Below are positions 1 through 38,993 of a stretch of DNA of 38,993 nt, in pieces. The notes beneath the pieces are model-generated. The model was not told the origin of the DNA. It was given only the letters and a program-made list of their open reading frames with translations, and did no database searches. Position numbers and translations under genes: made by a program. Source of the stretch: Dehalococcoidia bacterium (GTDB taxonomy: Bacteria; Chloroflexota; Dehalococcoidia; GIF9; UBA5629). How positions within the stretch are numbered: position 1 is the stretch's first letter; every line of letters begins with the position of its first letter. The stretch spans positions 1 to 38,993 of the forward strand of contig JAFGHL010000072.1 of the NCBI GenBank assembly GCA_016930155.1, in the 5' to 3' direction.

Positions 1-1047
1 CGTGGTAGCCGATGCATCGGTTGCAGACTTATCATATTTAATGGCGATTATCTCATCTGCGTTGAATCCGTTGCCGTCAATTCGCACATCCCTGCTGCCG
101 ATGACGGTACTGGGGGTAAGTTGAATACTGGATGTGACCTCAAATTCCAGGTCGGGCACAATACCGATGGGTGTAAAGCTGCTGCCGTAAACGCCCAGTA
201 TATGCCGTCCCTTTACGGAGGGCGGCACGGTGATGACGTAGCTGAATGTGCCGTTGGGCTGAGCCACCACGTTGGTATCAAGTATGGGGCCGTCCCACGT
301 GAATGTCAGGCCGTCTTCTCCGGGTCTGAAACCGACACCGGTAATGGTTACCTTGGTTCCGACCGGGCCTGATGAGGGTGTCGATTTACAGAAAGGAGAT
401 ACCGTGAATACCAGGTCAGGAACTTCGCCCGGGCCTGTGGAGGCGCTGGTAGCGCTTATAAGGTATTCGCCCTTCGGCGCAGTGGGCACCTCGAACTGGG
501 AACTCCATGATCCTGTTTTATCAGCCTTGATGGGCGATTTAGATAGTGGATTTCCGTCCCAGGTGAATTTGATATCGCCCTCGTTGGGCGCAAAGCCGTA
601 GCCGAAAACATAGATACGGGTGTTAATCTTGCCCCAGGGTGGCTCACAGATAATGCTTGGCCGTACGGAAAAATTAGAGGTTGCCGTGATATTTGACCAG
701 TTGCTATCATCAGTTACCTTGACTGCATGGATGCCTTTGGATGAGGCAGGAACATCAAACTTATGATTGATCTCTCCCGATTTGGATATGGGAACATTCT
801 GTACAAGTTTTTTATCATCCCAGTAAATCGTCGCCACTTTGCCGATAAACCCCTCACCGGTTATAGTTATGCTGGCGCCTATCTTACCCGAGTCAGGATT
901 CAGCATGACAGATGTGGCATAGGCATGGGAAGGCATCATTAATATGCCGAGCAGCATAACGGAGAGTAATGCTGAGATGGCCAATAGAAACCTGGGTAGA
1001 ACAATAACCTTGCTGTTGCGATACATCAATTTAATCATGTTATCCAT
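1..1047 (-). CDS. Exported protein with about four IPT/TIG-like Ig-fold repeats (3' end beyond window)
   Basis: Open minus-strand frame from ATG at 1047 (or 1038) to base 1 with no stop in the segments translated; absent from ORF track, probably because it has no stop in the window. N-terminus MDNMIKLMYRNSKVIVLPRFLLAISALLSVMLLGILMMPSHAYA is signal-peptide-like; repeats carry ITGEGF, VFGYGF, ITGVGF, IDGNGF with YWDD/TWDG motifs. Confidence 0.85.
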   Translation of the reverse strand, partial: MDNMIKLMYRNSKVIVLPRFLLAISALLSVMLLGILMMPSHAYATSVMLNPDSGKIGASITITGEGFIGKVATIYWDDKKLVQNVPISKSGEINHKFDVPASSKGIHAVKVTDDSNWSNITATSNFSVRPSIICEPPWGKINTRIYVFGYGFAPNEGDIKFTWDGNPLSKSPIKADKTGSWSSQFEVPTAPKGEYLISATSASTGPGEVPDLVFTVSPFCKSTPSSGPVGTKVTITGVGFRPGEDGLTFTWDGPILDTNVVAQPNGTFSYVITVPPSVKGRHILGVYGSSFTPIGIVPDLEFEVTSSIQLTPSTVIGSRDVRIDGNGFNADEIIAIKYDKSATDASATT

Positions 1048-1130
1048 ACCCTGAAAATACTTACAAATCAAGTGTAAGCTTATAATAAAAAGGTTGATAA
1101 ATCAATTATATAAATGTAATGGCCACTGGT

Positions 1131-1160
1131 TTGACACTGCGTATACTATGTTGATAGACT
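1131..1160 (+). promoter_or_regulatory. Candidate sigma70-type promoter for tRNA-Asp
   Basis: Perfect TTGACA at 1131-1136, 18-nt spacer, TAGACT at 1155-1160, about 46 nt upstream of the tRNA. Confidence 0.45.
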
Positions 1161-1206
1161 TTACAGCAGTTTCAGCCTCGTCTCGCTGCTTTTTGTGCGT
1201 GTCCAT

Positions 1207-1280
1207 GGCCCCGTGGTGTAGCGGTCTAACATGCCACCCTGTCACGGTGGAGATCGTGGGTTCGAATCCCATCGGGGTCG
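1207..1280 (+). tRNA. tRNA-Asp (GTC)
   Basis: Acceptor GGCCCCG/CGGGGTC, D-arm GTGTAGC..., anticodon loop around GTC (CCACCCTGTCACGGTGG), TTCGAATCC T-loop, discriminator G. Confidence 0.95.
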
Positions 1281-1372
1281 TATCTAATTCCTTTATAGCT
1301 TGACACCCAACTGCTTTTTCTATAGCATTGCCGTCATCCGAAAAGCTCCGTATAATCGATTATGAGGGCATT

Positions 1373-1999
1373 ATGATCGATACAGCGACAGTTGCAGTGC
1401 TGGCAACAGGGGCCTTTTTTCTGGGAGCCTGTCCTTTTTCACTGTGGATCGGCAGGTTGAAACTGCGAAAGGACATAAGGAAATTCGGGGACGGTAACCC
1501 CGGCGCAGCCAACGTTTTCAAAGCAGGGGGAAAGGCCTGGGGTGTTATTGCACTGGTAGCGGACATTCTCAAAGGCTTGCCCTTTATCCTTATAGCTCTA
1601 TTCGTATTTGACTATTCTCAGCCGGTCGGCTACATCATCGCTGTTTGCGCGGTTCTCGGTCACGCGTTCTCCCCCTTCCTCGGATTTCATGGCGGAAAGG
1701 CGCTGGCGGTATTCGCCGGGACACTGGTTGCCCTGAGTCAGTGGGATGTCATAATGTGCCTGGCTATACTGTTCTTTATCGGATTTCTCTTTATCAGTAA
1801 CGACGCATGGACGGTCATGTGCGGGCTGGCCGGAACACTGGTGTACCTGTCGCTGACAGGGGCGGATACCTGGAAAATAGCCTTTATGGCCTGCATCACT
1901 GCCATTCTTCTTATCAAGCACTTGCAGGGATTGAAAACCTCACCCGGCACTTCCGGTCGATTGCTAAGCTGGATCAGGTCGAGAAGGAAAACAGCCTGA
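1373..1999 (+). CDS. PlsY-like glycerol-3-phosphate acyltransferase family membrane protein (divergent)
   Basis: PlsY-like motifs IRKFGDGNPGAANVFKAGG and GHAFSPFLGFHGGKAL; hydrophobic. ATG 1373 with upstream GAGGGC is a better start than 1328. Confidence 0.75.
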   Translation: MIDTATVAVLATGAFFLGACPFSLWIGRLKLRKDIRKFGDGNPGAANVFKAGGKAWGVIALVADILKGLPFILIALFVFDYSQPVGYIIAVCAVLGHAFSPFLGFHGGKALAVFAGTLVALSQWDVIMCLAILFFIGFLFISNDAWTVMCGLAGTLVYLSLTGADTWKIAFMACITAILLIKHLQGLKTSPGTSGRLLSWIRSRRKTA

Positions 2000-2023
2000 C
2001 ATAATATTAAGGGATTGATATAA

Positions 2024-3187
2024 ATGATATATCAATTGTTTGTACTGGCCGGTCTGGCATTATTCTTTATTAACCTTATTCTAAACCTGGCCACCCTGAA
2101 AAAGCCCTCCCGGAAAGCGGCTGTGCCCCCTGACCAGCCTCTCGTGTCGGTCCTGATCCCGGCCAGAGATGAAGAGGAGAACATAGGCAGGTGCCTCACC
2201 TCGGTCTTGAATCAGGATTATCCCAATTTCGAAGTGCTTGTGCTCGATGATAACTCCTCCGACCGAACAGCAGAGATAGTAGGCGGGTTAGGCGAAAAAG
2301 ATAAGAGGGTGCAATTAATAAAAGGTAAGCTGTTGCCCGATGGCTGGGCTGGAAAATGCTTCGCCTGCCACCAGCTTTCACATAATGCACGCGGCAGCTG
2401 GCTGCTTTTCATCGACGCTGATACGGTCAGCCGGTCTCACATGATCAGGAGCACGCTCCATCTGGCAATTTTGAATAATGCCGCTATGTTGTCCGGATTT
2501 CCCCGTCAGAAGGTCTCAGGTATAACCCAGAAGATCGTTATCCCCATCCTTTTCTATTTTCTCGTCATGAGCTGGTTCCCACTCTGGTTGTTCCATTCCT
2601 GGAAGAAGCCGGGGCCGACACTGGCCATCGGACAGTTTCTGCTGTTCAAACGCGAAGATTACCTGGGGATCGGGGGACACGAATCGGTTAAATCGAGGAT
2701 CATGGAGGACGTCTGGTTCGGCATCGAGATGCACAAGCAGGGGCGCCGCATTCTCTCGGTCAACCTGAGCGGGGTATTGACCACTAAAATGTATTCCAAT
2801 ATGGGGACTATGGCGGAAGGCTGCATCAAGTGGTTTTACTCGGTGTCATCCCTTTCTCCGCTGGTTATGGTCGGATCAGTACTTATAGCCTACATATTTT
2901 TCCTGGCGCCTTTTTACTGGGCATGTGCGCGCCCGATCAATGCACTGATTGCAGAAGGCTTCGTTATGGACTGGGGCGTCATTGTGCTGGTGCAGGTGGC
3001 GGTCATACTGCTGATGAGGGTTATTACAGACCTATATTTCAGGGGATCGAAGATCTCGTTTCTATTTCACCCGTTGGGCATTAGCTTTCTGATCCTTGCT
3101 GTGATTGTCGGGGCCTCACGCCGGGCCCTGGGTGCGGGCGTAGCCTGGAAAGATAGGGTTTACCAGAGTATTTCAAACATCAAGTAG
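2024..3187 (+). CDS. Family 2 glycosyltransferase, membrane-associated
   Basis: PLVSVLIPARDEEENIGRCLTSVLNQDYPNFEVLVLDDNSSDRT plus FIDADT (DxD) and C-terminal TM segments. Confidence 0.9.
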   Translation: MIYQLFVLAGLALFFINLILNLATLKKPSRKAAVPPDQPLVSVLIPARDEEENIGRCLTSVLNQDYPNFEVLVLDDNSSDRTAEIVGGLGEKDKRVQLIKGKLLPDGWAGKCFACHQLSHNARGSWLLFIDADTVSRSHMIRSTLHLAILNNAAMLSGFPRQKVSGITQKIVIPILFYFLVMSWFPLWLFHSWKKPGPTLAIGQFLLFKREDYLGIGGHESVKSRIMEDVWFGIEMHKQGRRILSVNLSGVLTTKMYSNMGTMAEGCIKWFYSVSSLSPLVMVGSVLIAYIFFLAPFYWACARPINALIAEGFVMDWGVIVLVQVAVILLMRVITDLYFRGSKISFLFHPLGISFLILAVIVGASRRALGAGVAWKDRVYQSISNIK

Positions 3188-3208
3188 AGATGGTTGACGG
3201 CAGGCCTG

Positions 3209-3847
3209 CTACAGATTATCACGTTTCATAAAAGGGCAGACGAACGTTTCCTTGCCTGTCTCTTTTGACCTGCTGGCCTCGTAAATAGCCTGGGCGAAAC
3301 CATCGGCCAGATCCGACAGCCTGTATCTGTCCTGATTATACAGCCAGTGAACTACCATGTGGCGCAGGGCGCCGTGATAAATATGCCCCAGCATATTGAG
3401 GTTTAGATCGCCGCGCAGTTCCCCCTTACGCTGTCCCTCCTCCATGATCTTCAGGAACAGGGAGCCCGATGCTTTGGCTGTTTTATAGGCTTTTTCAAAC
3501 TCATACCAGTAGCTAAGGTTTGTTCTGGCATACACCAGTTGGGCGATGTAGACATTGTCCTGGAAATAATTAAGGTAGTAGTGTGTCATCTGGTAGATCT
3601 TGTTTCTGGTATCGGCCAGACCGGCCAGATGCATGTCCAGCTCGCGGCTGGTCCTTTCTATGATAGTGCTGATCAATTGCACATAGAGGTCGTCCTTGTT
3701 TTTAAAGTGCTTGTAGATATTGGACGTTGTGACGCCCGCCTTCTCTGCAATATAGCGCATAGTGGCCTTCTCGAAATCTTCCTTGCTGAAGATATCAAGC
3801 GCCGCATGCATGATCAAAGCTTTGGTCGATTTCCCTTCAACTTTCAT
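3209..3847 (-). CDS. TetR/AcrR family transcriptional regulator
   Basis: N-terminal TetR HTH: ALIMHAALDIFSKEDFEKATMRYIAEKAGVTTSNIYKHFKNKDDLY. Confidence 0.93.
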   Translation of the reverse strand: MKVEGKSTKALIMHAALDIFSKEDFEKATMRYIAEKAGVTTSNIYKHFKNKDDLYVQLISTIIERTSRELDMHLAGLADTRNKIYQMTHYYLNYFQDNVYIAQLVYARTNLSYWYEFEKAYKTAKASGSLFLKIMEEGQRKGELRGDLNLNMLGHIYHGALRHMVVHWLYNQDRYRLSDLADGFAQAIYEASRSKETGKETFVCPFMKRDNL

Positions 3848-3930
3848 ACTGACTTTCCCGCTAAAGATATAGGATGGCCGCTGCCTTTGTTTTCCGTCAG
3901 TTTGACAGATTACTATTTCATATGATATAA

Positions 3931-3999
3931 AGTGAACGTTGTTCCGACAGATATAATTCCATTATAAGGTACAAGCCCATTTGTGTAACATTGTTCACT
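3931..3999. promoter_or_regulatory. Pair of candidate TetR operators between the TetR gene and the acyl-CoA operon
   Basis: GTGAAC-GTT-GTTCCG at 3932-3946 and GTAAC-ATT-GTTCACT at 3985-3999; dyad centres 52 bp apart; AGTGAAC and GTTCACT are exact reverse complements. Confidence 0.45.
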
Positions 4000-4142
4000 A
4001 ATAATTAAGGTTATACCATTTTGCTCGGGCACAGGTCAATGGGCAGAGGTAAAGTAAAGAGAAAGACATGGGACATGCGATAGCAGCCGCGATTATCAGC
4101 GCCACTTAGATTACATAACCTTTATTTGTTTAAGGAGCGGGT

Positions 4143-5348
4143 ATGGATTTTAAGTTCGGCGAGAAAGAGGAGAAACTAAGGGCGGAGATCAGGGCTTTTG
4201 CTCGGGTGGAATTATCGGGACACTCCGTCGTCAGCGGCCTGGAGGAGGAGGGAAGAGACGAGGATTGGGAATTCACCATGCAGATGTCCAGGAAACTATC
4301 GCAAAAGGGGTGGCTGACCATGGCCTGGCCTAAAGAGTACGGGGGCCAGGGCGCATCTCCCTTTGAACAGCTTGTATACATCGATGAAGCCAGCTACCAG
4401 GGTATTCCGGGCACTACCATGGGAGTAAGCGGTATAGGTTGGGTGGGGCAGTCACTCATGCTTTTCGGCAGCGAGGAACAGCGTAAAAAATATATACCCT
4501 CCATTGCGGCCGGCGAACCCGACGGAGTATGGTGCACCGCCTACAGTGAGCCCAATGCCGGCTCCGATTTTGCTAATATTCAAACCAAGGCAATTAAAAG
4601 TGGCGACGAATACATTCTAAACGGGCAGAAGATATGGACCAGCTGCGCTCATAGGGCCAGGTGGTGCTGGATAGCGGTGAGGACCGACCCCGGCGCTCAA
4701 AAAAAGCAGCATGGCATAAGCCTGCTGATACTCGATATGAAAAGCCCGGGAATCACCATTAAACCTATCATAAACTTTGCCGGCGTACACATCTTCAACG
4801 AGTTATTTTTCGATAATGTTAAGGTCCCGGTGGCCAACCTGGTGGGGACCGAGAACCGCGGCTGGTATCACTTGATGCAGTCCCTGGCTTTCGAGAGACA
4901 TAGCATCGCTCCGCAGTTCGGAGGTATGTCAAGGAGGATACTGGAGACGATCATTAAATTCACCCATGAAATAAGGTATAATGGCACGGCGCTGGCTGAA
5001 GACCCGGTGGTCAGGCACAAGCTGGCTGAGAGGGCGTTGGAGATGGAGACGCTTAAAATGTTCAGCTATGAGATTACGTGGAAGATGAGCAGGGGGGTCA
5101 TACCCATTTACGAGGCAGCCAGGAATAAAGTTTATTGTGATCTGGTAATGCAGCGTCTTGCCACCACCGGCTCGGAGATCATCGGCGCCTATTCTCAGGT
5201 TGATATGTGGTCCAAATGGGCTAAAGTCATGGGTAATGTTACGCGCCTTTACATGATGTTCCCGGGCATCTCCATCGCGGGTGGCACCGACGAGGTGCAA
5301 AAGAATATCGTGGGGCAATTCAAGCTGGGTCTGCCGAGGGCATATTAA
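4143..5348 (+). CDS. Acyl-CoA dehydrogenase
   Basis: ACAD motifs: WCTAYSEPNAGSDFANIQTKA, GQKIWTSCAHRA, SIAGGTDEVQKNIVGQFKLGLPR. Confidence 0.93.
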   Translation: MDFKFGEKEEKLRAEIRAFARVELSGHSVVSGLEEEGRDEDWEFTMQMSRKLSQKGWLTMAWPKEYGGQGASPFEQLVYIDEASYQGIPGTTMGVSGIGWVGQSLMLFGSEEQRKKYIPSIAAGEPDGVWCTAYSEPNAGSDFANIQTKAIKSGDEYILNGQKIWTSCAHRARWCWIAVRTDPGAQKKQHGISLLILDMKSPGITIKPIINFAGVHIFNELFFDNVKVPVANLVGTENRGWYHLMQSLAFERHSIAPQFGGMSRRILETIIKFTHEIRYNGTALAEDPVVRHKLAERALEMETLKMFSYEITWKMSRGVIPIYEAARNKVYCDLVMQRLATTGSEIIGAYSQVDMWSKWAKVMGNVTRLYMMFPGISIAGGTDEVQKNIVGQFKLGLPRAY

Positions 5349-5365
5349 TAATCAAGGGGTTCGAG

Positions 5366-6499
5366 ATGGATTTTGATTTTAACGAACAGCAGAATATGTT
5401 GAAGACCATGGCCAGGGATTTCCTGGTGAATGAGTGTCCCAAAGCCAGGGTCAGGGAGCTGGAGGTTGATGAGAGGGGATACGATCCTGCAATGTGGGCC
5501 AAGATGGTTGAACTGGGCTGGTTGGGATTGATATTCCCCGAGCAATATAATGGTACCGGCGCTGAATTTCTTGACCTGGTGGTGTTGATGGAGGAGATGG
5601 GAAGGAATATAACGCCCGGGCCTTTCTTTTCAACCGTTGTGCTGTGTTCAATCCCCATCTTGAAATTCGGCACTGCCACACAGAAAGCGAAATATCTCAC
5701 GCCCATTGCAGATGGCAAAAGCATCTGGTCACTGGCCCTTACCGAGAAGTCGGGGCGATTTGAAGCTGCTGACATTACGGCTCACGCAGAATTTGACGGT
5801 AAGAACTACATTATAAATGGCGAAAAATGGTTTGTGCCCTATGCACATGTTGCGGATCATCTGCTGGTTTTATGCAGGACGGAAAAGACGGGGTCGCCGG
5901 AGAGCGGGCTGACCCTGTTCGTGGTAAAAGCGGCCAGCCGCGGCGTGAAAATAGAGTTAATCCCTACGATTGCAGGCGACGGCCAATGCAGAGTGCGTAT
6001 CAAGAATGTCAAGGTTGGCAGGTCGGATGTCATTGGGAAGAAAGGAGATGGCTGGAAAGCAATCTCATACATGGCTCAGCGAGCTACGGTGCTTAAATGT
6101 GCCGAGGTTGCCGGCGCTTGCCAGGCGGTGCTGGAGATGACGCAGGCTTATGCAAAGGACAGGACGCAATTCGATAAACCCATCGGGTCCTTCATGGCCA
6201 TACAGCATAAGCTCGTTGATATGCTCACCGATGTAGAGGGCCTGCAATATCTGGTGTACTATGCAGCCTGGATGCTGTCGACAGGCGCGAAAGCCGACAT
6301 GTACATCTCCCAGGCCAAGGCCAAGTCTAATGAAGTGTATCAGATGGTCTGCATCGAAGGTATCAAGATACACGGAGCCATCGGATTTACCATGGATCAT
6401 GATGTGGGTTGTTATTTCCGCCGTGTAAAGTCCTCCGAATTTATGCTGGGAGACACCGATCATCACCTGGAGAAAATCGCTGCCGGTATAGGACTTTAA
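5366..6499 (+). CDS. Acyl-CoA dehydrogenase (second subunit/paralog)
   Basis: ACAD motifs: LTEKSGRFEAADI, INGEKWFVPYAHVADHLLV, YAKDRTQFDKPIGSFMAIQHKLVDM, IHGAIGFTMDHDVGCYFRR. Confidence 0.93.
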   Translation: MDFDFNEQQNMLKTMARDFLVNECPKARVRELEVDERGYDPAMWAKMVELGWLGLIFPEQYNGTGAEFLDLVVLMEEMGRNITPGPFFSTVVLCSIPILKFGTATQKAKYLTPIADGKSIWSLALTEKSGRFEAADITAHAEFDGKNYIINGEKWFVPYAHVADHLLVLCRTEKTGSPESGLTLFVVKAASRGVKIELIPTIAGDGQCRVRIKNVKVGRSDVIGKKGDGWKAISYMAQRATVLKCAEVAGACQAVLEMTQAYAKDRTQFDKPIGSFMAIQHKLVDMLTDVEGLQYLVYYAAWMLSTGAKADMYISQAKAKSNEVYQMVCIEGIKIHGAIGFTMDHDVGCYFRRVKSSEFMLGDTDHHLEKIAAGIGL

Positions 6500-6667
6500 A
6501 AGGTCGATCGCGTGACATTATAGGTGACGGGCAGTCATAAGCCTATAAGGAGAGGCAAGGTCCGGAACATAGCTGATATTGTGATGATATGTGATATGGT
6601 GTAAAATCTGTCGCTGATGGGTTGGCAGGCACTCTAAAAATAATTAATTCAGTTTTAAGGAGGAAAA

Positions 6668-8110
6668 ATGGTAGGTATCAAGTCGTATGGTGCGCACATA
6701 CCCAGGTTTCGTTTGGATCGAAATATCATGCAGATGTCCCTTTTGTTTCTTGGGTTTGCCCCGTTAAGGGGCGAGAAAGCCGTGGCCAACTGGGACGAGG
6801 ACAGCGTCACCATGGCAGTGGCTGCTGCCACGGACTGCTTGCAAGGTGAAGACGCGTCAAAGGTAGACGGGCTTTACTTCGCCTCCACTTCTCAAACGTA
6901 TGCCCTGAGACAGAACGCCGGCATCATCGCTGCTGCGCTGGACCTTAATACAGATTGCAGGGCATTCGATTTTACCGATTCCACCAAGTCAGGCACCAGC
7001 GCGTTGCTGGCTGCTGCCGATGCAATCTCGGCAGGCTCCCTTAACAGCTGTCTGGTCTGCGCCGCCGACATGCGTGTTAGCAAAGTAGGCAGCAACGGCG
7101 ATTACACTTATGGTGACGGAGGGGCGGCCTTCTTGCTGGGCAAGGACGATGTTATCGCCAATATCGAAGGCTCTTACTCGACCACCCATGATTTCGTTGA
7201 CCGGCGGCGACTGGAAGGCGAGCGCCTGGAGCATATGTGGGAGGAGCGCTTTATCCGAGATGCTGGCTATCTGAAGTTTATTCCCGAGGCGGCGGCAGGA
7301 TTGGCCAAGAAATATAAGCTGAATGTGAAGGATTTTTCCAAGGTTATCTATGCCTGTGCCTTTGGTGGCGCGCATGCCGCGCTGGGCAGAAATCTCGGGC
7401 TTGCTCCCGAGCAAATTCAGGATCCTATGCTGACTACGGTCGGAGACACCGGTGTCGCACAGACATTGATGATGCTGGTAGCGGCGCTGGAAGATGCCAA
7501 GGCGGGAGACAAGATCATGGTCATCAGCTTTGGTCAGGGCTGTGACGCTTTCTATCTGACCGTGACCGATAAAATTACCAAGATCAAGGGCAAGAAGGCT
7601 GTCAAGAGGAACATGGCCAATAAGGCCGCGCTGGGCAGCTATGAGAAATATCTGGCTTTCCGCAAACTGATGCCCTGTGAGATAGGTATCAGAGGCGAAG
7701 AGGCTTTGTTCACCTCGTTCTCCGTTGTATCTAGGGATACCAGGGAGCTTTATGGCATGGTCGGGTTCAAATGCAAGAAATGCGGCACTCCGAGTTATCC
7801 GCCACAGAGGATATGCGTTAACCCGGATTGCGGTGCGGTGGATCAATATGATCCGTATCGCTTTACAGATAAAAAAGCCACGCTTTTCACCTACACCAGC
7901 GACTTTCTGGCGGCCAGCATCGATCCGCCTGCGTCTTACGGGTACGTTGACTTCGAAGGTGGTGGCAGGGCCGGCGTGGATCTCACCGACTGTGATGCCA
8001 ATGCATTGAGCGTAGGAATGCCGGTTGAGCTGACATTCAGGATTAAATATGCCGATGAAAAGCGCGCCGCCGTAAACTACGGCTGGAAGGCAATGCCCGT
8101 CATCGCCTAA
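6668..8110 (+). CDS. HMG-CoA-synthase-like protein fused to C-terminal DUF35 (zinc ribbon plus OB-fold)
   Basis: SD AGGAGG before ATG. N-terminal thiolase-fold HMGCS-like region (YGDGGAAFLLG); C-terminal GFKCKKCGTPSYPPQRICVNPDCGAVDQ zinc ribbon followed by OB-like region. Confidence 0.85.
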   Translation: MVGIKSYGAHIPRFRLDRNIMQMSLLFLGFAPLRGEKAVANWDEDSVTMAVAAATDCLQGEDASKVDGLYFASTSQTYALRQNAGIIAAALDLNTDCRAFDFTDSTKSGTSALLAAADAISAGSLNSCLVCAADMRVSKVGSNGDYTYGDGGAAFLLGKDDVIANIEGSYSTTHDFVDRRRLEGERLEHMWEERFIRDAGYLKFIPEAAAGLAKKYKLNVKDFSKVIYACAFGGAHAALGRNLGLAPEQIQDPMLTTVGDTGVAQTLMMLVAALEDAKAGDKIMVISFGQGCDAFYLTVTDKITKIKGKKAVKRNMANKAALGSYEKYLAFRKLMPCEIGIRGEEALFTSFSVVSRDTRELYGMVGFKCKKCGTPSYPPQRICVNPDCGAVDQYDPYRFTDKKATLFTYTSDFLAASIDPPASYGYVDFEGGGRAGVDLTDCDANALSVGMPVELTFRIKYADEKRAAVNYGWKAMPVIA

Positions 8111-8138
8111 GTAATTAGAAAACAAGGAGGATAATTAG

Positions 8139-9332
8139 ATGGCAGAAGGAATTAGAGATAAAGTAGCCATAATCGGAATGGGCTGCACCAAGTTTGGAGA
8201 GCGTTTCGATGTTGGACCGCAGGATCTCATTGTGGAAGCGTTTACTGAATGCCTGCAGGATGCGGGCATTGAAAAGAAGGCTATACAGGCAGCCTGGTGG
8301 GGCGTGCACATGCCGGATATCAGCGTGGGCCGCGGCGCCACTGTGCTGAGCATGGCACTCAAGCTCCCCTTTATTCCGGTCACGAGGGTGGAGAATTTCT
8401 GTGCCACCGGTTCCGAAGCCCTGCGCGGGGCTGTCTACGCAGTTGCATCAGGCGCCTATGATATCTGTCTGGCGCTTGGCATGGAGAAGCTGAAGGACAC
8501 CGGCTACGCCGGGCTGCCCCTGGCCGGCGGTATGGGCTACAAGGCGCCCTTGTTCATGTTTAACCTGACCGCGCCGGGCGGTTTCGCCATGATGGCTACA
8601 AAGTATTTCTCGCAGTATAACCTCAGCCCGCAGGATGGCAAGGCGATGCTGGCCAAGGTCTCGGCCAAGAGTCACAAGAACGGCGCTCTAAATCCCAAAG
8701 CGCACCTGCGTAAAGAGGTTACTGTGGAGCAAATCATAAATGCACCTATTATCGCCTGGCCGCTGGGCCTTTTCGACTGCTGCGGTGTGAGCGACGGCGC
8801 TGCCGCTGCCATAGTCTGCCGGGCCGATATGGCCAAGAAGTTCAGGCAGGACCCTGTATTGGTGAAATCCATGCAGATATCGGTGTCTTCAGGAGAAGAA
8901 ATGTACTATACCAAATGGGATGGGTCACATGTGGAGACAGCATACCGCGCCGGGATTGCAGCTTATAAAGAGGCCGGGATCAAGAATCCGCGCGAAGAGG
9001 TCAGTATGGCGGAGGTACACGATTGCTTTTCAATTACGGAAGCAGTCACCATGGAGGACCTGCAGTTTAGCCCCAGGGGCAAGGTTAAGGACGATATCGA
9101 AGCCGGACGCTTTAATTCGGACGGCGCTCAGCCCATACAGATCGACGGTGGCCTCAAGTGTTTCGGCCATCCTATCGGCGCCAGCGGCCTGAGGATGATG
9201 TACGAGATGTACAAGCAGCTGCAGGGCAAGGCCGACAAGCGGCAGTTAAAGGATCCCAAGATCGGCCTGACCCACAATATGGGCGGATTCCCAGCGATGA
9301 ATGTTGTCAGCGTCTGCATCGTCGGCAAATAA
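8139..9332 (+). CDS. Thiolase family protein (SCP2/acetyl-CoA acetyltransferase type)
   Basis: VENFCATGSEALRGAVYAVASG (nucleophile Cys), EVHDCFSITE, CFGHPIGASGLRM; SD AAGGAGG. Confidence 0.92.
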   Translation: MAEGIRDKVAIIGMGCTKFGERFDVGPQDLIVEAFTECLQDAGIEKKAIQAAWWGVHMPDISVGRGATVLSMALKLPFIPVTRVENFCATGSEALRGAVYAVASGAYDICLALGMEKLKDTGYAGLPLAGGMGYKAPLFMFNLTAPGGFAMMATKYFSQYNLSPQDGKAMLAKVSAKSHKNGALNPKAHLRKEVTVEQIINAPIIAWPLGLFDCCGVSDGAAAAIVCRADMAKKFRQDPVLVKSMQISVSSGEEMYYTKWDGSHVETAYRAGIAAYKEAGIKNPREEVSMAEVHDCFSITEAVTMEDLQFSPRGKVKDDIEAGRFNSDGAQPIQIDGGLKCFGHPIGASGLRMMYEMYKQLQGKADKRQLKDPKIGLTHNMGGFPAMNVVSVCIVGK

Positions 9333-9358
9333 AGGTATAATTCGGGAGGTTTTGTTAA

Positions 9359-9829
9359 ATGGCAGTATTTACTGTTACAGATAGTCTGAAACAGCTAATC
9401 GGGCAAAAAGAGCCTCCGGTTGTTTTTAAGGTCGAAGAGGGCGCTATCCAGAGGTATGCCCAGGCGGTCGGCGATAAGAACCCACTGCATTCAGATGTCG
9501 AATGGGCAGCCAACAGCAAGTGGGGTCGCGTGATGGCCCCGCCCGGATTCATGGGGTGGCCTATCTCAACCGGGTTTAATTTATTCAAGCTCTTCGAAAA
9601 GCTGATGAAGGCCGGTGCCCCCATGGGGCTGCTGGATGGAGGCGTTGAGTACGATTTCCTGGCGCCCATCGGCGCAGGCGATATTCTGGTTGCCGAGATC
9701 ATGGTCGCCAGCATTGAAGGACGTGAGACAAAAATGGGCCCGACCATGGTGACCACGCTTCAATCCACCTATACAAACCAGAGGGGAGCCGTTGTGCTCG
9801 TTGTGCGCAACACCTTCCTCAACTTCTAA
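9359..9829 (+). CDS. MaoC/FAS1-like dehydratase domain protein
   Basis: YAQAVGDKNPLHSDVEWAA hydratase-type motif; SD GGGAGG; 156 aa. Confidence 0.85.
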   Translation: MAVFTVTDSLKQLIGQKEPPVVFKVEEGAIQRYAQAVGDKNPLHSDVEWAANSKWGRVMAPPGFMGWPISTGFNLFKLFEKLMKAGAPMGLLDGGVEYDFLAPIGAGDILVAEIMVASIEGRETKMGPTMVTTLQSTYTNQRGAVVLVVRNTFLNF

Positions 9830-9859
9830 GACAGCCTGTTATTAATATGTGGAGGAACT

Positions 9860-10321
9860 ATGGCCAAACAGATTTTTTATGAAGATGTACAGGTAGGCAG
9901 TGAAGTAACAACACTGGAGAAAATAGCTACAACCAGGATGCTGGTGCAGTATGCCGGGGCATCGGGTGACTTTAACCCGCTTCATTACGAGGAGGATTTT
10001 GCCAAGAACTTGGGCGTGGGCAGGCCTATCGTGCATGGACTGCTCAAGAGGGCCTGGCTGGTGAACCTGATGACCGACTGGATCGGCCAGGAAGGTACGC
10101 TTAAGCGGCTATCATGTAGATACCGTGGCATGGATTATCCTCGCAAGATGAAGACCTTCGAGGATCCGGTTGACGGCGATACCTGGTATTGCAAGGGTAA
10201 AGTCACCAAGAAGAACGACGCAGACAGTACGGTGGAATGCGAGATCTGGGTCGAGAATACCAAAGGCGAGAAGAACACCACCGGCGCTGCGACCGTGCTG
10301 CTGCCCTCCAAGGCGAAATAA
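9860..10321 (+). CDS. MaoC-like hydratase
   Basis: YAGASGDFNPLHYEEDFAKNLGVGRPIVHGLL motif; SD GGAGG. Confidence 0.88.
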   Translation: MAKQIFYEDVQVGSEVTTLEKIATTRMLVQYAGASGDFNPLHYEEDFAKNLGVGRPIVHGLLKRAWLVNLMTDWIGQEGTLKRLSCRYRGMDYPRKMKTFEDPVDGDTWYCKGKVTKKNDADSTVECEIWVENTKGEKNTTGAATVLLPSKAK

Positions 10322-10350
10322 TCTCGCAACTTTAAAAAAAACACGAAATT

Positions 10351-10398
10351 GAACATCGCCGGCTGAACGTCGATATAGAATCGAAGCCGGCGATGTTC
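10351..10398. repeat. Perfect 14-bp inverted repeat plus inner 5-bp stem (strong hairpin)
   Basis: GAACATCGCCGGCT (10351-10364) and AGCCGGCGATGTTC (10385-10398) exact reverse complements; inner TCGAT/ATCGA (10370-10374/10380-10384), GAACG bulge. Confidence 0.9.
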
Positions 10399-10439
10399 CG
10401 TAATTACCCGGTATGGCGAATGGTTCAAGAGAGGACAAA

Positions 10440-10910
10440 ATGGCTGAATTCGTTCTGACTGAAGCGCTGAAGCAAATGATCGGCAGGGAAGAGCCGCTCC
10501 TTATATATAAGGTAGAAGAGGGCGACATACAGCGTTACGCGCAGGCTGTCGCCGACTCGAATCCTATGTACAGCGACGTAGAATACGCTGCGCGAAGCTC
10601 TTTCGGACGGTTGAAAGCGCCGCCCGGCTTTGTAGGATGGCCGGTTACCAGCGGGTTTGATATGTTTCAGTTTGTTGAGAAGCTCATCGCTGCCGGAGCT
10701 CCGAGAGGGAATCTGGATGGCGGCATGGAATATGAGTTTCTGGCCCCTATAGGGGCAGGTGATACATTGGCTGCGTGTATCAAAATTGCCAGCATCGTGG
10801 GAAAGGAAACGAAGCTGGGCCCGACCATGTCGACCACGGTCGAGATCACATACACCAACCAGCGCGGAGCCGTGGCTCTAATAGCCCGCCACACCTTCCT
10901 CAGTTTCTGA
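10440..10910 (+). CDS. MaoC/FAS1-like dehydratase paralog of 9359..9829
   Basis: MAEFVLTEALKQMIGREEP... aligns without gaps to the 9359 protein (both 156 aa from ATG 10440); NPMYSD replaces NPLHSD. Confidence 0.85.
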   Translation: MAEFVLTEALKQMIGREEPLLIYKVEEGDIQRYAQAVADSNPMYSDVEYAARSSFGRLKAPPGFVGWPVTSGFDMFQFVEKLIAAGAPRGNLDGGMEYEFLAPIGAGDTLAACIKIASIVGKETKLGPTMSTTVEITYTNQRGAVALIARHTFLSF

Positions 10911-10979
10911 CGGAAATACGCAGTTCTACGTAGTAACATTTCCGGCGTCCTCGTCTTATAATAATTAGGGTGAATAAAT

Positions 10980-11681
10980 ATGATTAATATCGTACTCGCA
11001 TATGTCATCGCCGCTATCGAAAGCTACCTGTTGGGCTGTATACCGTCGGCCTACCTGGTGGGCAAATCATTCAAGGGCGTGGATATACGCCAGGTAGGCA
11101 GCCGCAATATGGGCGCCATGAATACCTTTTATGCCATCGGGTTCTGGCCCGGTATGCTGGTACTGGCCACAGATATCTGCAAGGCCATGCTGGCCCTCAC
11201 ATTGAGCTATTTCACGGCCGTGTTGTTACAGGTGCCGCCTGACGTTGTTGTCCCTGTTGAGATGGTCGCCGGCATTGCAGTCATAGCCGGACACAATTTT
11301 CCGGTCTTCCTCAAGTTCAAGGGTGGAAAAGGAGGCGCCACGGCCATAGGCGTACTGGCCTTCCTGTTGGCCTGGATCAACTGGGTGGATATCGGCTCCG
11401 TCAAGTTCCCCATCCCTTTGGGCGATCTCATCTACCTTGCCTCTTTTCTGATCCTGATGGCCATAACTCGCTGGCCGACTATTTCCTACGCTGTATCCTA
11501 TATTGCATTCTGGCTTATCGCCTGGTTCGTATACAAGGATACGGGGCTGTTTATCTACAGTATCTTCTTAAGCCTCGTGCCGATCCTGATGTATATACCC
11601 CGCATCAAGGAGATCTGGAATAAATCTGGCGGTAATGCCAAGAGGGCTATTTTCAGGACCAATCTGAAAGACAGGATGTAA
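10980..11681 (+). CDS. PlsY-family glycerol-3-phosphate acyltransferase
   Basis: LLGCIPSAYLVGKSFKGVDIRQVGSRNMGAMNTF and AGHNFPVFLKFKGGKGGATAIG are PlsY motifs. Confidence 0.88.
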   Translation: MINIVLAYVIAAIESYLLGCIPSAYLVGKSFKGVDIRQVGSRNMGAMNTFYAIGFWPGMLVLATDICKAMLALTLSYFTAVLLQVPPDVVVPVEMVAGIAVIAGHNFPVFLKFKGGKGGATAIGVLAFLLAWINWVDIGSVKFPIPLGDLIYLASFLILMAITRWPTISYAVSYIAFWLIAWFVYKDTGLFIYSIFLSLVPILMYIPRIKEIWNKSGGNAKRAIFRTNLKDRM

Positions 11682-11689
11682 ACCGTTTC

Positions 11690-12685
11690 TCAACGGGAAA
11701 ACGGATGGCCTTCGCGGTGGAAATCCGGCAGGTAATGCTCCGCCGAATCCAGTTGCTGAAGCCAGCCGTTATCCAGGCCAAGGCTGTTTACAATCTCCAC
11801 CACCACGCGGTACTCGCTGGCAGTTACTCGTCTCGCCAGCAGCGGCTCACGTGATGCATGATGGCAGGGGTAGTATTGCGCCATGATACTCAGTGTGACG
11901 TCCCGCGATAGAGCCGCAGCTACCCACTTCAATGAGTCCTCGCTTCCCGCCAGCCTGTTGGGCAGTATCAGGTGACGTATAATCAGCCCACTTTGGGCGA
12001 TACCTTTATCGTCCGTAATCAGGTTGCCAACCTGTCGGTACATCTCCGCTATAGCCAGCCGGCTGTATTCGGCATATTTGCGGGCATCGGAGAATCTTTG
12101 TGCCCATTTATCGGAAGCGTATTTGATATCGGGGAGATAAATGTCGACAACTCCGTCCAGTGCAGAGATGGTTTCTAAGGAATCGTAAGCGTTGGTGTTG
12201 TATACGATAGGAATATTGAGTCCCAGCGGCACCGCCTGACAGATCGCTTCCACAATCTGGGGCACGTAATGAGTGGGGGAGACCAGATTAATATTATGGC
12301 ATTGCAATTCCTCCTGCAGGTAAAGCATCATCTGCGCCAGGCCGCGGCTGTCAACCTGTTCATAACGACCGTGTCCCTGGCTGATCTGGCTGTTCTGGCA
12401 GTAGATGCAGTTCAGGTTGCAGCTGCTGAAAAATATAGTTCCCGAGCCCCTTGTCCCTGAGAGCGCCGGCTCCTCTCCGTGATGGGCGCAGCGGCTGGCC
12501 ACCGATACCATCATACCCGATTTACAGTATCCGCCGCTGCCTTCAAAACGGTTAACACCGCAGGAACGCGGACAAATATCGCAAGCGCCCAGGCGTTTGG
12601 ATAGAGCTTCAGCTCTCTTCTGCAATTCACCTGATCTGAAGAGCAAGTGGTACCTTCGTTTTAAGGCCGCACGATAATATTGCAT
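11690..12685 (-). CDS. Radical SAM protein, PflX/pyruvate-formate-lyase-activase-like
   Basis: CDICPRSCGVNRFEGSGGYCKSG and radical SAM CNLNCIYCQN motif (CxxxCxxC). Confidence 0.9.
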   Translation of the reverse strand: MQYYRAALKRRYHLLFRSGELQKRAEALSKRLGACDICPRSCGVNRFEGSGGYCKSGMMVSVASRCAHHGEEPALSGTRGSGTIFFSSCNLNCIYCQNSQISQGHGRYEQVDSRGLAQMMLYLQEELQCHNINLVSPTHYVPQIVEAICQAVPLGLNIPIVYNTNAYDSLETISALDGVVDIYLPDIKYASDKWAQRFSDARKYAEYSRLAIAEMYRQVGNLITDDKGIAQSGLIIRHLILPNRLAGSEDSLKWVAAALSRDVTLSIMAQYYPCHHASREPLLARRVTASEYRVVVEIVNSLGLDNGWLQQLDSAEHYLPDFHREGHPFSR

Positions 12686-12744
12686 GATGAATTGGGTTAG
12701 TTTGATTGTAGCTTAAAAACGCGCCTTTATCGAGTCTAAGGCTG

Positions 12745-12788
12745 TTGATTCCATGTGAATAAGTGTGTATCATATTGTACGATTCACA
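12745..12788 (+). promoter_or_regulatory. Candidate sigma70-type promoter with overlapping operator-like inverted repeat, ahead of FGGY kinase/RLP operon
   Basis: TTGATT (12745-12750), 17-nt spacer, TATCAT (12768-12773). Inverted repeat TGTGAAT (12754-12760)/ATTCACA (12782-12788). Confidence 0.55.
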
Positions 12789-12840
12789 GCTCACTTAAGG
12801 AGCGATTTTTCGATAATGAATCTTCCGGGGGAGAGGTTAA

Positions 12841-14376
12841 ATGGCTAAGTACATAGTTGCGCACGACGTCGGCACCAGCAACAGCAAGGCTGTACTTGTG
12901 GATGTAGAAGGTAAAGTACATGGCAGGGTTGTCAGCCCTTACGATATTAAATATCCCAAACCCGGCTGGGCCGAGCAGGATCCGGAAGATTGGTGGAAGG
13001 CCATGATGACCTCAACAAAACAGCTCATGGCTGAGACCGGCGTATCCCCGACTGATATATTGTGCGTCGTCAATTCCACACAATTAATCGGTATAGTGCC
13101 TGTGGACGATGCAGGTGCCGTGCTTAGGCCCGGTATAATCTGGCTCGACAGCAGGGCTCCCGAGGAGGCCAGGTGGGTCATGAATAAATTCCTCGGGCCC
13201 GCCGTTTTTACCGCCATAGCCGGCGCGTCTATCACCGGCAAGGATGGAATTCCCAAGCTGCTCTGGCTTAAAAAGAACGAGCCTGACGTATACAGGCGGA
13301 TGAAGTATTTCCTGGATGTGAGTGGTTATCTTAACTACCGGTGCACAGGCAAAATGCTTATGAGCCGGAGCAACGCCTCGGCTTTCGGGCTTGACCTGAA
13401 GAAAAAAAACTGGATGGAAATGATTTTTGGCTATGTAGGTTTCGATACCAGGAAACTGGCTCCGCTGTGCGATTCAACTGATAAGATAGGCGGATTGACA
13501 CGCGAGGCCGCCTCGCTGATGGGTTTGATTGAGGGTACACCTGTTATGGGAGGTACCGGCGACATACAATCGGCGGCGGTGGGCTCAGGCGCTATGGGTG
13601 AGGGTGGAGGGCATATCAGTATGGGCACCTCGGCCTGGGTGGGTGTGGTGACAGAGAAAATCCTGTCGGGTAAAAGCGGCGTTGTCAGCACGCAATCGGC
13701 CGATCCAGGCAAGATACTTCTGTTGGGTCAGATGGAGTTGGCCGGGGGTTGTCTCCGCTGGCTGGGTGATGAGATGTGCAGGCTGGAGAAATCCGATGCA
13801 AATATGACCAATATATTCGGTTTTATGGACACCAGGGTGGAACAGGTGCCGGCAGGGTCCGATTACCTGATATTTACACCCTGGATGTATGGCGAAAGAG
13901 CCCCGGTGGCCGATGCTTTTATCCGTTCCGGCTTCTATAACCTGACTCCGGAACATACACGCGAACATTTAATTAAAGCGGTCTATGAGGGTGTAGCCTA
14001 CAATTTGAGATGGATAATAGAGGTGGTCGAGAAAAAGTTCAAATTCCCGCTGCCTTCTCTGCGCGTTATAGGTGGCGGGGCCCTGGGACATCCCTGGATG
14101 CAGGTACTTGCCGATGTGACCGGAAAGAAGATTCAGCCTGTGCGGAATCCGCAGGAAGCCGGGGCGGTCGGAGCCGCCATGACGGCGGCGGTGGGACTGG
14201 GTATCTACAAGGACTTTGAGAGCCTGAAGGATGTGGTTTCCGCTGAGTTCACGTTTGAACCGAGGCCTGCCAACCGGGAGATATACGATTTTCTCTATCC
14301 TCTCTATAAAGAGCTTTACACAGATTTGAAGGGCTTCTACACCAGGATTAATAAAGATCGTTGCGAAAAGGTATAA
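12841..14376 (+). CDS. FGGY-family carbohydrate kinase (xylulokinase-like)
   Basis: YIVAHDVGTSNSKAVLVD, PGWAEQDPEDWW, GIIWLDSRAPEEARW, LRVIGGGALGHPWMQVLADVTGKKI. Confidence 0.93.
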   Translation: MAKYIVAHDVGTSNSKAVLVDVEGKVHGRVVSPYDIKYPKPGWAEQDPEDWWKAMMTSTKQLMAETGVSPTDILCVVNSTQLIGIVPVDDAGAVLRPGIIWLDSRAPEEARWVMNKFLGPAVFTAIAGASITGKDGIPKLLWLKKNEPDVYRRMKYFLDVSGYLNYRCTGKMLMSRSNASAFGLDLKKKNWMEMIFGYVGFDTRKLAPLCDSTDKIGGLTREAASLMGLIEGTPVMGGTGDIQSAAVGSGAMGEGGGHISMGTSAWVGVVTEKILSGKSGVVSTQSADPGKILLLGQMELAGGCLRWLGDEMCRLEKSDANMTNIFGFMDTRVEQVPAGSDYLIFTPWMYGERAPVADAFIRSGFYNLTPEHTREHLIKAVYEGVAYNLRWIIEVVEKKFKFPLPSLRVIGGGALGHPWMQVLADVTGKKIQPVRNPQEAGAVGAAMTAAVGLGIYKDFESLKDVVSAEFTFEPRPANREIYDFLYPLYKELYTDLKGFYTRINKDRCEKV

Positions 14377-14391
14377 AGAAGGAGGGCGATC

Positions 14392-15696
14392 ATGAACAGA
14401 GAAGATATGCTGAGCCAGCCTGTAGCACTGCCCGACGGGGTGGATTACGATGAATATATCATCGGCACCTACGTTGTCACAGGTCCAGCCGGATTACCCA
14501 TGGCCAAGGTGGCGCCTTTCCTGGCTGTCGAGCAGAGCACAGGCACCTGGGTGGCTGTGCCGGGCGAGACGCCCGAGGTTCGCAGACAACACGTGGCCAA
14601 GGTGATAGGTGTATATGAGTTGCCAGACTATGAGTTCGGCCTGCCGGCCGGATTGCAGGAAAGGAGCTGGTTTGTCCAGATGGCGTTCCCACTGGTCAAC
14701 ATAGGCTCACAGATTCCCATGATGCTGACCGCCGTTGTAGGCAACATATCCATGGCAGGACAGATCAAGCTGGTCGACGTAAGGTTCCCCAGGAAATACG
14801 TTGCAGGCTTCAAGGGGCCCAAGTTCGGCATTGACGGCATACGTAAACTGCTGGGCGTCAAGAAGAGGCCTCTGCTCAATAACATGGTCAAACCCTGCAC
14901 CGGCTATCCGCTGGAGGTGGGCGCCGAGCTTTTCAAACTGGCTGCGATGGGTGGATGCGATATCATTAAAGACGACGAACTGATAGCAGATGCTTCGTTC
15001 AACTCTATGGCCGGACGTGTCAAGCGCTATATGCAGATCGAAAAGCAGGTCTACGAGAAGACGGGCGAACATACCCTTTATTCTGTAAATGTGAGCGACA
15101 GTGTGCCCAAGGTTTTCGAAAATGCCCGGCGGGCCGTGGAGCTGGGCGCCAACGCCATCATGCTGAACTACGTGGCCGTTGGTCTGACCGTTCTGCAGGC
15201 TCTTGCGGAGGATCCGAAGATCAATGTGCCCATTTTGGCCCACATGGACGTTGCCGGCGCACTTTATATGTCGCCTCTGCATGGCATAAGCTCGCATCTG
15301 GTGCTTGGTAAATTGCCGCGCCTGGCCGGCGCGGATATAGTGGTTATACCTGCCCCGTATGGAAAGGCTCCTGTCATCTCTGATAAATTCGAAACGATGG
15401 CCAGGAATCTAACATACCCGCTGTACCAGTTGAAGCCCACATGGCCGATGGCGTCCGGCGGTATAACACCTACCATGGTACCCAAGGTTATGCAAGTTCT
15501 GGGCAACGACATCGTTATCGGCTCCGGCGGTGGCATTCACGCCCATCCGCAGGGTCCGGTAGCAGGCGGCAAGGCTTTCCGCCAGGCTATCGATGCTACC
15601 ATGAAGGGCATTTCACTCGAAGAATATGCCAAGACGCACAAGGAGCTGGCAGCCATAGTCAACCTGTGGGGCGACCCGTTCAAAAAGGGCGTGTAA
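14392..15696 (+). CDS. RuBisCO-like protein (form IV-type large-subunit homolog)
   Basis: VEQSTGTWVAVP, MVKPCTGYPLEVGAELFKLAAMGGCDIIKDDE, MASGGITPTMVPKV, IGSGGGIHAHPQGPVAGGKAFRQAI match RuBisCO large-chain motifs with several catalytic positions substituted. Confidence 0.92.
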   Translation: MNREDMLSQPVALPDGVDYDEYIIGTYVVTGPAGLPMAKVAPFLAVEQSTGTWVAVPGETPEVRRQHVAKVIGVYELPDYEFGLPAGLQERSWFVQMAFPLVNIGSQIPMMLTAVVGNISMAGQIKLVDVRFPRKYVAGFKGPKFGIDGIRKLLGVKKRPLLNNMVKPCTGYPLEVGAELFKLAAMGGCDIIKDDELIADASFNSMAGRVKRYMQIEKQVYEKTGEHTLYSVNVSDSVPKVFENARRAVELGANAIMLNYVAVGLTVLQALAEDPKINVPILAHMDVAGALYMSPLHGISSHLVLGKLPRLAGADIVVIPAPYGKAPVISDKFETMARNLTYPLYQLKPTWPMASGGITPTMVPKVMQVLGNDIVIGSGGGIHAHPQGPVAGGKAFRQAIDATMKGISLEEYAKTHKELAAIVNLWGDPFKKGV

Positions 15697-15756
15697 CACG
15701 GTTACCGTCAGACAAAAGAACAGCGCTGATAGCATGTTTAAACATGGAGGACAATC

Positions 15757-17214
15757 ATGACGGAAGAACAACGTTATGCGATTTCTGAGTATCATGACGT
15801 GGATGAGATTTATCGTCGTCTGTATGCCCTGGTAGGCCAGCCCATGAGAAAGATACGGCCGGAAAAAATGCAGGAGTATCTTGATTATTTCGCGTCCAAA
15901 TGCAAACGATCGAAGGCAATGACCGATGAGGCCAAACGTTTTATTCCGGGTGGAGTTCAGCACAACCTGGCCTTTAATCATCCCTTCCCAATTGCTATAA
16001 AGAAAGCGGATGGCCCATACCTCTGGGATGTTGACGGCAACCAATATATCGATTTTCTACAGGCGGGGGGTCCTATAGTTTTAGGTAACAACTACGCGCC
16101 GGTGCGAGAGAAAATCATCGAGCTGCTGCAGACGTGCGAGCCGGTAACCGGGCTGTTTCATGAGTATGAACTGAAGCTGGCCGAATTGATCAACCGCTTT
16201 ATGCCGGCCGTGGAGATGTTCCGCATGCTGGGAACAGGTTCAGAGAGCGTCATGGCGGCTATCCGCGCGGCACGGACGTTCACCAAGAAGAAGAAGGTCA
16301 TCAAGGTCGGCGGCGCCTACCATGGCTGGAGTGACCAGATGGTCTTTGGCATGCACATACCTGGGACTGGTAGGTTTGAAGCTAAGGGCATTCCTCCCGG
16401 CTGCAGTTCCGGTACCCAGGAGTTCTTCCCTAACGACGTGGGCGCATTGAAGCGCCTGCTGGCCAGAAATCGCCTGTTCGGCGGGACGGCCGCCGTCATT
16501 GTGGAACCGGTTGGGCCTGAAAGCGGCACACGTCCGGTGCCCGCAGACTTTAATAAAAAGGTAAGGGATCTTTGTACCGAGTTCGGCGCGCTGCTCATTT
16601 TCGATGAGGTGGTGACAGGATTCAGGCTGGGCATGGGTGGTGCCCAGGGTTATTTCAAAGTAAAACCCGACCTGACCATCTTCGGCAAATGTGTGGCGGG
16701 TGGTTACCCCATGGCTGGTGGAGTTGGAGGTCGGGCAGATATAATACAGTGTTTCGCAGCCGGCATAGGCGGGGCCTCGGCAGAGCGGGCATATGTGGGA
16801 GGTACGCTTTCAGCCAATCCTCTGTCGTGCGCAGCGGGGTATTTCAGTCTGCTTGAGATGGAGAGAACCAACGCGCCGGTGCTTGCCGGAAGGGCGGGTG
16901 ACCGGCTGACCAGGGGACTGCAGTCTATAATAGCCAAATACAAGCTGCCTTTTGTGGTTTATAATCAAGGTTCTATCGTTCACCTGGAGACCTCAGGTGT
17001 AATGCTGCTTGATTTCCGCAATCCCCTGAAGCTTTTAAAGGAGATGAAGCCGCGCAAGCATATGATTGAAGAGATGGGCGCGGCCTACATGGCTAACGGA
17101 CTGATAACGCTGGCCGGCTCAAGGGTGTATACAAGCATGGCCGATACGAATGCCGTGATTGACGATGCACTTGCCAGGTTTGAGAGAGTATTTTCAAGTA
17201 TTGAAGGTGTATAG
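15757..17214 (+). CDS. Class III aminotransferase, glutamate-1-semialdehyde-2,1-aminomutase-like
   Basis: AKRFIPGGVQHNLAF, GSESVMAAIRAARTFT, YHGWSDQ, LIFDEVVTGFRLG, IFGKCVAGGYPMAGGVGGRADI (candidate PLP Lys). Confidence 0.9.
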   Translation: MTEEQRYAISEYHDVDEIYRRLYALVGQPMRKIRPEKMQEYLDYFASKCKRSKAMTDEAKRFIPGGVQHNLAFNHPFPIAIKKADGPYLWDVDGNQYIDFLQAGGPIVLGNNYAPVREKIIELLQTCEPVTGLFHEYELKLAELINRFMPAVEMFRMLGTGSESVMAAIRAARTFTKKKKVIKVGGAYHGWSDQMVFGMHIPGTGRFEAKGIPPGCSSGTQEFFPNDVGALKRLLARNRLFGGTAAVIVEPVGPESGTRPVPADFNKKVRDLCTEFGALLIFDEVVTGFRLGMGGAQGYFKVKPDLTIFGKCVAGGYPMAGGVGGRADIIQCFAAGIGGASAERAYVGGTLSANPLSCAAGYFSLLEMERTNAPVLAGRAGDRLTRGLQSIIAKYKLPFVVYNQGSIVHLETSGVMLLDFRNPLKLLKEMKPRKHMIEEMGAAYMANGLITLAGSRVYTSMADTNAVIDDALARFERVFSSIEGV

Positions 17215-17243
17215 AAAACAAAAGTAATTGGAAGGAGGCCCCA

Positions 17244-17582
17244 TTGGATTTGGCCGAAAAGCAAGCAGGTAATGTCAATGTTCTCTGCGTTGGTGGGAGA
17301 CTGGATGCCTACAGCGCCGCTGAGGCCGAGAAAAAAATCGACTCGCTGATCTCAACAGGAAATGCAAAGATTGTACTGAACCTGGATAACCTGGAATATA
17401 TCAGCAGTTCGGGCCTGCGTGTCTTCCTGGCCCAGCTCAAGAAGGCACGCAAGCAGCAGGGGGATATTAAGCTTTGCTGCATGAAACCGAATATCAAAGA
17501 AGTCTTCGATATCGCCGGATTCACACAACTATTCAATATCGTCGGGGATGAATCTGAGGCCATTGCCGGCTTCAGCGCCTGA
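17244..17582 (+). CDS. STAS-domain anti-sigma-factor-antagonist-like protein
   Basis: TTG start with SD GGAAGGAGG; VGGRLDAYSAAEAEKKI...NLDNLEYISSSGLRVFLAQLKKARKQ with STAS Ser motif. Confidence 0.88.
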   Translation: MDLAEKQAGNVNVLCVGGRLDAYSAAEAEKKIDSLISTGNAKIVLNLDNLEYISSSGLRVFLAQLKKARKQQGDIKLCCMKPNIKEVFDIAGFTQLFNIVGDESEAIAGFSA

Positions 17583-17584
17583 CT

Positions 17585-18892
17585 ATGCTGACGCCCAAAT
17601 CAGAGTACAGGTGCAAGCTTACCACGCCTGAACGGGCGGTAAGCAGCATCCAAAACGGCAGCACTATCGTGCACGGCTTGGCCGCCGCCGAGCCGCCCGC
17701 TCTTTTACAGGCTTTGGCCGACAGGGTACGCGCAGGCGAACTTTGTGATCTCAAAGTGCATTCATTGTTGCCTACAGAAAACGTTTCTAAAAGCCTGCTT
17801 TCACCCGACATCAGCGATTGCGTGCAGGCCTTCTCGTGGTTCGTCAGTAAATCCTCGCGTTCGGCCGTCAAGGTGGGATTGAATTATTACGTTCCCAACC
17901 ATTTTCATCAGGTGCCGAGGCTGATGCGTGAAAACCTTAATATTGACGTGGTCGTCACCATGGTATCACCCATGGATAAATCCGGCTTCTTTAGCTTCGG
18001 GACTGCCAACGATTACACTTCCACTGTAGCCAGGTGCTGCAAGCGTCTTATCGTGGAGGTGAACAAGAATCAGCCGCGCGTATTCGGCGACTCCCTTCTG
18101 CATATTTCAGATGTGGATGCCATCGTGGAGCATACATCCCCGCTGATCGAATTCAAATGGCCCGGTCCCCGGGCTGAGGACGAAGCCATCGGTAGCCTGG
18201 TCGCCAAACTCGTACCCGACGGAGCAACCCTTCAGTTGGGATTCGGTGCCTTGCCCAATATGATCGCCAGGAAGCTGGTCGATCACAAGGATCTGGGCGT
18301 CCATACAGAGGTTTTCGGCCCGGCCATGGTCGAGCTCATCAAGAAGGGCGTAATTACCGGTCGCAGGAAGAACATGCGCACAGGGAAGCATGTTTTCACC
18401 GTTGCTGAGGGCACAAGCCAGATGTATCGCTTTATGCACGATAATCCCAGCATGGAGAGTTATCCGGTCAGCTATACCAATGACCCGGCTGTCATTGCCG
18501 GTAACGATAATATGATATCGATTAACTCCATTATACAAGTTGATTTGTTGGGGCAATGTAATGCTGAATCACTGGGAGGTTCACAGTACAGCGGCACGGG
18601 TGGCCAGCTTGATTACGTGCGCGGGGCATATAACTCGAGGGGAGGGAAATCCATACTGGCTTTTTATTCCACAGCTAAAAACGGGCAGGTATCGAGGGTG
18701 GTTCCTAGATTGGGCAACGGCGCTGTAATTACTACGCCCAGGATGGATGTGCACTATCTGGTGACCGAATATGGTGTGGTCAACCTGAAAGGCAGATCGA
18801 CCAGGGACCGTGCGCTGGACATAATGCGCATTGCCCATCCCCGCTTCCGCGAATCATTATTACGGGAAGCGGAGAACATGTACCTTCTTTAG
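17585..18892 (+). CDS. Acetyl-CoA hydrolase/4-hydroxybutyrate CoA-transferase family protein
   Basis: LQLGFGALPNMIARKLVDHKDLGVHTEVFGPAMVELIKKGVITG, QYSGTGGQLDYVRGA, VVNLKGRSTRDRALDIMRIAHPRFR. Confidence 0.88.
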   Translation: MLTPKSEYRCKLTTPERAVSSIQNGSTIVHGLAAAEPPALLQALADRVRAGELCDLKVHSLLPTENVSKSLLSPDISDCVQAFSWFVSKSSRSAVKVGLNYYVPNHFHQVPRLMRENLNIDVVVTMVSPMDKSGFFSFGTANDYTSTVARCCKRLIVEVNKNQPRVFGDSLLHISDVDAIVEHTSPLIEFKWPGPRAEDEAIGSLVAKLVPDGATLQLGFGALPNMIARKLVDHKDLGVHTEVFGPAMVELIKKGVITGRRKNMRTGKHVFTVAEGTSQMYRFMHDNPSMESYPVSYTNDPAVIAGNDNMISINSIIQVDLLGQCNAESLGGSQYSGTGGQLDYVRGAYNSRGGKSILAFYSTAKNGQVSRVVPRLGNGAVITTPRMDVHYLVTEYGVVNLKGRSTRDRALDIMRIAHPRFRESLLREAENMYLL

Positions 18893-19394
18893 TGGGCGGA
18901 GCAGCCCATCCTTCTAATTCGAAACAGGCTACACCTCGTTTCATTAAAGGTGCGGTATTTACAATACTGCATGAAATCGTGAATCCAGAGAATACTTGGG
19001 GCAATGGTTGCCCATCTTTGAGACTCGTTACTGCGGCAAACGGGCATATCGTATATTTCTGAAACAGCTACGATAAAACCGATTTAATAAGGTAAATAAT
19101 GGAAATCCTTGCCGCGACTAAGCATTTTGCGGTACGCCTTTTCCTTACTGATTTCTGTAAAAAAATAAAGGCCGCAGCCGATGTTTCAAAGGAGTTCATA
19201 TGATTTACTTTAATAAAGACATTGTGGGCTTGAATAAAGGTTTTTCTGCTTGCCGGATGTAAATAGTCCAGATGTTGTCCCGGAAACAGCCTGTACTCGC
19301 GAGGCCGGCTGTTTCCCGGAAAAAGGCGCCGGTTTCTCCGGTTGAAAAGCCAACTGTGGTCGAAACACCGGAAATAAAATAAAGGAGCACAACA

Positions 19395-19805
19395 GTGAAA
19401 GCGTCACATGCAATGGTATTCTACGCGGTATTTTTCACAATTGTGGCGGTAGTGATAGCAGGCTTTACATACAAACAGACCACGTCAGGTGTCTCGCCTT
19501 TGTGGCTTACTCCCCAGGAGGCCAAAGAACTACTGGACGAGACTACTGACGTGGTCGTTATAGATCTGTCGAGCCGTTTTTATGATAAGGGCCATTTGCC
19601 CGGCGCAATCAATTATCCTAAGAGTACTATTCCAGGGGCTATGTCAAGTTGGGACAAGAACGCTACATATTTAGTTTACAGCCACTGGACGGGCGCTCCG
19701 CTGTCAGCCGCCGGCCTGCTTAAGGATGCAGGTTTTAAGAGTGTATACGCCCTCAAGGGCAATTTCGGCGCATGGGTGGATGCAGGCTACCCTGTAGAAG
19801 AATGA
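19395..19805 (+). CDS. Membrane-anchored rhodanese-like domain protein, no active-site Cys
   Basis: N-terminal TM (MVFYAVFFTIVAVVIAGFTY), LTPQEAKELLDETTDVVVIDLSSRFYDKGHLPGAINYP, active-loop equivalent VYSHWTGAPLSAA. Confidence 0.82.
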   Translation: MKASHAMVFYAVFFTIVAVVIAGFTYKQTTSGVSPLWLTPQEAKELLDETTDVVVIDLSSRFYDKGHLPGAINYPKSTIPGAMSSWDKNATYLVYSHWTGAPLSAAGLLKDAGFKSVYALKGNFGAWVDAGYPVEE

Positions 19806-19811
19806 TATGGC

Positions 19812-20189
19812 CTACTTACCTCCCTGCATAGAATATGGCGTGGCAAGACCGGCGCGTGGGATGGACGGCTTCGGCTGTGAAGCAGTGTCCGCGACATCCA
19901 ACCGGCTGGTGACCAGGCCGTCGGAATACGATTTAACGGGTTCTTCGACCGTTGCAGGAACTGCCTTGTGTCCGGCCTGGAGAAGCAAAGCGGTGAAGAA
20001 CAGGCCTACCAGCGAACCGACGAACGGCATAACGAACTTCAGCAGGTGGATATTAAGCACAGCGTCGGCCTGCACCCCTATCCAGAAACATCCGCCCATG
20101 CATACCGGCATGATAATAAAAAGTACCAGGAGGAACTTGTACAGAAATTCCAGTGTGCCGATCTTGATGGTTGTCAATCGCTTTAGCAT
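19812..20189 (-). CDS. Small membrane protein of unknown function (two predicted TM segments)
   Basis: ATG 20189 (MLKRLTTIKIGTLEFLYKFLLVLFIIMPVCMGGCFWIG...) overlaps the stop of the upstream micro-ORF (ATGCTAA), so preferred over the 20282 start in the track. Confidence 0.6.
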   Translation of the reverse strand: MLKRLTTIKIGTLEFLYKFLLVLFIIMPVCMGGCFWIGVQADAVLNIHLLKFVMPFVGSLVGLFFTALLLQAGHKAVPATVEEPVKSYSDGLVTSRLDVADTASQPKPSIPRAGLATPYSMQGGK

Positions 20190-20296
20190 TGCCCTAACAC
20201 CCAGGTCAGCATTGAGAATGCCGCTATGATACCGGTAAGGACAGCTACGGCAATGAACGCAGACACGAGCCCAATGGTCCAACCTTCACTTTCCAT
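20183..20296 (-). CDS. 37-aa single-TM microprotein
   Basis: MESEGWTIGLVSAFIAVAVLTGIIAAFSMLTWVLGQC*, strong SD TTGGAGG before ATG, overlaps start of the 20189 gene; below ORF-track length cut-off. Confidence 0.6.
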   Translation of the reverse strand: MESEGWTIGLVSAFIAVAVLTGIIAAFSMLTWVLGQC

Positions 20297-20490
20297 GAAA
20301 AACCTCCAACATATAATTTCCACGGCCTACGGGTCGCCCTGGCCAGATCGTCGGCCCGGGACCGTTGGATCACTCCCCTATCAACTCCGGGGGATTCGTC
20401 CCCTGGTAATAACTCTATTCACTTTAGTAAAGACACGTTCGGGTAAAGAAATATGCCGTATTGTTACAGGGGGTCATAAATTCATCTTCT

Positions 20491-20712
20491 CTAACCGCCT
20501 TGCGGTTGGGCTGGTGTTTGATCCCGTAAATATTTCAGGCATATATCAGGGTAATGCGTGGCCAACCCCTGCAGGAAGCGACGCCCGGGTTTCTTATCTC
20601 CGATCAGCACCAGGCACAGCATCGATGGTGAAATGCCCAGCTTGGATGCCAGCCTGGCATTGGTCAGCTTCTCCTGCTGCATTATCCTGTAAAGCTCAGC
20701 CTGAAGTTTCAT
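20491..20712 (-). CDS. Small HTH protein (Cro/CI-like)
   Basis: MKLQAELYRIMQQEKLTNARLASKLGISPSMLCLVLIGDKKPGRRFLQGLATHYPDICLKYL; HTH-like LTNARLASKLGISPSMLCLVL. Start choice between 20712 and 20802 uncertain. Confidence 0.65.
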   Translation of the reverse strand: MKLQAELYRIMQQEKLTNARLASKLGISPSMLCLVLIGDKKPGRRFLQGLATHYPDICLKYLRDQTPAQPQGG

Positions 20713-20832
20713 TTTTACTATATTAAACGAATAATTTACTAAAATCAATAGGTTTTCGGACCTTTTGGTTAGGTTGTGTAAAATATTTACTATGGTAAAC
20801 ATATTTAGTCTTGTGGAGGGCGGATAAAAGCT

Positions 20833-21414
20833 ATGTTAAGTGAATATGTAAAAGGAACGCGCTCAAAACGGGGATTATCGCAGGCCGAGCTGGCCAAGCT
20901 GGCCGATCTTTCTCCGTCGTTTATCTGCCGCATAGAGAAGGGGGATTATAAGTCGGTCACGCTGGCTTCTTTGAACAAGCTTTCTCGTGCACTCAAGGTT
21001 CCTATCAATGAGCTGAGCAATTTTGTGCTTGAAAAGGGTCACAGGGAAGATTTGCTAAAGAAAACACCCTATGAGATAATGAATGAACTACAATTATCGT
21101 TGCCGGCTGTGGTTCCTGTTTACGCGGCGATCGATAGCAGACAGATAATTGAATATGTATTCGTGCCGAGGGAGTTGGCCTTAAGCGGAGGTAGAGAGAT
21201 GAAGCTGATAGGCATTAAATCCAGCGACCTGGAGTACGATAATGTTGTACACAAGGGTGACATCATTATCTGCGGTAAAGACATGGAACCGGCGCTTGGT
21301 GACCTTTGCCTCAAGATGGAAGGCGACCGGATGGTGATAGCCCCATATAAAAGGAAAGAGGATATCTTTGCCCTGATCGTGCAGGTTGTGCGGGTGGTCA
21401 AGCAGCTGAACTGA
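20833..21414 (+). CDS. XRE-family HTH transcriptional regulator with C-terminal S24/LexA-like or sensor domain
   Basis: RSKRGLSQAELAKLADLSPSFICRIEKGDYKSVTLASLNKLSRALKVPI; SD GGAGGGCGG upstream. Confidence 0.88.
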   Translation: MLSEYVKGTRSKRGLSQAELAKLADLSPSFICRIEKGDYKSVTLASLNKLSRALKVPINELSNFVLEKGHREDLLKKTPYEIMNELQLSLPAVVPVYAAIDSRQIIEYVFVPRELALSGGREMKLIGIKSSDLEYDNVVHKGDIIICGKDMEPALGDLCLKMEGDRMVIAPYKRKEDIFALIVQVVRVVKQLN

Positions 21415-21437
21415 CCCTTTTTTGGGGATTATAAGGG

Positions 21438-21463
21438 GGGACGGTATTTACCGTCCCTTTTTT
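21438..21463 (+). terminator. Rho-independent terminator after XRE regulator
   Basis: GGGACGGT-ATTT-ACCGTCCC followed by TTTTTT. Confidence 0.9.
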
Positions 21464-21533
21464 ATTTAAGCGGGTTTTCCTTTTACATCGCTCGTGATAT
21501 GATAAGCCGCGTTCCCATATATTGAAAACAGCT

Positions 21534-22538
21534 ATGATAAAAAGGGCTTTGATAACAGGCGTCGGCGGTCAGGATGGGGCCTATCTGTCTCAACTGCTGC
21601 TTGAAAGAGGCTATGAAGTATTTGGCCTGGATGTAGATGTGGATGCACAAACCTGCTGGCGCCTGCATTATCTGGATATATATGATCAAGTCAATTTGAT
21701 TAAGGCCGATATGACCGACAGCAAAGCCCTGCTGCATGCGGTGAAAAAGAGCAGTCCCGGCGAGATCTACAATCTGGCTGCGCACAGTTCACCCGGCAGT
21801 TCTTTCCGGCTTCCTGTTGAGTGTGGCGATATAACCGGTCTGGGTTTTAGCCGCCTCCTTGAAGCGGCCAGGGAGGCCAGTCCTAATTCTAAAATTTTCC
21901 AGGCGTCTACGCGGGATCTCTTCGGTGTAGGCGATGGCGGTGCGTATAATGAAGATCGATCCTTCAAACCATCCAATCCCTACGCGGCTGCCAAGCTTTA
22001 CGCTCATTGGATGGCCCGGATCTATCGCGACAGCTACGGCATGTATGTCTGCAATGGTATCATGTTCAACCACGAATCGCCGCTGCGCGGAATCGAGTTC
22101 GTTACCCGCAAGATCACCGATGCCGTGGCCAGGATATATATGGGAAAGGAGAGCCGTCTGGCGCTGGGTAATATGAGCGTAAAGATAGACTGGGGATATG
22201 CGCCCGAATACATGCAGGCAGCCTGGCTGATGCTTCAACAGGACGCTCCGGATGATTATGTTATCGCTACGGGACAGGCGCACAGTGTGGAGGACTTTGC
22301 CCGCAGGGCTTTCAAGGTGGTGGGGCTGAACTGGTCCGACTATGTTGAATCCGATGCCGGTTTGCTGCGCCCGTCCGATATTGTTATGCAGAAAGGCGAT
22401 TTTGCCAAAGCCGGAGCCAGGCTGAAGTGGGCGCCCCGGGTGAAATTCGACAAGCTGGTGGAGATTATGGTTGAGGAGGATATGAAACGCTGGAAGCGCC
22501 ACCTGAGCGGAGAGCTATTTCCCTGGGATGTACGATAA
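21534..22538 (+). CDS. GDP-mannose 4,6-dehydratase-like extended SDR (divergent paralog)
   Basis: [51 protein letters not shown] (YxxxK); FNHESPLRG. Confidence 0.85.
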
Positions 22539-22572
22539 ATACGATATATCTACTAATAATATAAGGAGAGAG

Positions 22573-23622
22573 ATGGCTAAGAAGGCGTTTATCACGGGCA
22601 TTACCGGTCAGGACGGATCTTACCTGGCCGAACTTTTACTATATAAAGGATATGAGGTGCACGGTATAGTGCGTCGCGCCAGTACTTTTCATACCACACG
22701 TCTGGACCATATCAAATTCGGCGCCGACGATAAGAAAGAGCGTCTTTTTCTATATTACGGGGATATGACTGATTCCTCCAATCTCAACCGTGTATTGGAG
22801 AAAGTTCAGCCGGACGAGATATACAACCTGGCCGCCCAGAGCCATGTGCGGATATCGTTCGAGGTACCTGAGTACAGCGCCGAAGTAGACGGTATCGGCG
22901 TATTGAGATTGCTGGACGCTATACGCGAGACCAGGCTCAAGACCAGGTTTTACCAGGCCTCCAGTTCCGAGCTTTTCGGTAAGGTAGCCGAGAAACCTCA
23001 GAGTGAGCGGACGCCTTTTTACCCGCGCAGCCCTTATGCTGCTGCCAAACTCTTCGGATACTGGATTGTGGTCAACTACCGCGAGGCTTACAACCTTTTT
23101 GCCTGCAACGGCATTCTCTTTAACCACGAGTCTCCCCGCCGGAGCGAGAATTTTGTTACCCGCAAAGTCACCAGCGGTATCGCACAGATTCTGGCCGGTA
23201 AAACGGATCATATCTCCATGGGCAATATGGATGCGCAGCGCGACTGGGGATATGCCCCCGAGTATGTGGAGGTGATGTGGAAAATGCTGCAGGTGGAAGG
23301 TCCGGCGGACTACGTGGTCGGCACGGGTCGTAAACACTCGGTCAGGGAGTTTATCGAGAGTGCATTCGCTTACGCAGGCTTGGACCGGCATAAGCATGTC
23401 CTACAGGATGCGCGGTTCCTCAGGCCCACCGAGGTGGATGAGTTGCAGGCCGATCCTTCAAAGGCGGCCAGGGAGCTGGGCTGGCAGCCTAAAGTTGGTT
23501 TTGAGGAGCTGGTCATGATCATGGTGGATGCAGATATGCGCGCCCTCGGCCTGAAGCCTGTTGGCAAGGGCGATAAATTCCTCAAGGAAGCATTTCCTTC
23601 TCGCTGGTGGGGGATAGACTGA
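22573..23622 (+). CDS. gmd: GDP-mannose 4,6-dehydratase
   Basis: [76 protein letters not shown] 22573 preceded by AAGGAGAG. Confidence 0.9.
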
Positions 23623-23699
23623 TAGATGATATTGTACCTAAAGCGCACTTTGCGCACTTAAAAAGCTATTGCAGTCTGTTTGTCGGTTGATTATATAAT

Positions 23700-23776
23700 T
23701 GGTCGGGGTGGTCGGATTTGAACCGACGACCACCTGAACCCCATTCAGGTGCGCTACCAGGCTGCGCTACACCCCG
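23700..23776 (-). tRNA. tRNA-Pro (GGG), CCA encoded
   Basis: Minus strand: CGGGGTG/CACCCCG acceptor, GCGCAGCCTGGTAGCGC D-arm, CCTGA-ATGGGGT-TCAGG anticodon arm, GGTTCAAATCC T-arm, ACCA end. Confidence 0.95.
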
Positions 23777-23868
23777 TGTCTGAGAAACGGAAATATGTTA
23801 TCATAATTAGGCTTCAGCGGGCAATGTGAATTGCCTTAATTTTATTTTATAGACGAGAGGTTTCAGAA

Positions 23869-25134
23869 TTGGCAGAAAAACACCGCAAGGCAAATATCAC
23901 CAGAATCCCAACGAAACGACAGACCTCCAGGTGGAAAAAGGAGAAAAGGCTCTCGCAGATCATCGGTATCGTCACGGGTGTCGTCATTGCCGCTGTGCTT
24001 GGCATCATAGGCTACTGGTATTACAGCGAACAGGTCATGCCTTATCAGCAAACCGTGCTTAAAGTCAATGGTAAATCCTACAGTATGGACTACTATATTA
24101 AGGTACTGGACTTTTACTCGAAAGGCCAGTCCAGCGATGTAGTCAAGCTCTTTCCCGATATAGTAGCACGGGGTATAGCGCAGGGTCAGGTAATAGTCGA
24201 AGCGGCAGCCTCAGAAAATATTACTGTCAGCGACGATGAGATAACCAAAGAACTGGAAGATATGAAATTGGATAAAAACGATATCGGCACCGATATTGTC
24301 AGAGCCAGAATAATTGCCCGTAAACACTCGGAGATGAAATGTGTGCCAAATCTGCCAGGACCGGTCGAGCAAGTGGAGGCGCAGGCCATGTTGATCGAAA
24401 CCAAAGCCATGGCTGATGACCGCAGACAGAAGTTGATACTGGGAGATAATTTCTCCAACATGGCGGGGCTTCTTTCGCTGGACTCGTTTACACAGGGAAA
24501 AAAAGGCTACCTGGGGTGGGTGCCCAAAGGCTTTGAAGACAGGGTACTTGGCACTCTCAAGGACTCGGCCTTGAAAAATGTGCTTTTTAACCTTAATGTA
24601 AAAGAAATAAGTGATCCCATATATGATTCTGGTGCGGAGAAACCTTTCGGCTACTGGGTGTTGGAAGTGCTGGAGAAGGACGATACCAGGGGTGTGCATG
24701 CCAGGGGCATACTGTTCTCCTCAGAGGATGATGCTAAAATGGTGAGGGAAAAGTTGGTAGATGGAGAAAGCTGGGACGATCTGGCCAGGCAGTATTCACA
24801 GCATACCAGCAAGGACAGTGGCGGAGACCTGGATTGGATCGTACTTGGTGTAGATAATACCCAGCTCGGACGTATGCTTAGCACGCTCGATATAAAACAG
24901 ATGAGCCCTGTTATGCGTGACGACAGTGTTAAAACAGGTGGCGGGTACTGGATTGTGCAGGTGCTCGATAAACAGGTCCGTCCGCTCGATGTTGTCATAA
25001 TGCAATCGCTTGAAGAGGAATGTGTGAGCAGTTGGATGCAGGAGTTGATGAAAGAAGCGGAGGTTGAGGACTTGTTGGATCAGAAACAGAAGGACTTCGC
25101 TGTTGATAAGGTGATAAAGAGCAGGAGCCAATAA
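23869..25134 (+). CDS. Membrane-anchored PpiC/SurA-type peptidyl-prolyl isomerase
   Basis: TTG start; N-terminal TM IIGIVTGVVIAAVLGIIGYWYY; parvulin-like VHARGILFSSEDDAKMVREKLVDGESWDDLARQYSQHTSKDSGGDLDWI. Confidence 0.85.
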   Translation: MAEKHRKANITRIPTKRQTSRWKKEKRLSQIIGIVTGVVIAAVLGIIGYWYYSEQVMPYQQTVLKVNGKSYSMDYYIKVLDFYSKGQSSDVVKLFPDIVARGIAQGQVIVEAAASENITVSDDEITKELEDMKLDKNDIGTDIVRARIIARKHSEMKCVPNLPGPVEQVEAQAMLIETKAMADDRRQKLILGDNFSNMAGLLSLDSFTQGKKGYLGWVPKGFEDRVLGTLKDSALKNVLFNLNVKEISDPIYDSGAEKPFGYWVLEVLEKDDTRGVHARGILFSSEDDAKMVREKLVDGESWDDLARQYSQHTSKDSGGDLDWIVLGVDNTQLGRMLSTLDIKQMSPVMRDDSVKTGGGYWIVQVLDKQVRPLDVVIMQSLEEECVSSWMQELMKEAEVEDLLDQKQKDFAVDKVIKSRSQ

Positions 25135-25136
25135 AG

Positions 25137-26438
25137 TTGCATAAGAAACGTCCTGTCAATATAGGCCTTTTAGGTATAGGCACCATCGGAACCGGTGTAG
25201 CCAGAGGGCTGGTTGCGCGGAGCCAGATACTGGCGCGTCAGGCGGGCTGTCTGCTTGTCCTTAAGGCGGTGGTCGAGAAAGACGTGTCAAGGCACGGCTT
25301 GGCCGGGTTGGACCGCGCCATTTTTACCGATGATTACCGCAGGGTGGTCTACGGGGCTGAAATCGATATAGTTATCGAGCTGATCGGTGGGGAATATCCG
25401 GCCTTTGACTATATTAAGGAGGCTCTTTCCAACGGTAAACATGTAGTCACCGCCAATAAGGAGGTCATGGCCAAACACGGCACGGAATTGCTGTCGATAG
25501 CCAAGGAACACCACGCAGGGCTGCGTTTCGAGGCCAGTGTGGGCGGCGGCATCCCGCTCATCTCTCCTTTCCAGAGGGACCTGGTAGCCAATGACATACA
25601 GGCCATCTATGCAATTGTTAACGGCACGACCAACTATATCCTTACACGCATGGCGCATGACAAGCTTGATTTCAACCTGGCGCTCAAACATGCTCAGAAA
25701 CTGGGCTATGCCGAAGCCAATCCAGCCAACGACATCGGCGGGCTGGATGCGGCGTACAAACTGGCCATTTTAACCTCGCTGGGATTCGACATGGATGTGA
25801 ACTTCGATGAGATATTCTACGAAGGCATATCCCGGCTTAAGCCGCAGGATTTCAGCTACGCCGAGGAGTTCGGCTACGCCATTAAACTGCTGGCCATAGC
25901 CAAGAGATCCGACAATCTGGTGGAGGCCAGGGTGCAGCCGGTCCTGATACCGGCCGAATCGCTGCTGGCCAAGGTAGACGGCGTCTATAATGCCATCTAC
26001 GTCTCAGGCGATCTGGTGGGCAACATTCTCTTTTATGGACAGGGAGCAGGCCCTTCGGCAACCTCCAGCGCGGTTCTGGCGGACGTGATCAATATTGCGC
26101 AAAATATCAGCGCCGGACGCGACAACGCGCCGCGCTTCATACCTGAGAAGAAGTCGGGCATCAAACCCATGTCCGAAATCCAGACGCGCTACTATTTTCG
26201 CATGAAAGTTCAGGACAAGGCCGGTGTGCTGGCGCGCATCGCCAGCGTGATGGGAGACCAGGCTATTAGTATTTCCTCGGTCAAACAGCAGGAATCAGAT
26301 GCATCCACCAATACTGCGGAGATCGTTATTATGACGCATCCCGCCCGTGAGAGCGCCGTACAGGATGCCATAAAAGTAATTAACAAGCTACCTGTGGTCA
26401 AGGAGATCAGCAATTTCATCAGGGTGGAGGCCATCTGA
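25137..26438 (+). CDS. hom: Homoserine dehydrogenase with C-terminal ACT domain
   Basis: [57 protein letters not shown]-terminal [33 protein letters not shown] start. Confidence 0.95.
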
Positions 26439-26439
26439 G

Positions 26440-27492
26440 ATGATTAGAGGAGTTCTGCATCATTACAAAGACCATCTGCCGGTCACCAGTAAAACGCCTA
26501 TGATCTCAATTGGTGAGGGTGATACCCCGCTGGTCAAGTCGGTCAACCTGGCCAAAGAGCTTGGCGTAGGGGAGCTGTATTTCAAATTGGAGGGCTGCAA
26601 CCCTACCGGCTCGTTCAAGGATCGCGGCATGGTATTTGCCATCGCCAAGGCCCTGGAGGACGGCAGCAAACAGGCGATCTGCGCATCTACAGGCAATACC
26701 AGCGCTTCGGCTGCCGCTTATGGGGCGCGGTTTGGCCTTAAGGTCATTATACTGGTGCCCAAGGGCAAAATAGCCATGGGCAAAATGGCGCAGGCTATCG
26801 CCTATGGCGCGGAGATTATCGCCATAGAAGGAAACTTCGACCAGGCGCTCAAGGTTACGCGCAATCTGGCCGAGAGATATCCCATAACCCTGGTCAACTC
26901 GCTCAATCCCTACCGCATCGAGGGGCAAAAGACCGCATCGTTCGAGATCATCGAGGACCTGGGAGGTCCTCCTGATTACCTCTTCATACCGGTGGGCAAT
27001 GCAGGCAACATCACTGCTTACTGGAAAGGATTCAAAGAATGGAGGGATAAGGGAAAAGTCGATAAGTCGCCCGTAATGATGGGATTCCAGGCGGAGGGCG
27101 CAGCGCCCATTGTGAAAAATATGATCATCGAGGCGCCACAGACCATAGCCACGGCCATCCGCATCGGCAATCCGGCAAGCTGGAAGGGCGCGACTGCCGC
27201 CAGGGATGAATCAGGCGGGATGATTGATTGCGTAACCGACGATGAAATTCTGGCGGCATATAAGATGATGGCCGCAAGAGAAGGCATATTCGGCGAGCCG
27301 GCATCCGCCGCACCGCTGGCAGGCCTGCTCAAGATGATAAAACAGGGCAAGAGCTACAAAGGAAAGAGGATTGTCTGCATCGTAACCGGCAATGGGCTGA
27401 AAGACCCCGATATTCCGGTGCGCTATGTGGAACCATTCCCCGAACTGCCGGCTGAACTGTCCGTCATTGAGAAACATCTGGGCTTGAAATAA
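26440..27492 (+). CDS. thrC: Threonine synthase
   Basis: [36 protein letters not shown] (PLP Lys); [18 protein letters not shown]. Confidence 0.95.
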
Positions 27493-27520
27493 TCTTGCTT
27501 CCGTAAGGAGGGCCGACGTC

Positions 27521-28099
27521 ATGTTAAAGGTTGTAGCGGAGGATATTGGCGCTTTCTATCATCATTATCCCAGGACGGCTGCCATAGTGACCGTCAGTTA
27601 TGAGGGCAGAAGAAATGCCATGGCTGTGGCCTGGCACTGCCCGATATCCTTTAATCCACCGCTCTATGGTATTGCTATTGCGCCAAAGCGCTTTAGCTAT
27701 AACATGATCTGTGGGGCCGGGCAGTTCGCCGTAAACTTTATGCCTTTGGACAGTGCGGAAACCATCGCTGCCGTAGGGGGCAGCAGTGGTGGCTTAAGCG
27801 ACAAGTTTTCGCTGTTCAATCTGCAGGATGCTCCTGCAATTAAAACAGAGGCCCCTATACTAAAAGAATCCTATGCAGCTTACGAGTGTATGGTCTTCGA
27901 TAAGCGGATTTACGGCGATCACGCCTGGATCATCGGCAGCATTGTGGCAGTGCATACCGACGGCGAAGTATTCAGTGCGGATGGAACATTGGACTTGAAT
28001 TTATTGCAGCCTGCGCTTTATCTTGGAGCCGAAACCTATTGCGCAGTGGATCAAAGCACGACCAGGGTACTGGACAGGCAAAAATACGGCGGCGGTTGA
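27521..28099 (+). CDS. Flavin reductase-like (FMN-binding split-barrel) protein
   Basis: AIVTVSYEGRRNAMAVAWHCPISFNPPLYGIAIAPKRFSYNMI...FAVNFMP. Confidence 0.85.
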   Translation: MLKVVAEDIGAFYHHYPRTAAIVTVSYEGRRNAMAVAWHCPISFNPPLYGIAIAPKRFSYNMICGAGQFAVNFMPLDSAETIAAVGGSSGGLSDKFSLFNLQDAPAIKTEAPILKESYAAYECMVFDKRIYGDHAWIIGSIVAVHTDGEVFSADGTLDLNLLQPALYLGAETYCAVDQSTTRVLDRQKYGGG

Positions 28100-28118
28100 C
28101 CTGCTAATAGGAGACATA

Positions 28119-28685
28119 ATGTTAGACGCAGAGAAAATCAGAAAGACCGCCCGGGAGTTTATCGAGGCCATCGGTGATGATCCTTCGAGAGAGGGATTAA
28201 TTGACACGCCGCAGCGCCTGTCGGAGATGTACGCCGAGCTTTTCTCGGGCATTGATATGGACGCAAGGGAGGTGCTTTCCACCGGTTTCTCGGCCGGGCA
28301 TCATGAGATGGTTATTGTGCGAGATATCCCCTTCTACTCGATGTGCGAGCACCATTTTCTCCCGTTCTATGGTGTTGTTCATATAGGGTATATACCCAAT
28401 GCCAAAGGATGGGTGGTGGGTGTATCCAAACTGGCCAGGGTGGTTGAGATATATTCCAGGCGGCTGCAATTGCAGGAGCGCATGACCAAGCATATTGCAG
28501 ACGTGATAATGGAGTCGCTCAAGCCCGATGGGGTGGGTGTGGTGATTCACGCAGAACATCTGTGTATGGTTATGAGGGGTATTAAGAAGCCGGGCAGTAA
28601 TGTGATAACCTCTGCCATGCGTGGTATTTTTGAGAAGAGGGCGGTTACCAGGGCGGAATTCCTCTCGCTGGTGCAGGGTAAATAG
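28119..28685 (+). CDS. folE: GTP cyclohydrolase I
   Basis: GDDPSREGLIDTPQRLSEMYAELFSG; FYSMCEHHFLPFYGVVHIGYIP; VSKLARVVEIYSRRLQLQERMTKHIADV. ATG 28119 with AGGAGA preferred over 28023. Confidence 0.95.
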   Translation: MLDAEKIRKTAREFIEAIGDDPSREGLIDTPQRLSEMYAELFSGIDMDAREVLSTGFSAGHHEMVIVRDIPFYSMCEHHFLPFYGVVHIGYIPNAKGWVVGVSKLARVVEIYSRRLQLQERMTKHIADVIMESLKPDGVGVVIHAEHLCMVMRGIKKPGSNVITSAMRGIFEKRAVTRAEFLSLVQGK

Positions 28686-28686
28686 A

Positions 28687-29925
28687 CTATTCGTGTCGCA
28701 GGGATTCAATGGGATCCAACCTGGCTGCGCGGAAGGCGGGATAGGTTCCTGATACGATACCTGTGCAGATGGCTACCAGTAGCGCCATAGCCACGATGTC
28801 CAGAGAGATGGGAGCGTTTACCGGCATGTTGTTCATCATCTGACCCCTGATGGCCAGAGAGCCGATACCTGCCAGGCCAAGTCCCAGAATGCCACCGGAT
28901 AGGCTTAGCAGTGCTGATTCCACCAGAAACTGAGCCAGGATATCTCGCCGTTTGGCGCCGATAGCCTTGCGTATGCCGATCTCCCGGGTGCGCTCTGTAA
29001 CCGACACCAGCATGATGTTCATGATGCCGATACCGCCCACGATTAGAGAGATGCTGGCCACACTGCCTAAGAAAACCTGGAAGATGGCCATGGATTCATT
29101 CATACGCTTGAGTATCTCCTGCATATCGATGACGTTGAAATCGTTGTCCTCCCCTTCTCTGATGTGGTGGCGCTGCCGCAGTATCTCGGTGATTTGGTCT
29201 CTGGCTGAACTGATGGCATCCGTTTTAACAGCTTCAACCACAATAGTCTGCACGGGATGTCCCAGAGGTCCCGTTTCCACTCCGAAATGGGACTGCATGG
29301 TACTGAGAGGGATCATGATGAAATTGTCGGCGCTGGTGCCCATGAATCCTCCCCGCGATTCGCACACTCCGATCACCTCAAATTTACGACCCCCAATGCG
29401 CACGGTTTCACCCACCGGATCGGCCGTAGCGAAGAGATCCTTGGCTGCTTGGGCTCCTAATATGGCAACACTGTTATTCCTGCGCATATCGCTATCGCTG
29501 AAGAAGTTGCCCCTGGCAATCTTGTAGTTAAGTATTTTTTGGATATCCAGGGTAGAGCCCATGATGTTGATAGTCCTAATCTGGTTTCCGTAAACTGTCT
29601 TGAGCATCTTGGAATACATGGGAGCCACCGCAGCTACTGCGGGAGCTTTGTTGCTGTTGGTTAAAGCTTCCGCATCCTCCTGGGTGAGCGTACCCTCGGG
29701 TCTCATGCCGCCCATGGTTTGCCGGGTTGAGCCGGAAACATAAATGGCATTGGCCCCCATGTTTTCGAAGACGGTTGCCATCTGCTGCTGCTGGCCGCGT
29801 CCGAAGGAGACCAGAAAGACCACGGCGCCCACACCTATAACGATACCCAGTATGGTCAGGAAGGAGCGCATTTTATTGGAGATCAGGGCCTGCCAGGAGG
29901 ACAGCAGGTACTCCAGAAAGCTCAA
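28687..29925 (-). CDS. MacB-like ABC transporter permease (FtsX domain)
   Basis: [75 protein letters not shown]. Confidence 0.93.
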
Positions 29926-30596
29926 CGTACCTTCTCCTGGACGATGCTTCCATCGCGCAGGTAGATGGTGCGTCCGGTGTAGGAGGCGATATCCTCCTCG
30001 TGAGTGACTATTACTATGGTTATTCCTTTCTTGTTAAGTTGCTGCAGAAACTGCATGATGCTGTGACTGGTGCGTGTATCGAGATTACCTGTGGGTTCAT
30101 CGGCCAGGATGAGGGGAGGATCGTTAACCAGGGCGCGAGCTATGGCCACGCGTTGCTGTTCGCCTCCCGACATTTCGCTGGGCTTGTGATGGGCGCGCTG
30201 GGTGATGCTTACTGCTTCCAGGGCTGCCATGGCCCGCTTATGCCTGCCTTGTGCTCCGCTGTAGATAAGCGGCAGCTCCACGTTCATGACGGCGTTCAGC
30301 CTGGGCAGCAGGTTATATGACTGGAAGACGAATCCGATTTTTTTATTACGCACCGCGGCAAGTTCATCATCGCTCATGCGACTGACGTCTATGCTATCCA
30401 GCTCGTATTTGCCCGCATTGGGACGATCCAGGCAACCCAGCAAGTTCATCATGGTAGATTTACCGGAGCCCGAAGGCCCCATAATAGAAACCATCTGTCC
30501 GGACTCGATATCCATGCTGACGTGGTTGAGTGCATTGACCTGTACATCGCCTATTCTATATATCTTGACGATGTTCTCAAGATGGATCATGGACAT
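29922..30596 (-). CDS. ABC transporter ATP-binding protein (MacB/LolD type)
   Basis: Walker [16 protein letters not shown], signature [15 protein letters not shown], Walker [15 protein letters not shown]. Confidence 0.95.
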
Positions 30597-30625
30597 GATG
30601 ACTCAATTCCCTTCGGAAACGATGC

Positions 30626-32251
30626 TTACTTAATAGCTTCGATGAGGACCTGCTCACCTTCGTTCAGCCCGGATATGATCTCGGTGTTCTTCTTGTTCTG
30701 TACGCCGGTTTTCACCGGGCGCTTCTCTGTTTTGGCCGAGGAGGCGTCTATGACGACGTCCACCCAGTAATCGCCGGACAGGCCTTTGATGGCGCGGTTG
30801 GGCACCTGCAGCACATCTTCACGCATGCCTGTGATAATATCAGCAGTGGCCGTCAGCCCCCCTCTCAGCCCTTCGGTGTCCTCATCCTTGTCCAGGTAAA
30901 TCTCCACGGGGAAATTGACCACGCCGGACTGAAGCGCGCCGAATGGCGATACGAAGCGCACACTACCCTTCAGATCTCTGCCGGGCAATGCATCCACCTT
31001 GATAATGGCGGACTGGCCGACAGACACCTTGGTGATATCGATCTCATCTATAATACCTTTCATCCTGATGGTTTTAGTGTCCACCAGGTACACCGCCGTC
31101 TTCGAGGCATAGTCGAATTGTGAAAGCTGGTCGTTGCTTTTTACGTCGACGGAAACGACGGTACCGTCGAAAGGCGCGATGATTTCTGTTTTCAGCAGTT
31201 CTTGCTTGGCTTTGTCGAGATTGATCATGGCTGTCTCGATAGCGATGTTGTAGTCTCGCAACGTCTGTGTATTAAGACCGGAACGGTAGATCGTCTCACT
31301 CTCGTCAAGTATCATGTTGCTCATGCGCAGGTCATGTTCCGCCATGCGCAGCATTTCGGCCGCCTTAACCCTGTCGAAATCATCCTGATAGAACATATCC
31401 TGAAGTTCGTAGAGAGAGTCGAGCACCTGACGGGAAATGGCCAGCGAGGTGGAAGTATCAGGGTAGGTGTAAGCCCCCGGCAGGCGCGAGTTCTGTTTGA
31501 CGATTGTATGAGCGTCTTCCAATTGTGTTGACATGCTATCCAGAGTCTGCGCCACCCCGGTGTAGTCACCGTCCTCCAGCAGTTTTCGAACATGATCAAG
31601 GCTGTCGATCTGATCCTCCAGAGCAGTCACGATCTTTTTCAGCTCCGGATACGACGCTATAGGTTGATTAAGGATATCGTCGTATTGTGTCTGAAAGGTG
31701 TCCAACTTGGGATCGGCGTAAACCGACCTTGCAGCATCAAGGTCATACCTGGCCAGTGAAATACTGGATGCGGCATCTGAGTATTTCCCTTCATATATGT
31801 AGTCCTCGGCATCCTTTATCTCGCTCTGGGCTTGCTCAAAACGCATCAGAGCGGTGGCCAGAGTATAAAAAGTTGGATAACTTCGTTGACAGCAACCCGA
31901 CTGTATGACTCTGTTGATGGCCTGTTCCAGGGCGTACTGCATAGCTTTGACATTAAGTAAGAAACTGGTGTTATCCAGCCTGGCTAAAAGAGTGCCGGCC
32001 TTAACAGGTTTGCCTTTCAGCTTGTATTGCTCTGCGGGGATATCTTTGACAGTGCCGGGAGTGCCGAATTTAAGCTGTACCTGGTTAGGCATATCGAGGT
32101 TGCCGTCTGAGGAAACCGAAAGTATCAGATCGCCGCGAGTAACCGGTGCCATCTGGCTGGGCAGTATCTCCTTTTTTTGCTGGGCACAGGACGGTAAAAT
32201 AAGGGTCAGGACAATGACCAGCGTGAGGGCCGGTAGTATTTTTTTACTCAT
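30626..32251 (-). CDS. Periplasmic adaptor (HlyD/MFP) lipoprotein of MacA-like efflux system
   Basis: Lipobox LILPSC; coiled-coil middle; IIAPFDGTVVSVDVKSNDQL; GGLTATADIITGMREDVLQVPNRAI. Confidence 0.88.
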   Translation of the reverse strand: MSKKILPALTLVIVLTLILPSCAQQKKEILPSQMAPVTRGDLILSVSSDGNLDMPNQVQLKFGTPGTVKDIPAEQYKLKGKPVKAGTLLARLDNTSFLLNVKAMQYALEQAINRVIQSGCCQRSYPTFYTLATALMRFEQAQSEIKDAEDYIYEGKYSDAASSISLARYDLDAARSVYADPKLDTFQTQYDDILNQPIASYPELKKIVTALEDQIDSLDHVRKLLEDGDYTGVAQTLDSMSTQLEDAHTIVKQNSRLPGAYTYPDTSTSLAISRQVLDSLYELQDMFYQDDFDRVKAAEMLRMAEHDLRMSNMILDESETIYRSGLNTQTLRDYNIAIETAMINLDKAKQELLKTEIIAPFDGTVVSVDVKSNDQLSQFDYASKTAVYLVDTKTIRMKGIIDEIDITKVSVGQSAIIKVDALPGRDLKGSVRFVSPFGALQSGVVNFPVEIYLDKDEDTEGLRGGLTATADIITGMREDVLQVPNRAIKGLSGDYWVDVVIDASSAKTEKRPVKTGVQNKKNTEIISGLNEGEQVLIEAIK

Positions 32252-32347
32252 TGCAGGTTCTCCATCTAAACGTTTCTATCGCATAAGGGCGGCAACCATG
32301 TAAAGTTCGCGTAATTCTACATCAGGCGGTCATGTCAAGTAAATCGC

Positions 32348-32740
32348 TTATTTAATCTCATCGATAATCTCCACCGTCCAATGATCGTTTATCCATACCC
32401 CGATAATATCACTCACGGGCAGGCCCCATGATTTAATCAGTTTCAGACAGTCTCTGACCTGACGTATATGTTCCTCTTTGGAAACGGGATTGCCGGCGCA
32501 GTCGTAATGCGAAACAACAGCTATGATCTTCGAGCCGTGAGCGTTTACCGATATCTCTACGCGCGACCTGATCGATTTCACATATTCAGCTATTTGCTCC
32601 GATAGCAATTTGTCAGGGCCAGGCTCCGTGATCATATCTACGTAATCAAGGCCGTACGTGCTCTTCATCCATGCTATCATTGGCAGTTGAGTACGGCCGT
32701 CCATGCAATTGATGGTTGTGCCGAATTTTCCCTTGTTCAT
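32348..32740 (-). CDS. Minimal beta-carbonic-anhydrase-like protein (130 aa)
   Basis: CMDGR (CxDxR, C12/D14/R16) and HYDC (HxxC, H78/C81) zinc-site motifs. Confidence 0.7.
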   Translation of the reverse strand: MNKGKFGTTINCMDGRTQLPMIAWMKSTYGLDYVDMITEPGPDKLLSEQIAEYVKSIRSRVEISVNAHGSKIIAVVSHYDCAGNPVSKEEHIRQVRDCLKLIKSWGLPVSDIIGVWINDHWTVEIIDEIK

Positions 32741-32770
32741 AATGGTATATATCCTCCGGTAGTATCGTAA

Positions 32771-32965
32771 TTAAAGTTGTCCGCTGATTCCCAGATAGGC
32801 GAAGTAGATGGCAAAGACGATAATGGTCACAAGCGCCACGGCAGCTGCAAAGATGACCACGCGAAAAACCTCGAATTTCTTGCCCAGAAAACTCCCAAGC
32901 GATAGTGTGAGGCAGGCTAAAAGAACAGCGGCGAAGATGTATGTCACAGTCTTCGGATCAGGCAT
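32771..32965 (-). CDS. 64-aa two-TM protein (paralog of 33392..33586)
   Basis: MPDPKTVTYIFAAVLLACLTLSLGSFLGKKFEVFRVVIFAAAVALVTIIVFAIYFAYLGISGQL; SD GGAGGTAG. Confidence 0.75.
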   Translation of the reverse strand: MPDPKTVTYIFAAVLLACLTLSLGSFLGKKFEVFRVVIFAAAVALVTIIVFAIYFAYLGISGQL

Positions 32966-32978
32966 AACTACCTCCTGG

Positions 32979-33359
32979 CTATTTATTTATTATTACATCT
33001 GCAATTAAAAGCAGGGCGATGAGTACCGCGCAGATGACTATAAGTAGGACCCAAAAAATAGGCTTACTGGTTAAGCCGGCTGCTTTGGGTTCCTCCCTGC
33101 GTTTGCTGGATCTTTCGGAAAAGGGTTGAGTTTCAAACGCTTTTTGCGGGACAACCGGGATAGCGGCCTCTGCTGCGGCACGTGGTGGAGTGCCCCAGTT
33201 AAAGATAGTATGGCAGTTGGGGCAGGCGGGATAGCGGTTGTTCAACGGGCTGCCGCATACAGGGCAGTTGTAAACAAAGGCCTGGCCGCATTCGCTGCAC
33301 TCGGGCTCCCCCAGGGCGTTAAGAGTGCCGCAAATGGGACATTGAAAGCTTTGAATCAT
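32979..33359 (-). CDS. Double zinc-ribbon protein with C-terminal TM anchor
   Basis: CPICGTLNALGEPECSECG, CPVCGSPLNNRYPACPNC, C-terminal FWVLLIVICAVLIALLLIADVI. Confidence 0.82.
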   Translation of the reverse strand: MIQSFQCPICGTLNALGEPECSECGQAFVYNCPVCGSPLNNRYPACPNCHTIFNWGTPPRAAAEAAIPVVPQKAFETQPFSERSSKRREEPKAAGLTSKPIFWVLLIVICAVLIALLLIADVIINK

Positions 33360-33391
33360 GATCGCTCTATTTCCATATTTTCGAACAACGA

Positions 33392-33586
33392 CTATTGCAC
33401 AAGCGTGATGAAGTAATAGGCTGAGTACATTGCGTAGCAGACCACCGCCACCAGGGCAATAACCCCGGCAAATGTGACCACTTTGCCCGGGCCGGTCTTC
33501 TTGCCCGCGAAGGCGCCCAGCGCCAGAAAGACGCAGAAGCCCAAGATGCTGAACAGGATTAGGGCCAGCGACTGTGCATTAGGCAT
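33392..33586 (-). CDS. 64-aa two-TM protein (paralog of 32771..32965)
   Basis: MPNAQSLALILFSILGFCVFLALGAFAGKKTGPGKVVTFAGVIALVAVVCYAMYSAYYFITLVQ; SD GGAGGA. Confidence 0.75.
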   Translation of the reverse strand: MPNAQSLALILFSILGFCVFLALGAFAGKKTGPGKVVTFAGVIALVAVVCYAMYSAYYFITLVQ

Positions 33587-33624
33587 TTGATCCTCCTCTA
33601 AAGCAAAATGTCTAGGCTATTGTA

Positions 33625-34044
33625 TTATTCTCCCATAATCTGCAAAATGATCTCACGTGACCTGGGGCGTGTATCGAAATCGATGATAACGATCTGTTGC
33701 CAGGTGCCCAGCGTCAGGCGTTTATTGATGAATGGGATCGTTATGGAGGGGCCGAGCAACGAGGCGCGTACGTGCGAGTGACCGTTGCCGTCTCCCCAAG
33801 CCTTGTTATGCTCGTAGTTGATCTCTTCGGGTATGATGCGCTGCCACATATCCTTCATATCGGCGACCAGGCCCGGCTCGAACTCCACGGTTGTAATCCC
33901 GGCAGTTGACCCGGGTATAAATACCGTGACCACGCCGCTGTTAATCCCGGAATTATTTACCTCACGTGCTATCTCCGAGGTTACATTAATGGTTTCGCCC
34001 CGACCGCCGGTGCTCGCTTGTATCCTCTTACAACTGACAGTCAT
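33625..34044 (-). CDS. yjbQ: YjbQ/UPF0047 family protein (secondary thiamine-phosphate synthase-type)
   Basis: VNNSGINSGVVTVFIPGSTAGITTVEFEPGL; NGHSHVRASLLGPSITIPFINKRLTLGTWQQIVIIDFDTRPRSREI. Confidence 0.92.
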   Translation of the reverse strand: MTVSCKRIQASTGGRGETINVTSEIAREVNNSGINSGVVTVFIPGSTAGITTVEFEPGLVADMKDMWQRIIPEEINYEHNKAWGDGNGHSHVRASLLGPSITIPFINKRLTLGTWQQIVIIDFDTRPRSREIILQIMGE

Positions 34045-34880
34045 ATGCTAACCTCCTGCCATATTATATCCTTTATATCGAAAACGGGCCCTTCCCGGCA
34101 AACCCTTTTCATCCCATGCGTTGTCCTGATACTGCAACCGTAGCAGGCGCCGACGCCGCAGCCCATACGAACTTCCAGCGAAACCTGAACCGTTTTGGCC
34201 CGGATCTCCGGCATTGCGGCCAGCTTACTTAGCATGGCCTGCGGGCCACAGGCAAAGATCTGGTCCGTTCCTTCCAGGTATTCCGGCAATATATCAATCA
34301 CGAAACCTTTCTTACCCGTACTACCATCGTCGGTCGTGATCACGTGTGTAGCTCCTGATGGTAACATATTTTCAGGTATTATTCCTGCTGCGCTGCGGGC
34401 TCCTAATAGCAGCGTTACCTGCCTGCCACGTAATAATGCCTGCTCGGCCAGGAATCCCAGCGGCGCAATGCCGATGCCGCCGGCAGCAAGAAGTATACTC
34501 TTCGACCTTTCGTCTACATGAAAATTGTTACCCAGTGGACCGATGATATTGATTATTTCTCCTTCTTCTAAATGGGATAGCCAGGGCTTTCCTTTTACTC
34601 CCATAGGTATCGGTTCCGTTGGACGATGTAAATTTATTGTGCTGTTTAGAATAGTCTCGTCAGTAACAGAGTAGAGGAAAAACACTTTTTCTTCATTCAC
34701 TGTGTGGATGCTAAGCGGGCGTCTGAGTAGAGTATCTAGCCCACATTTCAGCATGCAGAACTGCCCAGGTCTGGCTTCAGCTGCAATTGCGGGCGCGTTT
34801 ACCTGTAATAGGAAATATTTGGCGCCCGGATACTCCAGCACCAGCCTATTGCATATGACCTCAGCTTCTATTTGGTACAA
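34041..34880 (-). CDS. pyrK: Dihydroorotate dehydrogenase electron-transfer subunit
   Basis: RPGQFCMLKCG, LLRRPLSIH, ILLAAGGIGIAPLGFLAEQAL, C-terminal [2Fe-2S] motif MGCGVGACYGCSIRT; pyrimidine gene context. Confidence 0.88.
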   Translation of the reverse strand: MYQIEAEVICNRLVLEYPGAKYFLLQVNAPAIAAEARPGQFCMLKCGLDTLLRRPLSIHTVNEEKVFFLYSVTDETILNSTINLHRPTEPIPMGVKGKPWLSHLEEGEIINIIGPLGNNFHVDERSKSILLAAGGIGIAPLGFLAEQALLRGRQVTLLLGARSAAGIIPENMLPSGATHVITTDDGSTGKKGFVIDILPEYLEGTDQIFACGPQAMLSKLAAMPEIRAKTVQVSLEVRMGCGVGACYGCSIRTTHGMKRVCREGPVFDIKDIIWQEVSI

Positions 34881-34890
34881 TTCAATACCG

Positions 34891-37800
34891 TTACTTTATA
34901 TCCTGGTGATAATTTTGCAGCGATTTAACGCCTGGCCTGTGCTGCTGATAGGCCTCTATGCCCAGCACCGCAGCTGCAGCGGCGGCAAGGGTGGTGATAT
35001 ATGTCACCTTGTACTTGATGGCGGTCTTGCGAATATAAGAGTCGTCGTACTTGCTGAGCTTGCCGCTGGGTGTATTGACCACGAGCTGTATCTCGCCGTT
35101 CATGATGCCATCGATGATATTAGGACGGCCTTCATGTTGCTTATTTATCACCTCCGATTCCACTCCGTAGCCGGCCAGGAAATCATGAGTGCCCCTCGTA
35201 GCTTTAATGCGGAAGCCGAGATCCCTGAATTGCTTCGCTACATTTAGGGCCGTGGGTAGCTCCTTGCTGTTGAGGCTGAGGAGAATGGTGCCGCTGTCCG
35301 GCAGGCGTTGCCTGGCCGCCTCCTGCGCTTTATAGAAAGCCATGCCGAAAGAGTCGGCCATGCCCAGCACTTCGCCGGTGGACCTCATCTCGGGGCCGAG
35401 CACGGGGTCTACCTCGGGGAACATATTGAAAGGGAAGACGGCTTCTTTGACACCATAATGCGGTATATTGCGGTGTACCAGACCGAGTGTCTCAAGCTTC
35501 TTTCCCAGCATGAGCTGCGTGGCGATACGGGCCATGGATACATTGCAGACCTTGGATACGAGGGGAACGGTTCTGGATGCTCTGGGGTTGGCCTCCAGTA
35601 CGTAGACGGTATCCTGCGCGATAGCGTATTGCATATTCATGAGGCCGACCACGTTAAGCTCACGGGCTATACGGGAGGTATAGTCGAGAATAGTCTGCTT
35701 GTGCTTGTCCGCTATGCTCAACGGTGGAATGATGCAGGATGAATCGCCTGAGTGTATGCCGGCCAGCTCGATATGCTCCATGATGGCGGGCACAAAGGTG
35801 TCGGCGCCGTCGGCTATGGCGTCGGCTTCGGCCTCTATGGCATTCTCCAGAAACTTATCGATTAGGATGGGACGGTCGGGCGTTACCCCAACGGCTGCGC
35901 TGACATATTCACGCAACATCTCTTCGTCGTGTACGACCTGCATACCCCGCCCTCCCAGTACGTAGGAAGGACGTACCATAAGCGGATATCCGATGCGGCG
36001 TGCGACCGTGAGGGCTTCCTCTATATCGATGGCCATGCCCGACTCAGGCATGGGGATTTTCATCTTCAGCATCATTTCCCTGAACCTGCCGCGGTCCTCT
36101 GCCAGGTCGATTATCTCCGGAGTTGTGCCGAGTATCTTTACTCCGCACCGGCTCAGCTCCTCGGCTATATTAAGCGGAGTCTGGCCGCCGAACTGCACGA
36201 TTACACCTTCAGGCTGCTCTTTTTCCCAGATGCTGAGCACGTCCTCCACTGTCAGCGGTTCGAAGTACAGCTTGTCGGAAGTATCATAATCGGTTGATAC
36301 TGTCTCGGGATTGCAGTTGACCATGATGGTCTCATATCCTTCATCCCGTAAGGCAAAGGCGGCATGCACGCAGCAGTAATCGAATTCTATACCCTGTCCG
36401 ATGCGGTTAGGCCCGCCGCCCAGCACCATCACCTTTCTGCGGCTGCTGCTCTGCGTCTTATCCGGGGCATTGTAGGTGGAGAAGTAATATGCCGCGTTCT
36501 CCACACCGCTTACAGGTACGGGCTCCCAGGCTTCCTTCATGCCGAGCGCCAGCCTCTGCTCGCGCACCGTTTTCTCGGGAATTTGCAGAAGCTGGGCGAG
36601 GTATTTATCGGCAAATCCATCCTGCTTTGCCCGTCTGAGCATCTCGTCCGGCAGCGGCTTGCCTTTAAATATGCGGACCTCTTCTTCAAGTTCGACCAGT
36701 TCTTTCATCTGCTGGATAAACCATTCCTTGATGTAGGTCAGTTTATGCAGGGAGCGAACGCCGGCTCCCTTGCGCAGAGCCTCGTACATTATGAACTGGC
36801 GCTCGCTGGAGGGCTCTTTTAGCATGGACATCAGCTCAGCCAGAGTTCTATCATTAAAATCCCTGGCGAATCCCAGGCCGTGCCTGCCGGACTCGAGAGA
36901 CCTGATGGACTTTTGTAGCGCTTCCTTGTAGTTTTTGCCGATGCTCATAACCTCGCCCACAGCGCGCATCTGGGTACCCAGCTTGTCCTCGGCGTCCTTG
37001 AATTTTTCGAAAGCCCAACGGGCGAACTTGACCACAACATAATCGCCGGATGGCGTGTATTTCTCCAGGGTGCCGTCACGCCAGTAGGGTATCTCATCCA
37101 ATGTAAGACCGGCAGCCAATCTGGCGGATATTAGTGCGATGGGAAATCCGGTGGCCTTGGAAGCCAGCGCTGAAGAACGCGAAGTGCGTGGATTGATCTC
37201 AATCACCACCACACGGCCGGTTTTAGGATCGTGGGCAAACTGGATGTTCGTACCGCCGATGACACGTATGGCCTCAACGATTTTGTAGGAATACTCCTGC
37301 AACCTCTTCTGCAGTTGAGTATCTATGGTCAGCATAGGCGCCACGCAGTAAGAATCGCCGGTATGCACGCCCATTGCATCGACATTTTCGATAAAACAGA
37401 CGGTGATCATCTGGTTCTTGGAATCGCGTACTACCTCGAGCTCGAGCTCTTCCCAGCCAAGCACCGATTCTTCGATCAGCACCTGGCCAATCAGACTGGC
37501 GGCAATACCTCGGCCGGCCACAGTGCGCAGCTCTTCCACGTTGTAGACCAGCCCACCTCCCGTGCCGCCCATCGTATAGGCCGGTCTAACCACCACCGGG
37601 TAGCCCAACTCGGAAGCTACCCGCTCGGCGTCCTCGATAGAATAAACTGCTTCGCTTTTAGGCATATCAATGCCCAGACGGTTCATAGTGTCCTTGAAGG
37701 CTATGCGATCTTCGCCGCTGCGTATGGCATCGACATCTACGCCGATCACCTCGACGCCGTATTTTTCAAGCACCCCCTCTTTGGCCAACTCGGCGCTGAG

Positions 37801-38091
37801 GTTGAGCCCGGATTGACCTCCCAGATTGGGCAACAGGGCGTCCGGCCTTTCTTTTTCGATGATCTTCTCCATCATGTTTACAGTGAGCGGCTCAATATAT
37901 GTAATATGTGCCATGCCCGGATCGGTCATAATGGTGGCCGGATTTGAGTTGACCAGCACGATCTCGTAGCCCAAACCCTTGAGGGCTTTACAGGCTTGAG
38001 TGCCGGAGTAGTCGAATTCACAGGCCTGGCCTATGATGATGGGGCCAGATCCGATGATCATTATTTTCTTTATATCGTTTCTTCGCGGCAA
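34891..38091 (-). CDS. carB: Carbamoyl-phosphate synthase large subunit
   Basis: 1066 aa with duplicated ATP-grasp halves: [28 protein letters not shown] and [28 protein letters not shown]. Confidence 0.98.
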   Translation of the reverse strand: [1066 protein letters not shown]

Positions 38092-38202
38092 GTATAGCCT
38101 CCGTACGAAATTTCAGTCAGTTTAAATACTCGTTTTGGGCACATGAAATCTGCTTAAGGTCGCCGTGCAAGATTATAAAAGCAGCGTTCCCGGCCATGGT
38201 AA

Positions 38203-38993
38203 TTAATCAATCTTGAGAGAATTGTGGCGGAAGGCCAAAAATCCGCCACTGATGGTGGCCACAACCATTCCCTTCAATTTACAGCCATCGAACGGTGTAT
38301 TCCTGCCTTTTGAAAAGAATTCTTTAGCGTCGACCGTCCATTCGTATCCTGTATCCAGCAGTGTCAGGTCGGCGCGCGTGCCCGGATTAAGCGTCCCCGC
38401 GCCGTTTTTCAAGATGCTCGCCGGACCTGTGGTCAGGCAGGTCAGGAGGGCAGTCAGGCTGATTTTGCCCGTATGTACCAGAGACATAAGAGCGCCGAAT
38501 GCGGTCTCGAATCCGATGATACCGGATACGGCATTCTCAAATTCGCAGAGCTTTTCCTCGACGGTATGAGGAGCATGGTCTGTGGCTATCACATCGATCG
38601 TGCCATCTGTTATACCCCGTATCAATGCTTCTACATCAGCGGGCGACCTCAACGGAGGGTTAACCCTGGCGTTGGTGTCATAAGCCAGTGAAGATCGCGG
38701 ATCATCCTGTGAATTCATCACTCTCTCGTGTGTCAGTGTAAGATGGTGTGGAGTGACATCGCAGGTGACCTTCAGTCCTCTGCATTTGGCATCTCGTACA
38801 AGCTGCACCGAGCCGGCGGTGCTGATGTGAGTCACGTGCAGTTTAGCGCCCGTCCGTTCGCACAATGCAATGTCGCGCGCCACGATTGTATCCTCGGCGG
38901 CTGCGGGTATACCCTTGAGGCCGAGCCTGACGGCAACCCATCCTTCGTTCATGTGTCCTCCCTGCGATAGATCGACATCCTCGCAGTGATCGA
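38203..38993 (-). CDS. pyrC: Dihydroorotase (5' end beyond window)
   Basis: Frame continues upstream of the listed ATG to the window edge: DHCEDVDLSQGGHMNEGWVAVRLG; also KLHVTHISTAGSV, DVIATDHAPHTVEEK. Confidence 0.93.
   Translation of the reverse strand, partial: DHCEDVDLSQGGHMNEGWVAVRLGLKGIPAAAEDTIVARDIALCERTGAKLHVTHISTAGSVQLVRDAKCRGLKVTCDVTPHHLTLTHERVMNSQDDPRSSLAYDTNARVNPPLRSPADVEALIRGITDGTIDVIATDHAPHTVEEKLCEFENAVSGIIGFETAFGALMSLVHTGKISLTALLTCLTTGPASILKNGAGTLNPGTRADLTLLDTGYEWTVDAKEFFSKGRNTPFDGCKLKGMVVATISGGFLAFRHNSLKID

Follow-up and report, generated by a model that had tools for sequence, protein, structure and literature searches.

An RLP clade with an FGGY-family kinase and an interchangeable C-N enzyme as genomic partners in Dehalococcoidia and other lineages

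What does a RuBisCO-like protein (RLP) do when its gene lies between those of an FGGY-family kinase and a PLP enzyme? To our knowledge, reactions have been assigned to only a few RLPs, and new RLP reactions were found by reading gene context. The arrangement studied here occurs in a 38,993-nucleotide stretch (the window) of a Dehalococcoidia (Chloroflexota) draft genome. The RLP belongs to a broad clade, whose substrate should be revealed by a conserved kinase partner.

The initial annotation described five plus-strand genes separated by gaps of 15, 60, 29 and 2 bp, and ORF coordinates and Pfam domains agreed with this description. The genes encode an FGGY-family kinase (511 aa, 12841..14376; FGGY_N/FGGY_C), the RLP (434 aa, 14392..15696; both domains of RuBisCO_large), a GSAM-like class-III PLP enzyme (485 aa, 15757..17214; Aminotran_3), a STAS-domain, anti-sigma-antagonist-like protein (17244..17582, TTG start; STAS) and a CoA-transferase of the butyryl-CoA:acetate type (17585..18892; AcetylCoA_hydro/_C). 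Shine-Dalgarno-like sequences precede the first four ORFs. Since the upstream radical SAM gene (11690-12685) is on the minus strand, and the next plus-strand gene downstream begins approximately 500 bp past the CoA-transferase gene, the five genes could form a single transcript. The ends of this transcript are only putative: promoter-like and terminator-like sites were not more frequent than in shuffled sequences.

The kinase had been proposed to be tied to the RLP, and the pairing was found to be conserved across phyla. In a genome search of 100 relatives the kinase was present in all 28 genomes that carry the RLP, i.e. this set contained no RLP homolog without a kinase, and in 3 of the 72 genomes that do not carry it. 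Of the 41 bacterial core loci in a named collection, 40 have the kinase gene 5' of the RLP gene. Co-location of the two genes is far beyond chance, with the reservation that the co-occurrence p-values ignore shared ancestry; the underlying genomes are mostly MAGs. All 12 core loci of Actinomycetota contain the kinase gene, 7 contain the gene of the dehydrogenase described below and one a GSAM-like gene, in an order that differs from that in the window. Asgard kinases constitute a second clade (35-39% identity) and are often encoded elsewhere in the genome (row L153 of the kinase tree was misframed and was disregarded). The best NCBIfam match of the kinase was XylB, but its score (327.5 bits) did not reach the equivalog cut-off of 380.25, and the kinase is not assigned to the xylulokinases.

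For the PLP enzyme, the earlier claim was correct insofar as a nitrogen-handling enzyme belongs to the set; the enzyme is, however, not a GSA aminomutase, and elsewhere it is replaced by unrelated C-N enzymes. The Aminotran_3 match (177 bits) and the conserved PLP lysine in a GKxxxxGYP stretch identify the class-III aminotransferase fold. With the hemL model the protein scored 267.6 bits (cut-off 527.3), it has an HNL motif in place of the substrate-binding SPVR motif of HemL, and a separate, true HemL (601.8 bits) is encoded in the same genome at C9:84370-85632. Among the RLP-bearing genomes 13 had the GSAM-like enzyme as third partner and 12 a saccharopine-dehydrogenase-like protein, whose fold resembles that of carboxyspermidine, lysine and saccharopine dehydrogenases; no genome had both. 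At least seven switches between the two partners are required on the RLP tree, and in Anaerolineae a different class-III aminotransferase fills the C-N role. That the same step can be filled by a PLP enzyme or by a dehydrogenase narrows it to amine/carbonyl chemistry. No C-N enzyme was found near the RLP in 4 of the 12 Actinomycetota loci, in several Chloroflexota loci (e.g. L051 and L066) and in most Lokiarchaeota RLP loci.

The last two genes of the operon have a much narrower distribution. The STAS protein (TIGR00377, 84.9 bits, above the cut-off) is part of the set only in the genus of the window and a few relatives, and the CoA-transferase (TIGR03948, 362 bits, below the cut-off of 674.8) only in that genus and in one relative, G022. 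In the latter the STAS and CoA-transferase genes follow the kinase gene in a locus (L113) without RLP. Because these two genes are lineage-limited, the five genes were rejected as a conserved unit, and the expectation of a conserved five-gene set, in which the GSAM-like enzyme is also swapped, had to be given up. The conserved core is the kinase, the RLP and one C-N enzyme.

The RLP had been expected to fall outside the MtnW and isoapionate clades, and both NCBIfam cut-offs and trees confirmed this. Its scores with the two MtnW models (343 against 513.6 for TIGR03332 and 385.8 against 409 for PRK09549) and with the OiaX model (195.4 against 700) were below the cut-offs, as was its score for form III RuBisCO. 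In trees, whose sampled sequences covered groups other than the R. rubrum-type RLPs (MTRu-1-P isomerase), the protein was placed in a clade of its own (support 95/93), sister to and not nested in the MtnW clade (100/97), and did not group with the isoapionate, Chlorobium-type or true RuBisCO sequences; identity as an OiaX/isoapionate RLP was thus not supported. MtnW is the closest characterised RLP by sequence (36-40% identity), tree and fold (AlphaFold/Foldseek). Members of the new clade were found in Chloroflexota, Cryosericota/Caldisericota, Actinomycetota and four Asgard groups.

Residues of the active site were compared in 20 core rows. The carbamylated lysine and metal ligands (K193, D195, E196) as well as K167 and K325, which correspond to K175 and loop-6 K334 of RuBisCO, are present in all rows, and N123, E60 and H294 (RuBisCO numbering) are also kept. 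In contrast, the residues of the second-phosphate site have been replaced in 20 of 20 rows (R295 by M, H327 by P and H298 by A or T), as has K177 (by C). In not having both phosphate sites, nor K177, the protein differs from RuBisCO of forms I-III. Loss of the second-phosphate residues suggests that the substrate is likely to be a mono-phosphate. As the RLP stands beside MtnW yet keeps residues that MtnW lost, its reaction bears on the origin of RuBisCO chemistry.

The kinase, the amine enzyme and the uncharacterised RLP branch, which anaerobic bacteria and Asgard archaea have in common, together point to an undescribed pathway for a phosphorylated, nitrogen-linked sugar-like compound. We favour, with moderate confidence, the interpretation that the operon represents, in Dehalococcoidia, an undescribed module of three enzymes that is widespread and most likely catabolic. 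The order of steps proposed initially, which ended in CoA activation, is an inference. A small polyol- or ketose-like compound bearing, or passing through, an amino group would be taken up, perhaps by MFS transporters, whose genes adjoin the RLP-GSAM and RLP-dehydrogenase sets in several relatives. The kinase would then phosphorylate a terminal CH2OH, and the GSAM-like enzyme, or in relatives the other aminotransferase or the saccharopine-dehydrogenase-like enzyme, would exchange the amine for a carbonyl. The RLP would act on the resulting mono-phosphorylated 2-keto-3-hydroxy (ketose-1-phosphate-like) intermediate: with Mg2+ bound to carbamyl-K193, D195 and E196, K167 would abstract a proton to yield an enediolate, which could tautomerise or, as retention of the loop-6 lysine K325 allows, possibly undergo C-C bond chemistry. 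The search of the open-access literature, which covers few of the subscription journals, revealed no system combining an RLP with an FGGY kinase, or an RLP with a carbohydrate kinase and an aminotransferase.

A bolder version, which we regard as a long shot, assigns C-C bond formation or cleavage to the RLP: in anaerobic bacteria and Asgard archaea it would carboxylate, decarboxylate or transcarboxylate a mono-phosphorylated ketose derived from an amine. This version derives from the observation that the loop-6 lysine, N123 and E60, which are needed for CO2 chemistry, are kept and only the second-phosphate site is lost. If true, it would represent RuBisCO-family carbon chemistry beyond RuBP and apiose metabolism.

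An alternative that we consider unlikely starts from a sphingoid-like or shorter amino-diol, from which the kinase would make a 2-amino-1-phosphate; some relatives would cleave this product with an enzyme of the sphingosine-1-phosphate lyase (SPL) type, and RLP carriers would deaminate it and pass a 2-keto-3-hydroxy-1-phosphate to the RLP. Such a route would account for the C-N step, and its product would have a RuBP-like head group. Two genomes without detectable RLP (G007 and G016) encode an ortholog of the kinase (58% identical and placed within the kinase clade) followed, at the position of the RLP, by an SPL relative scoring 663 bits against Symbiobacterium SPL. However, the two genomes belong to one family, the SPL gene in one of them is cut by the contig end, other SPL relatives of that family are encoded next to TauE-like permeases and at a distance from the kinase, and we know of no FGGY kinase that accepts lipid-like substrates.

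Two further alternatives appear improbable. In the first, the RLP would function in salvage of 5'-methylthioadenosine or 5'-deoxyadenosine, as a divergent DK-MTP-1-P enolase or an R. rubrum-like 5-methylthioribulose-1-phosphate isomerase, with the kinase being incidental. MtnW, the nearest characterised group, is also without the second-phosphate site, and R. rubrum-type RLPs were outside the tree. Apart from the model scores and the separate clade, the assignment to methionine salvage is disfavoured by the retention of E60, N123 and K334, positions occupied in MtnW by G, K and S, by the independence of MtnA from the RLP (19 of 28 genomes with and 55 of 72 without RLP, p 0.45) and by the lack of salvage genes in the RLP loci examined; moreover, an FGGY kinase and a C-N enzyme have no place in those pathways. 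In the second, phosphorylation, RLP chemistry and transamination would build an amino-polyol, e.g. a lipid or cell-surface head group. Transaminases often terminate such biosynthetic routes, and the operon is preceded by lipid genes (PlsY, MaoC, thiolase), but these are conserved in the window's family only, MFS genes adjoin the set, and the sister-clade operon described below has aldolases typical of sugar breakdown. Breakdown of an AI-2-like compound, with the RLP enolising phospho-DPD, is very improbable. LsrK, an FGGY kinase, forms a diketone phosphate, and MtnW acts on a substrate of this type, but identification of the kinase as an LsrK analogue was rejected for its low model score (188, with the cut-off at 528, and well under its XylB score), the C-N enzyme would have no role and none of the core loci examined had a recognisable LsrF-type thiolase.

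The proposed module resembles several known systems in part. With MtnW/YkrW (2,3-diketo-5-methylthiopentyl-1-phosphate enolase, form IV-YkrW) it would share a mono-phosphate substrate and shares the loss of the second-phosphate site, but the RLP keeps E60, N123 and K334 and forms a separate clade, and its partners are an FGGY kinase and a C-N enzyme instead of methionine-salvage genes. OiaX/3-oxo-isoapionate-4-phosphate RLPs of D-apiose catabolism likewise have K334, mono-phosphate substrates and a sugar-type kinase partner; in those systems, however, the kinase is of the DUF1537 family (as in L115) and not FGGY, R295 is kept, the clade is different and there is no C-N enzyme. The 5-methylthioribulose-1-phosphate isomerase of Rhodospirillum rubrum acts on a ketose-1-phosphate, as is proposed for the present RLP; MtnA and a cupin take part in its pathway, and neither of them is associated with the present set. 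Finally, sugar operons with a rhamnulokinase-type FGGY kinase, an isomerase and a class II aldolase also employ an FGGY kinase to make a ketose-1-phosphate, and the sister RLP clade includes one such operon (L203), in which an isomerase and aldolases accompany a rhamnulokinase-like FGGY kinase, whereas the operon of the window has a C-N enzyme, no aldolase or isomerase, and a kinase closer to the XylB model.

The five ORFs of the initial annotation at 12841-18892 of the plus strand were borne out in order, strand and gaps (15, 60, 29 and 2 bp), and Pfam matched the family of each: FGGY kinase, RuBisCO-like protein (RLP), GSA-aminomutase-like (GSAM-like) enzyme, STAS protein and CoA-transferase. 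The window, contig C115, belongs to a 2.6 Mb draft genome, G000 (completeness 98%, contamination 7.95%), and the named relatives whose RLPs are 84-92% identical are MAGs of Dehalococcoidia and other Chloroflexota. The core proposal of the initial annotation holds, in a form smaller and more flexible than five genes. STAS and CoA-transferase are found with the kinase in just the window's genus and a few other members of its family; in G022 (L113) they follow the kinase at a locus without the RLP. The conserved core excludes them. Thiolase, MaoC-like, PlsY and radical-SAM genes lie upstream of kinase-RLP (window 8139-12685; L035, L037, L083), an order kept in the window's family only. A second, 85% identical RLP of G000 (contig C129, L002/L108, about 857-2146) has a TetR gene upstream, at the contig edge; since a similar TetR sits between kinase and RLP in L037, it may be a cut second locus copy, or it may be a contaminant.

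The phylogeny against named form IV clades, suggested as a check in the initial annotation, placed the RLP outside the MtnW and isoapionate groups. Related RLPs formed one clade (95/93); its sister is MtnW (100/97), the methionine-salvage RLP, with the isoapionate, Chlorobium-type and RuBisCO groups falling outside it. This core clade was found again in a tree with more rows (SH-aLRT 97), neither tree including RLPs of the R. rubrum (isomerase) type, and the window RLP did not reach the NCBIfam thresholds for MtnW, OiaX or form III. MtnA is present independently of the RLP, which counts against methionine salvage. The core clade occurs in Dehalococcoidia, Anaerolineae, Thermoflexia, Cryosericota/Caldisericota, Actinomycetota and the Asgard Hel-, Loki-, Thor- and Hodarchaeota. 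In the Actinomycetota sample, L205, L206, L207 and L210 represent another RLP clade (about 40% identity, K334 changed to T) neighboured by UPF0261, PEP_hydrolase, TIM-barrel or MFS genes, among others.

Among 100 relatives the kinase was present in 28/28 genomes with a core-clade RLP versus 3/72 others (Fisher p 9e-22, ancestry not corrected for), and it lay upstream of the RLP in 40/41 bacterial core loci of the named collection, the exception sitting at a contig edge. In a separate sample of 297 Actinomycetota-group genomes, the 12 core loci inspected contained the kinase (12/12), the saccharopine-dehydrogenase-like enzyme (7/12) and a GSAM-like gene (1/12), mostly arranged as dehydrogenase-kinase-RLP. 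A close kinase occurred in only 3 of 400 evenly drawn Chloroflexota genomes (the window's counted), all with the RLP; G284 has the same genes as the source of L060. The kinase-RLP pair is rare but tightly bound. Elsewhere, another FGGY kinase, of about 35% identity, accompanies a saccharopine-dehydrogenase-like gene with no adjacent RLP (L101, L102, L103, L112). The reading frames of kinase and RLP are each split in G021 (L083), as is a second kinase copy in G005 (L104), through decay or assembly error. Thermoflexia-type loci (L061, L063, L064) have a 300-490 aa frame between kinase and RLP, which had no Pfam match in the single member examined (L064) and may be spurious.

The C-N enzyme is interchangeable. 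The partner was GSAM-like in 13 of the 28 RLP genomes and dehydrogenase in 12, never both at orthologue-level identity; in the other three the RLP was at a contig end. Partners differ within one genus (G008 versus G022) and between sister groups (Cryosericum, L053, GSAM-like; Caldiserica UBA4770, L065, dehydrogenase), parsimony on the RLP tree requires 7 changes or more, and Anaerolineae have a different class-III aminotransferase directly before the kinase. In its predicted structure (pLDDT 91.1) the dehydrogenase is similar to carboxyspermidine dehydrogenase, lysine dehydrogenase and saccharopine reductase. That PLP enzymes of two kinds and an NAD(P)-type enzyme replace one another implies, from gene context, a common C-N step. 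HemL is encoded by a separate gene of the genome, and from Chloroflexota through Lokiarchaeota the GSAM-like protein carries HNL in place of the SPVR motif, so it is not HemL.

Partner genes also stand near the RLP in Asgard archaea: FGGY kinase and dehydrogenase in Thorarchaeota (L073), aminotransferase and kinase in Hodarchaeota (L077) and a GSAM-like gene in Helarchaeota (L070). Where the RLP is elsewhere, Loki- and Helarchaeota have a related kinase adjacent or close to a GSAM-like gene (L152, L153, L154, L162). These kinases belong to a second clade (100/100; misframed row L153 left out of the reading) that includes dehydrogenase-adjacent Dehalococcoidia kinases and one from Cryosericum.

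In G022 (L109) an MFS gene follows RLP-GSAM, and in L046 one follows RLP-dehydrogenase, which suggests substrate uptake. The sister RLP clade (48-50% identity) includes an operon (L203) with a DeoC-type aldolase, an isomerase-like protein, a rhamnulokinase-like FGGY kinase and a class II aldolase, consistent with a ketose-1-phosphate. In G007 and G016, two incomplete genomes where the RLP was not found, the orthologous kinase precedes a sphingosine-1-phosphate-lyase relative at the RLP's expected place; if real, this arrangement suggests that the kinase product is a 2-amino-1-phosphate. Other such relatives (40-45%; L134, L149, L150, L151) lie beside a TauE/SafE-like permease gene, away from the kinase.

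Gene set, linkage, partner swapping, clade and residues are observed; beyond these we infer a catabolic direction, in which a small amine-linked polyol or ketose would be phosphorylated and undergo amine/carbonyl exchange, the RLP carrying out enediolate chemistry on the mono-phosphate. The RLP AlphaFold model (pLDDT 87.8) best matches MtnW structures. In RuBisCO numbering, E60, N123, K175, K201, D203, E204, H294, K334 and G381 are kept, as is S379 in every row except L059; Lokiarchaeota have F in place of W66. The changed residues are K177 (to C), R295 (to M), H298 (to A or T) and H327 (to P). R295, H298 and H327 are located at the second phosphate of RuBP, so their replacement most naturally suggests a substrate carrying a single phosphate; the retention of K334 leaves C-C chemistry open. 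MtnW has lost the same second-phosphate site; however, it has also lost E60, N123 and K334, all kept in the core clade. The module, conserved and apparently undescribed, is of a kind already known, an RLP acting in a phosphorylated-sugar pathway.
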